Shown here: positions 1 through 64,000 of the stretch, one piece after another | Layout of the letters: every line of letters starts with the position of its first letter | How positions within the stretch are numbered: position 1 is the stretch's first letter | From: Epilithonimonas vandammei | GTDB lineage: Bacteria > Bacteroidota > Bacteroidia > Flavobacteriales > Weeksellaceae | DNA length: 64,000 nucleotides | Assembly: GCF_003860525.1 (NCBI RefSeq) | Contig: NZ_CP034161.1 | Location: forward strand, 1,240,001 to 1,304,000 | Direction: 5' to 3' | Notes under the pieces: model-generated | Database searches by the model: none | What the model saw: only the letters and a program-made list of their open reading frames with translations | Told to the model about the DNA's origin: nothing | Translations under genes and position numbers: made by a program

Positions 1-1
1 T

Positions 2-2290
2 GACGTTCACCATACGCACTACGGACGTATCTGTCCGATTGAAACGCCGGAAGGACCAAACATCGGTTTGATCTCTTCTCTTGGGATGTATGCGAAAATC
101 AACAACCTTGGTTTCATCGAAACACCTTATAGAAAAGTAGAGGATGGAAAAGTAGATCTTCAGGCTAAGCCAATTTATCTTAATGCAGAGGATGAAGAAA
201 ACCGAGTAATTGCTCAGGCTAACGTTGCTTTGAGTGATGATGGTAACTTCGAAACGGATAGAATTATCGCTCGTTTGGATGGTGACTATCCTGTAGTAGA
301 GCCTCAGCAAGTAGATTTGATTGACGTTGCGCCAAACCAGATTTCCGGTATTTCCGCTTCATTGATTCCTTTCTTGGAACACGATGATGCGAACCGTGCT
401 TTGATGGGATCCAACATGATGCGTCAGGCCGTTCCATTATTGAAGCCCCAAGCGCCAATCGTGGGTACAGGTCTGGAAAAGCAAGTTGCGAAAGATTCTA
501 GAATCCTTATCAATGCAGAAGGAAATGGAGTAGTGGAATATGTAGATGCTGAAAGAATTGTTATTAAGTATGAAAGAAGCGAAGAAGATGATTTGGTAAA
601 CTTCGATTCTGCAACTAAGACTTATAAACTGACTAAGTTCAGAAAAACCAACCAGAGTACAACTATTACACTGAGACCTAACGTAAGAGTGGGGGACACA
701 GTGGAAAAAGGTCAGGTTCTTTGTGACGGTTATGCAACTGAAAACGGAGAATTGGCTCTTGGTAGAAACTTGGTGGTTGCCTTCATGCCTTGGAAAGGGT
801 ATAACTTCGAGGATGCGATTGTAATCAATGAAAAAGTAGTTCGTGAGGACTGGTTTACTTCAATCCACGTAGATGAGTATTCTCTTGAAGTTCGTGATAC
901 CAAATTAGGTATGGAAGAACTGACAGCAGATATTCCTAACGTTTCTGAAGAAGCGACTAAAGATCTTGATGAGAACGGTATGATCCGTATCGGAGCAGAA
1001 GTGAAGCCTGGCGATATCCTTATCGGGAAAATCACACCAAAAGGTGAATCTGATCCTACTCCGGAAGAAAAACTTCTTAGAGCGATCTTCGGGGATAAAG
1101 CGGGTGATGTAAAAGATGCTTCTCTTAAAGCAGATTCTTCTCTTAGAGGTGTTGTAATCAATAAAAAATTGTTCTCCAGAAACATCAAGGACAAAAAGAA
1201 AAGAAGCGAAGAGAAAATCAAACTGGAAGAAATCGAAAATACTTATAAAGCTAAGTTCGATGACTTAAGAAACACTTTGATTGACAAACTAAACACGTTG
1301 GTTTCCGGTAAAACGTCTCAAGGGGTGAAAAATGACCTTGAAGAAGAAATGATCGGAAAAGGAACTAAGTTTACTTTGAAGTTGCTTCAGTCTGTTGAGG
1401 ATTATGTAAACATCAGTGGTGCAGACTGGACTGTTGATGCAGATAAGAATGAATTGATCAAGCAATTGATTCACAACTATAAAATTAAATACAATGATCT
1501 TTCCGGGGTTAAAAACCGTGAGAAATTTGCATTATCTATCGGAGACGAGCTTCCGGCTGGTATCATCAAATTAGCTAAAGTTTACATCGCTAAGAAACGT
1601 AAACTGAATGTGGGTGATAAAATGGCTGGTCGTCACGGTAACAAAGGTATTGTGTCAAGAATCGTTCGTGAAGAAGATATGCCGTTCCTAGAGGATGGAA
1701 CACCGGTAGATATCGTATTGAATCCACTTGGGGTACCTTCCCGTATGAATATCGGTCAGATCTACGAAACTGTTCTTGGATGGGCAGGTAAGCAGCTTGG
1801 ACTAAAATTCGCAACACCGATCTTCGATGGAGCAAGTTTAGATCAGATCACAGAATATACAGAACAAGCCGGTCTTCCGAAGTTTGGAAATACTCACCTT
1901 TACGACGGTGGAACAGGGGAGAGATTTACTCAGCCAGCTACTGTTGGTGTGATTTATATGCTGAAGTTAGGACACATGGTAGATGATAAGATGCACGCAC
2001 GTTCTATCGGACCGTACTCATTGATTACGCAGCAGCCATTAGGAGGTAAAGCGCAATTCGGAGGTCAGAGATTCGGAGAGATGGAGGTTTGGGCGCTTGA
2101 AGCATTTGGAGCATCCAATATTCTTAGAGAAATCTTGACTGTGAAGTCGGATGACGTGATTGGTAGAGCAAAAACTTATGAAGCAATTGCCAAAGGTGAA
2201 GCAATGCCAGAACCTGGTATTCCAGAATCTTTCAACGTATTACTTCACGAGTTACAAGGTCTTGGACTTGATGTAAGACTTGAAGAATAA
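2..2290 (+). CDS. rpoB: DNA-directed RNA polymerase subunit beta, C-terminal part (5' end outside window)
   Basis: This is the beta subunit of RNA polymerase, which forms the active site together with beta'. The reading frame is already open at base 2 and reads [20 protein letters not shown], the conserved beta-subunit block just downstream of the rifampicin-resistance cluster, so the N-terminal part and most of that cluster lie upstream of the window. The visible 762 residues include [12 protein letters not shown] (about 1615-1650), which contributes to the catalytic centre, and the C-terminal [21 protein letters not shown] block. The protein ends in DVRLEE. It is followed after 98 bases by rpoC on the same strand, the universal rpoBC order. 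Identification is secure; only the start is missing. Confidence 0.98.
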
Positions 2291-2334
2291 TTTTAAATTT
2301 TAAATGATGAATTTTAGATGGTCTTAGTTTTTGT

Positions 2335-2387
2335 GCAGTAGCATTTAATCTAAAATCTAAAATCTAAAATCTAAAATCTGATCAAAA
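2335..2387. repeat. ATCTAAA heptad tandem in the rpoB-rpoC spacer
   Basis: The spacer between rpoB and rpoC contains four consecutive copies of the heptamer ATCTAAA, ending about 10 bases before the rpoC ATG. Related 7-base low-complexity tracts with other unit sequences occur in several other spacers of this window. No function is evident; it separates two genes normally co-transcribed. Confidence 0.7.
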
Positions 2388-2388
2388 A

Positions 2389-5300
2389 ATGTCAAATAAA
2401 AATAAAACAAGTCGATTTAATAAAATCACTATTGGTTTGGCTTCACCGGAATCTATTCTTCAGGAATCGAGAGGAGAAGTTCTAAAACCGGAAACGATCA
2501 ACTACCGTACGCACAAGCCGGAAAGAGACGGGTTGTTCTGCGAGAAGATATTTGGTCCTGTAAAAGACTACGAATGTGCTTGTGGAAAATACAAAAGAAT
2601 CCGATACAAAGGAATCGTTTGTGACAGATGTGGGGTAGAAGTTACAGAGAAAAAAGTACGTAGAGAGAGAATCGGACACATCAACCTTGTGGTCCCTGTG
2701 GCTCACATCTGGTATTTCCGTTCTTTACCGAACAAAATTGGTTATCTTTTAGGTATTCCTTCCAAGAAATTGGATATGATTATCTATTACGAAAGATATG
2801 TAGTGATCCAGCAGGGTATTGCCAAGAAAGCTGATGGCTCTGATTTCGATGATAAGGAATTCTTGACTGAAGAAGAATATCTGGATGTTTTGGAAACACT
2901 TCCTATCGAGAATCAATATCTTGATGACTCTGACCCGAATAAATTCGTAGCGAAAATGGGAGCAGAAGCTGTCGAGGAATTGCTGAAAAGAATCGACCTA
3001 GATTCTTTGTCATTCGACCTAAGACACAAAGCTCACAACGAATCTTCTAAACAAAGAAGAACTGAAGCGCTTAAGAGATTGAACGTTGTAGAAGCACTTA
3101 GAGCTGCCAATACAAGAATGATCAATAAGCCTGAGTGGATGATTATGAGAGTTCTTCCGATCATTCCACCGGAATTGAGACCATTGGTTCCATTGGATGG
3201 AGGACGTTTTGCAACGTCGGATCTTAATGATCTTTACAGAAGGGTTATCATCAGAAACAACCGTCTTAAGAGACTATTGGAGATCAAAGCTCCGGAAGTA
3301 ATCTTGAGAAACGAGAAGCGTATGCTTCAGGAATCGGTAGATTCATTATTCGATAATACAAGAAAATCTTCTGCTGTTAAGTCGGAATCCAACAGACCAT
3401 TGAAATCCCTTTCTGATTCATTGAAAGGTAAACAAGGTCGTTTCCGTCAGAACTTATTAGGAAAAAGGGTAGATTACTCTGCACGTTCGGTTATCGTCGT
3501 AGGACCTAGCCTTCAGTTGCACGAGTGTGGTCTTCCAAAAGATATGGCTGCAGAGCTTTACAAACCGTTTATCATTAGAAAACTAATCGAAAGAGGAATT
3601 GTAAAAACCGTAAAATCAGCTAAGAGAATCATCGACAGAAAAGAGCCTGTAGTTTATGATATCCTTGAAAATGTGATGAAAGGTCACCCAGTTCTTTTGA
3701 ACAGAGCACCTACGCTTCACAGATTGGGTATCCAAGCATTCCAGCCGAAAATGATCGAAGGTAAAGCGATTCAGCTTCACCCATTGGTAACGACGGCTTT
3801 CAACGCCGATTTCGATGGTGACCAGATGGCGGTACACTTGCCACTTGGACCAGAAGCAATCTTGGAAGCTCAGTTATTGATGCTAGGTTCACAAAATATC
3901 CTAAACCCTGCGAATGGTTCACCAATTACGGTACCTTCTCAGGACATGGTTTTGGGTCTTTATTTTATGACCAAAGAAGCGCATTCTACCGATGATTATA
4001 AAGTAAAAGGAGAAGGCCTAGCTTTCTATTCTCCAGAAGAAGTGGAAATTGCTTATGCTGAAGGACAAGTGTCTCTTAACGCTAAAGTAAGATGTCGTCT
4101 TCCTATCAAAGAGAATGGAGAGATTGTTACAAGATTAACAAACACAACTGTTGGTAGAATCCTTTTCAACCAGATTGTACCGAAAGAAGTGGGTTATATC
4201 GATGAATTATTGACTAAGAAATCTCTTAGAAATGTTATCGGTCAGATCCTTGCAGACACGGATTTCCCAACTACGGTTAAGTTCTTGGATGATATGAAAA
4301 ACCTCGGATACTCTAATGCATTCAAAGGAGGTCTTTCATTTAGTCTAGGAGATATCGTGATTCCAGCGGAAAAGAAAACCATGGTTGCTGCGGCTGTAGA
4401 ATCGGTAGACGAGATCAAGGCTAACTATAACATGGGTCTTATCACTGATACAGAGCGTTATAACCAGGTAATCGACGTTTGGACCAATACCAACGCCGGT
4501 CTTACCGAAATGATTATGAGCAGAATGAAGTCTGACCAAGGCGGATTCAACTCTGTATTTATGATGCTTGATTCTGGTGCGAGAGGTTCTAAGGAGCAGA
4601 TCCGTCAGTTGTCTGGTATGAGAGGTTTGATGGCAAAACCACAAAAAGCTGGTTCTGTTGGAGCAGAGATTATCGAAAACCCAATTGTGGCTAACTTCAA
4701 AGAAGGTCTATCCATCTTAGAATACTTTATCTCTACCCACGGTGCTCGTAAAGGTCTTGCGGATACCGCTCTTAAAACTGCCGATGCTGGTTACCTAACC
4801 AGAAGATTGGTAGACGTTGCACAAGACGTTATTATTACTGAGAACGATTGTGGAACTTTGAGAGGTACAGAAATTACTGCACTTAAGAAAAATGATGATA
4901 TTGTAGAAAAAATCTCTGACAGAATTCTTGGTAGAGTATCTCTTCATAATATTTACCACCCAGAAACGGATGAATTATTGGCAAACGCTGATGAATTAAT
5001 CGTGGAAGCGGTGGCTAAGCAAATCGAGGAAGCAGGAATCGAGGCTGTAGAAGTTCGTTCTCCACTAACTTGTGAAGCTAAAAAAGGTATCTGTGCGAAG
5101 TGTTACGGACGTAACCTTGCAACAGGTAAAGGCATCCATATGGGAGAAGCTGTGGGTGTAATCGCAGCGCAGTCTATTGGGGAGCCAGGAACTCAGTTAA
5201 CACTGAGAACTTTCCACCAAGGGGGTACTGCTGGTAACATCTCAGAAAATCCAAGTATCGTTGCAAAACGTGACGGTATTGTGGAGATGGATGAGGTTAG

Positions 5301-6654
5301 AACAATTAAGTCTGAAGATGAAGAAGGAAACTCAGCGGACATCGTTGTATCCCGTTCAACAGAATTCAGATTGGTTACAGATAACGAAGCTAGAACACCA
5401 ATCATGGTTGCTAACGTTCCTTACGGTTCGGTTCTATCTGTAAAACCAGGCGATAAAGTGAAAAAAGGAGACCTTATCGCAAGATGGGATCCATATAACG
5501 CGGTTATCATTGCGGAAACTGCGGGTAAAGTAGAGTACGAAGACATCATCCAAGGGGTTTCTTTCCAATTGGAAATCGATGAACAGACTGGTTTCGAAGA
5601 GAAAGTAATTTCTGAATCTAGAAATAAGAAAGCTGTTCCAACATTGAAGGTTGTAGACTCTAAAGGTGTGGAGCAGAAAGCTTATAACTTACCAGTAGGA
5701 GCCCACTTAATGGTCAATGATGGTGAGAAAATTAAGGCTGGTAAAATCTTAATTAAGATCCCAAGAAAATCTGCAAAAGCAGGGGATATCACCGGAGGTC
5801 TTCCGAGAGTAACCGAATTGTTCGAAGCGAGAAATCCTTCTAACCCTGCGGTAGTGACGGAAATTGATGGTGTAGTATCTTACGGTAAAATTAAGAGAGG
5901 TAACCGTGAATTGATCGTGGAAGCTAAAACCGGAGAAATCAAGAAATATCTTGTGAAATTATCTAACCAGATTTTGGTACAAGAAAATGACTTCGTGTAC
6001 GCTGGTGATCCGCTTTCCGATGGTTCTATCACACCAGATGATATCTTGAGAATCAAAGGTCCAACTGCGGTTCAGGAATATTTGGTTAACGAGATTCAGG
6101 AGGTTTACCGTCTTCAAGGGGTAAAAATCGATGACAAACACTTCGAGATCATTGTTCGTCAGATGATGACCAAAGTATCGATTGTGGATGGTGGAGATAC
6201 TCAGTTCCTGGAAGGTGCTTTAGAACATAAATATGATTTCTTGGAAGAGAACAACAGAGTTTTCGGACTTAAAGTGGTTGTAGAACCAGGAGATTCTAAA
6301 GAGTTCAAAGCAGGACAGATGATTACTGCAAGAGAATTGAGAGATGAGAACTCCAAGCTTAAGAGAGAAGACCAGGCATTGGTAGAAGTGAGAGAAGCGC
6401 TTCCTGCAACTGCAACTCCTGTATTACAAGGTATTACAAGAGCAGCATTACAGACCAAGTCATTTATGTCTGCAGCATCGTTCCAGGAAACAACCAAGGT
6501 TCTTAATGAAGCGGCAGTTTCTGGAAAAATCGACTTCCTGAATGGTCTAAAAGAAAACGTAATTGTAGGACACAGAATTCCTGCAGGTACAGGTCTTAAG
6601 GAGTATCAAAACGTTATCGTGGGTTCTAGAAAAGAATTTGAAGATATTAACTAA
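2389..6654 (+). CDS. rpoC: DNA-directed RNA polymerase subunit beta'
   Basis: This is the beta' subunit of RNA polymerase (1421 aa), carrying the catalytic magnesium site. The N-terminal zinc-binding domain has the four cysteines C63, C65, C78 and C81. The invariant NADFDGD active-site loop lies around residue 472. A second cysteine cluster ([11 protein letters not shown]) starts near residue 895, followed by the [16 protein letters not shown] trigger-loop region. Length and domain order match Bacteroidota RpoC. It lies 98 bases downstream of rpoB and is probably co-transcribed with it and with the DUF3467 gene after it. Starting at [12 protein letters not shown] gives the conserved N-terminus. 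Confidence 0.99.
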
Positions 6655-6657
6655 TAA

Positions 6658-6752
6658 AGACTTTAGGTAATAGACTGATAGATAATTGATTTTAATTTAA
6701 TAATAATTTCTCTTGTCTATTAGTCTATCATCTATTATCTTGCAATCTGTAA
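6658..6752. repeat. Low-complexity, imperfect inverted TAGTCTATC-type spacer sequence
   Basis: The spacer after rpoC holds AATAGACTGATAGATAATTG and, about 50 bases later, TCTATTAGTCTATCATCTAT, which are imperfect inverse complements of one another. They resemble the heptad-like spacer tracts elsewhere in the window (for example around 43010-43040). There is no clear T-run, so I do not call a terminator. Confidence 0.45.
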
Positions 6753-6771
6753 TTTAAAATATTAAAAAAAC

Positions 6772-7077
6772 ATGGACAACAATCAAAATCAAGATCCAAA
6801 CAACATCAATATCGAGCTTAACGAAATGGTAGCAGCTGGTGTTTATGCTAACTTAGCTTTAGTAAACCACTCACCATCAGAATTCGTGGTAGATTTTATC
6901 CAACTTATGCCAGGCGTTCAGCAGGCTAAAGTTAGATCAAGAGTAATCTTGGCTCCCCTTCATGCGAAAAGAGTTTTGACTGCATTGCAACAAAACATCA
7001 CTAATTACGAGCAACAATTTGGCGAAATTAAAGAAGTTGAGCCTTTCGTATTAGGAGGTAACAACGTTCAAGCTTAA
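6772..7077 (+). CDS. DUF3467 domain protein
   Basis: This 101-residue soluble protein has the family's compact layout, with VYANLALVNHSPSEFVVDF and a conserved KVRSRVILAPLHAKR segment. DUF3467 proteins have no established function; placement directly after rpoC is common in flavobacteria, as here. The gene starts 117 bases after the rpoC stop and is closed by a strong terminator, so it is probably the last gene of the rpo transcript. There is no signal peptide or membrane segment. The family assignment is by recognition of the pattern; any role linked to transcription would be inferred from position only. Confidence 0.85.
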   Translation: MDNNQNQDPNNINIELNEMVAAGVYANLALVNHSPSEFVVDFIQLMPGVQQAKVRSRVILAPLHAKRVLTALQQNITNYEQQFGEIKEVEPFVLGGNNVQA

Positions 7078-7097
7078 GATTTCTTCTTAAATATATC

Positions 7098-7130
7098 AAT
7101 CCCGATTCTTCATTGAGTCGGGATTTTTTA
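7098..7130 (+). terminator. Intrinsic terminator after the rpoBC-DUF3467 transcript
   Basis: AATCCCGA (7098-7105) pairs with TCGGGATT (7118-7125) across a 12-base loop and is followed by a T-run. Confidence 0.85.
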
Positions 7131-7185
7131 TTTAGGTTTAATACTTTATTAACTCAACATTCTTTCAAATAAATAACACAGAGTT

Positions 7186-7193
7186 TACCTTTG
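7186..7193 (+). promoter_or_regulatory. Bacteroidota -7 box (TACCTTTG)
   Basis: TACCTTTG matches the TAnnTTTG consensus and lies 17 bases before the ATG of the phosphodiesterase gene. No convincing -33 element was found. Confidence 0.5.
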
Positions 7194-7210
7194 CCAAAAT
7201 TCAATTCGTC

Positions 7211-8488
7211 ATGAAGAAATCCTTCGCATTTATCCTCATATTTTTATCAATAATAATCTTCGCCCAAAAAGGAATTGTAGATACAGCCCAGGTTGTAATC
7301 CAGAATCGATTTAATAATGCAGAAGCAATGCAGAAACCTTACGTTATTATGATTTCTACAGATGGTTTCAGAAGTGATTATACTAAGAAATATAATGCGG
7401 AGAATCTTCTGAAATATTCAAACCAAGGTGTTCAGGCAAAAGCTATGATTCCAAGTTATCCAAGTATTACTTTCCCAAATCATTGGAGTTTGATTACAGG
7501 ATTATATCCTTCTCATCACGGTTTGATTGATAACTTTTTCTACGATTATAAAAGAAAAGAACCTTACGCAATGAGCAATCGCAAGAATGCAGAGGACGGC
7601 TCTTGGTACGGCGGAGTTCCTTTATGGAGTTTGGCAGAAAAACAAAATATGGTTAGTGCTTCTTTGCAATGGGTAGGTTCTGCCAGTGATGCAGGCGGCA
7701 TTAGACCGACATACTATTATCCTTATCACGAAAAATTTTCGCCTTCAGAAAAAGTCAATAAAGTGATTAATTGGTTGAAGCTTCCGGAAGAGATACGTCC
7801 GCATTTTATCTCTCTATATTTTCCAGAAGTGGATGGTGCCGGACATCATTACGGTCCAGAAGCGAAAGAAACTGAAGCGGCTGTTCATTTGGTTGATGAT
7901 GCGATTGGAGAGTTAGTTCAAAAAGTAGATGATTTAGGTTTGAGGAATGTCAATTTCATTTTTGTTTCAGACCACGGAATGATACAAGTTGATGGTGGAA
8001 ATCCACTCGAGATTCCTGCTATTTTGTTAGATAAGAATAGATTTGATTATTATAATTCTCAGACTTTGTTACGAGTTTATGTTAAAAATCCTAATGAGGT
8101 AAAAGTTGTTTACAAGGAATTGAAAGCCAATAAAACCGACGATTATGAAGTTTATCTGGATAAGAAATTACCGAATTACCTTCATTTCGCTACAAGAGAT
8201 GATAAATATAATAGAATCGGACAAATTATATTAATCCCAAAAGCGCCGAAGATATTCTTAGAAAAAGGAAGAAAAACATCAGTTGGGAAACACGGATACG
8301 ACCCACGAGCTGTCCCAGAAATGAAAGCGACTTTCCTCGCTTGGGGACCAGCGTTCAAGAATGATTTGATAATTGATGAGTTTCACAATATTAATGTTTA
8401 TCCTTTGGTTGCTGACATTCTAGGATTGAAAATCGATGAGAAGATTGATGGGAAATTGAAAGTTTTGAAATCAACGCTAAAAAGGTAA
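7211..8488 (+). CDS. Type I phosphodiesterase/nucleotide pyrophosphatase family (ectonucleotide pyrophosphatase-like) enzyme
   Basis: This is an exported alkaline-phosphatase-superfamily hydrolase of 425 aa. The first 18-19 residues form a signal peptide (MKKSFAFILIF... ending FAQK). The mature enzyme has the metal-binding STDGFRSDY (D51) and the nucleophile region PSITFPNHWSLITG (threonine near residue 87). Further metal ligands are in FPEVDGAGHHYGP and FVSDHGM, and the last histidine is in SVGKHGYDP. Enzymes of this type hydrolyse phosphodiester or pyrophosphate bonds of nucleotides or related substrates in the periplasm; the actual substrate cannot be read from sequence. The gene stands alone between terminators. 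Confidence 0.9.
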   Translation: MKKSFAFILIFLSIIIFAQKGIVDTAQVVIQNRFNNAEAMQKPYVIMISTDGFRSDYTKKYNAENLLKYSNQGVQAKAMIPSYPSITFPNHWSLITGLYPSHHGLIDNFFYDYKRKEPYAMSNRKNAEDGSWYGGVPLWSLAEKQNMVSASLQWVGSASDAGGIRPTYYYPYHEKFSPSEKVNKVINWLKLPEEIRPHFISLYFPEVDGAGHHYGPEAKETEAAVHLVDDAIGELVQKVDDLGLRNVNFIFVSDHGMIQVDGGNPLEIPAILLDKNRFDYYNSQTLLRVYVKNPNEVKVVYKELKANKTDDYEVYLDKKLPNYLHFATRDDKYNRIGQIILIPKAPKIFLEKGRKTSVGKHGYDPRAVPEMKATFLAWGPAFKNDLIIDEFHNINVYPLVADILGLKIDEKIDGKLKVLKSTLKR

Positions 8489-8500
8489 AATAGTCTTAAC

Positions 8501-8540
8501 AAAAAAGAGAGAACATCAGCAGATATCCTCTCTTTGATAT
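8501..8540. terminator. Bidirectional terminator between convergent genes
   Basis: AAAGAGAG (8504-8511) pairs with CTCTCTTT (8528-8535). An A-run on the left gives a T-run for minus-strand transcription from the alcohol dehydrogenase gene. Confidence 0.7.
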
Positions 8541-8555
8541 TTAATTGAATTGAAA

Positions 8556-9620
8556 TTAATTTTTCAGACTCTTCATATCAATCACGAATCTGTATTTCAC
8601 ATCACTTTTCAGCATTCTTTCATAAGCGTGATTAATGTCTTGGATGTTGATAATTTCGATGTCAGAAACGATATTCTTCTCTCCACAGAAATCCAACATC
8701 TCCTGAGTTTCTTTGATGCCTCCAATCAATGAACCTGCCACAGAGCGTCTTTTGGAAATCATCGGCCTTGTACTAACAGCATTATTTTCAAATTCTCCAA
8801 TAAGACCTACCAGGACTAATGTTCCGTCTAGGGTCAAAGTATTCATATAAGGATTGATATCGTGCTCATAAGGAACTGTATCGATAATCAAATCAAACTT
8901 ATTGAAAACAGATTTCATTTGATCCTTGTCTGTGGAGATAACCACGTGGTCTGCACCCAGTTGTTTGGCATCGTCTGTTTTCCCTGGAGTTCTGGAGAAC
9001 AAAGTAACCTCTGCACCCAAACCTTTTGCTAATTTGATTGCCATGTGACCTAAGCCTCCCAAACCTACAACAGCAACTTTAGAGTTCTCTGTCACATTCC
9101 AATGCTTAAGCGGTGACCAAGTCGTGATTCCAGCACAAAGAAGTGGTGCAGCAGCAGCCATATCAAGATTCTCCGGAAGGCTTAACACAAAATGCTCATC
9201 TACAACCACAGACTCAGAGTAACCACCGAATGTTCTGGTTTCTTTAAAGTATTTATCTTTCCCATTGTAAGTTCCAGTGAATCCATTTTCGCAGAATTGT
9301 TCCAAATCCTTTTCACAACTATGACAAGTTCGGCAAGAATCTACCATACAACCTACGGCGACTAGATCTCCAACTTTGAATTTGGTAACATCGCTTCCCA
9401 AACTTTTCACTTTTCCAACAATTTCGTGACCTGGGACAGCCGGATAGACCGTTCCGCCCCAATCGTTTCTTGCGGTATGAAGGTCAGAATGGCAAACGCC
9501 ACAGTAATAGATATCGATTTCGATGTCTTTTGGCTGAACTTCTCTTCTTTCTATGGTTAATAATTCCAGATCATTTTCGGCAGCTTGTGTTCCGAATGCT
9601 TTTATTGTACTTGTTTTCAT
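8556..9620 (-). CDS. Zinc-dependent NAD(P)-linked alcohol dehydrogenase (YahK/cinnamyl alcohol dehydrogenase type)
   Basis: This 354-residue cytosolic medium-chain dehydrogenase probably interconverts alcohols and aldehydes. The catalytic zinc ligands are in YYCGVCHSD (C40) and PGHE (H65, E66), and a structural-zinc cysteine cluster follows in VGCMVDSCRTCHSCEKDLEQFC-type spacing (residues about 108-130). The nucleotide-binding GLGGLGHMA lies near residue 186. The overall pattern is that of the YahK/AdhC group, which often prefers NADPH. It is monocistronic, converges on the phosphodiesterase gene and diverges from the small VanZ-like gene. Substrate range is not inferable. Confidence 0.92.
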   Translation of the reverse strand: MKTSTIKAFGTQAAENDLELLTIERREVQPKDIEIDIYYCGVCHSDLHTARNDWGGTVYPAVPGHEIVGKVKSLGSDVTKFKVGDLVAVGCMVDSCRTCHSCEKDLEQFCENGFTGTYNGKDKYFKETRTFGGYSESVVVDEHFVLSLPENLDMAAAAPLLCAGITTWSPLKHWNVTENSKVAVVGLGGLGHMAIKLAKGLGAEVTLFSRTPGKTDDAKQLGADHVVISTDKDQMKSVFNKFDLIIDTVPYEHDINPYMNTLTLDGTLVLVGLIGEFENNAVSTRPMISKRRSVAGSLIGGIKETQEMLDFCGEKNIVSDIEIINIQDINHAYERMLKSDVKYRFVIDMKSLKN

Positions 9621-9658
9621 TTTTTTTGAATAATTTTATAGGGTCAAATTTATTTTTA

Positions 9659-10090
9659 ATGAGGTTGTTTGTTAATAGGTATTATCCTGTTTTTATTAAT
9701 GTTTATACAATTTGGATTTTATACCTGTTGTTTTTTGCATCTTTTCGATATTCTCCAACGATACTTTTCGAAATAAAAACTGTACCGTTTGAAACAATAA
9801 ATGAATATTCAACAGAAGTAATTAAATGGAATAAATTAGATTTTTTCAAAAATATTTTTGGAAACATCATTCTTTTTATTCCCTACGGTTTTTTAGGCAT
9901 ACTTTACCCAAAATTAAATCAATTCAGATGGATGGTCATCTCTTTTTTTATAATCATAAATATCTTGGAATTTTCTCAGTTCTACTTTAATCGCGGCATG
10001 GCAGATATAGATGATGTGATTCTCAATACGTCTGGTGCAATAATCGGTTTTTTCATCTACAAAAAATGGTTTTTCATCAAGGGCAGATAA
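9659..10090 (+). CDS. VanZ-like membrane protein
   Basis: This is a small integral membrane protein of 143 aa with about four hydrophobic segments and the family signature NIILFIPYGFLGIL together with a C-terminal RGMADIDDVILNTSGAIIG. VanZ-like proteins are widespread, and most lack an assigned function; the name comes from a teicoplanin-resistance locus and does not by itself imply resistance here. I chose the ATG at 9659 (MRLFVNRYYP). The frame stays open further upstream, but that part overlaps the divergent dehydrogenase gene and lacks family similarity. The 3' end overlaps the convergent OmpA-like gene by 14 bases. Confidence 0.8.
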   Translation: MRLFVNRYYPVFINVYTIWILYLLFFASFRYSPTILFEIKTVPFETINEYSTEVIKWNKLDFFKNIFGNIILFIPYGFLGILYPKLNQFRWMVISFFIIINILEFSQFYFNRGMADIDDVILNTSGAIIGFFIYKKWFFIKGR

Positions 10091-11747
10091 CTTTCATTTC
10101 TGTTCTTCTATTGGTTTGATGTTGTTCTTCTGAACAATCTATGCCATTAGTGCATTGATTCAGAAGCCGAGTTTCTCCATATCCGATTGGCTTTAGTCTT
10201 GTGTTACTTATTCCTTTGGAAACTAAATAATCCACTGCTGCATTGGCACGATTCTGCGAAAGTGTTTTATTATAATCATCAGAAGCTCGCGAGTCTGTAT
10301 GAGAAAATAATTCTACGCTAATTTTGGGATTATCTTTCATAAACTGAACCAGCTTATTTAGTTCTGCCTTTGCATCTTCGCGGATAAAATATTTATCAAG
10401 GTCGTAATGAATATTCTTCAGGTTAATTTGCTTTCCACACGTTGTTTCTTCCATACAAACTTGGAGATTTAGAAAAAGTGTATTCGTTCTATCTACTTTT
10501 TTAGAAGTCACAATTTCTGTTTGGGAAAAGTAATTTCCTTTTTTACCATAAATAGTATAAGTCGAATTCTTGTTTGCTTTGAAATAAAATTTTCCGTCAG
10601 CATCTGTCTTTACTTCGTGATAGATTTCAGTTTCATTATTTTTTATAATAACAGTTACGTCTCGTAAAGGATTTTTAGAATTACAAATATTCACCTGACC
10701 TTTCACAAAAAACATTTCAGCATCGGTTGATATCTCTTTTTTGATGGTAGAATTTCTTACAAATTCATCTTTGTCTGCTTTATTGGAGGTGAGGTCTATA
10801 TTATAGAGACTTCCTTTGATTTCGTAATTATCTGGTTTGATATTTTTGAAAAAAGCGACACCCTGCGAATTGGTTCTTGCAAAATAAATACGTTTCCCGT
10901 TTTTAAAAAGTTCTACAAAGGTATCAGGCAAAATTAAACCCGTTTCTTTATCTCGAGCAATAACTGATAAACCATAATTAGGTCCAGAACTACGATTCGG
11001 AATTCTAAAAGTCAAACCAGCAAAAACTCCAGCTGAATGGATCTCATGTTCAAGACTTTTATTTCTGATTTCAAGAGCTGAAGGATTGATATTATAACGA
11101 TTGTTGTTTTCCGTAAAAGGAATATATCCCGCAACAGAATTATTTTTAATTTGATCATTAGCTTTAAAATGCTGAATATAATAACCACCAATATTCAGCC
11201 CAACATATTCTGAAAAAAACCAATTCAATTCAATCAGACCCTTTCCCGTTAGAATGTTTTTTTCGTTGTATCCATTATGAAAATTAAGAGTGTAATTATT
11301 TGCCATTACTGATGTTTCACCACCTTGGATATTAGAAATTCCGCCTTTTAATTTAAAAGCTAGACTCAGATTATCATTAATCACATATCGGAAGTTGGGA
11401 CCAATTCCAAGAAATAACCTTTCAACATTATTCTCATTTAAATGGATATTAGAAAGTGGAGTAGTTCCGTTGTATAAATTTTCTGTTGGATAAGTATTCT
11501 TCGGTTTGTTTTTAAGATAATCGAAATCAATTCCAAGTCCAATCCAGTTGAAATAATAGTCAAAAGAGGTTCCTAGATTTAGATTGTACTTGTAATCTAT
11601 GAATTTGGTTTGATTGTCATATGAAGGAAAATCCAAGCCGCCTCTCAGAGAAATATTTAGCTGTTGGTTATCGTACAAAGAATTCCTGAATTGACCGTTG
11701 ATAGCTTGGAATAAAATGATAAAAACTAAAGTAATTAATTTTCCCAT
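10077..11747 (-). CDS. OmpA family outer-membrane protein with internal carboxypeptidase-regulatory-like repeats
   Basis: This 556-residue envelope protein begins with a signal peptide (MGKLITLVFIILFQAINGQ). Residues about 25-255 are aromatic-rich alternating strands consistent with a beta-barrel. Two beta-sandwich modules follow (around 260-310 and 345-400, the latter with DADGKFYFKANKNSTY). The C-terminal 110 residues are an OmpA-like peptidoglycan-binding domain with LFSHTDSRASDDYNKTLSQNRA and IGYGETR. This type anchors the outer membrane to peptidoglycan. Its 3' end overlaps the VanZ-like gene by 14 bases. A specific partner or ligand cannot be inferred. Confidence 0.88.
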   Translation of the reverse strand: MGKLITLVFIILFQAINGQFRNSLYDNQQLNISLRGGLDFPSYDNQTKFIDYKYNLNLGTSFDYYFNWIGLGIDFDYLKNKPKNTYPTENLYNGTTPLSNIHLNENNVERLFLGIGPNFRYVINDNLSLAFKLKGGISNIQGGETSVMANNYTLNFHNGYNEKNILTGKGLIELNWFFSEYVGLNIGGYYIQHFKANDQIKNNSVAGYIPFTENNNRYNINPSALEIRNKSLEHEIHSAGVFAGLTFRIPNRSSGPNYGLSVIARDKETGLILPDTFVELFKNGKRIYFARTNSQGVAFFKNIKPDNYEIKGSLYNIDLTSNKADKDEFVRNSTIKKEISTDAEMFFVKGQVNICNSKNPLRDVTVIIKNNETEIYHEVKTDADGKFYFKANKNSTYTIYGKKGNYFSQTEIVTSKKVDRTNTLFLNLQVCMEETTCGKQINLKNIHYDLDKYFIREDAKAELNKLVQFMKDNPKISVELFSHTDSRASDDYNKTLSQNRANAAVDYLVSKGISNTRLKPIGYGETRLLNQCTNGIDCSEEQHQTNRRTEMKVICP

Positions 11748-11794
11748 AATTTAATTTTCTTGGTTACGGCAAATTTATGCAACTGAAAGATAAA

Positions 11795-11822
11795 TTAAAA
11801 AATGCCGGCTAAAAAACCGGCA
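11795..11822 (-). terminator. Terminator of the T9SS-sorted protein gene
   Basis: TGCCGG (11803-11808) pairs with CCGGCA (11817-11822). On the minus strand the hairpin is followed by a T-run. Confidence 0.85.
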
Positions 11823-11842
11823 ATATATTTCAAAAACTAAAC

Positions 11843-12190
11843 TTACTGTTTGATGATCTGTGTGATTTTCTGTGTGTTGTCATCCAAAAGATATCTCATT
11901 AGATATTTTCCCGGACGTAATTTGTCCAGCCTCAACTCGGCATTGTTACTGTTTATTGTATATTCTGCAACCTGTGCACCCAAAATCGAAAAGAAAGTGA
12001 CGGTTTTGATTTTAGCAGAATCATCTTTTGATTTTAGGATTAGGACATCTTTTGTAGGATTTGGATAAGCTACAAGAATACCGTCATCCGATCTTTGTCC
12101 TCCGATGATACGAGTAGACTGAGCCTTCATTTCTCCCGAAAATCCAATTGAAACTACCGTAAATATAATAAAGAATAGAAATTTTTTCAT
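11843..12190 (-). CDS. Small secreted protein consisting of little more than a T9SS type A sorting domain
   Basis: The protein is 115 aa from the ATG at 12190 (MKKFLFFIIF), which gives a good signal peptide ending near MKAQ; an upstream in-frame ATG would add eight residues ahead of it. From about residue 38 it is a type IX secretion C-terminal sorting domain: YPNPTKDVLILKS, then LGAQVAEY, and the terminal GKYLMRYLLDDNTQKITQII. Only some 15-20 residues (STRIIGGQRSDDGILVA) separate the signal peptide from the sorting domain, so there is practically no cargo. It is monocistronic and has its own terminator. Such domain-only proteins may be remnants of larger cargo proteins or small surface proteins in their own right. 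Confidence 0.85.
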   Translation of the reverse strand: MKKFLFFIIFTVVSIGFSGEMKAQSTRIIGGQRSDDGILVAYPNPTKDVLILKSKDDSAKIKTVTFFSILGAQVAEYTINSNNAELRLDKLRPGKYLMRYLLDDNTQKITQIIKQ

Positions 12191-12274
12191 TCGCTTTGGC
12201 GTGTATCTAAACAATTAATACAAATATATTTTAAATAAAATTTATATGCAATAGTCTATCCGCGAAAGTATAAG

Positions 12275-12282
12275 TAAATTTG
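12275..12282 (+). promoter_or_regulatory. Bacteroidota -7 box of hemB (TAAATTTG)
   Basis: TAAATTTG matches TAnnTTTG and lies 17 bases before the hemB ATG. Confidence 0.55.
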
Positions 12283-12299
12283 CATAAAATTTTTAAAAA

Positions 12300-13286
12300 A
12301 TGATTTCAAGAAACAGAAGACTAAGAGCCAACGATTCTATCAGAAGTCTAGTTCGTGAAACTAACCTTACAACAAACGATTTGGTGTTGCCAATGTTTGT
12401 TATGGAAGGTAATAACAAAAAAGAAGCCATTTCCTCGATGCCTGGTGTTTTTAGGCAAAGTTTAGATTTAACCGTACAAACTGTTAAAGAAAATTATGAT
12501 TTGGGAATCAAGGCGGTCAATCTTTATATGAAGGTTTCAGATAACTTGAAAGATAATACAGGAAAAGAAGCTTGGAATCCAAACGGATTGATGCAAACCA
12601 CTATCAAAGCTATCAAAGATGCAGTTCCTGGAGTTGTAATAATGCCCGATGTAGCGCTGGATCCATATTCAATGTATGGTCACGACGGGATTATCAAAAA
12701 CGGAAAAATTGATAACGATTCTACGGTAGAAGCACTCACAAAAATGGGAATTTCACTAGCAGAAGCTGGAGCAGACATTTTAGCACCAAGTGATATGATG
12801 GACGGCCGCGTTTTGGCAATGCGAGAAGGTTTGGAAGAGAACGGATTTACAGATGTTGGAATTTTATCTTATGCAGCCAAATATGCAAGCGCCTTTTACG
12901 GACCTTTCAGAAGTGCTTTGGACAGTGCGCCTGTTGATGCCCAAGAAATTCCTGCTGACAAAAAAACTTACCAGATGGATTTTCACAACTCACGCGAAGC
13001 GATTGATGAAGCATTGAGAGATGTAGAAGAAGGCGCAGATATCATTATGATAAAACCTGGAATGCCTTATCTGGATATCGTTTCAAAAATCCGTGAACTC
13101 ATCACGCAACCCATCGCTGTTTATCAAGTCAGTGGAGAATATGCAATGCTGAAAGCGGCTGCCCAAAACGGTTGGTTAGATAATGATAAAGTATTGATAG
13201 AAAGTTTAACCAGCATCAAACGCGCTGGAGCAGATATGATTTTTACGTATGCTGCACCAGAAGTTGCCAAACTTTTAAACAGATAA
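12300..13286 (+). CDS. hemB: Porphobilinogen synthase (delta-aminolevulinate dehydratase)
   Basis: This cytosolic enzyme condenses two 5-aminolevulinate molecules to porphobilinogen in tetrapyrrole and haem synthesis. The 328 aa match the family length. The catalytic lysines are visible in SYAAKYASAFYGPFR (residue about 195) and in IIMIKPGMPYLDI (about 250). ALDPYSMYGHDG occupies the position of the metal-binding segment, with cysteine replaced, as in magnesium-type or zinc-independent enzymes. The C-terminal TYAAPEVAKLL is also typical. The gene is monocistronic with its own -7 box. No other haem genes are adjacent. Confidence 0.96.
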   Translation: MISRNRRLRANDSIRSLVRETNLTTNDLVLPMFVMEGNNKKEAISSMPGVFRQSLDLTVQTVKENYDLGIKAVNLYMKVSDNLKDNTGKEAWNPNGLMQTTIKAIKDAVPGVVIMPDVALDPYSMYGHDGIIKNGKIDNDSTVEALTKMGISLAEAGADILAPSDMMDGRVLAMREGLEENGFTDVGILSYAAKYASAFYGPFRSALDSAPVDAQEIPADKKTYQMDFHNSREAIDEALRDVEEGADIIMIKPGMPYLDIVSKIRELITQPIAVYQVSGEYAMLKAAAQNGWLDNDKVLIESLTSIKRAGADMIFTYAAPEVAKLLNR

Positions 13287-13293
13287 AAAACAA

Positions 13294-13341
13294 AAACTTT
13301 CCGTTAGTCCAACAAGACGCTGTTGAGTTAACGGAAAGTTT
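13294..13341. terminator. Long hairpin between convergent hemB and a membrane protein gene
   Basis: AAACTTTCCGTTA (13294-13306) pairs exactly with TAACGGAAAGTTT (13329-13341), and CAACA/TGTTG extends the stem internally. A-rich sequence on the left gives a T-rich tail for minus-strand transcripts. Confidence 0.8.
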
Positions 13342-13359
13342 ATAATCTAGATGGTAAAT

Positions 13360-13947
13360 TTATTTTCTTCTTCTGAGTAATAAAACGGCGTTCAGAAAAA
13401 TCAGAAGCAGATCCAAAGTTACCCAGATGCTCAGCTTTATATTATCGTATTTAAGTTTTGATACATTATCTGCCGCAATGGCTGACAGTTTCAGACTGTG
13501 ATTGATGTAATTTCTTACCTCCACTATTTTATCCTCATTTTTGTTGGGAACAGCAATCTGCGAAAAATAAACCATCTTTTCTTTTCCGATATATCCAGCG
13601 ACCCAAAATTCGTCGGATTTTTGCATATTAAGATATTCGATTCGGAAATATTCCGGGCGGATCTGCCCTAGGTGTATAGAACTGTAACTTTGGACACCAT
13701 TATCATCCTGAACCCGAATAATATAAAAATCAATAGGCTGGGGAAGATAATTAATAACCTGTACGGCAAGCGAGTTTTCCAAAAACTGGGACACGCTTTT
13801 TTCTACAAACCAAAATGTAAAATAAGCAGCAGCAGAAATTGTAATTATAATTCTGGCGACCTTGCTCCACAGATTCCACTTTTCTGAACGAATCCCGGAC
13901 AGAAAAAGCGCAATAATCAGAAAAATTAGTATGAGGAATATTATCAT
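13360..13947 (-). CDS. Unidentified membrane protein
   Basis: I do not recognise a family for this 195-residue protein. It has a hydrophobic N-terminal segment (residues 2-17), a second one (about 30-47), a polar extracytoplasmic or periplasmic middle part of about 120 residues, and a C-terminal segment (about 172-190) ending in RRRK. Base composition and codon use resemble the surrounding genes. A TATCTTTG box ends only five bases before the ATG. It is convergent with hemB and lies 28 bases downstream of the HD-domain gene on the same strand; its own -7 box suggests separate expression. Confidence 0.7.
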   Translation of the reverse strand: MIIFLILIFLIIALFLSGIRSEKWNLWSKVARIIITISAAAYFTFWFVEKSVSQFLENSLAVQVINYLPQPIDFYIIRVQDDNGVQSYSSIHLGQIRPEYFRIEYLNMQKSDEFWVAGYIGKEKMVYFSQIAVPNKNEDKIVEVRNYINHSLKLSAIAADNVSKLKYDNIKLSIWVTLDLLLIFLNAVLLLRRRK

Positions 13948-13952
13948 CCCCG

Positions 13953-13960
13953 CAAAGATA
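13953..13960 (-). promoter_or_regulatory. -7 box (TATCTTTG, minus strand) very close to a start codon
   Basis: TATCTTTG lies five bases before the ATG at 13947, so transcription would begin at or next to the start codon. Confidence 0.45.
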
Positions 13961-13975
13961 ATAGTTTATCTCCAA

Positions 13976-14620
13976 TTATAAATTGACATTCCACTCATTA
14001 TAAAATTCTTCCAGAAATTGCAGCATAAACTGATGTCTATGATCTGCAATATTTTTTGCAGTATCTGTATTGAGAAGATCTTTCAGAAGTAGTAGCTTTT
14101 CGTAAAAATGGTTGATGGTAGTTCCGTTCGATTTTTTATATTCTTCCTTTGTTTGATTAAGTTTGGGTTTGATGTCAGGATGGTACATCAAATTGTTTTT
14201 ATAGCCACCAAAATTGAAGGTCCTAGCAATGCCAATAGCGCCGATTGCATCCAGCCTATCGGCATCCTGCACTATTTTCAGTTCCAGAGGCAGGTTTTCC
14301 GGTGCGTCATTTCTGTTTTTGAAAGACATATTTTCTATGATAAAAATAACCTTCTCCATAACACTAGGATCGACATTCTGTTCTGTAAGAAAATTACGAA
14401 CAATTTTTGAAGCCAATGTTTCATCACCATTATGGAATTTGGGGTCTGCGATATCGTGAAGAAGTGCAGCTAACTCAATTATCAGTTTATCTCCACCTTC
14501 CTTTTCCTGGATTTTAAGACTTAATTTCCATACACGTTCGATGTGAAACCAATCGTGTCCGGATTCTGTCCCTTCCAGTTTTTCTTTAACCAAGTTAATT
14601 GTTTCGTGTATTAGCTCCAT
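13976..14620 (-). CDS. HD-domain metal-dependent phosphohydrolase
   Basis: This 214-residue cytosolic protein has the full HD-domain order: H in SGHDWFHIERVW (residues about 21-33), HD in LAALLHDIADPKF (about 48-56), and the distal D in VQDADRLDAIGAIGIAR (about 118). The HDxxDxK-like variation and the size fit the YedJ-type uncharacterised HD hydrolases, which act on unknown phosphorylated substrates. The start gives an intact first helix, and a TACATTTG box lies 22 bases upstream. No neighbouring gene indicates a substrate. Confidence 0.88.
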   Translation of the reverse strand: MELIHETINLVKEKLEGTESGHDWFHIERVWKLSLKIQEKEGGDKLIIELAALLHDIADPKFHNGDETLASKIVRNFLTEQNVDPSVMEKVIFIIENMSFKNRNDAPENLPLELKIVQDADRLDAIGAIGIARTFNFGGYKNNLMYHPDIKPKLNQTKEEYKKSNGTTINHFYEKLLLLKDLLNTDTAKNIADHRHQFMLQFLEEFYNEWNVNL

Positions 14621-14642
14621 TTTAAATTATTAGATTAAATTA

Positions 14643-14650
14643 CAAATGTA
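14643..14650 (-). promoter_or_regulatory. -7 box of the HD hydrolase gene (TACATTTG)
   Basis: The minus strand reads TACATTTG 22 bases before the ATG at 14620. Confidence 0.45.
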
Positions 14651-14756
14651 GAGAATCCTTTTTGTACTAAATAATTGAAAAGTGTTTAATGATATTTTTT
14701 CAAATCTAGGTCATTGATGGTAAAACGGTTGCCTAATTCTAATATCAGTTGTCTGC

Positions 14757-15593
14757 TCATAATCTGTCCAGAAGGATTTTCCACAGTTTCCTGTTGTAGC
14801 TTCTGAAAAAGTTGACATGTCCTATTTCACCTTTCTCAGACTCCGAGGTATAAATGTGTCTGTAAGTAGGACGGAGATTTGCGTAAGTATTTTCGAGAAG
14901 AGATTTTACTCCCTTTTCGGTGAGCCACGCATCATCTTCTGCCCAGATGACCAAAACCTTTTGTCTCAATTTTTTTGAAAAATCCGCAGATTTTTCCAAC
15001 AGATTGTTCGTTGATTTTTTATTCAGGATCAGGATTCTCCAATCAAAAGCGCTTCCGGAAGGCAAGCTTTCACCTAAGCCAAACCAACTGGCGGGAAAAT
15101 AGCCTAAGAATGATGTAAACAGAGGCTGAACAATTCCGAAACCCAAATAAGCTTCTATTTTTGTTTTTAATCTGAGATTTCCTACAAAAGCATTTTGGGT
15201 ACCGACAAAAATAAATTCTTCGAATATTTCCGAGTCTGGATTCATGCCTAAAATCAGTGCACCCACGGAATGACCGAGACAGTATTTTTTATAATCCTCA
15301 AAATTACTCTTGATATAATCGGTCAAGGCTTTGTAATCTGTAGTTCCCCAAACTCTCATAGATGCTTCGAAACCACGCATCTTGTCAGGCTTGGAAAGCC
15401 CGATGCCTCGATAGTCATACGTAATTACAGTAAAGCCGTGATCTGCAAAAAACTGCGCCACTGAAAAATAAATCTGCTGTTTAACACCAGTGGCCGAATT
15501 GATCAGTAAAACTTTTTGATTTGAAATCTGAGGTTCGAAAAGATGCGCTGCTAAGCTGTAATGGTCTTTTGTTAAAATGTCAATACGTTTCAT
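14757..15593 (-). CDS. Alpha/beta hydrolase
   Basis: This 278-residue protein has an alpha/beta-hydrolase fold without a signal peptide. Visible elements are the oxyanion strand LLINSATGVKQQIY, YDYRGIGLSKP, the nucleophile elbow GHSVGAL (serine near residue 109), the acid in VIWAEDDAWL (about 218), and the histidine in IGHVNFFR (about 262). It resembles serine-aminopeptidase-like S33 hydrolases of unknown substrate. Next to it on the same strand is a PfkB kinase gene 81 bases upstream. The catalytic triad is complete; the physiological reaction is unknown. Confidence 0.85.
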   Translation of the reverse strand: MKRIDILTKDHYSLAAHLFEPQISNQKVLLINSATGVKQQIYFSVAQFFADHGFTVITYDYRGIGLSKPDKMRGFEASMRVWGTTDYKALTDYIKSNFEDYKKYCLGHSVGALILGMNPDSEIFEEFIFVGTQNAFVGNLRLKTKIEAYLGFGIVQPLFTSFLGYFPASWFGLGESLPSGSAFDWRILILNKKSTNNLLEKSADFSKKLRQKVLVIWAEDDAWLTEKGVKSLLENTYANLRPTYRHIYTSESEKGEIGHVNFFRSYNRKLWKILLDRL

Positions 15594-15674
15594 CTAAAAT
15601 GATATGAGCTAATCATTTTATAAAAGTAAAAAATATGACTGGCTAACAGGTTAGAATTTGATATGCAGGCAATA

Positions 15675-16565
15675 TCAGTTTTGGAAATCTTCCAAGTATG
15701 GCAATCCTTTTTGAGAGCCTCTGTAATCTGCTGCCTTTAGCGCAACATCGTTCCCAAATTTTACGCAGTCTTCGATCGAGTTTCCGTGAAGTAGTGCAAT
15801 AGAAAATCCCGATGTAAAAGCATCTCCCAATCCCATATTATGAGCTTCGGTGCTTGGATTTTTACGGAAATATTTCATTTCTTTGCCATCAAAATAGCTA
15901 GTACTGTTGGCGCCATCTCTTACAAAAAGTTTATTTGGAAGATGTTTGATGATGTCTTCCCGGTTACCTTCTCCGAAAATTATTTCCAAATCTGTACTTT
16001 TGGCTACTATAAAACTTGCATACTGAATGATTTCTTCAGAAAGCCGGCTTGCAGGCGCTGCATAAATTCCTATTTTTTTATTAAGAATTTCCGCTTTTTT
16101 GAATAAAAATTCAACAGTTTGCATGGGTATTTCCAGCTGAGTCAAAATCAGATCTGCGGCTACTAAATATTTTTCTGCTTCCGATATATCTTTTGGGGAT
16201 AAGTTATAATTAGCAGCAGGCACTACAGTTATAGCATTCCCTTCGTTAGAAGCTGTGACATATGCTGTACCAGTGTCCTCATCTTCATCTTCTACCACAT
16301 AAGTTATATTTACCGCTTCATCATTCAGGTTTCTGAGTACCTGTTGCCCGAAAGGATCCATTCCAACACGGCTTATAAAATAGGTCTGAGCTCCTAAACG
16401 TGAAGTAGCAATGGCCTGGTTTGCACCTTTACCTCCTAAGAAACTTTGTAGACTCTCTGCTAGAACCGTATTGTTGGCGGTCGGGATTTTTGAAGTATTC
16501 AGAACAAGATCTATAGAAGAACTTCCGACAACTACTATATTTGGTTTTATGTTACTTAGTTTCAT
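15675..16565 (-). CDS. PfkB-family carbohydrate kinase (ribokinase-like)
   Basis: This 296-residue kinase begins IVVVGSSSIDLVLNTSKIP and has the N-terminal PfkB signature GGKGANQAIATSRLG (residues about 43-57), typical of ribokinase. The C-terminal signature reads HNMGLGDAFTSGFSIALL, where the usual GAGDAF has become GLGDAF; the catalytic aspartate is retained. Ribokinases phosphorylate ribose at O5 to feed the pentose phosphate pool, but no ribose transporter or RbsD is nearby, so the sugar is uncertain. It may form a short transcription unit with the downstream hydrolase gene. Confidence 0.85.
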   Translation of the reverse strand: MKLSNIKPNIVVVGSSSIDLVLNTSKIPTANNTVLAESLQSFLGGKGANQAIATSRLGAQTYFISRVGMDPFGQQVLRNLNDEAVNITYVVEDEDEDTGTAYVTASNEGNAITVVPAANYNLSPKDISEAEKYLVAADLILTQLEIPMQTVEFLFKKAEILNKKIGIYAAPASRLSEEIIQYASFIVAKSTDLEIIFGEGNREDIIKHLPNKLFVRDGANSTSYFDGKEMKYFRKNPSTEAHNMGLGDAFTSGFSIALLHGNSIEDCVKFGNDVALKAADYRGSQKGLPYLEDFQN

Positions 16566-16630
16566 GTGTAATTGGCGTTATTATCATCAGAAAGCGATAT
16601 CTGCAATTTCATCTTGGCTAATGTAATCAA

Positions 16631-17275
16631 TTAATCTGTTTCGATTTCTATAAACTCAGAAATTAATTTAACTGGTTGATTATCTTTAGAATATCCAATA
16701 TACGTTGCATAAAACCCTTCACCATAACCCGTTTCAAATGCGACAATATTTTCCGGTTTACTATCATACGGTTTCAAAACCGCAAACTGATCGACTGCAC
16801 CTTTTTCATCAAAAAAATGAGCGTGGAAAAATTCTTCATAGATTCCCATAAAATCAGATCCTTTTTTGTGGAAAAGATCTTGCTCAAGATTATTAAGAGC
16901 GCTCTGCGCATCTTTGTCCATAAAACTTCCCATTCCGGATTCTACGGGATAACCGAAGATTTCACCTTCTTTCAAATCTTCTAGATTTTGATCTCCACAT
17001 AGAGCTAGAGTCCAATTTTCTGCCAATTGATTTTTATCGAAAACAATTTCCGCATAAGCAATACAGTTTGATTCTCTTTCTTTGTGAACCAAAACCTGAA
17101 AATCTCCTTTCGGAAATCCTTGATTGAAAGCCGAATGATCGGGCGAAATCAAAGCATCACTAGCTACAATTTTTCCTGATGATATGTGAACTTTCCCGAC
17201 TTCGTAGGTTTCCAACAATGGATTTTCTACGAAGTCGCGGGAGAATAATTTTTTAATGTTTTCTATGTGAATCAT
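16631..17275 (-). CDS. DUF4241 domain protein
   Basis: This 214-residue soluble protein matches the DUF4241 pattern: an N-terminal GKVHISSGKIVASDALISPDH, a middle with AYAEIVFD, and the conserved ESGMGSFMDKDAQSAL (residues about 113-128). The C-terminal part has GYGEGFYATYIGYSKDNQPV. The family has no proven biochemical function. It has no signal peptide. It lies 36 bases downstream of valS on the same strand, with a short heptad-type satellite tract in between. The assignment rests on pattern memory only. Confidence 0.75.
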   Translation of the reverse strand: MIHIENIKKLFSRDFVENPLLETYEVGKVHISSGKIVASDALISPDHSAFNQGFPKGDFQVLVHKERESNCIAYAEIVFDKNQLAENWTLALCGDQNLEDLKEGEIFGYPVESGMGSFMDKDAQSALNNLEQDLFHKKGSDFMGIYEEFFHAHFFDEKGAVDQFAVLKPYDSKPENIVAFETGYGEGFYATYIGYSKDNQPVKLISEFIEIETD

Positions 17276-17279
17276 AATT

Positions 17280-17311
17280 TGGTTGTCAGTTGATAGTTGT
17301 CGGTTGATTGC
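17280..17311. repeat. GTTGTCGGTTG-type heptad satellite between DUF4241 and valS
   Basis: The spacer is made of variants of GGTTGTC/AGTTGAT in 7-base steps. The same kind of sequence occurs at 48655-48750 and inside the ABC-F gene at 58837-58866. Confidence 0.55.
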
Positions 17312-19930
17312 CTAAAGTGACTTTAACTTTTCTTCCAACAAGGCAATTTTATCCTGCGCATCTTTTTGCTTTTTACGCTCGATTTCTACCACTTCTGGTT
17401 TTGCATTAGCAACGAATTTTTCATTCGACAATTTCTTATCAACAGAAATCAAGAAGCCTTTCAGATATTTGATTTCTTCTTCGGTTTTTTCTTTTTCTTC
17501 GCCTAAATCAAGATTTTCACTCAATGGAATAGAAAATTCATTCGCTCCAACTAAGAATGTGAAACTTGGTTTATCCGTTTTTTGATTGAAATTAATTTCT
17601 GAAATATTCGCTAATTTCTGAATAACCTCAGCATTTGCCAATTCGGAAACATTCGTAAAAACTTCAACAGTTTCTCTTGGCGAAATTCCTTTGGACTGAC
17701 GGTAGTTTCTAACACCAGAAATCACTTCCTTAGCAAAATCAAAATCCTTAATTTTATCTTCATTATAAGGTTCTGATTTTTTCTGTTGCGCAATGACCAA
17801 TGCTTCAGAAACACTTCTTTCAGATATATTTTGCCACAATTCTTCTGACAAGAAAGGCATAAATGGATGCAACAGTTTCATCAATTCTTCGAAATAAGCA
17901 ATCGTTTTTTGATAAACTTCTTCACTGATTGCTTCTCCGAAATTTGGTTTGATTGCTTCCAAATACCAAGCACAGAAATCGTCCCAAATCAGTTTATAAA
18001 CCAAATGCAACGCATCGGAAATCCTGAATTTTGAGAACTGATCTTCAATCTCACCAATTGTTTTGTTCAATTGTTCTCCAAACCAATTAATAGTCTGTAT
18101 ATCAAACTCTTTACCTTTGATATTTTCGTCGCGCTTCCAACCTTGAATCAATTTGTAAGCATTCCAGATTTTCGTGGCAAAATTTCTTCCTTGCAACATC
18201 AAATCTTCATCAAACAAAAGATCATTTCCTGCCGCAGAACTTAACAAACTTCCTACACGAACGCCATCTGCGCCATATTTTTCAATCAAATCGATTGGAT
18301 CTGGAGAATTTCCTAACTGCTTAGACATTTTTCGTCTTTGCTTATCCCTTACTATGCCAGTGAAATAAACATTCTTGAACGGAACGTCTTTTCTATATTC
18401 CAATCCAGCCATAATCATTCTGGCAACCCAGAAGAAAATAATATCCGGACCGGTAACCAAATCCGCAGTTGGGTAATAATAATTGATATCTTTATTTTCT
18501 GGATCCAAAATGCCTTCGAAAACCGAAATTGGCCACAACCAAGATGAGAACCAAGTGTCTAATGCATCCTCGTCTTGCTTCAAGTCAGAAGCCTGAAGTT
18601 GGAAGTTGGAAGTTTTTTCTTGCGCTAATTTTACAGCGTCGTCTATATTTTCCGCGACTACAAAATCATTTTCGCCGGTTCCATAATAGAAAGCCGGAAT
18701 CTGCTGTCCCCACCAAAGCTGACGAGAAATGTTCCAATCGTGAACATTTTCCATCCAATGGCGATAGGTATTTTTGAATTTCTCAGGATGGAATTTGATG
18801 GTATCATCCATTACAACATCCAAAGCAGGCTTTGCCATTTCTGACATTTTCAGGAACCATTGAACAGAGATTTTCGGTTCGATAACAGCGCCTGTTCTTT
18901 CAGAAGTTCCAACTTTATTCACATAATCTTCCGCTTTTAGAAGAAGATCATTTTTTTCTAATTCTTTAGCTATTTCTTTTCTAACCGTGAACCTTCCCAT
19001 TCCCTGATAATGCATTCCGTGTTCGTTAAGAACCGCATCATTATCCATAGAATCGATGATTGGCAAATTATGTCTTTGTCCGATTTCGTAATCATTAATA
19101 TCGTGAGCCGGAGTAATTTTCAAAGCTCCAGTTCCGAATTCAATATCAACATAATCATCCTCGATAATTGGAATTACACGATTTACAATTGGAACAATTA
19201 CGTTTTTACCTTTCAGATGATGGTATCTTTCGTCATTTGGATTAACACAAACTGCAACATCGCCAAAAATAGTTTCGGGACGAGTCGTTGCAACAGTTAA
19301 GAAATCTTCTGTGCCTTCGATTTTATATTTGAGATAGAATAATTTTCCATTTTGCTCTTTGAAAATTACCTCTTCGTCAGAAATATTCGTTTGAGCTTCT
19401 GGATCCCAATTAACGACTTTGTAACCACGATAAATTAATCCTTTGTTATAAAGATCAACAAAAACCTTGATTACAGATTTGGACAGATTATCTTCCAAAG
19501 TAAATCTGGTTCTGTCCCAATCACAAGAACAGCCTAATTTTTTCAGTTGCTCAAGAATAGTTCCTCCGTATTTATCAGTCCATTCCCAAGCATGCTTTAG
19601 AAATTCTTTTCTTGTAATATCTTTCTTATTGATTCCTTCAGCTTTCAGCTTCGCTACAACTTTTGCTTCTGTTGCAATCGATGCGTGATCTGTTCCCGGA
19701 ACCCAACAAGCATTGAAACCCTGCATTCTTGCTCTTCTGACCAATACATCCTGAATGGTGTTGTTCAACATATGTCCCATATGAAGAATCCCCGTCACAT
19801 TTGGTGGTGGAATTACAATCGTATAAGGAGGTCTGTCATCTGGCTCCGAGTGGAAAAATTTATTTTCTAACCAGAAGTCATACCATTTTTGTTCAGTTTC
19901 CTGTGGATTGTATTTGTCAGCAATCTGCAT
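17312..19930 (-). CDS. valS: Valyl-tRNA synthetase
   Basis: This is a class I aminoacyl-tRNA synthetase that charges tRNA-Val. The HIGH-type signature is PPPNVTGILHMGHML (residues about 40-54), and the KMSKS-type loop is RRKMSKQLGNSPDP (about 535). The central editing domain, with the TTRPETIFGD motif, sits between them, and a C-terminal coiled coil (EEEIKYLKGFLISVDKKLSN onward) ends the 872-residue protein. I chose the ATG at 19930 (MQIADKYNPQETEQKW); the 21 residues encoded further upstream are not family-like and overlap promoter-like sequence. Within the catalytic domain, around 18595-18615, three 7-base units of a satellite repeat encode the SNFQLQ stretch just before the conserved LKQDEDALDTWFSS. 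Confidence 0.97.
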   Translation of the reverse strand: MQIADKYNPQETEQKWYDFWLENKFFHSEPDDRPPYTIVIPPPNVTGILHMGHMLNNTIQDVLVRRARMQGFNACWVPGTDHASIATEAKVVAKLKAEGINKKDITRKEFLKHAWEWTDKYGGTILEQLKKLGCSCDWDRTRFTLEDNLSKSVIKVFVDLYNKGLIYRGYKVVNWDPEAQTNISDEEVIFKEQNGKLFYLKYKIEGTEDFLTVATTRPETIFGDVAVCVNPNDERYHHLKGKNVIVPIVNRVIPIIEDDYVDIEFGTGALKITPAHDINDYEIGQRHNLPIIDSMDNDAVLNEHGMHYQGMGRFTVRKEIAKELEKNDLLLKAEDYVNKVGTSERTGAVIEPKISVQWFLKMSEMAKPALDVVMDDTIKFHPEKFKNTYRHWMENVHDWNISRQLWWGQQIPAFYYGTGENDFVVAENIDDAVKLAQEKTSNFQLQASDLKQDEDALDTWFSSWLWPISVFEGILDPENKDINYYYPTADLVTGPDIIFFWVARMIMAGLEYRKDVPFKNVYFTGIVRDKQRRKMSKQLGNSPDPIDLIEKYGADGVRVGSLLSSAAGNDLLFDEDLMLQGRNFATKIWNAYKLIQGWKRDENIKGKEFDIQTINWFGEQLNKTIGEIEDQFSKFRISDALHLVYKLIWDDFCAWYLEAIKPNFGEAISEEVYQKTIAYFEELMKLLHPFMPFLSEELWQNISERSVSEALVIAQQKKSEPYNEDKIKDFDFAKEVISGVRNYRQSKGISPRETVEVFTNVSELANAEVIQKLANISEINFNQKTDKPSFTFLVGANEFSIPLSENLDLGEEKEKTEEEIKYLKGFLISVDKKLSNEKFVANAKPEVVEIERKKQKDAQDKIALLEEKLKSL
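18595..18615. repeat. In-frame heptad satellite (GAAGTTG x3) inside valS
   Basis: On the plus strand the unit GAAGTTG is repeated three times, the last copy ending in T. The period of seven bases cycles the reading frame and adds seven residues per three units. Confidence 0.7.
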
Positions 19931-20009
19931 TTTAAAAATATTTTTAAGCTTGTAATTTGCAAAAATAAGACAATGTGAAAAAATTAACATCACATATTCA
20001 AATTATTTA

Positions 20010-20017
20010 TAACTTTG
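20010..20017 (+). promoter_or_regulatory. -7 box of the DUF1573 gene (TAACTTTG)
   Basis: TAACTTTG matches the TAnnTTTG consensus 35 bases before the ATG at 20053. Confidence 0.5.
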
Positions 20018-20052
20018 TTATTCAAAAATTTAATTATTTAAATCAAAAAAAT

Positions 20053-20565
20053 ATGAAAAAGATTCTTGCAGGATTGTTTATGACAGGAGCTATCGCTTTT
20101 GCATCTGCTCAAACAATCTCATTTGATAAAACAACTTTTGACTACGGAAATGTAAAAGCTGGATCAGACGGTCACAGATTCTTTACCGTAAAAAATACTG
20201 GAGATAAACCATTAATTATTAGTGAAGTAAAGCCTTCTTGCGGATGTACAACGCCAGAATGGAGCAAAGACCCTATTTTGCCTGGAAAATCTACTCAGAT
20301 TAAAGTAGGATATAATACTGGAATCAAAGGAGCTTTCAATAAATTGATTGAAGTTTATTCTAATGATCCGCAGAACAGCAGATCTGTTCTTTATATCAAA
20401 GGAAATGTAGAAGATGTTGCAAATGCACAAGCTGTTTCTGTTGCACAAGAAGCTAAATTGGTTGCAGCTCCTGTCGCTACAGCAAAAGCTCAGCCAGCGG
20501 CAGCGGCTAAGAGAGTTGCAAAAAAGAAAGCTGATGTTCAGAAAGTTGAGTCAGTTGCTAAATAA
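20053..20565 (+). CDS. DUF1573 domain protein, secreted
   Basis: This is an exported protein of 170 aa with signal peptide MKKILAGLFMTGAIAFASAQ. The mature part begins TISFDKTTFDYGNVKAGSDG and continues with the DUF1573 core: VKNTGDKPLIISEVKPSCGCTTP, then PGKSTQIKVGYNT and YSNDPQNSRSVLYIKG. This is an Ig-like (MSP/ASH-type) fold common in Bacteroidota envelope proteins; its function is unknown. The last 45 residues are a low-complexity tail rich in Ala, Lys and Val. I chose the start at 20053 because upstream in-frame codons would place a polar extension before the signal peptide. A strong terminator follows. Confidence 0.88.
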   Translation: MKKILAGLFMTGAIAFASAQTISFDKTTFDYGNVKAGSDGHRFFTVKNTGDKPLIISEVKPSCGCTTPEWSKDPILPGKSTQIKVGYNTGIKGAFNKLIEVYSNDPQNSRSVLYIKGNVEDVANAQAVSVAQEAKLVAAPVATAKAQPAAAAKRVAKKKADVQKVESVAK

Positions 20566-20589
20566 TTAAGGAATTTCTAAAAATAATTT

Positions 20590-20623
20590 CGCCGTCCCGT
20601 TCGCAAACGAGGCGGTTTTTTTT
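20590..20623 (+). terminator. Terminator after the DUF1573 gene
   Basis: CGCC (20590-20593) pairs with GGCG (20611-20614), with an inner CGTT/AACG stem, followed by an 8-base T-run. Confidence 0.85.
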
Positions 20624-20646
20624 ATCTTTACAATAAATCAATTTTT

Positions 20647-21525
20647 ATGGATTACAATTTTTCAGACGACTTTTTGATTAAAGAAAATTCAAAATTCGAA
20701 ATCAAAAAACATAATACCAGTTATAAAGGAAAAATCAATAAAGATGAAGCGAAAGAACTTCTCGAAATTGAAAAAGAAAAACTCCGTTTGCTACAGGAAA
20801 AACTATATGCAGATGGAAGTCAGTCCTTGTTAATTGTTCTTCAAGCGATGGATGCAGCAGGAAAAGATAGTTTGATAAAACACGTTTTCGGGGGCGTGAA
20901 TCCGCAAGGTTGTGAGGTAACAAGCTTCAAAGGTCCGAGCACAAAAGAATATTCTCATGACTTTATATGGCGACATTATTTAGCTCTTCCAGCTAAGGGA
21001 AAAATCGGAATTTTCAACCGTTCGCATTACGAAAGTGTTTTGGTATGTAAAGTTCACCCGGAATATAATCTGAGCGAAAAAGTATGGAAAGATGTAAAAC
21101 AATTTGACAAAAAATTCTGGGGAAACCGATATGAAAGTATCCAGAATTTTGAAAAGCATTTGGCCAACAACGGAACCAAAATTGTCAAAATTTTCCTAAA
21201 TGTTTCTAAAGAAGAACAAAAGCAACGTTTTCTGGACAGAATCAATGAGGATGATAAAAATTGGAAATTTTCTTCTGCAGATGTTACAGAGAGAGGATTT
21301 TGGAACGATTATATGAAAGCGTATGAATCGGCCATTAATAAAACTTCTACTGAATATGCACCGTGGTATGTGATTCCTGCAGATCAAAAGTGGTTTTCCA
21401 GAGTAGCAGCGATTCAGATTATTATTGATAAACTGGAAGAAATGAACCTGCAATATCCTGAAGTTTCTGCGAAAGAAAAAAGCGCTCTTGAAGCTTCAAA
21501 AATTAAATTAGAAAATGAAAAATAA
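20647..21525 (+). CDS. Polyphosphate kinase 2 family protein
   Basis: This 292-residue cytosolic enzyme of the PPK2 family uses inorganic polyphosphate to phosphorylate nucleoside mono- or diphosphates. The Walker A motif is AMDAAGKDSLIKH (residues about 75-87), and the Walker B-like lid region is IGIFNRSHYESVLV (about 120-133), where family members usually have HYEDVL. The RHYLALPAKG and LNVSKEEQKQRFLDRI segments are also typical. A single PPK2 domain of about 290 aa indicates a class I or III enzyme; NDP versus NMP preference cannot be decided by eye. It is followed 41 bases later by an aldehyde dehydrogenase gene on the same strand. Confidence 0.92.
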   Translation: MDYNFSDDFLIKENSKFEIKKHNTSYKGKINKDEAKELLEIEKEKLRLLQEKLYADGSQSLLIVLQAMDAAGKDSLIKHVFGGVNPQGCEVTSFKGPSTKEYSHDFIWRHYLALPAKGKIGIFNRSHYESVLVCKVHPEYNLSEKVWKDVKQFDKKFWGNRYESIQNFEKHLANNGTKIVKIFLNVSKEEQKQRFLDRINEDDKNWKFSSADVTERGFWNDYMKAYESAINKTSTEYAPWYVIPADQKWFSRVAAIQIIIDKLEEMNLQYPEVSAKEKSALEASKIKLENEK

Positions 21526-21566
21526 AGCAGTTTTATAATATGATGGTATAATTACTGCAAAGCGAT

Positions 21567-22874
21567 ATGTCAAATATAGAAATAATGGATATTACAAAAC
21601 ATATTAATTCAGCTCATAAAGCCTTTAAAGACTGGAAAATAGTACCGTTTCAAGAACGACAAAAGTTATTGCTGAAACTGGCAAAAGTTCTTGAGAAAAA
21701 CAAAGAACAATATGCGGAAACTATCACCAGAGAAATGCATAAACCAATCACTCAGTCTTTGGCAGAAATTGAAAAAAGTGCTGGAATGATTAAATATTAT
21801 GCCGAAGCTGAAAATGTTCTCAAACCAGAAAATATCAAAACCGAGTATGATGTGAGTGAAGTGCATTATGATCCGATGGGAATTATTCTCGGAGTGATGC
21901 CTTGGAATTTTCCGTTCTGGCAGGTTCTAAGATTTGCAATACCTACAATTCTTGCGGGGAATGTGGTGGTTCTGAAGCACGCATCTATATGTTTCGAAAG
22001 TGGTGATGAAATAGAAAATGCTTTTTCAGAGGCTGGTTTTCCAAAAAATATTTTCCAGAATTTGAGAATCGGACACAATGAAATCCAAGAGATCTTGGAA
22101 AATCCGTTGGTGAGAGGTGTAAGCCTTACAGGTAGTGAAAAAGCTGGCGGAACAGTGGCCGCACTGGCAGGGAAAAATATCAAAAAGTCGGTTTTGGAAC
22201 TTGGTGGCAGCGATGCTTTCATAGTTCTGGAAGATTCCGACTTTGAAAAAGCGGCAAAAGAAGGACCTTGGGCAAAATTGCAGAATACAGGACAAATATG
22301 TAATGCGGCAAAACGCTTCATTATACATAAAAAAATTGAGAAGGAATTTGTTCCGAAATTTATTGAAGAGTATAGGTCCTACCAACCTGCTGATCCTATG
22401 AAAAAAGAAACTAGATTGGGGAAAATGGCAAGACCAGACTTGGCGGACGATCTAGAAAACCAGTATAAAAAAGCTTTGAAGAATGGAGCAGAAGTAGTTG
22501 TACCGCTTGAGAGAATTTCAGAAAACGAATTTCGTCCGGGAATTATCTTGGTAGAAGAGGGAAATCCAATTCTGCAGGAAGAGTTATTTGGACCGCTTGC
22601 AATGCTGATGATTGGAAAAGATGATGAGCATATTTTAAAACTTGCTAATGATATTCCTTTCGGATTGGGAAATGCAGTTTGGACCAAGGATAAAAAAAGG
22701 GCTCAATTCTTTATTGATAATTTACAATCCGGGACAGTGTCCATTAATAAAGCAACAAGCTCCGATACCAGACTGCCATTTGGTGGGGCAAAGTCCTCAG
22801 GGTATGGGGTGGAGTTATCTTTACACGCGCTGAAAGAGTTTACACAAGTCAAAACCGTAGTAGGAAATATTTAA
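21567..22874 (+). CDS. NAD(P)-dependent aldehyde dehydrogenase (succinate-semialdehyde dehydrogenase-like)
   Basis: This aldehyde dehydrogenase of 435 aa oxidises an aldehyde to the acid. The substrate and cofactor tunnel has VMPWNFPFWQVLRFAIPTILAGN, the general-base glutamate is in LELGGSDAF (residue about 212), and the catalytic cysteine is in NTGQICNAAKRF (about 246). The C-terminal LPFGGAKSSGYGVE is the usual oligomerisation and active-site end. The length and these motifs fit the short SSADH (GabD/Sad) group, which starts directly at the cofactor domain. The start at 21567 is plausible, but an ATG six codons later (MDITKH) would also do. A bidirectional terminator follows. Confidence 0.9.
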   Translation: MSNIEIMDITKHINSAHKAFKDWKIVPFQERQKLLLKLAKVLEKNKEQYAETITREMHKPITQSLAEIEKSAGMIKYYAEAENVLKPENIKTEYDVSEVHYDPMGIILGVMPWNFPFWQVLRFAIPTILAGNVVVLKHASICFESGDEIENAFSEAGFPKNIFQNLRIGHNEIQEILENPLVRGVSLTGSEKAGGTVAALAGKNIKKSVLELGGSDAFIVLEDSDFEKAAKEGPWAKLQNTGQICNAAKRFIIHKKIEKEFVPKFIEEYRSYQPADPMKKETRLGKMARPDLADDLENQYKKALKNGAEVVVPLERISENEFRPGIILVEEGNPILQEELFGPLAMLMIGKDDEHILKLANDIPFGLGNAVWTKDKKRAQFFIDNLQSGTVSINKATSSDTRLPFGGAKSSGYGVELSLHALKEFTQVKTVVGNI

Positions 22875-22877
22875 ACA

Positions 22878-22907
22878 AAATCGGGTAAGAAAACTTACCC
22901 GATTTTT
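22878..22907. terminator. Bidirectional terminator between convergent genes
   Basis: TCGGGTAAG (22881-22889) and CTTACCCGA (22894-22902) form a 9-bp stem over four A residues, flanked by A-run and T-run. Confidence 0.9.
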
Positions 22908-22914
22908 TATTGAT

Positions 22915-23949
22915 TTAATTCAGATTCGACGAATCTTTTGTTTTTAAGGCTAGTAAAGAGTCTGCTTTCGCTTTTTTCTCTAGTTCAATCTGCTGAACAA
23001 CATTATCCCTGTTTTCCTGTTCCTTCATAATAGTTGCGAGCTGAGGTTCAATAATTTTATTCATCTCATCTTCAGAAATATTATTAGCATCAGGGGAGTC
23101 GAGCAGTTTTTTCCACGGCCTGCGTTTTCCCCACGGATAGTCTCCGTACACAATCAATGGTGTTCCTTTGGCTCTGGTAGTTTGTCCGCCTTTATTCAGA
23201 ATCCAAGTATCTACCCAGCTATACATCCATTTGGCATCTTCTTCCAACATTCTTAAACAAGAGTGAGAAGCAGGATAGCCGGGCATTGCATACTGGTGCC
23301 AGCCGATTCCGTCAAAATTGGCAACATTAACGTTCCAGCGCAGTTTCCACTCATCGCTGACTGTAGAAATGGCTACTTCTTTTTTCCAATTGGCAAACAT
23401 CAGACCTCGCTTTGTCTGCGTGGCCTTTTTACCCATACTTGTTGGCCCCCATTTTATAAGATTGCCGTATTCATAAACGCCAAAAGCCTGAATTGGATAT
23501 GAGAAAAAGACAAATTTCTTCACATTTTCCAATGTAGTCACATGACCAGGAAAAGGCGAATAAATAAGGAAATCTTCCTCTATTTTTGCAGGCACCACAA
23601 GTGTATCTGCTGCTCCTATATTGGCTTTGTCCAATCTGTTAAGCGCCAGAATTGTGTATAGAGTTTTGCCTGTAAATTCTTTCTTATTTCGGACTGAAAC
23701 AGAATCTGTGTTTTTATAAATCCAAGGATAGAAACCAAAATCCTTTCTTGGGATAACAACATCTGGAATTTTTGGTTTTTCATCCTCTACTATTTGTTTA
23801 TTATCTTCCTCTTTGTCATTAGAAGAGATAGTGGCGGTCGGATTATTTTTTTTATCAGTGAGTGGAGCTGATTCATCTTTTTTGCAATATATTAAAGATG
23901 CCGATAGAATAATTAATGTAAATAAATTTTTGATTTTAAATAGGGTCAT
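22915..23949 (-). CDS. Lipoprotein L,D-transpeptidase (YkuD domain)
   Basis: This is an envelope lipoprotein of 344 aa: the signal sequence ends in the lipobox SLIYC (C22), followed by an acidic, Asp/Asn-rich linker. The YkuD catalytic domain has WHQYAMPGYPASHSCLRMLE (residues about 217-236) with the nucleophilic cysteine and the preceding histidine; the usual SHGC is SHSC here. L,D-transpeptidases cross-link peptidoglycan or attach proteins to it. The last 60 residues are charged and helical (KEQENRDNVVQQIELEKKAK). The gene is monocistronic and convergent with the aldehyde dehydrogenase. The role in cross-linking versus protein anchoring is unresolved. Confidence 0.88.
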   Translation of the reverse strand: MTLFKIKNLFTLIILSASLIYCKKDESAPLTDKKNNPTATISSNDKEEDNKQIVEDEKPKIPDVVIPRKDFGFYPWIYKNTDSVSVRNKKEFTGKTLYTILALNRLDKANIGAADTLVVPAKIEEDFLIYSPFPGHVTTLENVKKFVFFSYPIQAFGVYEYGNLIKWGPTSMGKKATQTKRGLMFANWKKEVAISTVSDEWKLRWNVNVANFDGIGWHQYAMPGYPASHSCLRMLEEDAKWMYSWVDTWILNKGGQTTRAKGTPLIVYGDYPWGKRRPWKKLLDSPDANNISEDEMNKIIEPQLATIMKEQENRDNVVQQIELEKKAKADSLLALKTKDSSNLN

Positions 23950-24002
23950 GGTTTCTTATTAACATTCAAAAAATTACAAAAAGAATACCATTTTACATTA
24001 TT

Positions 24003-24986
24003 CTATTCAGGAATTTTTTCTGATTCTTTTTTCTGAATAATATTGCTGATAATTTGCTTGGCGTGAATCCTAGAATTTTCTATAAACCAAAGATGTGTAT
24101 CTCTTCCTCCGCATACAACACCAGCCAGATAAATACCATTAATATTGGTTTCCATGGTGTCGGTATCGTAATGCGGGTTTTGGCAATTGTTTTTCAGATC
24201 GATTCCGATAGCATTGAGAAAGTCAAAATCTGGCAGATAACCAGTCATTGCCAGAACAAAATCATTTTCAATTTCTTTGATTTCGCCGACATTGGTTTTC
24301 AAAACTGCGGAATTTGGTTTGATTTCTAACAATTCTGCACCAAAATATGCTTGTATGCTTCCTTCTTTGATTCTGTTCTCTATGTCGGGCTTTACCCAGT
24401 ATTTTACACTCTGCGAGATTTGGCTGCTGCGAATTACCATGGTAACCTTTCCGCCTTTTCTACAGATTTCCAAAGCAGCATCTACAGCAGAATTACTGGA
24501 TCCAACCACCAACACCTTTTGAAAAGAATAGGGATAAGGCTCTGTGTAATAATGGCTAACCTTGGGCAAATCTTCTCCTGGGATATCCATCAAATTAGGA
24601 ATGTCATAAAATCCAGTAGCGACAATAATATTTTTAGCGAAATATATCTGCTTACTGGTTTCAACCTGGAAAACTATAGACTTTTGAATGTTGATGACCT
24701 TTTCGTAAGTCTTTATATTGATCTCTTTTGATTTTGCAATACCTTGGTAATATTCCAAAGCATCTTGTCTCCCCGGTTTTGGACTGGTTGTAATAAATGG
24801 AATATCATCAATTTCCAAGCGGTCGGCCGTTGAAAAAAAAGTCATGTATAAAGGATAATTGTAGATGCTGTTTGCAACAGTTCCTTTTTCTATAACGATA
24901 TACTTCAGATTATTTTTCCGTGCTTCCAGAGCACAAGCTAAACCAATTGGACCACCACCAACAATAAGAACATCAAATAATTCCAT
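24003..24986 (-). CDS. YpdA-like putative bacillithiol disulfide reductase
   Basis: This is a flavin-dependent NAD(P)H oxidoreductase of 327 aa. It has the FAD dinucleotide-binding motif VLIVGGGPIGLACALEA (residues 6-22), the YpdA-type segment YNYPLYMTFFSTADRLEIDDIPF, a second nucleotide motif VLVVGSSNSAVDAALEI (about 165), and ALTGYLP-like LAMTGYLPDFDFL. YpdA reduces bacillithiol disulfide in Firmicutes; flavobacteria carry bacillithiol-type genes, so the same role is plausible here. The gene has a TAAATTTG box four bases before its ATG and is 17 bases upstream of nothing on its strand except the separate CbpM/CbpA pair. No bshA, bshB or bshC gene is in the window. Confidence 0.85.
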   Translation of the reverse strand: MELFDVLIVGGGPIGLACALEARKNNLKYIVIEKGTVANSIYNYPLYMTFFSTADRLEIDDIPFITTSPKPGRQDALEYYQGIAKSKEINIKTYEKVINIQKSIVFQVETSKQIYFAKNIIVATGFYDIPNLMDIPGEDLPKVSHYYTEPYPYSFQKVLVVGSSNSAVDAALEICRKGGKVTMVIRSSQISQSVKYWVKPDIENRIKEGSIQAYFGAELLEIKPNSAVLKTNVGEIKEIENDFVLAMTGYLPDFDFLNAIGIDLKNNCQNPHYDTDTMETNINGIYLAGVVCGGRDTHLWFIENSRIHAKQIISNIIQKKESEKIPE

Positions 24987-24990
24987 ACCA

Positions 24991-24998
24991 CAAATTTA
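24991..24998 (-). promoter_or_regulatory. -7 box (TAAATTTG, minus strand) adjacent to the YpdA start
   Basis: TAAATTTG lies four bases before the ATG at 24986, predicting a leaderless or nearly leaderless transcript. Confidence 0.45.
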
Positions 24999-25010
24999 CA
25001 AAAATATTAT

Positions 25011-25316
25011 CTACAGATCGGCATCTTCCCAATCCTCGTATTTTAGTACATTCTGAAGCAGGCGTCTGTTTTCATTTCGTAATTCTTCCATTTGATTCAG
25101 AAGTTTATGGATGATTTCAATGCCAGGGAGATTGACGTCTAGATCATAATGCCAGTTAGCGAAGCGTTCGAGATGTGGCAATTCTTCGTAAATAATGTAG
25201 CGGATGCTGTTTTCGGTTTGCGGATGCAGCAGTTCCGAATCTATCAGCTGATCCAGAAACGTATAATCTATTTTATATAACCGGATGATTTCTTCTAAAG
25301 AGATTCTTTCGTTCAT
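25011..25316 (-). CDS. cbpM: Chaperone modulator CbpM-like protein
   Basis: This 101-residue protein has the CbpM layout: an N-terminal MerR-like winged helix (ISLEEIIRLYKIDYTFLDQLIDSELL), a middle helix (YEELPHLERFANWHYDLDVNLPGIEII), and a C-terminal helix with EELRNENRRLL. CbpM binds the J domain of CbpA and modulates its co-chaperone activity. It lies two bases after the DnaJ-like gene on the same strand, which is the usual cbpA-cbpM arrangement and supports the call. Confidence 0.87.
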   Translation of the reverse strand: MNERISLEEIIRLYKIDYTFLDQLIDSELLHPQTENSIRYIIYEELPHLERFANWHYDLDVNLPGIEIIHKLLNQMEELRNENRRLLQNVLKYEDWEDADL

Positions 25317-25318
25317 AG

Positions 25319-26224
25319 CTAAGAATTTTTGAGTTGCTGAAACAGTTCTTTTTGTTTTTCTGTAAGGTGAGTTGGGATTTTTACGTTGTACGTCACATAA
25401 AGATCGCCAAATTCATTTTCTTTTTTATAAATAGGAAACCCTTTGCCTTTCAATCGCACTGTAGTTCCGTTTTGTGTTCCCGGTTTCACTTTTAGTTTCA
25501 CGGAGCCGTCCAGTGTCTGGATATTTACATCTCCACCTAAAACTGCGGTATAAAGGTCAATGTCAACAGAAGTCCTGAGATTGTCACCTTCGCGCTTAAA
25601 ATCTTTGTCTTCCGTAATGTTGAATGTAATGTAAAGATCACCGTTTGGACCACCATTCATTCCCGGATTTCCGTGACCTTTCAGTTTGATCTGTTGCCCG
25701 TCGTAAACGCCTGCTGGAATTGTAATTCTAATCTTTTTGCCATTAATTTCGAAAGTCTGCTGATGCGTTTTGTAGGCATCTCTCAGATTCAGGTTCAGCT
25801 CTGCCGAAATATCCTGACCTTTGAATTTCCCACTGGAACTTCCGCGTGAACTTCGGCCAAAACCACCACCAGCACCACCAAACATAGACTGGAAGAAGTC
25901 TGAGAAATCCTCACCACCACCGCCAAAATCTCCTCCCGAGAATCCGCCACCGGAGTACTGTTGGCGTTGTTGTTGCTGTGCACGCTCATACTCCTCGCCA
26001 TGTTTCCAGTTTTCGCCGTATTTGTCATACTTAGCGCGGTTTTCAGCATTGCTTAGGACTTCGTTAGCTTCATTAATTTCCTTGAATTTCTTTTCTGCCT
26101 CTTTATCGTTCGGATTCATATCAGGATGATATTTCCGCGCCAGCTTTCTGTACGCTTTTTTGATGTCGTCGGCAGACGCATTTCTTTCAATCCCAAGGAT
26201 TTTATAATAGTCTATAAATGCCAT
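25319..26224 (-). CDS. cbpA: DnaJ-family co-chaperone of the CbpA type
   Basis: This is a 301-residue Hsp40. The J domain occupies residues 1-70 with the HPD motif in RKYHPDMNP (H33-P34-D35). A Gly/Phe/Ser-rich linker spans about 85-135 (repeated GGGF and GG-DFGGGG). The two C-terminal substrate-binding beta-sandwich domains follow, starting at [15 protein letters not shown] and including [14 protein letters not shown] and [11 protein letters not shown]. There is no zinc-finger CxxCxGxG repeat, which separates it from DnaJ. It is co-transcribed with cbpM. It stimulates DnaK ATPase and delivers misfolded proteins. Confidence 0.93.
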
Positions 26225-26473
26225 AGTAACAAAATGTTTTTAAAAGTATTATTTTCCCTAAGTTAGTGAAATCATTTGTGAAATAAGAAAGTTTTCAATT
26301 TAAAAGTATAAAGTTTCTTTCTATTACCAAACTTTTGTTCTACTTTTCAATTTAACTTTTTTTTGTTCGACTTGGAATAAGCTCGTTTCCTAGCTCAAAA
26401 CAATTGCAAGCCAATACAATGGAGCTATATATGGTCTTGTCTTTTTTCTTATCACTGAAGGTTAATAGCTAAT

Positions 26474-27016
26474 TTATTTCTGTTCTACCCAGATCAATTG
26501 GGAAGTATTATATCCGATTTCTTTGGCTTTGTCCAGGAATTTATTTTTAACATTTTCGGGGATTTTTTTCTCTCTGGAAAGAATCCAGAGGTATTTCAGA
26601 TTATTGCCAACAACCAACGCATGTTTATAATCATCTTCTAGTGCGATGACGTTGTAGCCCGCCCAGAAGGGTTTGAAAAAAGATACTTTTAGTCTTGCTT
26701 CGTTTTCAGAATTTACAAATCTTGCTTCGCCTATGCTCTGCTTCCATTCTTTTTTCACATAATCGTATCCTTTGTTATCCACTTTGATTGTGCCATCAGG
26801 ATTTTTAGAATACGTTGCGGTAACCTGATTCAGATTGCGTTCAAACTTGAAATCGAACCTTGCAATCTCGTACCATTTCCCTAGATACTTATCAGAGTCA
26901 AAGTTTTTTACTGCAACAGCCTTGTCAGGAATGCCTACGGAACAGGAGTTAAGAACCAAAATGCCTATGATGCCTATAGAAATAGGAAGTAAAATTTTTG
27001 CAAATGTCTTTTTCAT
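26474..27016 (-). CDS. Outer-membrane lipocalin (Blc-like lipoprotein)
   Basis: This 180-residue lipoprotein has a signal sequence ending in lipobox VLNSC (C25). The lipocalin domain begins with DSDKYLGKWYEIARFDFKFE, which contains the GxWYE signature, and continues with TATYSKNPDGTI and the closing ILSREKKIPENVKNKFLDKA. Bacterial lipocalins of the Blc type sit in the outer membrane and bind lipids such as lysophospholipids or fatty acids. The gene stands alone; about 250 bases without recognisable features separate it from cbpA. Confidence 0.92.
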   Translation of the reverse strand: MKKTFAKILLPISIGIIGILVLNSCSVGIPDKAVAVKNFDSDKYLGKWYEIARFDFKFERNLNQVTATYSKNPDGTIKVDNKGYDYVKKEWKQSIGEARFVNSENEARLKVSFFKPFWAGYNVIALEDDYKHALVVGNNLKYLWILSREKKIPENVKNKFLDKAKEIGYNTSQLIWVEQK

Positions 27017-27126
27017 TATGAAGTTTATTTAGAAAATTGAAGCAAAAATAATTCCAACAAAATTAATTTGGTTTAGATTTTATGACAGAAATATGGAAGA
27101 TTTTTACCTTAGAATATTGAACTAAA

Positions 27127-27165
27127 TAAAAAGAGAAGATGTATACTAGTCTTCTCTTTTTTTAT
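27127..27165. terminator. Bidirectional hairpin terminator between lipocalin and ferredoxin genes
   Basis: AAAAAGAGAAGA (27128-27139) pairs with TCTTCTCTTTTT (27150-27161), giving a T-run on either strand. Confidence 0.85.
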
Positions 27166-27180
27166 AAATATTTAACGATT

Positions 27181-27513
27181 TTAATATTCAGGTGCCAATT
27201 CTACAATTAGTCCTTCTAATTCCTGCGTTACAGGAATCTGACATCCTAATCTGCTATTAGGCTTCACATTAAATGCTTCTGCAAGCATGGCTTCTTCATC
27301 CGGAAGCATTTCTGGCAGCGGAACGTTTTCACTTAACACATAACATTGACAAGAGGCGCACATGGCCATGCCGCCACAGATACCAATTGTTCCTTCTTCT
27401 GCCAGCTCATAGGCCCGAACTATTTCCATAAGGCTCATTGCCATATCGGTGGGTGCTGCAATGTTGTGAGAAACTCCTTCTCTGTCTATTATTGTAATAT
27501 TAACGTCGGACAT
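27181..27513 (-). CDS. 2Fe-2S ferredoxin (adrenodoxin type)
   Basis: This is a small soluble electron carrier of 110 aa. The cluster ligands follow the adrenodoxin-type spacing in GICGGMAMCASCQCYV (residues about 43-58) and the last cysteine in SRLGCQIPV (about 93). The N-terminus VNITIIDREGVSHNI is typical of the beta-grasp fold. It lies directly downstream of a ferredoxin-NADP reductase-like gene on the same strand, which suggests electron flow from NADPH through that reductase to this ferredoxin. A terminator hairpin and an own TATCTTTG box in between indicate separate transcription. Confidence 0.93.
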   Translation of the reverse strand: MSDVNITIIDREGVSHNIAAPTDMAMSLMEIVRAYELAEEGTIGICGGMAMCASCQCYVLSENVPLPEMLPDEEAMLAEAFNVKPNSRLGCQIPVTQELEGLIVELAPEY

Positions 27514-27517
27514 AATG

Positions 27518-27525
27518 CAAAGATA
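27518..27525 (-). promoter_or_regulatory. -7 box (TATCTTTG) next to the ferredoxin start
   Basis: TATCTTTG ends four bases before the ATG at 27513, which predicts a leaderless transcript. Confidence 0.5.
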
Positions 27526-27581
27526 AGAAGTTGAATTCAGATACCAGATTCTTAGGTCTAAAATTTTTGTAGAATTACAAA

Positions 27582-27606
27582 AAAAGAGGATCTCGAAAAT
27601 CCTCTT
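27582..27606 (-). terminator. Terminator of the ferredoxin-NADP reductase-like gene
   Basis: AAGAGGAT (27584-27591) pairs with ATCCTCTT (27599-27606); the A-run on the left is a T-run on the minus strand. Confidence 0.8.
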
Positions 27607-27631
27607 CAGTATTATTATAATTGATTAATTA

Positions 27632-28684
27632 CTAATCAATAGATTTTACAACTGCTTTTTCAGCTTCCTTTCTGGTTCCGTCGAATCCGTCTACACCGCT
27701 TACGGTTGTGTATTTCAGGACAAACTTTTTGCCAGGATTCAGTCTGTTATATACGCTCTGGCACATTAGGGTTGCTTCGTGGAAACCGCAAAGAATTAAT
27801 TTCAGTTTTCCTGGATAGGTGTTTACGTCGCCTATTGCGTAGATGCCGTCAATATTGGTCTGATAATCCAAAGCATTATTGACTTTTATTGCATTTTTTT
27901 CAATTTCCAATCCCCATTCTGCCAAAGGCCCCAATTTCGGAGTTAGTCCGAATAATGGAATAAGATAATCTGTTTCAAGGATTGATTTCTCCCCATCTTT
28001 TTCTATTTCGATTGCGGTGAGTGTTTCTTCTCCGATTAATCCAGTGACTTCAGCTGGAGTAATCAGATTGATTTTTCCTTGACGTTTAAGTTCAGTCACT
28101 TTTTCAACAGAGTCCAGTGCGCCACGGAATTCATTTCTTCTGTGGATCAAAGTGACTTCAGAAGCTACATCTGCTAAAAAAACAGACCAGTCTAGAGCAG
28201 AGTCTCCTCCGCCTGCAATCACAATTTTTTTATTGCGGAACATTTCAGGTTCTCTTACAAAATATTCAACGCCTTTCTCCTCAAACTTTTCGATATTGTC
28301 AAGTTCAGGCTTTCGCGGGTCAAAGCTTCCAAGACCTCCGGCAATGGCAATGGCTTTACCTTTAACTTTTACACCTCGGCTAGTTGTAACTATAAAATCT
28401 CCTTCTTCTGTTTTCTCATAACTCACAGCCTTTTGAGCCAGCGAAAATTGAGGTTCAAACTGTTTGATCTGCTCCATCAGATTATCCACCAAAACACCTG
28501 CATCCACACTTGGAAATCCTGGAATATCAAAAATTGGTTTTTTAGGATATAATTCTGTCAATTGACCTCCTGGTTGTGGAAGTGCATCTATAAGATGGCA
28601 TCTTAATTTGAGTAATCCGGCTTCGAATACTGCGAAAAGTCCTGTGGGACCTGCACCTATAATTATAATATCGGTTTCGAACAT
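27632..28684 (-). CDS. Ferredoxin-NADP+ reductase of the thioredoxin-reductase-like type
   Basis: This 350-residue flavoenzyme has the FAD motif IIIGAGPTGLFAVFEAGLL (residues 6-24), PGGQLTELYPKKPIFDIPGF, and an NADP-binding IVIAGGGDSALDWSVFLADV (about 154-173). It also has the C-terminal GIYAIGDVNTYPGKLKLILCGFHEATLM. There is no CxxC redox pair between the domains, which distinguishes it from thioredoxin reductase and fits YumC-type ferredoxin reductases. The ferredoxin gene follows 118 bases downstream, supporting the assignment. Confidence 0.92.
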   Translation of the reverse strand: MFETDIIIIGAGPTGLFAVFEAGLLKLRCHLIDALPQPGGQLTELYPKKPIFDIPGFPSVDAGVLVDNLMEQIKQFEPQFSLAQKAVSYEKTEEGDFIVTTSRGVKVKGKAIAIAGGLGSFDPRKPELDNIEKFEEKGVEYFVREPEMFRNKKIVIAGGGDSALDWSVFLADVASEVTLIHRRNEFRGALDSVEKVTELKRQGKINLITPAEVTGLIGEETLTAIEIEKDGEKSILETDYLIPLFGLTPKLGPLAEWGLEIEKNAIKVNNALDYQTNIDGIYAIGDVNTYPGKLKLILCGFHEATLMCQSVYNRLNPGKKFVLKYTTVSGVDGFDGTRKEAEKAVVKSID

Positions 28685-28888
28685 CTATAAAAATTTTGGA
28701 GTAACAAAAATATGCATTAAATATGATTTTAGAATGATTCTAAAGTATGATATTTATGGGCTTCTCAATTAATTCTAAAAAATATCACTTAGTTATAAAT
28801 TATTTTGAGAATTATTTGTTTGAGATTTACTCTTATTATGTTGAAGTTTAAATCCGTGGACACTTATTTATCTCTGGGATTTTTTTTC

Positions 28889-30094
28889 TTAGGCATTTCT
28901 TTTTATAAGAGCCATATAGAAACCATCATAACCTTCGCTAGGCATAATTTTTTGGTCTTTTACAAGCGTGAAATCTGGATTGTTTTCTAAAAATATTTTG
29001 ACCTGCTCATTATTTTCCGATGGCAAAATAGAACACGTTGCATAAATCATCTGTCCTCCTTTTTTCAATATTTTTGAATAATCTTGGAGGATTTGCTGTT
29101 GCTCACTTTTGATCCGTTCAATAAATTGCTGGTCTATTTTCCATTTGGAGTCAGGGTTTCTCTTCAAAACTCCCAATCCGGAACAAGGTGCGTCTATCAA
29201 TAGTCTATCTGCCTTTTCGTGAAGTCTTTTGATGACTTTATTATCCGATATAAGCCTTGTCTCGATATTGTGCGCACCAGCTCTTTTTGCCCGTCTTTTA
29301 AGCTCGGCAAGCTTCCATTCGTAGATGTCTAATGCAATAATCTGTCCCTTGTTTTTCATCAATGCCGCAAGATGCAATGTTTTACCGCCGGCACCGGCAC
29401 AGGCATCCACCACACGCATACCTTCTCTCACGTCCAGTAATTCTCCTATTTTTTGGGAACTCGCATCCTGAACTTCGAATAAACCATCTTTGAACGCTGA
29501 GGTTAAAAAGACATTTTTCTTCTCCTCCAACTGTACAGCATCCGGGTAATTTTTGATCGTGAAACATTCTACATTCTCATCTCTTAGATCGGCAACCAGT
29601 TCCCTCGGCGTTGTTTTCAACGTGTTGGTCCGTAAAACGGTTGGTGCCTGCTCATTTAGAGCCAGCATCTCTCTTTCCCAGTTTTTTCCCAGTTCTTTTT
29701 CAAGAGTTTCTGCCAACCAATCAGGGATTGAATATTCAATGGCTTTTGTCGGAACGGTTCCTTTTTTAAGTTTTGTTAAAATGTCCGCAACTTTGATTCC
29801 GTCAAATTCTTCAAATTTTTTGTAATGAGTTTTGCTCCATAAAAGGTATGCGAGGATTAGTTTATAAATATTATTTGGTTTCACGCCTTCACCCATATAA
29901 TATTCAAGACGTTTTTTCCAACGGATAATATTATAAAAGATTTCGGAAACAACTTTTCTGTCTTCACTTCCCCATTTTTTATGCGCTTTCAGAAGGCGCT
30001 CTATAACTTTGTCAGCGTACTTTTTTTCCTGAAAAAAGGTTTCCTGAAGTGCATCGTGAATCCCGATCAAAAGATTGCGGTGTATTAGTTCCAT
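28889..30094 (-). CDS. RsmB/NOP family rRNA cytosine-C5 methyltransferase
   Basis: This 401-residue RNA methyltransferase makes 5-methylcytosine with S-adenosylmethionine. An N-terminal NusB/RsmB-like helical region spans about residues 1-150. The SAM-binding motif I is VVDACAGAGGKTLHLAAL (about 233-250), and both functional cysteines are present in DAPCSGLGVLKRNP (about 305) and ATCSILPSENNEQV (about 355). Domain order suggests an RsmB-like enzyme acting on 16S rRNA C967; other NOP-family targets are possible. It lies 17 bases downstream of the HNH-like gene on the same strand and may share its transcript. Confidence 0.93.
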   Translation of the reverse strand: MELIHRNLLIGIHDALQETFFQEKKYADKVIERLLKAHKKWGSEDRKVVSEIFYNIIRWKKRLEYYMGEGVKPNNIYKLILAYLLWSKTHYKKFEEFDGIKVADILTKLKKGTVPTKAIEYSIPDWLAETLEKELGKNWEREMLALNEQAPTVLRTNTLKTTPRELVADLRDENVECFTIKNYPDAVQLEEKKNVFLTSAFKDGLFEVQDASSQKIGELLDVREGMRVVDACAGAGGKTLHLAALMKNKGQIIALDIYEWKLAELKRRAKRAGAHNIETRLISDNKVIKRLHEKADRLLIDAPCSGLGVLKRNPDSKWKIDQQFIERIKSEQQQILQDYSKILKKGGQMIYATCSILPSENNEQVKIFLENNPDFTLVKDQKIMPSEGYDGFYMALIKRNA

Positions 30095-30111
30095 TAATTA
30101 TGTTACGAATG

Positions 30112-30909
30112 TTATGATTTGTTATTGATAAGGCTTAGCTGTACATCACTCCAGTTTTCGCCTGTTTTGATCCTGTGTATCTGCATATCAGAGACACCAA
30201 ATCTCCTTGCCAGTCTTGCTGCAGGTTCACCCTTTTTGAGTTTCCTTTTGATGAGGACTACCTCACTATAAGAGAGTTTTGATACAGAAGTAGGGTCTTT
30301 TTTTGGTTTGGAGATCTTGTAGCTTATAAATTTTGGGCTCTCAAAACTTCTTTTGACAACCTCATCCTTTGTGGCCCAGCTTAAGTTTTCTACGCGATTG
30401 TCTTTTTTGTCAAAATTTTTGTGGATCACAAATTTTTTATTTTCCGGATCATCATTGGGTATAAAAAGTTCCGCTACAGCTTTGTGAACCAAAAGATGAT
30501 AATACAGGGCTCTGCTTTTCAGGTCTTTTTGTCGTTGCCTGGATAATCTGCTGACGCGGGATTTGATTTCTTTGGCCAATTCTTCTATCCGTGCAACAGC
30601 GTTTTGCAAGTTCTTTCCGGCTGTGCTTTTTTTCTTGATAATTTTTTTGAGCTCCCGGGTTTCAGCTCTGAGTTCAGAAATGTGCTCAGCCTGCTCGTCA
30701 AAGTTGGCTTTTACGCTTTCTGTTATCGGTTTGAACTGAGTGAAACTGATAATAGGATAACCTTCCCTTAGGCTGCCTTTTAAGATTTTGCCTTCGGGAT
30801 TATTTTTTGTAAAAGATTTTACTTCTCCGTATTTTGAAAAATAAAGCTGGTAAGTTTCATCAAAGCTTTCTCCGAATTGGTAGACTTTCCATTCTTCGCT
30901 GTTATTCAT
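30112..30909 (-). CDS. HNH/NUMOD4-like DNA-binding protein with coiled coil and helix-turn-helix
   Basis: This 265-residue protein has an N-terminal NUMOD4-like strand-rich part (residues about 5-60, EEWKVYQFGESFDETYQLYF), a long basic coiled coil (about 70-130), and an HNH-like module at about 136-183. The HNH-like module reads YYHLLVHKAVAELFIPN followed by FVIHKNFDKKDNRVENLSW. A C-terminal helix-turn-helix ends the protein (about 213-252, AARLARRFGVSDMQIHRI). Such modules make up phage-type homing endonucleases. H142, H163, N171 and N175 are kept, but the residue before H163 (normally N or D) is isoleucine and the usual IDG after it is KNF, so nuclease activity is doubtful. It may be a domesticated DNA-binding protein. 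Confidence 0.7.
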   Translation of the reverse strand: MNNSEEWKVYQFGESFDETYQLYFSKYGEVKSFTKNNPEGKILKGSLREGYPIISFTQFKPITESVKANFDEQAEHISELRAETRELKKIIKKKSTAGKNLQNAVARIEELAKEIKSRVSRLSRQRQKDLKSRALYYHLLVHKAVAELFIPNDDPENKKFVIHKNFDKKDNRVENLSWATKDEVVKRSFESPKFISYKISKPKKDPTSVSKLSYSEVVLIKRKLKKGEPAARLARRFGVSDMQIHRIKTGENWSDVQLSLINNKS

Positions 30910-31100
30910 TAATATAGTTTTCGATCAAATTGATTTTATTTCAATTTATTAATCTGATATTTCTCACAGGCATTAGTAGGCAGCAAAGTTAATGATTTAT
31001 AAATAAAGTTTTTATTTAATTACCAGACTGTAATGTACTTCTTACCGTTCAGTGAATATTAATTTTTTGTTAAATGTGTCGATTTTATTTATGATTATAG

Positions 31101-31140
31101 TTTGACAATTTTGTCAAATCTGATAAAAAATTTAAATTTG
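31101..31140 (+). promoter_or_regulatory. Palindromic operator overlapping the promoter of the tetR-RND operon
   Basis: TTTGACAATTTTGTCAAA (31101-31118) is an 8-2-8 perfect palindrome. A TTG in its right half (31111-31113) lies 19 bases before TAAATTTG (31133-31140), the expected -33/-7 arrangement, and the ATG follows at 31161. A further TGTCAAA overlaps the start codon. The position suits autorepression by the TetR-family regulator encoded directly downstream. Confidence 0.6.
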
Positions 31141-31160
31141 CACAAAATTGTTTAACAAAA

Positions 31161-31754
31161 ATGTCAAACCAACCAAAAAAGGACCACACACAAGAACTCA
31201 TAAAGGAAACGACTAAAAATCTTTTCTTTGTTCAGGGGTGTTTTGCTGCCACCACTCAGGAGATTGCGGATGAGGCTGGAGTAAACAGAACATTGATAAA
31301 TTACTATTTCAGGTCTAGAGATAACCTGGTTCAAATTGTCTTTGATGAAGCTCATAGAGTAGAAAAAGAAAAATCCGAAGTGATTATGAGATCTGATCTT
31401 AATTTTAAAGAAAAAATCTCAAAATTTATTGAAGAAAGCCTTCAAACCAGTTTGAAATATCCTTATCTAGAGACCTATATCGTTTCCCAGATTAACAACG
31501 GAAGCTGCCATAAGAGAGATGTAGAAAAGACTGATCTTGAAAAACTTTACAGAGATATTGAAAAGGAAATGGATGCGGAAAATATTGAAAAAATGGAACC
31601 AACACAGTTTCTGCTGAATATGATCTCTCTATTGGTTTTTCCTAGTGCAGTACGACCACTGATTATGGAAAATATGAAGATCAATGATAAAGATTTCGAC
31701 AGGTTAATCGCAGATAGGAAAGACATCATTCTGAGAATACTTTTCAAAAACTGA
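31161..31754 (+). CDS. TetR/AcrR family transcriptional regulator
   Basis: This 197-residue repressor has the TetR N-terminal helix-turn-helix: ELIKETTKNLFFVQGCFAATTQEIADEAGVNRTLINYYFRSRDNL (residues about 12-56). The helical C-terminal part would bind a ligand and mediate dimerisation. It is the first gene of a run on the same strand with TolC, adaptor and RND pump genes (81 bases to the next), and its promoter contains a perfect palindrome. This is the usual arrangement for local repression of an efflux operon. The inducing ligand is unknown. Confidence 0.92.
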   Translation: MSNQPKKDHTQELIKETTKNLFFVQGCFAATTQEIADEAGVNRTLINYYFRSRDNLVQIVFDEAHRVEKEKSEVIMRSDLNFKEKISKFIEESLQTSLKYPYLETYIVSQINNGSCHKRDVEKTDLEKLYRDIEKEMDAENIEKMEPTQFLLNMISLLVFPSAVRPLIMENMKINDKDFDRLIADRKDIILRILFKN

Positions 31755-31835
31755 ATCTAATGTAAAGTATTTTTTTTTGGAATTCGTTCATTTAAACTAA
31801 AGCAAAAAAAATTAAAAATTAACTTATAATAAATT

Positions 31836-33203
31836 ATGAATAGAAAACGTATAACTGCAAGCAGACTGAAAAAAGGTTTGTCAGCGGTACTTATGATTTT
31901 CGGCTTTTCTTCAGTTTTTGCACAGCAAACTGTGACTTTGAAGCAAGCAATCGAGTATGCCTTGCAAAATAAAACGGATGCGCTGAAAGCTAAACTGGAA
32001 GTGACCAATGCAGATTACAAAATTGCAGAAGCTAAGGCCGGTGCTCTTCCAAAAATCAATGGAACAGCGAATCTGACTTATAATCCTATTTTGCAACAGA
32101 GTGCTCTAGATGTTGGAAAAGCTTTTGGCGGTCCAAGCAAAATTGAAATGGTTGCATTTGGACAACCTTGGATTGCAGGCGCAGGGGTTCAGTTGCAACA
32201 AGCCGTGTTTAATCAACAGGTTTTTATTGGACTAAAAGCTGCAAAATCTACCAAGGAGTTTTATCAGCTGAATGCCGAGCTTACGGATGAGCAGATCATT
32301 GAAAGAGTTTCCAACGCTTATTTCCAGGTTTTTACTGTGGAACAAAACCAGCAGACTCTGGAAAGCAGTTACACAAGCACGGAAAAAGTCAGAAATATTA
32401 TTAAAAGTTTGTTTGACAACGGACTGGCAAAGAAAATCGATCTGGACAGAACTAATGTGAATCTTACCAATATCGAAACTAATATAAAACAGACCAAAAA
32501 CGGAGTAGCTCAGGCAAAAAATGCACTTAAGTTTTATATGGGAATGCCAATTGAAAAAGATATACAGCTTGTAAAAGAGGATATGGAAATCACACCACAT
32601 CTTCTTGAGAATACAATGAGTTCCGATAACAGAACCGAAGTCAAAGTTTTGCTTAAAAATAAAGAACTCCTGGAGTATAATAAAAAAGCAACCGAGGCTG
32701 CTTATTATCCTACCGTTAATCTTACAGCGAATTATAACTGGCAGGGATTGGGTCCCAAGTTTCCACTCACAAATGGTACCTCTAACGGGGTTTATTGGTC
32801 CGATTTTTCCGCAATTGGCTTAGGAATCAATGTTCCGATTTTCAATGGATTTGCCACAAAGTCAAAAGTTCAACAGGCGCAGATCGATCTGGATAAACTA
32901 AACCTAGATATTCAGGAAACCAAGCTTAGTTTAGATCTGGCTTATCAGAATGCCAAGTCACAAATAGAAAACAGCCTTAATACTTTAGAATATCAAAAGG
33001 CTAATGTAGCGCTCGCTGAAGATGTTCTTGCCAATACAAAAAGTAACTACCAATACGGGCTAGCAACACTGACAGATTTGCTTGATGCCGAAAACTCCTT
33101 GGTTCAGGCGAAGAATAATTATACCAATGCCATTCTGGATTATAAAATTGCTGAGGTTCAGTATTACAAATCAAAAGGTGAACTTAAAACTTATTTAAAA
33201 TAA
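31836..33203 (+). CDS. TolC family outer-membrane efflux protein
   Basis: This is an outer-membrane channel of 455 aa. The signal peptide covers about residues 1-29 (ending SVFAQ). The mature protein starts TVTLKQAIEYALQNKTDALKAK, the typical TolC repeat start, with two outer-membrane-efflux repeats rich in helical coiled coil (a second in KLSLDLAYQNAKSQIENSLNTLEYQK) and a conserved YQYGLATLTDLLDAENSL near the end. It forms the exit duct of the tripartite pump with the adaptor and RND genes directly downstream. It lies 72 bases before the adaptor gene. Confidence 0.94.
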   Translation: MNRKRITASRLKKGLSAVLMIFGFSSVFAQQTVTLKQAIEYALQNKTDALKAKLEVTNADYKIAEAKAGALPKINGTANLTYNPILQQSALDVGKAFGGPSKIEMVAFGQPWIAGAGVQLQQAVFNQQVFIGLKAAKSTKEFYQLNAELTDEQIIERVSNAYFQVFTVEQNQQTLESSYTSTEKVRNIIKSLFDNGLAKKIDLDRTNVNLTNIETNIKQTKNGVAQAKNALKFYMGMPIEKDIQLVKEDMEITPHLLENTMSSDNRTEVKVLLKNKELLEYNKKATEAAYYPTVNLTANYNWQGLGPKFPLTNGTSNGVYWSDFSAIGLGINVPIFNGFATKSKVQQAQIDLDKLNLDIQETKLSLDLAYQNAKSQIENSLNTLEYQKANVALAEDVLANTKSNYQYGLATLTDLLDAENSLVQAKNNYTNAILDYKIAEVQYYKSKGELKTYLK

Positions 33204-33275
33204 ACTATCAAAAATAACAGTTATAAAATGAAATCTTTGATTCCATTTGACATTAAAAAAAAATAATTATTTCAA

Positions 33276-34337
33276 ATGAAAAAAACTTTAATATATATCA
33301 TCGTTGCAGCTGTTCTAATTGGTTTGGCTGCTTGGAAAATTGCCGACAATAAGAAGAAACAGGAAACTGAAGTAAAAGAAGTTGCGAAGCAAGTTGACAA
33401 AATTAATGTTAACGTGATTACCGCTTCTCGTGAAAATATCGATACAGATTATTTTGCAAACGGTACATTTATTCCAAAACAAGAGCTGCAGCAATCTTCA
33501 GAAATTTCCGGACGTATCGTAAATGTTTTGGTAAAAGAAGGTTCTAGAGTAGGAGCAGGTCAGGTTCTTGCAACCATCAAAAGAGATGCGATAGAGGTAG
33601 ATGTTTCCCAGGCACATAACAATTTGCAGAATGCTATTGCAGACAACCAGCGTTATGAAAACGCATATAAAACAGGTGGTGTTACAAAACAACAGCTTGA
33701 TAATTCAAGATTACAACTGAAAAACGCTCAGGCTGCAGTGAGAGCACAAGGCGTAAGAGTAAATGATACCAGCGTAAGAGCAGGCATCAGCGGAACAATC
33801 AACAAAAAAATGGTTGAGCCAGGAATGGTGGTTGCACCGGGAACAGCTTTGTTCGAAATTGTTAATATCAATACTTTGAAATTGTCTGTTTTGGTAGACG
33901 AAAGTCAAGTTGGAAGAATCCAAATTGGACAAACAGTAAAAATCAATGTTAATGTTTTACCGGAAGAATCTTTCGCTGGTAGAATTACTTTCATCGCGCC
34001 AAAAAGTGATGCTTCTTTGAGCTTCCCGGTTGAAATCGAAGTTCAAAACAGAGGAAACCTAAAAGCTGGTATGTACGCAACAGCTGTTTTCAAAACCAAT
34101 CACGGTGCCGAAACTCAAAATATGTTAACTGTTCCTGCGGAAGCTTTCGTTAACGGTGTTAGTTCCGGACAATTATTTGTGGTGAATAACGGAACTGCAA
34201 AATTAATTAAAGTTCAAACCGGAAAAGTTTACGGAGATAAAGTTCAAATCCTAAGCGGACTGAATGGCGGTGAACAAGTCATTACAAGTGGACAAATCAA
34301 CCTGGATAACGGCTCAAAAATCAACATCGTAAAGTAG
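33276..34337 (+). CDS. RND efflux periplasmic adaptor (membrane fusion protein)
   Basis: This 353-residue inner-membrane-anchored adaptor bridges the RND pump and the TolC channel. An N-terminal membrane anchor (residues 3-18, LIYIIVAAVLIGLAAW) is followed by the lipoyl-like halves (SGRIVNVLVKEGSRVGAGQVLATIKRD and VRAGISGTINKKMVEPGMVVAPGTALFEI). A short helical hairpin lies between them, followed by beta-barrel and membrane-proximal domains ending in NGGEQVITSGQINLDNGSKINI. It has no lipobox. It lies six bases before the pump gene. Confidence 0.94.
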   Translation: MKKTLIYIIVAAVLIGLAAWKIADNKKKQETEVKEVAKQVDKINVNVITASRENIDTDYFANGTFIPKQELQQSSEISGRIVNVLVKEGSRVGAGQVLATIKRDAIEVDVSQAHNNLQNAIADNQRYENAYKTGGVTKQQLDNSRLQLKNAQAAVRAQGVRVNDTSVRAGISGTINKKMVEPGMVVAPGTALFEIVNINTLKLSVLVDESQVGRIQIGQTVKINVNVLPEESFAGRITFIAPKSDASLSFPVEIEVQNRGNLKAGMYATAVFKTNHGAETQNMLTVPAEAFVNGVSSGQLFVVNNGTAKLIKVQTGKVYGDKVQILSGLNGGEQVITSGQINLDNGSKINIVK

Positions 34338-34343
34338 TACAAG

Positions 34344-37300
34344 ATGAAGTTAGCAGAAATAGCCATTAAAAGACCGTCCCTGGTTATCGTATTATTTACG
34401 ATTCTTACGCTGGGAGGTTTGTTGAGTTACTCTATGATGGGGTACGAGTTGATTCCGAAGTTTGAAACCAATATGGTAACGATTTCTACGGTTTATCCAG
34501 GTGCTTCGCCAAGTGAGGTGGAAACGTCGGTAACCAGAAAAATTGAAGATGCCGTTGGTTCTTTGGAAAACGTGAAGAAAGTAGAATCTTCATCTTACGA
34601 GAGTTTATCGGTAATTATGGTTCAGCTGAATACTGGTGCCGATGTAAACTATGCTTTGAATGATGCACAAAGAAAAGTGAATGCAATCTTGGCAGATCTA
34701 CCAGAAGATGCAGATCCGCCTTCACTTCAAAAATTCTCATTGGACGATCTTCCAATTATGACATTGAGTATCTCCAGTGATAAACTGAATAACAAAGATC
34801 TTTATGACCTTCTTGACAAGAAAATCGAGCCAATTTTTTCCCGTGTAAACGGTGTTGCTCAGGTTGACCTTGTTGGTGGACAGGAAAGAGAGATCCAAGT
34901 GAGTTTGGATGAAAAGAAAATGCAGGGTTATGGTCTTGCGATTGCAGATGTACAACAAGCGATTCTTTCTTCGAACTTAGATTTCCCGACGGGAGCTTTG
35001 AAAACCAGAACTTCTCGTTCTACCATCAGACTTTCTGGGAAATATAGAGATGTGGCAGAAATGAACAATTTGGTGGTTTCCAACAAAAATGGAGCACAAG
35101 TTCGTTTGTCTGATATTGCAACTGTTTTCGATACTCAAAAAGATGTAGAGAAAATAGCCAGATATAATCAGAATTCTACCATTTTGATGCAAATCAAAAA
35201 GCAATCTGATGCCAACGCAGTTTCGGTTTCGGAATTGGTTCAGAAGACGATTGCTCAGGTTCAGGATAATTATAAAACCCAGGGAGTTAAAGTCAATATC
35301 GTAGATGACACCACAGATTTTACTCTGGAAGCGGCAGATCACGTAATTTTCGATTTGTTCTTAGCGATTATTTTGGTGGCTGTGGTAATGTTATTGTTCC
35401 TTCATAACATCAGAAACGCATTCATCGTAATGGTTTCAATTCCAGTTTCGTTGATCGCAACTGTGATTGGGATGTACTTGATGGGATATACCTTAAACCT
35501 GATGAGTTTATTAGGACTTTCGCTCGTTGTAGGTATTCTTGTGGATGATGCGATTGTGGTTTTGGAAAACGTTTACCGCCATATGGAGATGGGGAAAAGC
35601 AGAATCCGTGCAGCATACGACGGAGCTTCAGAAATTGGATTTACCGTAACTGCAATTACATTGGTAATCGTGGTGGTATTCTTACCGATTGCGATGAGTT
35701 CAGGTTTGGTTTCTGATATCTTGGCGCAGTTCTGTGTGACCGTAGTTATTGCAACAATGTTATCATTGTTGGCTTCCTTTACGATTATTCCTTGGTTATC
35801 ATCAAGATTTGGTAAGTTGGTACATTTGACCGGGAAAAATCCATTTGAGAAATTTATCCTTTGGTTCGAAAAACAATTAGAGAAATTCACGCATTGGATT
35901 AGTGGAATCTTGGAGTGGTGTTTGAAATCGACAGTAAGAAGAGTAATGACTGTTATCGTAACATTCCTTATATTGATTTCTTCCTTTATGTTGGTGGCAT
36001 TTGGATTTATCGGAGGTGAATTCTTCCCGAAAATGGACAGAGGACAGTTTCTTGTTCAGATGGAATTACCAAAAGATGCTTCTGTAGAAAAAACCAACCA
36101 GGTAACATTGGCAGTTGAAAAATACCTTAGAAATGATAAGGATGTTGTAGATATGATTACAACAGTTGGTCAGCAGTCCACAGGTTTTGGTGGTGCGCAG
36201 GCAACTTTGTATCAATCCGAGATTCAGGTAATTTTAGTGGATAAATCTGAACGTAACGAAAGTACAGATATCAAATCTGCAAAAATTAAGAGAGCTCTTG
36301 AAGAAAAATTCACAGGCGTTGAGTTCAAAACAGCACCAATCGGATTAATGGGAGCAGACAACGCACCAATCGAAATGGTGGTAACGGCTCAGGACAACGA
36401 AACTGCAAATAAAGAAGCGAATAGAATCCTAGAATTACTTAAAAAAGTCCCTGGTTCTGTAGATGCAGAATTGTCAACTGACTCAGGAAGTCCGGAAGTT
36501 CAGGTAAATATCGATAGAGATAAAATGGCTTCTTTAGGCTTAAATCTTGCTAGTGTAGGACAAACGATGCAGACTGCATTCAGTGGAAATACAGATGGGA
36601 AATTCAGAGCCGGAGAATATGAATATGATATCAACATCCGTTTTGGAGATGCTAACAGACAGTCAATTGATGACGTAAGAAATCTGATGTTCACTAATCC
36701 ACAAGGTCAACAAGTAAGATTAAGCCAGTTTGCAGATGTCAAAATGGGTTCTGGACCAAGTTTGCTGGAACGTAGAGATAAAGCGCCTTCTGTGAAGGTG
36801 AAATCTAAAGTGGTCGGTCGTCCTGTGGGTGATGTTGCCAATGAATGGGCAGACCAGTTTATGAATAATGAAAAGACTAAACCTGCAGGTGTAACTTACA
36901 TCTGGAGTGGAGATATGGAAAACCAGACGGAAGGTTTCGGTACTTTAGGAATCGCACTATTGGCGGCTATTGTATTGGTTTATTTGGTAATGGTTTCCTT
37001 GTATGACTCGTTTGTTTATCCATTCGTGGTATTGTTCTCGATTCCGTTGGCATTGATTGGAGTAATGGTAATTCTTGCAATCACTGGAAATTCACTGAAT
37101 ATCTTTACAATGCTCGGTATGATTATGTTGATTGGTTTGGTTGCGAAGAACGCGATTATGATTGTCGATTTTGCGAATATGAGGAAAGCAGCCGGAGCTA
37201 ATACGCACGACGCTTTGATTCAGGCAAACCACGCTCGTCTTCGTCCGATTTTGATGACAACTATTGCGATGATTTTCGGTATGATTCCAATTGCGATTGC

Positions 37301-37562
37301 AAAAGGAGCAGGAGCGGAGATGAACAACGGATTGGCTTGGGTAATCATCGGTGGTTTGACATCATCATTATTCCTGACTTTGATTATCGTACCAGTTGTT
37401 TATTCACTTATGGAATCTGCCATTAGATTCTTTAGTAGATTATTCAATAAATGGTTCGGATGGAGTTTAGGAGAAACAGTGGATTATGACGCTGAAATGA
37501 AAGCTGAATATGAACATAGAGAACTAAGTGAAGACGGATTTACGCCTAAACACGTAGATTAA
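34344..37562 (+). CDS. RND efflux transporter permease (HAE-1 type)
   Basis: This proton-driven inner-membrane pump of 1072 aa has the RND architecture of 12 membrane segments and two large periplasmic loops. The first segment is near residues 12-31. Transmembrane helix 4 carries VVGILVDDAIVVLENVYRHME with the paired aspartates that relay protons (about residues 404-405). Its counterpart near residue 930, GLVAKNAIMIVDFANMRK, has the matching lysine. The periplasmic start YPGASPSEVETSVTRKIEDAV is typical of the HAE-1 family. It is the last gene of the tetR-tolC-adaptor-pump operon and is closed by a terminator. Substrates cannot be predicted. Confidence 0.96.
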   Translation: MKLAEIAIKRPSLVIVLFTILTLGGLLSYSMMGYELIPKFETNMVTISTVYPGASPSEVETSVTRKIEDAVGSLENVKKVESSSYESLSVIMVQLNTGADVNYALNDAQRKVNAILADLPEDADPPSLQKFSLDDLPIMTLSISSDKLNNKDLYDLLDKKIEPIFSRVNGVAQVDLVGGQEREIQVSLDEKKMQGYGLAIADVQQAILSSNLDFPTGALKTRTSRSTIRLSGKYRDVAEMNNLVVSNKNGAQVRLSDIATVFDTQKDVEKIARYNQNSTILMQIKKQSDANAVSVSELVQKTIAQVQDNYKTQGVKVNIVDDTTDFTLEAADHVIFDLFLAIILVAVVMLLFLHNIRNAFIVMVSIPVSLIATVIGMYLMGYTLNLMSLLGLSLVVGILVDDAIVVLENVYRHMEMGKSRIRAAYDGASEIGFTVTAITLVIVVVFLPIAMSSGLVSDILAQFCVTVVIATMLSLLASFTIIPWLSSRFGKLVHLTGKNPFEKFILWFEKQLEKFTHWISGILEWCLKSTVRRVMTVIVTFLILISSFMLVAFGFIGGEFFPKMDRGQFLVQMELPKDASVEKTNQVTLAVEKYLRNDKDVVDMITTVGQQSTGFGGAQATLYQSEIQVILVDKSERNESTDIKSAKIKRALEEKFTGVEFKTAPIGLMGADNAPIEMVVTAQDNETANKEANRILELLKKVPGSVDAELSTDSGSPEVQVNIDRDKMASLGLNLASVGQTMQTAFSGNTDGKFRAGEYEYDINIRFGDANRQSIDDVRNLMFTNPQGQQVRLSQFADVKMGSGPSLLERRDKAPSVKVKSKVVGRPVGDVANEWADQFMNNEKTKPAGVTYIWSGDMENQTEGFGTLGIALLAAIVLVYLVMVSLYDSFVYPFVVLFSIPLALIGVMVILAITGNSLNIFTMLGMIMLIGLVAKNAIMIVDFANMRKAAGANTHDALIQANHARLRPILMTTIAMIFGMIPIAIAKGAGAEMNNGLAWVIIGGLTSSLFLTLIIVPVVYSLMESAIRFFSRLFNKWFGWSLGETVDYDAEMKAEYEHRELSEDGFTPKHVD

Positions 37563-37583
37563 TCTCAATTTAATTTAACCTTG

Positions 37584-37618
37584 AAACCGTATCAATTTTT
37601 TGATGCGGTTTTTTTGTT
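37584..37618 (+). terminator. Terminator of the RND operon
   Basis: AAACCGTATCA (37584-37594) pairs with TGATGCGGTTT (37601-37611, one G-T pair), followed by T residues. Confidence 0.85.
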
Positions 37619-37626
37619 TTTAATTT

Positions 37627-37817
37627 AGAGTTTGTTTAAAAATTATGAAAAATATTTAACCACAAAGTCACAAAAGAAAAATCAAAAAAAGAAAATCTTT
37701 CAAAGAGCAAAAAAGCTAACATTTGAAGCCATTATCCTTATTTGAACTTTGATAAACTTAAGGGAAATTAAAACTTTGTGACTTTTGTGGTTTTCGAAAC
37801 AAATTTAAACAGGCTTT
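37627..37817. repeat. MITE-like inverted-repeat element, single copy
   Basis: This 191-base noncoding stretch lies downstream of the RND terminator. Its outer ends are AGAGTTTGTTTAAA on the left and the inverse of AAAGCCTGTTTAAATTT on the right. Nested inside is a second inverted pair, AACCACAAAGTCACAAAAG (37658-37676) and CTTTGTGACTTTTGTGGTT (37774-37792). The same two-tier arrangement is found in the tandem units at 45947-46606. No gene is encoded. It accounts for most of the 322-base gap between 37562 and 37885. Confidence 0.7.
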
Positions 37818-37884
37818 GAAGGATATAAATAAAAAAGACTCCCAGAAAAATCTGAAAGCCTCAATATATTTTAAAATAGAAAGA

Positions 37885-38331
37885 TTAATCTGCCATTGCT
37901 TCGCCAGACTTTCTATAGACAAAATTGCCGTAGATGTGTCTTCTTGCAAAACGACTTGGAGAATCAGAATTTACCATTTTGATGTAAGTATTTCTTGGAA
38001 CGCCTATATATTCGAACATTTGTCCGTTCAGATGCTGCACTTTCAGTATGGATTTTTCAAGATAAAAATCAGCAATGATAGAATTGGAGATAGTGTCGGT
38101 ATATTCTTCTTTATATTTTTCCTGAGTTTCTTCATTAATGCTCACTAGAAAATGATAGGCTTCAATCACAGATTTGCTCTTTTCCTCCGCTGCTAGTTTT
38201 CCCTCTTCATCATTGATAAATTTGTCCGGATGCGTATCTTTCATCACATTTCTGTAGATATTTTTCAGTTCTTTTAGCGTTACTTTATGATCTACTTCCA
38301 GCAATTTTCTGTATTCTGCAATTTTCTTCAT
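37885..38331 (-). CDS. J-domain plus KTSC-domain protein
   Basis: This 148-residue cytosolic protein combines an N-terminal DnaJ-like J domain (residues about 5-70, with HPDKF at 34-38) with a C-terminal KTSC domain (about 88-140, KVQHLNGQMFEYIGVPRNTYIKM and ARRHIYGNFVYRK). The HPD tripeptide needed for DnaK stimulation is intact. KTSC is a small domain of unknown function also found at the end of some lysyl-tRNA synthetases. The fusion suggests DnaK recruitment to whatever KTSC binds. It is monocistronic with a TACTTTTG box upstream. Confidence 0.82.
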   Translation of the reverse strand: MKKIAEYRKLLEVDHKVTLKELKNIYRNVMKDTHPDKFINDEEGKLAAEEKSKSVIEAYHFLVSINEETQEKYKEEYTDTISNSIIADFYLEKSILKVQHLNGQMFEYIGVPRNTYIKMVNSDSPSRFARRHIYGNFVYRKSGEAMAD

Positions 38332-38350
38332 TGTCCAATTTTTTCGGGTG

Positions 38351-38358
38351 CAAAAGTA
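38351..38358 (-). promoter_or_regulatory. -7 box of the J/KTSC gene (TACTTTTG)
   Basis: The minus strand reads TACTTTTG 19 bases before the ATG at 38331. Confidence 0.5.
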
Positions 38359-38479
38359 CGGGATTAAATATTAATAATGCTAATCTGTTCATTATGAATT
38401 TGTTAATAATTGAGGTATTTGTAAGGTTTTAAGTTGGGAGGGTTTTTGTAACAAGTCAAGTTGTTAAGAAAGAAAATCT

Positions 38480-38487
38480 TATCTTTG
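38480..38487 (+). promoter_or_regulatory. -7 box of the META-domain gene (TATCTTTG)
   Basis: TATCTTTG lies 19 bases before the ATG at 38507; a TTG at 38461-38463 lies 16 bases further upstream, a slightly short spacing. Confidence 0.5.
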
Positions 38488-38506
38488 GAATGTAATTTTT
38501 ATAACA

Positions 38507-38908
38507 ATGAAAAAACTTTTTTTTACATCTATATTAGCATTAACCGTTGCTTCTTGTACGAGTAGATTGGGAAATACAGACAAGCTGGGAAAAAACCAGG
38601 CATCCATCACAGGTACGCAATGGATTCTGGCAGATGATATCACCAATAGACCAACTTTGGTAATAGAGCAAAACAGAATCTCCGGAAATGCAGGCTGTAA
38701 TAACTATTTTTCAGAGGCCACAATTGATACTTCTGCCGGAAATTTTTCAGCAAAGAACATTGGCTCTACAAGAAAAATGTGTAATAATATGATAACGGAA
38801 ACAGCGTATTTGGAAGTGCTTCCAAAGGTCAATAAATATGTTGTAACCGAATCTACATTGGAACTTTATAAAGACAATCTCTTGCTTCTAAAATTCAATA
38901 AGCAGTAA
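38507..38908 (+). CDS. META-domain (HslJ-like) lipoprotein
   Basis: This 133-residue lipoprotein has signal sequence MKKLFFTSILALTVASC, with the lipobox cysteine at 17. The META domain has GTQWILADDITNRPTLVIEQ, ISGNAGCNNYFSEATID, and MCNNMITETAYLEVLPKVNKY. HslJ-like proteins are envelope proteins linked in other bacteria to heat shock or novobiocin tolerance; no precise activity is known. It was originally followed after about 12 bases by a palindromic terminator that is now split by the IS4-family element. Confidence 0.9.
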   Translation: MKKLFFTSILALTVASCTSRLGNTDKLGKNQASITGTQWILADDITNRPTLVIEQNRISGNAGCNNYFSEATIDTSAGNFSAKNIGSTRKMCNNMITETAYLEVLPKVNKYVVTESTLELYKDNLLLLKFNKQ

Positions 38909-38920
38909 ATAAAAAAATAA

Positions 38921-38940
38921 AAAAAAAGAGCTCAAATTTG
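38921..38940. terminator. Left half of a palindromic terminator split by an IS element
   Basis: Seven A residues plus GAGCTCAAATTTG precede the insertion sequence. Joined to AGCTCTTTTTTTT at 40349-40361 this restores a perfect 32-base palindrome flanked by A- and T-runs that would have terminated both the META gene and the convergent acidic-protein gene. CTCAAATTTG (38931-38940) is the left target duplication. Confidence 0.85.
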
Positions 38941-38945
38941 TAGTC

Positions 38946-38974
38946 ATGGTCGGAAGAAATTCCGGCCATTTTTT
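38946..38974 (+). terminator. Inward-facing terminator at the left end of the IS4 element
   Basis: ATGGTCGGAA (38946-38955) pairs with TTCCGGCCAT (38960-38969, one G-T pair) over a GAAA loop, then T residues. It would stop transcripts entering from the META gene. Confidence 0.75.
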
Positions 38975-38978
38975 ATGA

Positions 38979-40196
38979 CTAAGTTTTGAATACCTTTCCG
39001 GGGTCTCCGCCTGCAAAAATGATAAGTATTTCGGTAATCATATCGCGAAGTTCCATGGCAATGCGCCTTTTTGCGGTTTTGTAGCCTAAAGCGTTGGCTT
39101 TTTTGTAAATCAGCAAAAGCATTGAGGCAATCATCGTCATGTATACCATCACTTCGATGCCATTTTTGTTGAGCGAGACCAAATGGCTCAGATTGAGTTC
39201 CTGCTTTAGGAATCTGAAGAAAACTTCAATATCCCAGCGTTTGCGGTAATAGTCAGCAATTTCCTTGCTGGTGAGTTCAAACTCGTTGGTTAAAAACCAA
39301 AACTCTTTCTTTGTTTTTTCGTTACGGATTACCACCAATCGAAAATCAGTTTCTACTTTTTCTTCGCGGTGATGCACGTTTCCACGCTTGTTTTGTACCG
39401 GGATTCCGGTGTAGAGTTTTACTTTACTGTCTTTCAAGACTCTCCAGTCATCCCATCTCTCCAAACCTTGCGAAGTGAGATAGGATTCGACTTCTTCAAA
39501 CTTGCGGTTTTCTTTAGAACGGACAATGAATTTTACCGACTTTTCTTCAAATTCCTTCATCACCCTTACCGACTGCAAACCCCTGTCGATAACATAAATA
39601 TTACCGTGATGTTCTTCCTTTTTTACCTGCTTTAGGATGGCTTCCGGCAGCGCATTGTCTTCTGCAGAATATTTCTGTCCGGTAAAAACCTCTGCTCCCG
39701 AAGGCAGAACACCATCAAAAGAAAAACTAAACTTCACCAATTTTTTACCGCTTTTCTGGTCGATGCCTTCCTTGAGTTTTGAGCAGGTATCGGCGACAAT
39801 AGTACTGTCCACCCGGATAAGGTTGTATTTCTCTATCTCGGCTTTATCGTAGAGTTGCGAAAATCTTCCGTACATCTGCTCGTAGATTTCTTTGAAATAA
39901 TTAGGGTCAATTTTGGAGAGCCTCTCCGAGATGGAGCTTCTGCGTACTTTTTCTTTCTCGCCCAAACCGAAAAGTGCTTTGAAGCCGCTGCTGTTAAATG
40001 TATCTTCAAGAGTTCTCTGGCTTAGTTTTTCATTGTCGAAGATACAGAAAAGCAAAAGGTAGAACATTTTCTTGCCATGAAGCACCTTGCTGTAATAGTC
40101 CACCTTCGTGGTTGCAGAAAGATGGCTCAAAAGAGCTTCGGGAATAAAATCCAAAACTTGTTTAAGAGAAATCTTGTGGTCTTTAAATACTGACAT
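38979..40196 (-). CDS. IS4-family DDE transposase
   Basis: This 405-residue transposase has DDE residues at D130 (RVDSTIVAD), D204 (VIDRGLQS) and E324. E324 lies in YYRKRWDIEVFFRFLKQEL, which fits the IS4 YREK signature as Y317, R320, E324 and K331. The N-terminal DNA-binding part is helical, with VRRSSISERLSKIDP. The frame is complete and has no internal stop, so the enzyme is probably functional. It reads toward the META gene. The start at 40196 gives MSVFKDHKISLKQVLDFIP, a typical N-terminus for this group. Confidence 0.95.
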   Translation of the reverse strand: MSVFKDHKISLKQVLDFIPEALLSHLSATTKVDYYSKVLHGKKMFYLLLFCIFDNEKLSQRTLEDTFNSSGFKALFGLGEKEKVRRSSISERLSKIDPNYFKEIYEQMYGRFSQLYDKAEIEKYNLIRVDSTIVADTCSKLKEGIDQKSGKKLVKFSFSFDGVLPSGAEVFTGQKYSAEDNALPEAILKQVKKEEHHGNIYVIDRGLQSVRVMKEFEEKSVKFIVRSKENRKFEEVESYLTSQGLERWDDWRVLKDSKVKLYTGIPVQNKRGNVHHREEKVETDFRLVVIRNEKTKKEFWFLTNEFELTSKEIADYYRKRWDIEVFFRFLKQELNLSHLVSLNKNGIEVMVYMTMIASMLLLIYKKANALGYKTAKRRIAMELRDMITEILIIFAGGDPGKVFKT

Positions 40197-40303
40197 AAGT
40201 TATTGATTATCAGATATAAAGATACGAAATAAAACCCATTAATCCAAATTAAATCATTGAAAATCAACAAGTTAACCAAAAAAAATCAAAAAATTTTAAA
40301 TAC

Positions 40304-40330
40304 AAAAAGTCGGAAGAAAAATCTTCCGAC
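40304..40330 (-). terminator. Inward-facing terminator at the right end of the IS4 element
   Basis: GTCGGAAGA (40309-40317) pairs with TCTTCCGAC (40322-40330) over AAAA. On the minus strand it is followed by five T residues. It would stop transcripts entering from the acidic-protein gene. Confidence 0.75.
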
Positions 40331-40359
40331 CATGACTACTCAAATTTGAGCTCTTTTTT

Positions 40360-40602
40360 TTATTCTTCTTCTCCTTCTTCGTCGTATTTCGCAAGTTCTT
40401 CGTCACACCATTTGAAGGCTTCTTCTACAACTTTAGTAGCTTCAGTAGCTACAGTTTCTTCATCGTCACCTTCAAGATCATCCAACCACTCCACATCTTC
40501 TTCTTCTACATTAAGGATGAAACGAGGATATTCTGTATGCACTACGAATAGATCTTCCGGGAAATCAGAATTGTCGGCCAATAAAAACTTTGGTAATTTC
40601 AT
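40360..40602 (-). CDS. Small acidic conserved protein, function unknown
   Basis: This 80-residue protein is very acidic (NVEEEDVEWLDDLEGDDEET and a C-terminal DEEGEEE). The N-terminus MKLPKFLLADNSDFPEDLFVVHTEYPRFI looks structured, and a helix is likely around residues 52-75. It has no signal peptide or membrane segment. I recognise it only as a small conserved flavobacterial type of hypothetical protein. Its stop codon overlaps the T-run of the terminator split by the IS element. The reading frame and codon use look genuine. Confidence 0.7.
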   Translation of the reverse strand: MKLPKFLLADNSDFPEDLFVVHTEYPRFILNVEEEDVEWLDDLEGDDEETVATEATKVVEEAFKWCDEELAKYDEEGEEE

Positions 40603-40678
40603 AATAAAAATTTTTAAAATAAATCAGAGAAAGATTATGATCTCTAATTTTCAAAGATAGAAAAAATCCCTAAAACAA

Positions 40679-42010
40679 TTATTGATATTTATTTTTTTTG
40701 ATACTGATTTTTTTCTCAACTTTATATCTTGTCAGCACATCATTTTTTAGCGTATCAGAAGCTGTAAAAGTATAATAGATATGAGGATTTACAGTGCTGA
40801 TGAGTTCCGCAGTCTGTACGTCATTATCTTCCAGATCTTTCACATAGAACTTCAGTTTGCTATGCATCAGGTTTTCGTCTTTCAAAAATGTAGTTATTGC
40901 CTTTCTGTTTTCCAGGTAATTTCCTTTAGATAGCCAGGTAAATAGAAAGCCAACTGAAAGGCTTACAAATCCTATGGTATACGTCAATGCCCCGAAAACA
41001 GTGAACAGCTTTCGGAAAAATACCATCCAAATTCCAATAGAAAAAGGAGCCATCAGTCGGTAATCTATCGCATTAACAGAGTAGATATATTGTATAAAAT
41101 AAGACAACACGATGCAGACTAAAGAACCTATAACTATAAATTTTTCTGTATCACTAAGTTTGGTTTTGATGAATAGAAAAAGCATTAGCAGCATTGTCAA
41201 AACACCAATTCCATAAATTCCGTAGTTGATAATTCCGCCATTTGGATCTGCAATGTGGATGAACGGATTGAAAGTGGTTGCCATTCCTTGGAACAGTTCC
41301 AAAAGAAGCTGAGATGTAGGTTTGAGGCCTATTTCTAAAAAAGTATCGATGTATTTTTCATTAAAATAATCAATAAAAGTAAATTTGTAAATACCGTAGA
41401 ACAGAATACCTACAATTCCGCTTAAACCAAAGGTTTTCCAATAATTTTTCCTGAAATTCATCAATCCGAAAATGATATTTCCAAAGCAGAAAAATAAGCC
41501 GCTGTACCGGATATTAATCATTACAATCAAGCATAGACTAAAATAAAAGCTCCCTTTTGCTAAAGTATATTTTTGGTTTATAATCTGTCTTCCTATGTAA
41601 AAATAAATCACGACAAAAGGAAGGATCATTTCTTCACTCATTGTAAATGAAAAAATACTGACAAAGCTGAATAAAGAAGAAATAATCATCAGTTCTTTGA
41701 AGAAAAACTGTTTTCTGTATGCAAAAATCAGAATGACAGTGTATGCCAATAGTCCAACAAGCTTACTGCTCCAAAAGTGATCCAGCTCAAAATAAGTGAA
41801 AAACTTAATGGCTAGCGGATAACCGAGCGGAGCCGTGGTATTATCTATAACAGGAAAAATCTCAGATTGCCTCATATAACGGATAGAATCCGGACTAACA
41901 CGTCCTTTTTCATTCAAAAGAAACCGAAGAATTATCATAATGTACGTGATGATAACCAGTAATATCTGAATGTATTTTTCTTTTGCGGGCTTGAGTTTAA
42001 AAGTAATCAT
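40679..42010 (-). CDS. Polytopic membrane protein, glycosyltransferase-like (GT-C type layout)
   Basis: This is an inner-membrane protein of 443 aa with about 10-12 hydrophobic segments and a loop ahead of the second segment, LNEKGRVSPDSIRYMRQSEIF, which carries an acidic residue as in GT-C glycosyltransferases. The C-terminal 80 residues are soluble and periplasmic in appearance. I do not recognise a specific family, so the activity is inferred from layout only. I chose the ATG at 42010 (MITFKLKPAKEKY) because upstream codons run through the terminator hairpin of the preceding gene. Confidence 0.6.
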   Translation of the reverse strand: MITFKLKPAKEKYIQILLVIITYIMIILRFLLNEKGRVSPDSIRYMRQSEIFPVIDNTTAPLGYPLAIKFFTYFELDHFWSSKLVGLLAYTVILIFAYRKQFFFKELMIISSLFSFVSIFSFTMSEEMILPFVVIYFYIGRQIINQKYTLAKGSFYFSLCLIVMINIRYSGLFFCFGNIIFGLMNFRKNYWKTFGLSGIVGILFYGIYKFTFIDYFNEKYIDTFLEIGLKPTSQLLLELFQGMATTFNPFIHIADPNGGIINYGIYGIGVLTMLLMLFLFIKTKLSDTEKFIVIGSLVCIVLSYFIQYIYSVNAIDYRLMAPFSIGIWMVFFRKLFTVFGALTYTIGFVSLSVGFLFTWLSKGNYLENRKAITTFLKDENLMHSKLKFYVKDLEDNDVQTAELISTVNPHIYYTFTASDTLKNDVLTRYKVEKKISIKKNKYQ

Positions 42011-42021
42011 AGTTTTTTCAT

Positions 42022-42053
42022 AAAAAAAGTCAGAACCAAATGCTGATTCTGAC
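42022..42053 (-). terminator. Terminator of the 3-hydroxyacyl-CoA dehydrogenase gene
   Basis: GTCAGAA (42029-42035) pairs with TTCTGAC (42047-42053). On the minus strand it is followed by seven T residues. Confidence 0.8.
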
Positions 42054-42100
42054 AAAGTTATAAATCGTAGATTAAAATTACTAATTTGATAATCAATAAT

Positions 42101-42991
42101 TTATTTTAAAAACATTTTAGATACTTTCTCTGCCTTTTTACTTTCGGAATAATCATAGAAACCTTCACCAGATTTCACCCCTTTTTTGCCTGCCATTACC
42201 ATATTGACGAGAAGTGGATTCGGAGCATATTTCGGATTTTTAAAACCATCGTACATTACGTTCAAAATAGCAAGGCAAACATCAAGACCTATAAAATCTG
42301 CCAATTGCAAAGGTCCCATTGGATGCGCCATTCCGAGTTTCATCACCGTATCAATTTCCTCAACACCAGCTACACCGTTGTAAAGTGTTTCGATAGCTTC
42401 GTTGATCATCGGCATCAGAATTCTGTTGGCTACAAATCCGGGATAATCATTCACTTCTGTTGGAACTTTTCCTAAGGTTTTGCTCAATTCAAAAATCTCA
42501 TCAAATGTTTCTTTGGAAGTGGAGTAGCCTTTGATGATTTCTACCAGTTTCATAATCGGAACCGGATTCATAAAGTGCATTCCGATGACTTTTTCCGGAC
42601 GCTTGGTTGCAGCTGCAATTTGAGTAATTGAGATAGACGATGTATTAGTTGCTAGAATACAGTTTTCCGGCGCCAACTCATCAATCTGAGTAAATATTTT
42701 CAGTTTCAAATCCAGATTTTCCGTGGCTGCTTCTACGATTAGATCAGAATTGGGTGCTGCCTCTTTTAAATCTGTAAATGTTGTAATGTTTGCGAGGGTT
42801 TTTGCTTTTTCTTCCTCGGTCAAGTTTCCTTTGGCGATGATTCTATCAAGATTGGTAGTGATGGTTTGGATGGCTTTGTCCAAACTGTTTTGATTGACAT
42901 CTACCAAACTTACTGCAAATCCACTTTGAGCAAAAGTATGGGCAATCCCGTTTCCCATAGTTCCGGCGCCTATTACAACAATGTTTTTCAT
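42101..42991 (-). CDS. 3-hydroxyacyl-CoA (3-hydroxybutyryl-CoA) dehydrogenase
   Basis: This 296-residue NAD-dependent enzyme oxidises (S)-3-hydroxybutyryl-CoA to acetoacetyl-CoA, or the reverse. The Rossmann motif IVVIGAGTMGNGIAHTFAQSG (residues 4-24) opens the protein. The catalytic histidine is in VIGMHFMNPVPIMKLVEII (about 138), with NTSSISI before it and DYPGFVANRILMPMINEA after it. The short single-domain form corresponds to Hbd/PaaH-type enzymes rather than the multifunctional FadB. It is monocistronic with its own terminator, and no thiolase gene lies next to it. Confidence 0.93.
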   Translation of the reverse strand: MKNIVVIGAGTMGNGIAHTFAQSGFAVSLVDVNQNSLDKAIQTITTNLDRIIAKGNLTEEEKAKTLANITTFTDLKEAAPNSDLIVEAATENLDLKLKIFTQIDELAPENCILATNTSSISITQIAAATKRPEKVIGMHFMNPVPIMKLVEIIKGYSTSKETFDEIFELSKTLGKVPTEVNDYPGFVANRILMPMINEAIETLYNGVAGVEEIDTVMKLGMAHPMGPLQLADFIGLDVCLAILNVMYDGFKNPKYAPNPLLVNMVMAGKKGVKSGEGFYDYSESKKAEKVSKMFLK

Positions 42992-43041
42992 GTTTATTTT
43001 TATTATTTATAATTATCTATTTTCTATCAGTCTATTCTCTT

Positions 43042-44040
43042 TTAGTCTTTATTAAGATAATAAAGATATTCCGTCGTTCCAGAAGCTTTATGATTTCTGT
43101 TTTCTTCCTTGTCTGCACGGAAACGCTGATACTCGGTTGTAAATATATCATATTTCCCGAATTTTGAAAGTATATTTCTAATTTCACTTTCTGTCATCAA
43201 TCCTTCGTTGTTATAGCTTAGAAAAATATGCTGAAATTGAGCATTTTCGATGAGGTTTTCGAAGCTTTTTGAAACTTCAATTTTGCTGCAGTATTTTGAT
43301 TTTTGATAATTCCTCAATCCCGTTTTGCCTTTTGGAGAAAAATTGTCATATTTCGCAATCGTGTTCAGAAGATGATAGTTTGCGCCGTACTGTCGCGCGT
43401 TGTAAGGCGGATCGAGATAGAGAATATCGCCTTCGATTTTTTTGATTAATTCGTTGGCATCTTCATTGTAAACCTCGTGTTGGTTTTCCGTTATTTCAAA
43501 ATTAGATGGAACTAATTCTAGTTTTTTCTGGGCAGATTTTTTTATTTGTTTGAGAAAAGCACCATAAACCGAAGCGGTGTTGGCAACCTTATCAGCAGCT
43601 TCCAACAGTGAACAAAGCAGAAAATAGTATTGATCTTCATTGATTTTTTTTGAAGATTTCCATTTTTCTATCTCTTTTCGGGTGGCATCAATTTTTTTTC
43701 CATTGTCTTCCGAGAAATAAAGCCTTTCCGATTTCCCATTTTCCGAATATTCTTCTGAGACAAAACCAGATTTCCCTTCAATAGAGTTCAATTCTTCTAT
43801 TAATTTTTCGAATTCAATTTTTTGATGATTTCCGATGTAATTTCGGTTAAGAACATAGCTGTAAAATTCGAAATCGTTGCTGATGATTTTCTTACTTTCC
43901 GCTTTGAAATTGCGTCCTACAATTCCGGTTCCAGCGAAAAGATCGCAAAATATTTTGTTGCTTAAATCTTTACCAACAACCTGGTAAACATTTTTTTTGA
44001 TGAAATCCGAAAGTTTATTTTTGGAACCGATGTAATTCAT
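43042..44040 (-). CDS. D12-class DNA adenine-N6 methyltransferase, probably part of a type II restriction-modification system
   Basis: This 332-residue DNA methyltransferase begins MNYIGSKNKLSDFI, the GSK-containing start of D12-class enzymes. SAM-binding motif I is DLFAGTGIVG (residues 33-42). The catalytic motif IV is DPPYNARQYGANYHLL (near residue 208), DPPY being the adenine-N6 type. It transfers a methyl group to adenine in a specific target not readable here. A gene for a PD-(D/E)xK-like protein lies 122 bases upstream on the same strand, the arrangement of a restriction-modification pair. A role as orphan methyltransferase is the alternative. Confidence 0.9.
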   Translation of the reverse strand: MNYIGSKNKLSDFIKKNVYQVVGKDLSNKIFCDLFAGTGIVGRNFKAESKKIISNDFEFYSYVLNRNYIGNHQKIEFEKLIEELNSIEGKSGFVSEEYSENGKSERLYFSEDNGKKIDATRKEIEKWKSSKKINEDQYYFLLCSLLEAADKVANTASVYGAFLKQIKKSAQKKLELVPSNFEITENQHEVYNEDANELIKKIEGDILYLDPPYNARQYGANYHLLNTIAKYDNFSPKGKTGLRNYQKSKYCSKIEVSKSFENLIENAQFQHIFLSYNNEGLMTESEIRNILSKFGKYDIFTTEYQRFRADKEENRNHKASGTTEYLYYLNKD

Positions 44041-44162
44041 TAATAATATAAATTCTGTAAAAATCTTTGCAAACTTAGAGACTTTGATGAGTTTTACGCC
44101 TTTGCGAGCCTTAAAAATATTTTCAATAATTGTAAAAAAACTTTGCGGGCTTTGCGTTAAAA

Positions 44163-44777
44163 CTAGGCTTTAATCCAAATAACGTCAGACAAAATTTCCC
44201 TCGAATCCAAATTTAAAGAAACTAAATTATCTTTGGAAAAATTACCCAGATAATCTTCAATTTTTTCTTTGATAAGAGACAATTCTGTTTTCAGTTTCCA
44301 ATGTTCTCCATTTTTTTCATCAAAGAAAATAATAAACAATCGGTTTTCAAGATGTTTGCGTCCTTGCTGACTTTGATTGTTGTAAAGCCATTCAATCAAT
44401 TCCTTTTTATGATTAAGACAATAATCAAAACGCTTTCCAAATTGCCTCGGAAAAACACTGCTTTTATGATCAAACGGAATCTCCGAAATATAAAAATCCA
44501 CCGTTTTAGAAAATGGATTGTCTTCTTTTTTAACTAAAGAATTAGAAACAAAAATAGATTCCACAGCTTTCGCCGACCAGAAATTCAACCAACGGTTAAA
44601 AGCATAATTACTTAGCTCATTATCAAAATCCTTACATTGATTTTCCAGACTTTTAAAATCCTTAGTTTGATAAATGAATTTCGTTTTCTTGTCCCATTCA
44701 TCCGACTGCTTTCTTCCCCAAGTATAAGGGAAATCAAGACGTTTTTTGAGTTCGGATTCTAAGGATTGGAGATTCAT
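44163..44777 (-). CDS. Candidate type II restriction endonuclease (PD-(D/E)xK-like)
   Basis: I do not recognise a named family for this 204-residue soluble protein. It contains KTVDFYISEIPFDHKSS, in which D94 and D103-H104-K105 fit the D...(D/E)xK pattern of the PD-(D/E)xK nuclease fold, with E73 (AVESIF) as a possible further acid. The aromatic, charged composition and size suit a restriction enzyme. It lies directly upstream of the D12-class adenine methyltransferase gene on the same strand. The endonuclease assignment is therefore an inference from one short motif plus gene context. Confidence 0.5.
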   Translation of the reverse strand: MNLQSLESELKKRLDFPYTWGRKQSDEWDKKTKFIYQTKDFKSLENQCKDFDNELSNYAFNRWLNFWSAKAVESIFVSNSLVKKEDNPFSKTVDFYISEIPFDHKSSVFPRQFGKRFDYCLNHKKELIEWLYNNQSQQGRKHLENRLFIIFFDEKNGEHWKLKTELSLIKEKIEDYLGNFSKDNLVSLNLDSREILSDVIWIKA

Positions 44778-44799
44778 TAGTGTTTAATTTTTCACTCGA

Positions 44800-45765
44800 T
44801 TATTTCTGGATCAACCTCACAATCTCCAGCGCCACCTTCAAAGCTTCCGTTCCATCTTCCAAAGAAACCTGAACAGGGACATCATATTCGATTGCATTGG
44901 CGAAACTTTCTAATTCATCTAAGATTGCATTGTTAGGCTGAATGTTAGGATATTCAAAAAGAATCTGGTTTTTCTCACCTTCTGCATTTTCGATAATCAT
45001 ATCAAAGTCAGATGGGTTTTCTGGCGCAGGTTTCATTCTGATAACTTCTGCCTTTTTCTCCAAGAAATCCACAGAAATATACGCGTCTTGTTGGAAAAAT
45101 CTCGATTTTCGCATTGCTTTCATCGATATTCTGGAAGTTGTCAAGTTAGCCACACAACCATTTTCAAACTCAATTCTGGCGTTGCAAATGTCTGGTGTTT
45201 TGCTCACAACGGAAACACCGCTGGCGTGGATTTCTTTTACTTTGGACTTTACCAAACTCAACAAAATATCCAAATCGTGAATCATCAAATCCAAAACCAC
45301 AGAAACATCCGTTCCTCTCGGATTGAACTCCGCTAATCTGTGAATCTCGATAAACATAGGATTCTGAATATAATCTTTCGCTCCAATGAAAGCCGGATTA
45401 TATCTTTCCACGTGCCCAACTTGCGCTTTGATTCCGAATTCTCTGCATTTGTAAAGAATTTCCTCCGCTTGTTCCAGAGTTTGTGTCACAGGTTTTTCGA
45501 TGAAAAAGTGGATTCCTTTTTCAATCGCTTTCATTGCATAATCGTAGTGATAAACAGTTGGTGTAACAATATCCAGCATATCGATTTTATTTAACAAATC
45601 TTCGAAATTCTCAAAATATTTATAACCAAATTCTGCTGCTAGTTTTCGTCCGTTTTCTGCATCTTTATCGTGGAAACCAACGAGTTCGTATTTATCAGAT
45701 TGATTCAGTAATCTCAAATGGATTTTCCCGAGATGTCCAGCGCCTACAAGTCCTGCTTTTATCAT
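44800..45765 (-). CDS. Gfo/Idh/MocA family NAD(P)-dependent oxidoreductase (first of two)
   Basis: This 321-residue oxidoreductase has the N-terminal Rossmann motif AGLVGAGHLGKIHLRLL (residues 4-20) and the active-site region HFFIEKPVTQTLEQAEEIL with the EKP lysine (about residue 92). VVLDLMIHDLDILLSL (about 157) carries the histidine-aspartate pair of the family. These enzymes act on sugar or inositol derivatives, and the substrate is unknown. It lies 22 bases upstream of the candidate endonuclease gene. The second family member at 46665 is quite different in sequence and not a recent duplicate. Confidence 0.88.
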   Translation of the reverse strand: MIKAGLVGAGHLGKIHLRLLNQSDKYELVGFHDKDAENGRKLAAEFGYKYFENFEDLLNKIDMLDIVTPTVYHYDYAMKAIEKGIHFFIEKPVTQTLEQAEEILYKCREFGIKAQVGHVERYNPAFIGAKDYIQNPMFIEIHRLAEFNPRGTDVSVVLDLMIHDLDILLSLVKSKVKEIHASGVSVVSKTPDICNARIEFENGCVANLTTSRISMKAMRKSRFFQQDAYISVDFLEKKAEVIRMKPAPENPSDFDMIIENAEGEKNQILFEYPNIQPNNAILDELESFANAIEYDVPVQVSLEDGTEALKVALEIVRLIQK

Positions 45766-45897
45766 ATGTTGATTTAGATTATTGTTATGGTCATATGCAA
45801 TCGCTAAAATTTTACCGGTATTTGCATTTCCGAATTACGGCGATTTCATAACTCATTTTGTTAAAGTCGTAAATTTAAGAATTAAAGGAACTCAACA

Positions 45898-45935
45898 TAA
45901 AAAAAGACTCAGAATTTTTTATGATTCTGAGTCTT
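45898..45935 (-). terminator. Terminator downstream of the repeat array
   Basis: AAGACTCAGAAT (45904-45915) pairs with ATTCTGAGTCTT (45924-45935). A-rich sequence to the left gives a T-run for minus-strand transcripts from the second Gfo/Idh/MocA gene. Confidence 0.8.
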
Positions 45936-45946
45936 GTCATTAAAAC

Positions 45947-46606
45947 TGCGAAGCAGTGATATATTGGTAGAAATGATTGAGAGCCTGTTTAAATTTTTAT
46001 CAGAAATGATTTTACAACCACATAGACACATAGCTTTTATTAAAATAAAGAAAAAATAGGAAAAATTGTGCTTCTATTTTTTCTTTTTAGCACTTAATAT
46101 TGAGATTTTCTATGTGACTATGTGGTTTTTACTAATTTTAAATAGGTTCTGAGAGTTTCAAAAAAGTGCGAAGCAGTGATATATTGGTAGAAATGATTGA
46201 GAGCCTGTTTAAATTTTTATCAGAAATGATTTTACAACCACATAGACACATAGCTTTTATTAAAATAAAGAAAAAATAGGAAAAATTGTGCTTATATTTT
46301 TTCTTTTTAGCACTTAATATTGAGATTTTCTATGTGACTATGTGGTTTTTACTAATTTTAAATAGGTTCTGAGAGTTTCAAAAAAGTGCGAAGCAGTGAT
46401 ATATTGGTAGAAATGATTGAGAGCCTGTTTAAATTTTTATCAGAAATGATTTTACAACCACATAGACACATAGCTTTTATTAAAATAAAGAAAAAATAGG
46501 AAAAATTGTGCTTATATTTTTTCTTTTTAGCACTTAATATTGAGATTTTCTATGTGACTATGTGGTTTTTACTAATTTTAAATAGGCTCTGAGAGTTTCA
46601 AAAAAG
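45947..46606. repeat. Three tandem copies of a 220-base unit containing a MITE-like inverted-repeat element
   Basis: Units run 45947-46166, 46167-46386 and 46387-46606, with a TGCGAAGCA stub of a fourth at 46607-46615. They differ at only two noticed positions (C/A after GTGCTT in copy 1; T/C in AGGTTCT in copy 3). Each unit contains an element of about 171 bases with ends AGAGCCTGTTTAAATTT and the inverse of AGAACCTATTTAAAATT. A nested pair AACCACATAGACACATAG / CTATGTGACTATGTGGTT (46016-46033 and 46110-46127 in copy 1) lies inside it. No open reading frame is conserved. It fills the 899-base gap between 45765 and 46665 together with the terminator. Confidence 0.92.
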
Positions 46607-46664
46607 TGCGAAGCACCGAAATAAAGGTGTTGATGTATTCAAAAATTTCTTTAAATATTTATTT

Positions 46665-47693
46665 TTACAAATCAACAGTACAACCTTTCTCGGAACTATC
46701 TTTCGCTGCGTCAATCACTTTCATTGTATGGTAAGCTTGTTTTGCAGTTACTGGAACTTTTTTATCATTCACAATCGCATTGTAAAGATCATCGTAGAAA
46801 TCCAGATAATTCCCTTGGAAGGTTGGGAAGTTGACAACTCTGTCATTATAAACCAAAAGTCCTGTTTTTTCTTCAGGTTCGGTTCCCCAATTGTCACGAT
46901 TCGGAATTTTGCCTAATTTCAATTCATCTTCTTGGATGTCCGCTCTGTGTTTCAGGAAACTTCCTTTTTTTCCGTGAAAAACATAAGAAGGCGTCATTTC
47001 TTTTACAAAAAAACTGGCTTTCAACCTCACACGTTTGTCAGGATAATATAGCAGAATATCAAAATAATCATCAATCAAGGTATTATCTCTAGTTTTTCTA
47101 ATGTCAGCAAAAACTTTCTCGGGATTTCCGAATAATGTCAAAGCTTGGTCAATCACGTGTGAGCCCAAATCCATTAAGATACTCGCGCCAGGATTTCCAT
47201 TTTCTTTCCAAGCTTTTGGGCTTAGTCGCGGATTATATCTTTCAAATCTAATTTCTGCTTCCACAATATCCCCAAGATAATTTTCTTCCAAAACTTTTTT
47301 TACAGTACGGAAATCGCTGTCATAGCGTCGGTTTTGATAGACGCAAAGTTTCAGATTTTTTTCTTTAGCCAATTTGCGCAATTCTTCAGCTTCATCAGAA
47401 GTCGTAGTAAAAGCCTTTTCTACCAAAGCGTGTTTTCCGGCTTCTAAAACTTTCTTTGTGAATTCGAAATGTGTATCGATTGGCGTATTAACAACAATTA
47501 ATTCTGCATCACTTTCCAAAACTTCTTCCAAAGAATCAAAACTTTTAACGTTTGGATAATCGGTTCGTATATTTTTTTTGCTTCGTTCGTAAGCGCCTAT
47601 CAATTCAAATCCATCGTTAACTTCAAGAAAAGGTGCGTGGAACAATTTTCCAGAACCGCCATAAGCCAACAAAGCAGTCTTTATTTGTCTCAT
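46665..47693 (-). CDS. Gfo/Idh/MocA family oxidoreductase (second, YdgJ-like)
   Basis: This 342-residue NAD(P)-dependent oxidoreductase has a Rossmann start ALLAYGGSGKLFHAPFLEV (residues 7-25), which fits the YdgJ/YvaA-type members. The lysine motif is ALVEKAFTTTSDEAEELR (about 90), where the usual EKP is EKA. The histidine is in MDLGSHVIDQALTLFGNPEKV (about 180). Such proteins include scyllo-inositol dehydrogenases, but the substrate is not deducible. It lies 131 bases downstream of the FabI-like gene on the same strand and upstream of the tandem repeat array. Confidence 0.88.
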   Translation of the reverse strand: MRQIKTALLAYGGSGKLFHAPFLEVNDGFELIGAYERSKKNIRTDYPNVKSFDSLEEVLESDAELIVVNTPIDTHFEFTKKVLEAGKHALVEKAFTTTSDEAEELRKLAKEKNLKLCVYQNRRYDSDFRTVKKVLEENYLGDIVEAEIRFERYNPRLSPKAWKENGNPGASILMDLGSHVIDQALTLFGNPEKVFADIRKTRDNTLIDDYFDILLYYPDKRVRLKASFFVKEMTPSYVFHGKKGSFLKHRADIQEDELKLGKIPNRDNWGTEPEEKTGLLVYNDRVVNFPTFQGNYLDFYDDLYNAIVNDKKVPVTAKQAYHTMKVIDAAKDSSEKGCTVDL

Positions 47694-47824
47694 AAATTTT
47701 AAAATAATTTTGATGATGCAATTTAACTAAATAAAAATTCAAGCCACAAAACTTGCGACTTGAATCTATTTTAATATTTCTAAAAAATCTAAAATTTAGA
47801 ATTTCTAATTTAAAATTATAAATG

Positions 47825-48649
47825 TTATCCCATAATATGAAATCCTCCATCCACGTGACGAATTTCTCCTGTGATTCGGGTTTCTTTTCGGAAAAGATGA
47901 ACAATCTCGTGCGCTAAATCTTCTGGTAAAGCATTCCCTAACGGACTGATTCTGTTCGCTCTTTCCACATCTTCAACTTTCAAAGTAGCATTTCCGGCTT
48001 TGCTTCCCATATAAGGCGAGAATCTAATGGCATTAGCACGGATTCCATATTTTTTCCCGAGTTCATAAGCCATTTCAATCGTTAATCTTTCAAGCGCTGC
48101 TTTTGCGATGCTCATATTGATGTAAGGGAAAAATGAAACTTTCTCCGCCGCGATATAACTTAATGAAACAATCGAAGCACCGTTTTGTAAAACCCCGTTT
48201 GCAAGTAAAGCGTGACAAAGCGTAACCAACGAAAACGCAGAAACATTCATCGTATCATTGAATTCTTCAGCAGTTACTTCCAACATTGGTTTTACAGATT
48301 TATTTCTAATGGTTTTGTCCATTGCAATAGCGTGAAGAAAACCGTTCAGCGCAATATTTTTTGTTTTTAAATCATCTGCAAAATGACTTAAACTTTCTGG
48401 TAAAGTCACATCCAAAGGCGCTGTGTAAACATCATTTCCCAACACTTTTTTACAAGCATTTTCGAAGTCTTCGTAGTTTTTATTGAGAAAAGATTCTGCT
48501 TTTTCGGAAAGATTTTTATGAAATGGCGTTACGCCCAAACCTGTACAAACCACTTTGCCGTTGTTCGCAAGAATTTTTTCAGCGGTTTTCATTGCGAGAG
48601 AATTTTCATCTGCAATTCCAGTAATTAGAAACGTTTGATTATCTAACAT
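47825..48649 (-). CDS. Enoyl-ACP reductase (FabI)-like short-chain dehydrogenase
   Basis: This 274-residue short-chain dehydrogenase has an N-terminal FLITGIADENSLAMKTAEKIL, close to the FabI nucleotide site. FabI-type catalytic residues are in SYIAAEKVSFFPYINMSIAKAALE-like order (Tyr, then Tyr-x6-Lys, residues about 166-188). The C-terminal SPLGNALPEDLAHEIVHLF and DGGFHIMG are also FabI-like. It would reduce enoyl-acyl carrier protein in fatty acid elongation. The middle region differs from typical housekeeping flavobacterial FabI as I remember it, so this may be a specialised paralogue. A FabH-type gene lies 102 bases upstream on the same strand. Confidence 0.82.
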   Translation of the reverse strand: MLDNQTFLITGIADENSLAMKTAEKILANNGKVVCTGLGVTPFHKNLSEKAESFLNKNYEDFENACKKVLGNDVYTAPLDVTLPESLSHFADDLKTKNIALNGFLHAIAMDKTIRNKSVKPMLEVTAEEFNDTMNVSAFSLVTLCHALLANGVLQNGASIVSLSYIAAEKVSFFPYINMSIAKAALERLTIEMAYELGKKYGIRANAIRFSPYMGSKAGNATLKVEDVERANRISPLGNALPEDLAHEIVHLFRKETRITGEIRHVDGGFHIMG

Positions 48650-48654
48650 TTTAT

Positions 48655-48750
48655 TTAGTTGATAGTTATTGGTTGACGGTTGATGGTTTGTAATTAATAG
48701 TATAAGCGATTTTTCACCAACAACTATTAACTGTCATCCATCAACCAAAT
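48655..48750. repeat. Imperfectly palindromic GGTTGATGG/heptad-type spacer
   Basis: The spacer between the FabI-like and FabH genes consists of variants of GTTGACGGTTGATGG on one side and CTGTCATCCATCAACC on the other, an imperfect inverted arrangement. It resembles the satellite tracts at 17280 and 58837. Confidence 0.5.
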
Positions 48751-48751
48751 T

Positions 48752-49750
48752 TTAAGCTTTATAAAGTGCAGTTCCCCAGGTCCAGCCAGAACCAACCGCA
48801 GCAAACAATAAAAGATTTCCATCTTTTACACGACCGCTTTTGAATGTTTCGTCTAAAACAATGGGGATTGTGCCGCCAGAAGTGTTGGCATACTTGTCCA
48901 TATTCGTCATTACTTTTTCGAATGGGATATTGGTTTTTCTAGCCGTTTCTTGCAAAATTCTGATACTTGGCTGATGAGGAATGACCCAATCTACATTATC
49001 GGAAGTCAGTTTGTTGGCTTCTAAGATTTCATTAATGGTTTCTGGCAAAACTCTAGTTGCCGTTTCGAAAACTTCTTTGCCATTCATTTGGAAATAATGA
49101 AGTCTTTGTTTTAATGTTTCTTCAGAAGCTGGCATCTCTGAGCCACCTGCCGGAATATTGAAATGGTATTTTCCTGTTCCGTCTGCGTGTAATTTGAAAT
49201 CGAAAAAGCCTTTGTCTTCAGTAGTAGCGGATAACAAAACCGCACCTGCACCGTCGCCAAAGAAAACCGAATCTTTTCTTTCCCAGTCCGTAATTGTGGA
49301 GAAAGTATCAGCGCCGATAACCAATACATTTTTATACATTCCGGTTTCAATGAACTGACAACCAATCGCAATGCCATACAGTCCACCTGAACAAACCGCA
49401 GAAATATCGAAAGCAACCGCTTGAGCTGCTTCCATTTTTTCCTGTACAAAACACGCTGTAGATGGCGCTTGTCTGTCCGGAGTGGAAGTGGCAACAATAA
49501 TCAGGTCGATGTCTTTTGGTGTAATGTCTGTGTTTTCCAAAGCGCGCAATCCGGCTTTGTAAGCTAAATCACTTGTTACTTCACCTTCAGCAATTCGGCG
49601 TTCTCTGATTCCGAGATTTTTAAAAATCCATTCGTCAGATGAACCTACTTTTTCGAAAAAATCATTCTTTAAAATTTTTGGCGGAACATATGAACCGGTT
49701 CCTTTGATGTAAGCTCTTGTTTTCTGCATAACATTCATTCTGTCATTCAA
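48752..49750 (-). CDS. Beta-ketoacyl-ACP synthase III (FabH-type)
   Basis: This enzyme of up to 332 aa condenses an acyl-CoA with malonyl-ACP to start a fatty acid chain. The catalytic triad is complete: cysteine in DISAVCSGGLYGIA (residue about 119), histidine in WVIPHQPSIRIL (about 257), and asparagine in YANTSGGTIPIV (about 287). The start could be the ATG at 49750 or the one at 49729 (MQKTRAYIKGTGSYVPP), which fits the family better. A TAGCTTTG box lies upstream at 49791-49798. It probably works with the FabI-like enzyme encoded directly downstream. Confidence 0.92.
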   Translation of the reverse strand: MNDRMNVMQKTRAYIKGTGSYVPPKILKNDFFEKVGSSDEWIFKNLGIRERRIAEGEVTSDLAYKAGLRALENTDITPKDIDLIIVATSTPDRQAPSTACFVQEKMEAAQAVAFDISAVCSGGLYGIAIGCQFIETGMYKNVLVIGADTFSTITDWERKDSVFFGDGAGAVLLSATTEDKGFFDFKLHADGTGKYHFNIPAGGSEMPASEETLKQRLHYFQMNGKEVFETATRVLPETINEILEANKLTSDNVDWVIPHQPSIRILQETARKTNIPFEKVMTNMDKYANTSGGTIPIVLDETFKSGRVKDGNLLLFAAVGSGWTWGTALYKA

Positions 49751-49790
49751 TTAATTGAAAATATATTTAATTTTTTAATAAAAAAACAAT

Positions 49791-49798
49791 CAAAGCTA
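49791..49798 (-). promoter_or_regulatory. -7 box of the fabH-type gene (TAGCTTTG)
   Basis: The minus strand reads TAGCTTTG 40 bases before the ATG at 49750. Confidence 0.4.
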
Positions 49799-49919
49799 TG
49801 AAGTTTATTTCATATAAAGGTTAATTTTTTGATAATTTTTTAATTTTATGATTCCTGTTTGGAAATTCAAATTTTACTTCGGAAATTGCAAAAGAATTAT
49901 TAAAGAACTAAAACTAATA

Positions 49920-50570
49920 ATGAGAGATACTTACGTTCACAAAGGCAAAAGAAAACAATTAATCGATTATCTGCATCAGAAAATAGGGATTAGTGATTCT
50001 TTTGTTTTGAATGCGATGAACGAAGTTCCGAGACATCTTTTCATTGAAAGTGTTTTTGAAGATTACGCTTATGAAGATCGTGCTTTTCCGATTGCGGCAA
50101 AACAGACGATTTCTCATCCGTCAACTGTTGCTGAACAAACTGAATTGTTGGAAGTGAATGAAGGTGAAAAAATATTAGAAATCGGAACAGGATGCGGTTA
50201 TCAGACTGCTGTTCTTATCAAGATGAACGCTTTGGTTTACACCGTGGAACGGCAAAAAGATCTGTATGATTTTTCAAGTAAAATTTTAAGGGAACTAAAC
50301 ATGAGACCAAAGTTTCAAAGCTTTGGTGATGGATTCGCAGGATTGCCTACGTTTGCCCCATTTGATAAAGTTTTGGTGACCTGCGGTGCGGAAATTCTTC
50401 CAACGGAACTATTGAAACAACTGAAAGTGGGTGGGAAAATGGTAATCCCTTTAGGAAAAACAGATGAACAGATTCTTTACAGATTCACTAAAATTTCTGA
50501 TACGCAGTTTGAGAAAGAAGAATTCGGGGTTTACAAATTCGTTCCGATGCTGCAAAATAAATCACATTGA
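49920..50570 (+). CDS. pcm: Protein-L-isoaspartate O-methyltransferase
   Basis: This is a cytosolic repair enzyme of 216 aa from the ATG at 49920 (MRDTYVHKGKRKQLIDYL). It methylates isoaspartyl residues in damaged proteins. Family motifs are VPRHLFIESVFEDYAYEDRAFPI, QTISHPSTVAEQTELLE, the SAM motif VLEIGTG-like ILEIGTGCGYQTAVL (residues about 81-95), and the C-terminal GGKMVIPLG. The 24 codons between an upstream ATG at 49848 and my start lack family similarity. It is followed by a spacer holding a REP-like repeat and the mazG gene. Confidence 0.93.
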   Translation: MRDTYVHKGKRKQLIDYLHQKIGISDSFVLNAMNEVPRHLFIESVFEDYAYEDRAFPIAAKQTISHPSTVAEQTELLEVNEGEKILEIGTGCGYQTAVLIKMNALVYTVERQKDLYDFSSKILRELNMRPKFQSFGDGFAGLPTFAPFDKVLVTCGAEILPTELLKQLKVGGKMVIPLGKTDEQILYRFTKISDTQFEKEEFGVYKFVPMLQNKSH

Positions 50571-50632
50571 TGGGTGGCTGGTTGTCGGGTGGATGTTGAT
50601 AGGAAATTGAGTTTTAATATCTAATGGAGAAA

Positions 50633-50766
50633 AGTGGCGAAGCGCGCCCCGACCTGAGTGGAGCTCTTTTTCTGACAGTGCGATTGTAAAAAGTTCTACA
50701 GATTGCCTCACTTCGTTCGCAATGGCAGAAAAAAGCGGGAACGGAGGGCGGATTAAGGCGTCCAAA
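50633..50766 (+). repeat. REP-like structured repeat, copy 1
   Basis: The left block CCCGACCTGAGTGGAGCTC (50648-50666) and the right block AGCGGGAACGGAGGGCGGA (50734-50752) are identical to those of copy 2. The 67 bases between them are unrelated to copy 2 but self-complementary (TTTTTCTG near 50667, CAGAAAAA near 50726). It lies between pcm and mazG. Confidence 0.85.
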
Positions 50767-50815
50767 CAAAATATAACAGAATTAACATCATTTATCAATT
50801 TATCAATCATCAATT

Positions 50816-51586
50816 ATGAATACTCGACAGGAAAAAATGGAGGCTTTTGGAAGGCTTCTCGATATAATGGATGATCTTCGGGAAAAGTGTCCGTGGGACC
50901 AGAAACAGACTTTTGAAACCTTGCGTCATCTCACTTTGGAAGAAACTTACGAATTGTCTGATGCGCTTCTGAATGAGGATTTGCAGGAAATCAAAAAAGA
51001 GCTGGGCGATGTGTTGTTGCATCTGGTTTTTTACGCGAAAATTGGTTCGGAAAAACAAAGTTTTGATATAGCTGATGTTATCAATTCTCTGAATGACAAA
51101 CTGATTTTCCGTCATCCGCACATCTATGGTGATACTGTGGCAGAAGATGAAGAAACCGTAAAACAGAACTGGGAAAAACTGAAGCTGAAAGAGGGTAACA
51201 AATCTGTGCTTTCTGGCGTTCCAAAAGGTTTACCTCCGATAATCAAAGCTTACAGAATCCAAGATAAAGTGAAAGGAATTGGCTTCGAATTTGCTTCTGC
51301 TGATGAAGCTTGGGAGAAAGTGCGAGAAGAATTGCAGGAATTTCATCAAGAGACTGATAGGGATAAAAAAGAAATAGAGTTGGGAGACGTTTTTTTCTCT
51401 TTGATTAATTACGCCAGAATTTCCGGACTAAATGCGGACACGGCTTTGGAAAAAACCAATGCGAAATTCATTTCCAGGTTTCAGAAAATGGAGGAAATTG
51501 CCATCAATAAAAACTTTGTTTTGGCTGATTTGAATGTAATTGAAATGGACAAACTCTGGGAAGAAGCCAAGCTTTCTGAAAAATAA
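50816..51586 (+). CDS. mazG: Nucleoside triphosphate pyrophosphohydrolase MazG
   Basis: This 256-residue all-alpha house-cleaning enzyme hydrolyses (d)NTPs to monophosphates and pyrophosphate. It contains two MazG units: the first with CPWDQKQTFETLRHLTLEETYELSDAL and EIKKELGDVLLHLVFYAKI (EExE...ExxD, residues about 22-78), the second with WEKVREELQEFHQE and EIELGDVFFSLINYARI (about 163-200). The connecting GVPKGLPPIIKAYRIQDKVKGIGFE is characteristic. It lies 245 bases after pcm across a REP-like repeat. Confidence 0.94.
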   Translation: MNTRQEKMEAFGRLLDIMDDLREKCPWDQKQTFETLRHLTLEETYELSDALLNEDLQEIKKELGDVLLHLVFYAKIGSEKQSFDIADVINSLNDKLIFRHPHIYGDTVAEDEETVKQNWEKLKLKEGNKSVLSGVPKGLPPIIKAYRIQDKVKGIGFEFASADEAWEKVREELQEFHQETDRDKKEIELGDVFFSLINYARISGLNADTALEKTNAKFISRFQKMEEIAINKNFVLADLNVIEMDKLWEEAKLSEK

Positions 51587-51609
51587 ATATCTTGGATTCT
51601 TTTAATTTG

Positions 51610-51617
51610 TATATTTG
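51610..51617 (+). promoter_or_regulatory. -7 box of the lemA-TPM operon (TATATTTG)
   Basis: TATATTTG lies 33 bases before the lemA ATG at 51651; a TTG at 51592-51594 may be the -33 element with a short spacing. Confidence 0.45.
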
Positions 51618-51650
51618 ATTTAACTATAAATTTTTAAAACACATCAAACT

Positions 51651-52247
51651 ATGAAAGGTAAAGGTTGTATTGTATTAATTGTAATCGTTGCATTAATTGC
51701 AATTGTCGGATTTTGGGCAGTTGGAGTTAGAAACAGTTTTGTAGGACAGGAACAGAACGTGAATGCGAAATGGTCTAACGTAGAAACAGTTTATCAGAAA
51801 AGAGCGAACCTGATTCCCAATCTGGAAAGAACGGTTAAGTCTTATGCAAAATTTGAGCAGGAAACTTTGACAAAGGTTGTTGAGGCAAGGTCAAAAGCGA
51901 CTTCTATCAACATAGATCCGACTAATATGACGGAAGCAGATATGGCGAAATTCCAAGCTGCACAAGGCGAGTTGAGCGGTGCGCTTAGCAGATTGATGGC
52001 TGTTGTAGAAAGCTATCCAAACCTGAAAGCAGACCAGCAGTACATCAACTTTCAAAGAGAATATACAGCAATTGAGAACAGCATCCGTTCAGAAACAGTT
52101 TACTATAATGATGCTGCTAAAGAATATAATACCAACATCAAAACGTTCCCGAATAACGTGATTGCCAACTTCTTTAACTTCAAGGAAAAACCATATTTTA
52201 AAGCTGAAGCTGGCGCAGAAAAAGCTCCAAGCGTATTTTCAGAATAA
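51651..52247 (+). CDS. LemA family membrane-anchored protein
   Basis: This 198-residue protein has an N-terminal membrane helix (residues 4-26, GCIVLIVIVALIAIVGFWAVGV) followed by the LemA helical domain. The conserved parts are NAKWSNVETVYQKRANLIPNLERTVKSYA and YPNLKADQQYINFQREYTAIENSI. LemA proteins have no settled function and are frequently encoded next to TPM-domain proteins, as here. The stop codon overlaps the next ATG by one base, so translation of the TPM gene is probably coupled. Confidence 0.93.
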   Translation: MKGKGCIVLIVIVALIAIVGFWAVGVRNSFVGQEQNVNAKWSNVETVYQKRANLIPNLERTVKSYAKFEQETLTKVVEARSKATSINIDPTNMTEADMAKFQAAQGELSGALSRLMAVVESYPNLKADQQYINFQREYTAIENSIRSETVYYNDAAKEYNTNIKTFPNNVIANFFNFKEKPYFKAEAGAEKAPSVFSE

Positions 52248-52675
52248 TGAATCAATTTCTTACAGATACAGAGATGGCTTCCCTGGTGGAGGCCATCAAA
52301 ATAGCTGAAGACCACTCTTCCGGCGAGATCCGTGTGCATATTGATTCCACGGCCGAAGATGATTTTGCCAAAAAAGCGTTTGCCATTTTTCGTTCGCTGG
52401 ATATGCATCACACCAAAGAAAGAAATGCTGTTCTGTTTTATGTCAATTTTGAACAGCATTATCTGACAATTATTGGCGACGAAGGTATTCACAAAAAAGT
52501 AAAGCAGCAGTTCTGGGACACTCTTCACGATGAAATGACCTCTCAATTTGCGCAAGAAAATTATTGTGAAGGTCTGAAGGAAGCGATTCTGAAAACAGGG
52601 CTCGAACTGAAAAAATATTTCCCTGTAGATGGGGAAAATATCAATGAATTATCCAATGATATCAGCTTTTCATAA
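52247..52675 (+). CDS. TPM-domain protein without signal peptide
   Basis: This 142-residue protein consists mainly of a TPM (TLP18.3/Psb32/MOLO-1) domain. Typical pieces are EDHSSGEIRVHIDSTAEDDF, NAVLFYVNFEQHYLTIIGDEGIHKKV, and NYCEGLKEAILKTGLELKKYFP. It has no signal peptide or membrane anchor. It is coupled to lemA by a one-base overlap and is followed by a second, exported TPM protein. The trio LemA-TPM-TPM is a common Bacteroidota arrangement of unknown, probably envelope-related function. Confidence 0.9.
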   Translation: MNQFLTDTEMASLVEAIKIAEDHSSGEIRVHIDSTAEDDFAKKAFAIFRSLDMHHTKERNAVLFYVNFEQHYLTIIGDEGIHKKVKQQFWDTLHDEMTSQFAQENYCEGLKEAILKTGLELKKYFPVDGENINELSNDISFS

Positions 52676-52703
52676 ACTATACAAACATCCGGACAAAGAT
52701 CTG

Positions 52704-52796
52704 GGCAGCTATTCCGCCCTCCGTTCCCGCTATCCCAAAAGCCAAGGCTATTTCCAAAACTATTTTGGGATGAGCTCCACTCAGGTCGGGCTGCGA
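52704..52796 (-). repeat. REP-like structured repeat, copy 2
   Basis: Read on the minus strand it has CCCGACCTGAGTGGAGCTC (52772-52790) and AGCGGGAACGGAGGGCGGA (52713-52731) and ends in GCTGCCC. The middle forms a hairpin, ATCCCAAAA (52732-52740) with TTTTGGGAT (52763-52771), and an inner AGCC/GGCT. It lies between two TPM genes and overlaps the start of the second. Confidence 0.85.
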
Positions 52797-53618
52797 GAAT
52801 ATGAGGTTTCAGAATCCCGTTTCGCATTTTTTACAAAATTGGTCTTTGTATTATTGTTGGCATTGGGCTTATTGGCGAAAGCGCAATTAGTGCCGGAAAA
52901 ACCAGCCGTACTTTATCCAGTTTATGACAAAGCAGGTTTGCTTTCAGAATCCGAAAAGGATGCGCTGAATCAAAAACTCATCAAATTCGCCGATTCCACT
53001 TCGACAGAAATTCAGGTCATTATTCTGCCCACAACTGGTGGTGAAGATGTCAATTATCTGGCAACAATGTACGGTGAGAAGTGGGGAATTGGGCAAAAAG
53101 GTGTCGATAATGGTGTCGTTTTCCTCATTGCAACCGAAGATCACACGATGTCTATCCAGCAGGGCAGAGCTGTTGAGCAATATTTGACTGCTTCTGTAGC
53201 TGGGCAGATTTTAGATTATCTGGTAACGCCGGCTTTCAAAAAAGGCGAATTTTACAATGGAATAGACAGAGGAACTTCGGCCATTATGGAAGCGGTTCAG
53301 GGGAAATTCAAACCTATTGTCAAGAAACAAAAAAATGATGGAGGAATCAACATCGGATCTGTGATTCTGATTGTCATTATCATCATTATTCTTTTCAGTA
53401 TTATCAATAAAAATGGAGGAAATGGCTGGGGTAATAATGACGATGACGATGTGATCTTATCAAGACGCGGAAGTCGCAGATACCGTGGCGGATTTTTTCC
53501 ATTTCCAGGAAGTTTCGGCGGTGGTGGATTTGGTGGCGGAAGCAGCGGCGGCGGTGGCTTTGGAGGCTTTGGCGGAGGCGGAAGTTTTGGCGGCGGTGGC
53601 GCTTCTGGTGGCTGGTAG
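52770..53618 (+). CDS. Exported TPM-domain protein with Gly-rich tail (YgcG-like)
   Basis: This 282-residue membrane-anchored protein has a signal peptide (FFTKLVFVLLLALGLLAKAQ), a TPM domain from YPVYDKAGLLSESEKDALNQK to GTSAIMEAVQGKFKP, a membrane helix (SVILIVIIIIILFSII) and a tail of glycine repeats (GGGGFGGGSSGGGG). The only in-frame ATG near the signal peptide is at 52770, inside a REP-like repeat, and adds MSSTQVGLREYEVSESRFA ahead of the hydrophobic core. Earlier in-frame ATGs would lie in the preceding gene or translate the whole repeat. The start is therefore uncertain, while the domain assignment is good. Confidence 0.85.
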   Translation: MSSTQVGLREYEVSESRFAFFTKLVFVLLLALGLLAKAQLVPEKPAVLYPVYDKAGLLSESEKDALNQKLIKFADSTSTEIQVIILPTTGGEDVNYLATMYGEKWGIGQKGVDNGVVFLIATEDHTMSIQQGRAVEQYLTASVAGQILDYLVTPAFKKGEFYNGIDRGTSAIMEAVQGKFKPIVKKQKNDGGINIGSVILIVIIIIILFSIINKNGGNGWGNNDDDDVILSRRGSRRYRGGFFPFPGSFGGGGFGGGSSGGGGFGGFGGGGSFGGGGASGGW

Positions 53619-53668
53619 ATCGCTTAGAGTGAATAACATCTTACTTTTAGCTTCGGAAAAGAGATCAT

Positions 53669-53700
53669 AAAACCCGGATTTTTCGTTCGGGTTTTCTTTT
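53669..53700 (+). terminator. Terminator of the lemA-TPM operon
   Basis: AAAACCCG (53669-53676) pairs with CGGGTTTT (53688-53695), followed by CTTTT. Confidence 0.8.
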
Positions 53701-53784
53701 TGATTATAATTATTATCAATTTCGTAACGGTCTAAATATTGATTTCAAAGAAAAAAATCACTATTTTTACGAAAATAGAGATTC

Positions 53785-54309
53785 TTGAAGAAAACACTGG
53801 TACTTTTTGCGCATCCATATTTCGAACATTCTACCACCAATGTAAGATTGCTTGAGTGTTATGAAGCTATGGATCATGTGACAGTCAGAGATCTTTATGA
53901 AGATTATCCCGATTTTCATATTCAACCTTTTCGGGAAAGAAAAAGAATTGTAGATTATGAACGCATTATTTTCCATTTTCCTATTATTTGGTTTGGACTT
54001 CCACCCTTGTTGAAGTTGTGGATAGATGAGGTTTTTGATATGCGCTGGATTTCTGAGAACGGAATTAACATTCTTTCTGGAAAAGACGCTCTTATTATTA
54101 CAAGTGTTGGCGGAAGAGAAAGTAATTATAGTTCGGAAGGAAAATATAAAACCGAGGTAGAAGAATTACTTTCTGGACTTAAAGTTTCTTTGCATGTCAA
54201 CAATATCGACCTCAAAAAAATCCACATCATATATAATGCCGACAACCTATCGGAAGAGGACTTGGAATTCCAATGTCAGGAATTATCAGAAACTTTAAAA
54301 ATAGAATAG
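53785..54309 (+). CDS. KefF-like NAD(P)H-dependent quinone oxidoreductase (flavodoxin fold)
   Basis: This 174-residue flavoprotein starts MKKTLVLFAHPYFEHSTTN using a TTG codon at 53785. No ATG exists before residue 29, and the conserved AHPYFEHS flavin-binding start must be included. Further family motifs are FHFPIIWFGLPPLLKLWIDEVF (residues about 66-87) and ITSVGGRESNYSS. KefF-type proteins bind FMN and act as ancillary subunits of KefC K+/H+ antiporters. A KefC-like gene starts at the very next base after the stop, which strongly supports this role. Confidence 0.88.
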   Translation: MKKTLVLFAHPYFEHSTTNVRLLECYEAMDHVTVRDLYEDYPDFHIQPFRERKRIVDYERIIFHFPIIWFGLPPLLKLWIDEVFDMRWISENGINILSGKDALIITSVGGRESNYSSEGKYKTEVEELLSGLKVSLHVNNIDLKKIHIIYNADNLSEEDLEFQCQELSETLKIE

Positions 54310-56160
54310 ATGCAGAATTCCATAGCTATGACCATCCTGATTTTCCTTGGTGCGGCCATTATTATGGTTCCGTTAGGAAAAAAACTGGGGTTGAGTTCAG
54401 TGATTGGATATATTCTTGGCGGAATTTTGATTGGTCCATTTTGTTTACAATTGACGGGACGAGATGCAGCAGATATAATGCACGCTTCGGAATTAGGTGT
54501 GGTGATGCTTTTGTTTTTAGTTGGACTGGAACTGGAGCCTCATAAACTTTGGCAGATCAGAAAAAGAATTCTGGGGTTAGGGCTCAGTCAGATGCTTCTG
54601 AGTATTGTAGGGATTTTCTTTGTGTTTTATGTAGCAGGATTTGGATTAAAAAAATCATTGATCATATCGCTCTGTTTTGCAATGTCATCTACAGCGATTG
54701 TTTTACAAACTCTAAAAGAAAAGAATCTTTTCAGAACTGTAAGCGGAGAATCATCGTTTTCAATCTTATTATTTCAGGATATTGCTGTTATTCCGATTCT
54801 GGCATTGCTTCCATTTTTAACTAAATCCGAAAGTGCGGTAAAACAGTCAGAACATCAGGAAATTCTGCTGCAATATGTACCTGATTGGATGCAGCCTTTC
54901 ATAGTTATTTTTGGAGTTTTGGCTTTAATACTATTAGGGCGTTATATTTTTATTCCTTTTTTGAGATTTGTGTCGAAGTCTGGCTTAAATGAGTTACTGA
55001 CTGCAGCTTCGTTATTTTTAGTAATAGGTGTTTCGGAACTGATGATCTCTGTGGGTCTGAGTCCGGCTCTAGGTGCGTTTATTGCTGGTGTTATGCTGGC
55101 CAACAGCGAGTTTCGCCACGAGTTAGAAAGCGACATCGACCCTTTTAAAGGATTATTGCTGGCGGTTTTCTTTGTTAGTGTAGGTGCTACAATCAACTTT
55201 AATATCATTGCAGAAAAACCGTTCTTTATTTTCTCGGCTGCATTTATTGTTTTGGCTATCAAAGCGCTTGTTCTTTTTGCAATCGGGAAATATTATAAAA
55301 TGAATAATGAGCAAAGTTTTTTCCTGGCTTTTGCATTATCTCAGGTGGGAGAATTTGCATTTGTTCTCGTTAATTTTGCAGCGAGTTTATATCTTATAGA
55401 CTATCAAGCAAACTCTGAGCTGATGGCTATTGTCGCAATTACAATGTGCATTTCTCCACTGCTTTTGATATTCAAAGAAAAAGTTTTGGATAATGGTTTT
55501 ATTAAACAAAAAAATGAAGAGAATATAGAGCTTGGCATCATCAAGCAAAGAAAAATAATTATAGTTGGTTTTGGATTTTTTGGCAGTACAGTCGGTCGTC
55601 TTCTGAAGGCCAACGGTATCCGTTCCACAGTTTTGGATAATGATCCGGATAGAGTAGCGTTGCTTAGATCGAACGGTTTTAATGTTTATTATGGTGATGC
55701 CACCAAACCTGCTTTACTACGAGCAGCAGGAATAGAAGAAGCGGAATTGCTGGTGCTTTGTCTGGACGATGTCGAAAAAAATAAATTTCTGGTAGATTAT
55801 TGTAAAGAAAATTATCCCGATCTGAAAATATTTGTCAGAGCCAAAAATCGTTTGGATGCTTATGATTTTCTAAATAAGAATGTTAATAATATCTATCGAG
55901 AGACCTTGGGTACGGCTGTAGATATGGCCGTTGATATTCTGAAAGAAAACGGGATGAGAAAATATACGGCCAGAAGAATGGGCAAACGTTTTATGCTTAT
56001 TGATAAAGCAATGACCAAACGTTTGGCAAAAGAAAAAGACAAGGATATGTTCACCTTCACCCTGCGGGAATCTCTGGAACGTGAAGCAGAATTACTGGCT
56101 CTGGACAGTATTTCCTTCGAAGAAAACTATTGGAGTGGCGATGAGGATGAGGATAAATAA
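54310..56160 (+). CDS. KefC-like monovalent cation:proton antiporter (CPA2 family)
   Basis: This 616-residue inner-membrane antiporter has about 12 hydrophobic segments in residues 1-380, with GYILGGILIGP, the SSTAIVLQTL unwound-helix region and LSPALGAFIAGVMLANSEFRHELESDIDPFKGLLLAVFFVSVG. A cytoplasmic RCK (TrkA-N) domain follows from IIIVGFGFFGSTVGRLLK (about 417) to YRETLGTAVDMA. In enterobacteria KefC releases K+ when gated by glutathione adducts of electrophiles and needs KefF. In this organism a different thiol may gate it. It is translationally adjacent to the kefF-like gene. Confidence 0.92.
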   Translation: MQNSIAMTILIFLGAAIIMVPLGKKLGLSSVIGYILGGILIGPFCLQLTGRDAADIMHASELGVVMLLFLVGLELEPHKLWQIRKRILGLGLSQMLLSIVGIFFVFYVAGFGLKKSLIISLCFAMSSTAIVLQTLKEKNLFRTVSGESSFSILLFQDIAVIPILALLPFLTKSESAVKQSEHQEILLQYVPDWMQPFIVIFGVLALILLGRYIFIPFLRFVSKSGLNELLTAASLFLVIGVSELMISVGLSPALGAFIAGVMLANSEFRHELESDIDPFKGLLLAVFFVSVGATINFNIIAEKPFFIFSAAFIVLAIKALVLFAIGKYYKMNNEQSFFLAFALSQVGEFAFVLVNFAASLYLIDYQANSELMAIVAITMCISPLLLIFKEKVLDNGFIKQKNEENIELGIIKQRKIIIVGFGFFGSTVGRLLKANGIRSTVLDNDPDRVALLRSNGFNVYYGDATKPALLRAAGIEEAELLVLCLDDVEKNKFLVDYCKENYPDLKIFVRAKNRLDAYDFLNKNVNNIYRETLGTAVDMAVDILKENGMRKYTARRMGKRFMLIDKAMTKRLAKEKDKDMFTFTLRESLEREAELLALDSISFEENYWSGDEDEDK

Positions 56161-56221
56161 CTTATCATATCATTGATATATCATCACTTTTGCTTACATT
56201 TAATCCTCAAAATTTTTATTA

Positions 56222-58360
56222 ATGAAGAAAATAAAAATGACGTTACTTGTAACGTTTATAACATTGGGTGTTGGAAATGTTTTGACATCCGCACAGCAGA
56301 AAAAACAATCTGCAACCACACAACAATCTATGAAAAATAATCCTTTCCTCAGAAAAAGCCCTTTGCAGTATCAGGCACCGGAATTTGATAAAATCAAAGA
56401 TGACCACTATAAGCCGGCCTTCGATTACGGACTAAAGGAACAGTTGGCTAACATCGATAAAATTATTAATAATCCGGCTGCCCCGACTTTCGAGAATACA
56501 GTTCTAGCCTTGGAAAACAGCGGAGAGGTTTTAGCAAGAGCAACCATTCTTTTTTATAATCTAACAGGGTCTAATACCAATGATTATCTTCAAAAAGTTG
56601 AAGAGGAATATGCACCTATTTTTGCTGCGCATTCCGATAAGATTAATCTTAATGAAAAGCTTTATAAAAGAATCAAAGCAGTAAAGACTGATAAATTGGA
56701 TGCGGAAAGCAAAAGACTGGTGGAATATTACATCCAGAATTTTGAATTAGCCGGAGCTAACCTTTCAGCCGAAAATAAAGAAAAATTAAAAGTAATCAAC
56801 CAGCAGCTTGCTACATTATCTACCCAATTTAGCAATAAGCTTTTGGAAGCAAGAAAAAAAGGTGCAGTTTTGATTTCTGACGTTAAAGAACTTGATGGAC
56901 TTTCTGCTGATGAATTAGCTGCTGCTGCTACAGATGCGGAACAGGCCGGACAAAAAGGAAAGTATCTTTTATCGTTGCAAAACACCACTCAGCAACCACT
57001 GTTGCAAAACCTTAAAAACAGGGACACAAGAGAAAAACTCTTTAGAGCTTCCTGGACAAGAGCCGAGAAAGGCGATGCAAATGATACCCGTGAAACGATT
57101 GAAAAAATAGCTAAACTGAGGTTACAGAAAGCAAAGTTATTTGGTAAGAAGAATTTTGCGGAATGGAGTCTACAGGATCAGATGGCAAAAACACCAGAAG
57201 CAGCAATGGGACTTCTGGCTCAACTGGCAAAACCAGCAGTTGAAACGGCCAATCGTGAAGCTAAAGAAATTCAAGAAGTGATAGACGCTCAGAAAGGTGG
57301 TTTTGGCGTGCAAGCCTGGGATTGGAATTTTTATTCAGAACAAGTCAGAAAAGCGAAGTATGACCTTGATGAAAATGAAATCAAACCATACTTTGAAGTG
57401 ACTACCGTTCTTGAAAAAGGTGTTTTCTATGCAGCAGAAAAGTTCTATGGCATCACTTTTAAAGAAAGAAAAGATCTTCCGGTTTATCATCCGGATGTCG
57501 TGGCTTACGAAGTGTTTGACAGAGACGGAAAATCACTTGCGCTTTATTATCTCGATTTCTATACCAGAAGTAATAAAAACGGTGGCGCATGGATGAATAA
57601 TTTTGTACCGCAATCTCATCTTCTCGGACAGAAACCCGTCATTGTAAACGTATTCAATTATCAGAAACCGGCCGCTGGAAAACCATCCTTGATATCTTTT
57701 GATGAGGTAGGAACCATGTTTCACGAGTTTGGACACACACTCCACGGACTTTTTGCAAATCAAAAGTATGTTTCCATTTCCGGGACCAATACGCCTAGAG
57801 ATTTTGTAGAGTTTCCCTCGCAGATCAATGAGCATTTTGCCCTGGAGCCAGAGATTCTAAAAAATTACGCTTTACATTATCAAACCAAGCAGCCGATGCC
57901 TCAGGCATTGATTGATAAAATCAAAAAGGCGGCTAATTTTAATCAAGGTTATGCAACCACCGAATTAGTAGCAGCTGCAACTCTCGATATGAACTGGCAC
58001 ACTGTGACCGATGAGAAACAATTGATTCCTGTTCTGGATTTTGAAAAGCAAGCGCTAGACAAATACGGATTATTAGTTCCGCAGGTTCCGCCAAGATACC
58101 ACACACCATATTTTGCGCATATCTGGGGAGGCGGTTATTCGGCGGGTTACTACGCATATCTTTGGTCAGAAACGCTGGATTCCGATGCCTGGGAATGGAT
58201 TAAAGCTAACGGTGGTTTGACAAGAGAAAACGGTGACCGATTCAGAAAATATATTCTTTCTGTGGGTAACAGTGTAGATCTGAACAAAGCTTTTGAAGAG
58301 TTTACAGGGCATAAAGCAGATATCAAACCCCTTTTGCGAAGCAGAGGATTCATCAAATAA
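56222..58360 (+). CDS. M3-family peptidyl-dipeptidase (Dcp-like metallopeptidase), exported
   Basis: This 712-residue zinc peptidase has a signal peptide in residues 1-25 (ending LTSAQ). The zinc site is FHEFGHTLHGLF (HExxH with both histidines, residue about 500), with a downstream glutamate in FVEFPSQINEHFALEP. The long helical N-terminal part, with YQAPEFDKIKDDHYKPAFDYGL, is typical of M3A dipeptidyl carboxypeptidases, which remove C-terminal dipeptides. The C-terminal RYHTPYFAHIWGGGYSAGYYAYLWSE is also conserved. It is monocistronic with a terminator. Confidence 0.95.
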   Translation: MKKIKMTLLVTFITLGVGNVLTSAQQKKQSATTQQSMKNNPFLRKSPLQYQAPEFDKIKDDHYKPAFDYGLKEQLANIDKIINNPAAPTFENTVLALENSGEVLARATILFYNLTGSNTNDYLQKVEEEYAPIFAAHSDKINLNEKLYKRIKAVKTDKLDAESKRLVEYYIQNFELAGANLSAENKEKLKVINQQLATLSTQFSNKLLEARKKGAVLISDVKELDGLSADELAAAATDAEQAGQKGKYLLSLQNTTQQPLLQNLKNRDTREKLFRASWTRAEKGDANDTRETIEKIAKLRLQKAKLFGKKNFAEWSLQDQMAKTPEAAMGLLAQLAKPAVETANREAKEIQEVIDAQKGGFGVQAWDWNFYSEQVRKAKYDLDENEIKPYFEVTTVLEKGVFYAAEKFYGITFKERKDLPVYHPDVVAYEVFDRDGKSLALYYLDFYTRSNKNGGAWMNNFVPQSHLLGQKPVIVNVFNYQKPAAGKPSLISFDEVGTMFHEFGHTLHGLFANQKYVSISGTNTPRDFVEFPSQINEHFALEPEILKNYALHYQTKQPMPQALIDKIKKAANFNQGYATTELVAAATLDMNWHTVTDEKQLIPVLDFEKQALDKYGLLVPQVPPRYHTPYFAHIWGGGYSAGYYAYLWSETLDSDAWEWIKANGGLTRENGDRFRKYILSVGNSVDLNKAFEEFTGHKADIKPLLRSRGFIK

Positions 58361-58370
58361 TATATAAACA

Positions 58371-58399
58371 ACGTCTCCAAAATCGGAGGCGTTTTTTTA
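58371..58399 (+). terminator. Terminator of the M3 peptidase gene
   Basis: ACGTCTCC (58371-58378) pairs with GGAGGCGT (58385-58392, one G-T pair), followed by seven T residues. Confidence 0.85.
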
Positions 58400-58563
58400 T
58401 GTATTTATCTTCTACCCCTAAGGTCATTATACACTTCTGATACTTAAAAAAAATATAATTAAAATGGATTTTTTATAGCTTTCGGAACCTTGTTCTTCGT
58501 TCAAAATTTTTATGTACTTAAGTATTGTTTTATTTGAAATTGCCATAAAACACTCACTTGCCA

Positions 58564-58601
58564 CAAAAAAAATACTGCATCAGAAATTCCGATGCAGTAT
58601 T
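58564..58601 (-). terminator. Terminator of the ABC-F gene
   Basis: AATACTGCATC (58571-58581) pairs with GATGCAGTATT (58591-58601); on the minus strand it is followed by a T-run. Confidence 0.85.
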
Positions 58602-58623
58602 ATATTGTTTCAAATTTTTAATT

Positions 58624-60564
58624 TTAAGCTTCCAGTTGACTCCCCAGATATTCCCATTCCTGAAGCGTCAAATCTAGTTCTTCTTTTGTTTTATTATAAA
58701 TTTCCAAAACCTGTTCAGAAGGATTTTCCTTAGCAAAAGAAGCTTCGAACTCCTCGATTTTCAGTTCCAGATCTGAAATTTTTTCCTCAACTTTTTTCAG
58801 TTTATTCTGTATGTTTTTTTGCTCTTTGCTGATAATGGTTGTCGGTTGTTGGCTGTCAGTTGTTGGTTTTGCTTCCTGAACTTTTCCCCTTGATTCTTTA
58901 TTTTCTTGTTCCTGATGTAATTTTGATCTTTCTGCAGAGATTTCGCGGATGCTTTCTTTCTGTCTGTATTCTAGATATTCATTAATATCACCAAGGAATT
59001 CCTTCATCTTGCCATCGCGGAATTCGAAGATTTTGTCTGATAAACCTTGCAAAAATTCACGGTCGTGAGAAATGACGATCAAAGTTCCTTCATACTTCTG
59101 AAGTGCTAATTTGATGATTTCCTTGGATTGAATATCCAAGTGATTCGTCGGCTCATCCATAATCAAGGTATTGAACGGACGAAGCAACAGTTTACAAAGT
59201 GCCAAACGGTTTCTCTCACCTCCGGAGAGGACTTTGGTTTTCTTGGTCACATCTTCACCTTGGAAGAGGAAAGAACCGAGTAGGTCACGCACTCTTGGTC
59301 TGGTTTCTTCCGTTGCAGAATCTTCTGCTTCCTGAAGAACCGTTTTTTCGGGCGTTAGAACTTCTTCCTGATTTTGCGCAAAATATCCGATGCTTACGTT
59401 ATGACCCAGATTCCATTCACCTGAATAATCCTTGATGTCGCCAGCAAGAATCTTTGCCAGAGTTGTTTTTCCCTGTCCGTTCTGACCCAAAAGTGCAATC
59501 CTGTCACCGCGTTCTACAAAAAAGTCAACATTATCAAAAATCTGTTTGTTGCCGTAAGCTTTCCCCAGATTTTTAGCTTCAAAAATAACTTTTCCGGGTG
59601 TCACAGAAGGCTGAAAACGGATGTTGAACTTAGATACATCTTCATTATCTATCTCAATTCTCTCTATTTTATCCAGTTTTTTGATTAATGACTGTGCAAA
59701 AGAAGCTTTTGTCGCACTCGCGCGGAACTTGTTGATGTTGTCTTCCATCTGCTTGATTTCCGCATCCTGATTTTTCTTGGCCTGAGCTAGTTTTTCACGC
59801 CTTTCTTTTCGTAGTTCAAGATATTTGGAATAGTTGGCTTTATAATCGTCAACCTTTTTATTGTTAACGTCGAAAGTTCTGTTACAAATCGAAGTCATGA
59901 ACTGTTTATCGTGACTTACCAGAACGATGGATCCAGGATAATCTTTAAGGAAGTTTTCCAGCCAGATGATGGATTCCATATCCAAGTGATTGGTCGGCTC
60001 ATCCAGAAGCATCAAATCGTTTTTCTGAAGCAGCAGTTTTGCCAATTCGATTCTCATTCTCCAGCCTCCGGAAAATTCATCGGTTATTTTCTGGAAATCA
60101 TCCGCTTTGAAACCTAAACCAAACAATACTTTTTCCACATCGCCTTCCAGATTATAGGCATCGTGATTCATCAGAAGGTCGTTAAGTTCAGTCATTCTGA
60201 TAATCAGATCTGAGTAAGCATCACTTTCGTAATCGGTTCTGGTTGCCATTTGATGATTAACTTCCTCTAGCTCGTTTTTCATCGCATTGATTTGCTCGTA
60301 AGCTTGCATTGTCTCATCCCAAACCGTTCTCCCTTTTACAAAATCTAGGTCTTGTTTCAAAAATCCAATGGTTATATTGCCTTCAGGAACGACAGTTCCT
60401 TCGTAGAAATTGATTTCTCCGGAAAGGATTTTGAGCAGTGTCGATTTTCCTGCTCCGTTTTTTCCAACTAAGCCGATTTTGTCGTCTTTTTTTATTGTAA
60501 AATTAACATCTCTAAAAAGATAATTTCCCGCGTGATGCAATCCTAAACCCTGTGCCGAAATCAT
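58624..60564 (-). CDS. ABC-F family ATPase (Uup/EttA-like ribosome-associated)
   Basis: This 646-residue soluble protein has two ATP-binding cassettes and no membrane domain. Walker A motifs are GLVGKNGAGKSTLLKIL (residues about 30-46) and ALLGQNGQGKTTLAKIL (about 353). ABC signatures are FSGGWRMRIELAKLLL and LSGGERNRLALCKLLL, each followed by DEPTNHLD. The inter-cassette linker is charged, and a C-terminal coiled coil ends the protein. ABC-F proteins act on the ribosome in translation or antibiotic protection. I chose the ATG at 60564 (MISAQGLGLHHAGNYLF) because the upstream codons lie between start and -7 box. The linker before the coiled coil contains KPTTDSQQPTT, encoded by heptad satellite DNA. 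Confidence 0.93.
   Translation of the reverse strand: MISAQGLGLHHAGNYLFRDVNFTIKKDDKIGLVGKNGAGKSTLLKILSGEINFYEGTVVPEGNITIGFLKQDLDFVKGRTVWDETMQAYEQINAMKNELEEVNHQMATRTDYESDAYSDLIIRMTELNDLLMNHDAYNLEGDVEKVLFGLGFKADDFQKITDEFSGGWRMRIELAKLLLQKNDLMLLDEPTNHLDMESIIWLENFLKDYPGSIVLVSHDKQFMTSICNRTFDVNNKKVDDYKANYSKYLELRKERREKLAQAKKNQDAEIKQMEDNINKFRASATKASFAQSLIKKLDKIERIEIDNEDVSKFNIRFQPSVTPGKVIFEAKNLGKAYGNKQIFDNVDFFVERGDRIALLGQNGQGKTTLAKILAGDIKDYSGEWNLGHNVSIGYFAQNQEEVLTPEKTVLQEAEDSATEETRPRVRDLLGSFLFQGEDVTKKTKVLSGGERNRLALCKLLLRPFNTLIMDEPTNHLDIQSKEIIKLALQKYEGTLIVISHDREFLQGLSDKIFEFRDGKMKEFLGDINEYLEYRQKESIREISAERSKLHQEQENKESRGKVQEAKPTTDSQQPTTIISKEQKNIQNKLKKVEEKISDLELKIEEFEASFAKENPSEQVLEIYNKTKEELDLTLQEWEYLGSQLEA
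58837..58866. repeat. In-frame heptad satellite inside the ABC-F gene
   Basis: GGTTGTC, GGTTGTT, GGCTGTC and AGTTGTT follow in 7-base steps and encode the TTDSQQPTT linker on the minus strand. The same motif is found between genes at 17280-17311. Confidence 0.7.
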
Positions 60565-60588
60565 TGTATATGTTTGAATTTGAATTTG

Positions 60589-60596
60589 CAAAAGTA
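60589..60596 (-). promoter_or_regulatory. -7 box of the ABC-F gene (TACTTTTG)
   Basis: The minus strand reads TACTTTTG 24 bases before the ATG at 60564, which supports that start over one at 60591. Confidence 0.5.
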
Positions 60597-60611
60597 GTGA
60601 AATATGATGTA

Positions 60612-60638
60612 AGTTGGAAGATGGATGTTGGAAGTTTA
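60612..60638. repeat. GGAAGTT/GGATGTT heptad-type spacer sequence
   Basis: Variants of AGTTGGAAG and GATGTTGGAAG occur in 7-base steps upstream of the ABC-F gene, similar to the tract embedded in valS. Confidence 0.45.
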
Positions 60639-60772
60639 TATTTGGTTAATAACTAAGGTGTTATTAAAGAAAATGGTTTCTCTAACATTAATTTTATAGC
60701 TACAAAATGAAATATTTGTTAGAATGTTATTAATCCTATTTAATGACAGAAGATGAATCTATGGTGTAACTT

Positions 60773-60784
60773 GCAGCCCGACTT
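60773..60784 (+). repeat. REP-like repeat, copy 3, left fragment
   Basis: GCAGCCCGACTT is the left end of the REP-like repeat and is separated from its right part (62090-62161) by the IS110-family element. Confidence 0.65.
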
Positions 60785-60863
60785 ATCTCCACTTTTTATT
60801 TTTTAATTTGAATCGATGAACATTCTATGTTATATTCCAAAATTTTTAGGTTCATTTTTTTAG

Positions 60864-61835
60864 TTATTTTGCAAAATCCAGTTGATATTTGTTTTTAGAT
60901 TTTATTATTCCAAAGGCTTGTCGTAGCAGTTTGTTGCAAACTGCTATTAAAGCTAATTTTTTACATTTCCCTTTTTCCAAAATCCTTTCATATAAGGCTT
61001 TGCATTGCGGATTGCATTTTACCGCACTCCAAGAGCAGATGAATAAGACACTTCGGATATATTCTTTGGTTGTTCGACATTTGCCGATTGTTATTTTTTT
61101 GTTTCCGGAATGATACATTCTTGGAGCAACTCCAAAGTATTTACTTACCGATTTTGAGTGTTCAAAACTCTTGAAATGGTTCGTTGCAACCAGCAATAAG
61201 AGCGAGGTTTTCTCTCCAATTCCATTAATGCTCTTGAGCAGAGTTTTATTCTCTTGCAATTCCTCATCTTCCAGTTTTGGCAATCGTTTCAAAAGTTTTT
61301 CTATCTCTTTTTGCAAATTATTAATCAATGTTTCATAATGTTTTACCACCTCTTTATTGAGTCTTGCTTTTTGGCGCAGAGATTTTAATTTTAATGAAAA
61401 TCTCGCTTTCTCCTGTTCCAAATCCTGCAAAAGATTGAGTTCCTGTTCTAAAAATTCAAGATTCTCTTTTTTGGGTTCAAAAGGACAAATTTCCATTTTC
61501 TCTCCAAAATCCCGGATTAATTTAGCATCTTCATCATCAGTTTTACTGATTAAGTTTCTTACTTCTGCATATTTTTTAATCGTCAAAGGATTTACCTGAT
61601 AAACATCAAATCCCTTTGAATAAGCATAGTAAAGGATTTTGCTACTGTAAGAACCGGTGGCTTCTACTACAATTTTATAATCCTTTTGGTCTAACTTTTT
61701 CAGACAGCTTAAAATATCTTTTTTCAAATTGCCAATATTCATTACGATTTCTTGGTTTTGTGCGTTTTTGAAACTTATGGTCAAAAACTTTGAGCTTACG
61801 TCAATTCCTACTACTTTCTTTTCTAAATTTACCAT
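60864..61835 (-). CDS. IS110-family DEDD recombinase (transposase)
   Basis: This 323-residue recombinase has an N-terminal RuvC-like DEDD domain with D12 (VGIDVSS), E58 (VVEATGS), and D100/D103 in SKTDDEDAKLI. The C-terminal domain, with LLKSINGIGEKTSLLLLVA and GVAPRMYHSGNKKI, holds the candidate catalytic serine. A coiled coil joins the two (residues about 120-190). IS110 enzymes integrate a circular element with the help of an element-encoded bridge RNA that pairs with donor and target. The frame is intact, so the element may be active. Confidence 0.95.
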   Translation of the reverse strand: MVNLEKKVVGIDVSSKFLTISFKNAQNQEIVMNIGNLKKDILSCLKKLDQKDYKIVVEATGSYSSKILYYAYSKGFDVYQVNPLTIKKYAEVRNLISKTDDEDAKLIRDFGEKMEICPFEPKKENLEFLEQELNLLQDLEQEKARFSLKLKSLRQKARLNKEVVKHYETLINNLQKEIEKLLKRLPKLEDEELQENKTLLKSINGIGEKTSLLLLVATNHFKSFEHSKSVSKYFGVAPRMYHSGNKKITIGKCRTTKEYIRSVLFICSWSAVKCNPQCKALYERILEKGKCKKLALIAVCNKLLRQAFGIIKSKNKYQLDFAK

Positions 61836-61863
61836 ACAATTACTTTAAATGTATTGGAATTTT

Positions 61864-62005
61864 GTTTTCTTATGAACCAGTGTGATAAGAGTTTTTCTCT
61901 TTATAAACAGCATTCTATTCGGTTTCCAGAAAACAAGCAGTAGGGACTTATTGTTCGACACGATATTTTTGTATCAACCACTTCTCTGACTTTTTCCTAC
62001 TGCTT
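61864..62005 (-). ncRNA. Candidate IS110 bridge RNA (two stem-loops upstream of the transposase)
   Basis: In transposase orientation, the first stem-loop is closed by AAGCAGTAGG/CCTACTGCTT (62005-61996 with 61944-61935) and contains an inner GATA/TATC hairpin. The second is closed by GTTTTCT/AGAAAAC (61934-61928 with 61870-61864) and has an inner AAGAG/CTCTT hairpin (61901-61887). Two internal-loop stem-loops in the 5' noncoding end match the known bridge RNA layout. Short matches exist (AAGUC and AGUGG in the first loop resemble the target), but they are too short to prove guide pairing. Confidence 0.5.
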
Positions 62006-62089
62006 TTTCCAATATGTTTGTAAATGTAATTTTTTAACTTTTTATCTAAACTATTATTAAAAAGCAAACTTATCACCACTACGTTAGGT

Positions 62090-62161
62090 TTGAGTGGAAA
62101 TCCTTTTTACGCAACGAAGTGAAGTGGAAAGATTGGGAGCGGAAGGCGGTTAAAGCTGCCC
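62090..62161 (+). repeat. REP-like repeat, copy 3, right fragment
   Basis: It begins TTGAGTGGAAATCC, contains GGAGCGGAAGGCGG (62136-62149) and ends GCTGCCC (62155-62161), which corresponds to the right block and end of copies 1 and 2. The middle is partly self-complementary (AATC near 62101, GATT at 62131). Confidence 0.7.
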
Positions 62162-62216
62162 AAATAATTTAGCTAAATGTATCAATTGCTAGAGTTTCGA
62201 CATCCAAACAAATCCT

Positions 62217-62224
62217 TATCTTTG
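62217..62224 (+). promoter_or_regulatory. -7 box of the deoxyhypusine synthase-like gene (TATCTTTG)
   Basis: TATCTTTG lies 17 bases before the ATG at 62242. Confidence 0.55.
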
Positions 62225-62241
62225 CAAAAATCTTAAATAAA

Positions 62242-63216
62242 ATGAGCAAACCGATAACTGAGTTCATAGAAAAATATTATTTGCACTTCAATGCGGCTGC
62301 GTTGGTAGATGCTTCTAAAGGATATGTTGCACATCTTAAAGATGGCGGAAAAATGATGATTACGCTTGCAGGGGCAATGTCAACCGCAGAATTAGGAAAA
62401 ATCTTGGCAGAGATGATTCGTCAGGATAAGGTCGATTTTATTTCTTGTACAGGTGCAAACCTTGAAGAAGATTTGATGAATCTTGTAGCGCATTCTCACT
62501 ACGAAAGAGTTCCCCATTACAGAGATCTTACGCCACAAGAAGAGTGGGCACTTTTGGAACGAGGTCTGAACAGAGTAACAGATACTTGTATCCCTGAGGA
62601 AGAAGCGTTTAGAAGATTGCAAAAACATATCTACGAGATTTGGAAAGATGCGGATGATAAGGGAGAGCGTTATTTCCCACACGAATATATGTACAAAATG
62701 ATTCTCTCCGGTGTTCTCGAGCAGTATTATGAGATCCCAAGAGAAAATTCTTGGATGATTGCAGCAGCAGAGAAGAATTTACCAATCGTGGTTCCAGGAT
62801 GGGAAGATTCTACAATGGGTAATATTTTCGCATCTTATTGTATAAAAGGAGATCTGAAATTCTCTACAATGAAATCGGGAATCGAGTATATGGCTTATTT
62901 GGCTGATTGGTACACGAAAAACTCAGGTGGAAAAGGCGTTGGTTTCTTCCAAGTGGGCGGTGGAATCGCTGGTGATTTCCCAATCTGTGTGGTTCCAATG
63001 CTTTATCAAGATATGGAAATGCACGATATTCCTTTCTGGAGTTATTTCTGTCAGATTTCTGATTCTACAACATCTTACGGTTCTTATTCCGGAGCTGTTC
63101 CGAATGAGAAAATCACTTGGGGTAAATTAGATATTACGACTCCAAAATATATTGTGGAAAGTGATGCAACAATCTGTGCACCATTGATGTTTAGTTATAT
63201 TCTTGAAAATTCTTAA
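62242..63216 (+). CDS. Deoxyhypusine synthase family protein
   Basis: This 324-residue NAD-dependent enzyme of the deoxyhypusine/homospermidine synthase family has MMITLAGAMSTAELGKILAEMI, DFISCTGANLEEDLMNLVAH, and VGFFQVGGGIAGDFPICVVPML. The region of the active-site lysine, NEKITWGKLDI (about residue 290), keeps the WGK motif. In eukaryotes and archaea the enzyme moves the aminobutyl group of spermidine to eIF5A; bacteria lack eIF5A, so bacterial members are thought to act in polyamine metabolism. No other polyamine gene is in the window. Confidence 0.9.
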   Translation: MSKPITEFIEKYYLHFNAAALVDASKGYVAHLKDGGKMMITLAGAMSTAELGKILAEMIRQDKVDFISCTGANLEEDLMNLVAHSHYERVPHYRDLTPQEEWALLERGLNRVTDTCIPEEEAFRRLQKHIYEIWKDADDKGERYFPHEYMYKMILSGVLEQYYEIPRENSWMIAAAEKNLPIVVPGWEDSTMGNIFASYCIKGDLKFSTMKSGIEYMAYLADWYTKNSGGKGVGFFQVGGGIAGDFPICVVPMLYQDMEMHDIPFWSYFCQISDSTTSYGSYSGAVPNEKITWGKLDITTPKYIVESDATICAPLMFSYILENS

Positions 63217-63228
63217 TTGAATTAATCA

Positions 63229-63280
63229 TAAAATAAAAATAAAGCGTTCAAATTATTTTGAACGCTTTATTTTTATTTTA
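63229..63280. terminator. Long perfect palindrome after the deoxyhypusine synthase-like gene
   Basis: Two 24-base arms (63229-63252 and 63257-63280) are exact inverse complements around TTAT. The core is AAAGCGTTCAAA/TTTGAACGCTTT, with AT-rich outer arms that supply a T-run on both strands. Confidence 0.85.
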
Positions 63281-63482
63281 AATTGATGATTTGTTAGTCT
63301 AATGAATTGATTAAAATAAAATATCTATAACCAAAAATAGCTTTTTGAAATTGATTTAATTTTGTGAAATCTCTTTTGCTGTATTTGGGTAAAATAGCAA
63401 CATTTATTTTATTCAGAAATCTAAAAAAATGACTTTTTCATAAGCTTAAATTTGAGTTAAAATACAACTTTCAAACCAAAAA

Positions 63483-63788
63483 TTACAACATCATAACACC
63501 CTCGATGATTGCTACTTTTTTATAAATGCTGATAACTTGGTCTGCATCCAGCACAAAACAATCAACAGAAACCGAAGTGTATTTTCCTGTGGAGCTTTCT
63601 TTGTTGGATAGAGTATATTTCAAATTATCGAAAGCCCTTAGGATTTCTGTAATTTTCTCAGGATCACTTGTCACAATGAATTTGAAGAGGTATTCTTCCG
63701 GAAAATTGTGTTGTTCCTCTAATTTTTCTTTCAATGATTTATAAAACTCTTCGGGATTTGCGTGATTGCTATCTATAATATCTGCCAT
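63483..63788 (-). CDS. DUF493 (YbeD-like) family protein
   Basis: This 101-residue protein has the DUF493 alpha-beta pattern: EEFYKSLKEKLEEQHNFPEEYLFKFIV, a variable middle, and SSTGKYTSVSVDCFVLDADQVISIYKKV with the C-terminal GVMML. The fold resembles small ACT/ferredoxin-like regulatory domains, and the function is unknown. It lies 76 bases downstream of the partial gene at the window end, with a terminator in between. Confidence 0.87.
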   Translation of the reverse strand: MADIIDSNHANPEEFYKSLKEKLEEQHNFPEEYLFKFIVTSDPEKITEILRAFDNLKYTLSNKESSTGKYTSVSVDCFVLDADQVISIYKKVAIIEGVMML

Positions 63789-63811
63789 CTAATTTTAAGT
63801 CTTGGATTAAT

Positions 63812-63837
63812 AAAAAAATCTCCGTAAAAAACGGAGA
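63812..63837 (-). terminator. Terminator of the gene at the window end
   Basis: TCTCCGT (63819-63825) pairs with ACGGAGA (63831-63837); on the minus strand it is followed by seven T residues. Confidence 0.85.
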
Positions 63838-63864
63838 CCAAAGTTAGTGATATTTATTCTTCTT

Positions 63865-64000
63865 TTAAGAAGGATTTTCTGCGGTTGCTTCCTGAGGTAA
63901 TGAAACTTCATCTGCGGCGGCTTCCAAAGCTTTGTCCAAAGTAAATAAGGATTCGTCCGTAGCTCTGTCTCCGCCAGCGATTTTCAATTTGTCAATCAAT
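63865..64000 (-). CDS. C-terminal end of an unidentified protein (5' part outside window)
   Basis: The minus strand is open from the window edge to a TAA at 63865-63867 and encodes 44 residues, starting LIDKLKIAGGDRATDES and ending EATAENPS. The tail is acidic and Ala-rich and does not identify a family. A strong terminator directly follows, which supports a true gene end. Confidence 0.6.
   Translation of the reverse strand, partial: LIDKLKIAGGDRATDESLFTLDKALEAAADEVSLPQEATAENPS

What the first reader, a model, noticed from the sequence alone, without database searches (positions are those of the whole stretch)
61836..62089. Candidate bridge RNA in the 5' noncoding end of the IS110 element
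The 254-base upstream end holds two consecutive stem-loops, each with a closing stem (AAGCAGTAGG/CCTACTGCTT and GTTTTCT/AGAAAAC), an internal loop and an apical hairpin. This is the two-loop layout known for IS621-type bridge RNAs. Short strings resembling target (AAGUC, AGUGG) and element ends (CUUAUCAC) occur in the loops.
Basis: partly seen in the sequence, partly recalled or inferred. Interest (0 to 1): 0.65.

Follow-up and report, generated by a model that had tools for sequence, protein, structure and literature searches.

The report
Bridge RNA of an IS110 element
The stretch encodes what looks like a guide RNA that lets a bacterial jumping gene choose where it lands by base-pairing; it is a convincing new example of a system described in 2024, with a host-type start signal that appears complete only when the element is cut out as a circle.

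Summary
The finding holds. The element (window 60822-62074, minus strand, 1,253 bp between GT cores) is present in seven identical copies in its genome. An unoccupied target in the same genome (AACGTAGTG-GT-TCGACGAAGTC) fixes the core as GT. The upstream noncoding end then reads as an IS110 bridge RNA: loop 1 carries AGAAGTGGT (left target plus core) and TGTCGAAC (reverse complement of core plus right target); loop 2 carries ATAGAATG (right element end) and CTTATCAC (reverse complement of core plus left end). Across 12 distinct homologous elements the guides change with target and donor (right target guide 82 of 96 matches against 47.4 on permutation, P<=5e-5), and in 35 of 35 positions inside a subgroup whose targets vary. 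Joining the element's ends, as in the excised circle, gives TTTG-N20-TAAGTTTG, a Bacteroidota -33/-7 promoter-like pair, in 13 of 13 close elements; inserted left flanks have TTTG 17-23 nt upstream in 1 of 25. Expression and activity were not tested. Verdict: a new member of a known kind; the junction motif and an outer closing helix are modest additions.

The parts
60822..62074 (-). IS110-family element between the two GT cores (1,253 bp)
   Evidence: coding region and both noncoding ends identical in 7 of 7 copies; ends set by comparison with unoccupied target L021
60864..61835 (-). recombinase (transposase) gene, 323 aa; D12, E58, D100, D103 and S243 invariant in 8 aligned sequences, the query among them
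   Evidence: PF01548 and PF02371 above cutoff; NF033542 'IS110 family RNA-guided transposase' 151.5 bits, cutoff 140; alignment
62075..62076 (-). left core GT
60820..60821 (-). right core GT
61850..62060 (-). predicted bridge RNA; 5' end inferred from the -7-like box plus 4-5 nt, 3' end inferred from the outer helix
   Evidence: fold, box, spacing rule from PMC6847099 section 14; both ends are inference
62007..62014 (-). outer helix P0, 5' strand TATTGGAA
   Evidence: moderate support
61852..61859 (-). outer helix P0, 3' strand TTCCAATA
   Evidence: moderate support
61996..62005 (-). target-binding loop closing stem P1, 5' strand
61977..61985 (-). left target guide AGAAGTGGT (left target plus core; pairs with the bottom strand)
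   Evidence: 7-8 of 9 matches at each of 7 insertion sites; covariation
61953..61960 (-). right target guide TGTCGAAC (reverse complement of core plus right target)
   Evidence: 5-8 of 8 matches at the 7 sites, 5 at the window copy; covariation
61935..61944 (-). target-binding loop closing stem P1, 3' strand
61928..61934 (-). donor-binding loop closing stem P2, 5' strand
61911..61918 (-). left donor guide ATAGAATG (right element end plus first core base)
61882..61889 (-). right donor guide CTTATCAC (reverse complement of GT-GATAAG)
61864..61870 (-). donor-binding loop closing stem P2, 3' strand
62065..62072 (-). TAAGTTTG, -7-like box at the left element tip
60838..60841 (-). TTTG, -33-like box near the right element end; 20 nt from the -7-like box in the joined circle

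Best explanation
The region encodes the bridge RNA of an IS110-group insertion sequence. The RNA has a target-binding loop and a donor-binding loop. [quoted passage not shown] Bound by the recombinase it brings the circular element (joined ends ...ATAGAAT-GT-GATAAG...) to the genomic target AACGNAGTG-GT-TCGACG, which lies in what looks like a dispersed repeat, and the enzyme exchanges strands at the GT core. Excision joins the right end to the left end and thereby completes a promoter-like pair (TTTG-N20-TAAGTTTG) that would transcribe the bridge RNA and the recombinase gene. Shown here: ends, core, guide matches, covariation, stems, junction motif. Inferred: transcription, RNA ends, binding, recombination.
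For: Seven identical copies and three unoccupied targets with 0, 1 and 2 mismatches to the consensus, 0 in the reversed control. Permutation tests on 12 distinct elements: right target guide 82/96 vs 47.4, P<=5e-5 (without the core 58/72 vs 29.3, P=1e-4); left target guide 40/84 vs 25.6, P=5.5e-4; left donor guide 101/108 vs 91.5, P=3.5e-4; right donor guide 89/96 vs 78.6, P=2e-4. Within seven AT-core elements the right target guide tracks CGGGG/CCGGG/CAGGG in 35 of 35 positions, 24 of 5,040 permutations as good. RNAalifold, with no structure given, paired the element tip with the right donor guide, with both-sided changes (AU/GC) at two pairs. Stem P1 keeps pairing through several both-sided changes and P3 through AT to TA at one pair. 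Fold z -3.59. IS110 recombinase. Layout and strand rules as in PMC11208160, sections 6 and 7.
Against: The window copy's own right target matches only 5 of 8. In the AT-core relatives the left target guide fits better one base out of register with the query group and then mismatches the first core base in most of them (by eye). Within the five GT-core elements alone the right target guide does no better than 24 of 120 permutations. The twelve elements are related, so the permutation P values overstate independence. No Rfam family matches. The base after the right donor guide pairs with its own donor in 12 of 12 elements, whereas in IS621 such pairing dramatically reduced recombination (PMC11208158, passages).
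Confidence: 0.95

Rival explanations
1. The stem-loops are only a 5' leader or attenuator that regulates translation of the transposase, with chance similarity to the element ends and target.
For: The region lies directly upstream of the gene and the outer helix ends 16 nt before the start codon (coordinates).
Against: Loop bases covary with target and donor DNA; 0 of 20,000 shuffles hold three of the four guide words. A leader role in addition is not excluded.
Confidence: 0.03
2. The complementarity reflects repeats near the element ends that the recombinase protein reads as DNA, not an RNA guide.
For: The donor guides copy the element ends, as subterminal repeats would.
Against: The target guides copy the genomic target, which is not part of the element, and change with it between elements; stems enclose them.
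Confidence: 0.02

Closest known systems
IS621 bridge RNA (IS110 group), PMC11208160 / PMC11208158
   Same: Bridge RNA in the long left end; two internal loops in the order target then donor; 5' side pairs with the bottom strand, 3' side with the top strand, core included; insertion into repeated extragenic sequence reported for IS110s; circle junction forms a promoter; IS110 recombinase with RuvC-like and Tnp domains.
   Different: Core GT instead of CT; an outer helix encloses both loops (not mentioned in the sections and passages read, where a 5' stem-loop precedes the two loops); junction motif resembles the Bacteroidota -33/-7 pair rather than a sigma70 promoter; the base after the right donor guide pairs with its own donor in 12 of 12 elements.
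seekRNA of ISEc21 (IS110 type), PMC11187229 (passages)
   Same: Upstream noncoding region gives a guide RNA needed for transposition; circle junction makes a promoter.
   Different: Different target and promoter type; sequences were not compared here.
ISCro4 transposase (PDB 9t56)
   Same: Recombinase homologue, E 1.2e-23.
   Different: Its RNA was not compared here.

Membership tests
IS110 family, IS110 group | PF01548 (DEDD) and PF02371 domains | tested here: met
IS110 family, IS110 group | left noncoding end longer than right | tested here: met
   239 nt left of the gene against 42 nt right of the stop codon, from the coordinates
IS110 family, IS110 group | short core present at both junctions and in the empty target | tested here: met
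   GT is the only overlap of left junction, right junction and empty site L021
bridge RNA | two stem-loops with internal loops | tested here: met
bridge RNA | loop 1 pairs with target, loop 2 with donor, with covariation | tested here: met
bridge RNA | 5' stem-loop | tested here: inconclusive
   single-sequence folds show a hairpin there in several AT-core relatives; none in the fold of window 61845-62060
bridge RNA | promoter-like motif completed at the circle junction | tested here: met
   TTTG-N20-TAAGTTTG in 13 of 13 close elements; this is a motif, activity was not tested, and G at -9 is unusual
bridge RNA | RNA is made and binds the recombinase | not testable with these tools
   needs RNA and protein work
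IS1111 group | long right end that encodes the RNA | tested here: not met
   right end is 42 nt long
IS1111 group | subterminal inverted repeats of 7-17 bp | not tested
   no inverted-repeat search of the ends was run

The most novel reading that the evidence does not exclude
IS110 elements of the Bacteroidia share a split promoter adapted to their hosts: a -33-like TTTG near the right end and a -7-like TAnnTTTG at the left tip, 20 nt apart only in the excised circle, so that bridge RNA and recombinase are switched on by excision and off by insertion. The -7 box overlaps the donor-guide pairing site, tying transcription to donor identity.
Probability: 0.5. Interest if true: 0.5.

Novelty: new member of a known kind. 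Interest (0 to 1): 0.38.

Why it matters
It gives a fully read guide set (target, donor, core) for a small, apparently recently active bridge-recombination system from Bacteroidota, a phylum whose promoters differ from those of E. coli, together with a natural series of relatives whose guides and targets differ. Such a series helps to learn reprogramming rules and to build genome tools for this phylum.

Tried and rejected
The protein scan of genome contigs found no relative (27 pattern stretches, none confirmed); the DNA pattern scan of the donor loop did (7 stretches), six of which look by eye like elements already found and one (L101) was new. The first empty-site pattern gave 3 matches against 2 in the reversed control, so by itself it is weak; two of its three sites (L019, L020) lack the TTC after the core. 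The stricter pattern gave 3 against 0. In one search some loci were read on the wrong strand; one search corrects it. MAFFT misaligned the junction of the two stems and one row was on the wrong strand; the RNAalifold consensus on such an alignment lacks P0, P2 and P3. Pair counts were therefore made on anchored stems in a script, with P0 and P1 strands chosen by best fit, which favours pairing. P0 against controls: own flanks 6.75 bp mean, cross-group flanks 5.04 (24 of 70 reach 6 bp), shuffled flanks 3.27 (5.5% reach 6 bp); support is moderate. In one search two printed coordinates (apical 5' strand, P3 3' strand) are first-match errors of the script and are not used. Rfam gave nothing.

Rows dropped: own2 (L008) was left out of the guide tests because its left and right cores differ; fragments (for example L027, L047, L053) and the more distant relatives were not put into the guide tests; G018 has no left flank (contig end), so its left target counted as mismatches; G157 has its transposase in two overlapping frames but was kept. 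G488 was not put into; read by eye its junction gives TTTG-N17-TAAGTTTA, which does not fit N20.

That the Bacteroidota-type junction promoter was not found in print rests only (1, 0 and 0 papers; the one listed was not opened), in a library that lacks most subscription journals. One search (recent bridge-recombinase papers) returned 0; some searches were seen as listings, with the papers named below opened from them. Papers: PMC11208160 outline, sections 6, 7, 12 and passages; PMC11208158, PMC11187229, PMC9723704, PMC2483708 passages; PMC6847099 section 14 and passages; the rest listings only.

Full report
What was checked. The finding is the 5' noncoding end of an IS110 element on the minus strand. 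The two stems are present as described. The 216-nt stretch 61845-62060 folds at -41.8 kcal/mol against a mean of -28.8 for shuffles, z -3.59, 0 of 200 as good.

Ends and core. The genome holds eight matches to the transposase: seven at 100% and one at 53% identity. The seven copies share an identical coding region and both noncoding ends. A first pattern search of the same genome found an unoccupied target, AAACCTAACGTAGTGGTTCGACGAAGTC (L021), among 3 matches against 2 in the reversed control; a stricter search found three unoccupied sites with 0, 1 and 2 mismatches, 0 in the control. Left junction AACGNAGTGGTGATAAG, right junction ACATAGAATGTTCGACG and the empty site L021 overlap only in GT, so the core is GT and the element is 60822-62074. 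L021 lies between GTCATTCCGAAGG and CCTACGGAATGAC arms, and copy L007 and site L019 have a similar left arm; I infer that the target is part of a dispersed repeat. Whether these sites are intergenic was not tested. IS110 elements aiming at repetitive extragenic palindromes are known (PMC11208160, passages).

Guides. [quoted passage not shown] The same reading here gives AGAAGTGGT and TGTCGAAC in loop 1, ATAGAATG and CTTATCAC in loop 2. Over the seven insertion sites (L001 to L007) the left target guide matches 7, 7, 8, 8, 8, 8, 7 of 9 and the right target guide 7, 5, 7, 7, 6, 8, 7 of 8; the 5 is the window copy.

Covariation. Relatives came from searches of 23 genomes of the genus (7 with a match), 296 of the family (94) and 395 of the class (81), own genome included each time, and 7 named stretches from a pattern scan (Kaistella and Chryseobacterium records). 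Twelve distinct elements were compared; one of them (G018) has no left flank. Right target guide 82 of 96 against a permutation mean of 47.4 (P<=5e-5), left target guide 40 of 84 against 25.6 (P=5.5e-4), left donor guide 101 of 108 against 91.5 (P=3.5e-4), right donor guide 89 of 96 against 78.6 (P=2e-4). Shifting the left guide register by one gave 39 of 84 against 32.3, P=0.043; by eye the AT-core group fits the shifted register better and the GT-core group the unshifted one. Inside the AT-core group (7 elements) the right guide follows three different targets in 35 of 35 positions, 24 of 5,040 permutations as good. Inside the GT-core group (5 elements) the left guide gives 38 of 45 against a mean of 21.8, 2 of 120 permutations as good, while the right guide gives 33 of 40 against 30.6, 24 of 120.

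Structure. With stems anchored by script, P1 pairs in 11-12 of 12 elements at nine of ten positions (5 of 12 at the tenth) with up to four pair types at a position, P2 in 12 of 12 with only one-sided changes, P3 in 12 of 12 with AT in 5 and TA in 7 at one pair. P0 has 5-10 bp in the 12 elements but was chosen by best fit; it exceeds cross-group and shuffled controls (6.75 against 5.04 and 3.27 bp). RNAalifold on an imperfect MAFFT alignment found 26 pairs, 5 with both-sided changes; two of the five join the element tip to the right donor guide, that is, guide-donor pairing, two lie in P1 and one just inside it.

Junction promoter. The Bacteroidota consensus is TTTG at -33 and TAnnTTTG at -7 (PMC2483708, PMC6847099; passages). 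Joining right and left ends gives TTTG, 20 nt, TAAGTTTG in 13 of 13 close elements, own2 included; in the inserted state TTTG lies 17-23 nt upstream in 1 of 25 flanks and TTG in 4 of 25. The 13 are related, so they are not independent. In ten more distant families (23-33% identity; ends assigned by me by eye, when I already knew the motif) TTTG stands at exactly 20 nt in 6, CTTG in 2 (G059 and G100b, which resemble each other), neither in 2 (G174, G677); the -7 box is an exact TAnnTTTG in 6 of 10; both boxes are exact at N20 in 3 of 10. An eleventh, G488, does not fit (by eye). Against an active promoter: F. johnsoniae promoters virtually never have G at -10 or -9, and a -33 motif is much less evident there (PMC6847099 section 14); TAAGTTTG has G at -9, and its TAAG part is also fixed by donor-guide pairing. 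That a circle junction makes a promoter for the guide RNA is known; the host-type version with fixed spacing is the part I did not find in print.

Handshake positions. The base 3' of the right donor guide pairs with the base left of the core in its own donor in 12 of 12 elements (A-T in 3, G-C in 9), and forms a Watson-Crick pair with the target base in 6 of the 11 that have a left flank. The base 3' of the right target guide pairs with the donor base in 5 of 12, the GT-core group, and in none of the AT-core group. In IS621 the handshake bases pair with the non-cognate DNA and cognate pairing at the donor loop reduced recombination (PMC11208158, passages). This is unexplained; the right donor guide may simply be one base longer in this group.

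Verdict. By sequence evidence almost certainly a bridge RNA, a new member of a known kind, with a conserved junction motif worth an experiment.

Noticed in passing
L108, L135-L138 (G488:C1:110260-139539): Five IS110 copies lie within about 28 kb; upstream sequence with TAACG-like words and GTTA at the right junction resembles integron attC sites (impression by eye; IS elements in attC sites are recalled for IS1111).
   Followed up: no
L008 (G000:C1:228334-229299): The genome's second, 53% identical element has core GT at the left and AT at the right junction; by eye its left flank does not match its left guide while the right flank matches 8 of 8. A rearranged left side or an unusual insertion.
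   Followed up: partly
window 60770-60819: The right flank of the window copy (TTCATCGATTCAAA...) differs from the other six and resembles sequence further down the flank of copy L006 (by eye); either a poorer target or a later rearrangement.
   Followed up: partly
window 62242-63216, strand +: The neighbouring gene is a deoxyhypusine-synthase-family protein (PF01916, E 1.3e-40), 165 nt from the element's left core.
   Followed up: no
window 62078-62186 and 60771-60821: The flanks of the element are dispersed repeats: 43 matches listed (a scored subset of candidates), 8 of them element copies, the other 35 mostly to these flanks.
   Followed up: partly
L001, L022, L030-L037, L061, L101: The base after the right donor guide pairs with the cognate donor in 12 of 12 elements, unlike the IS621 handshake rule.
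   Followed up: partly
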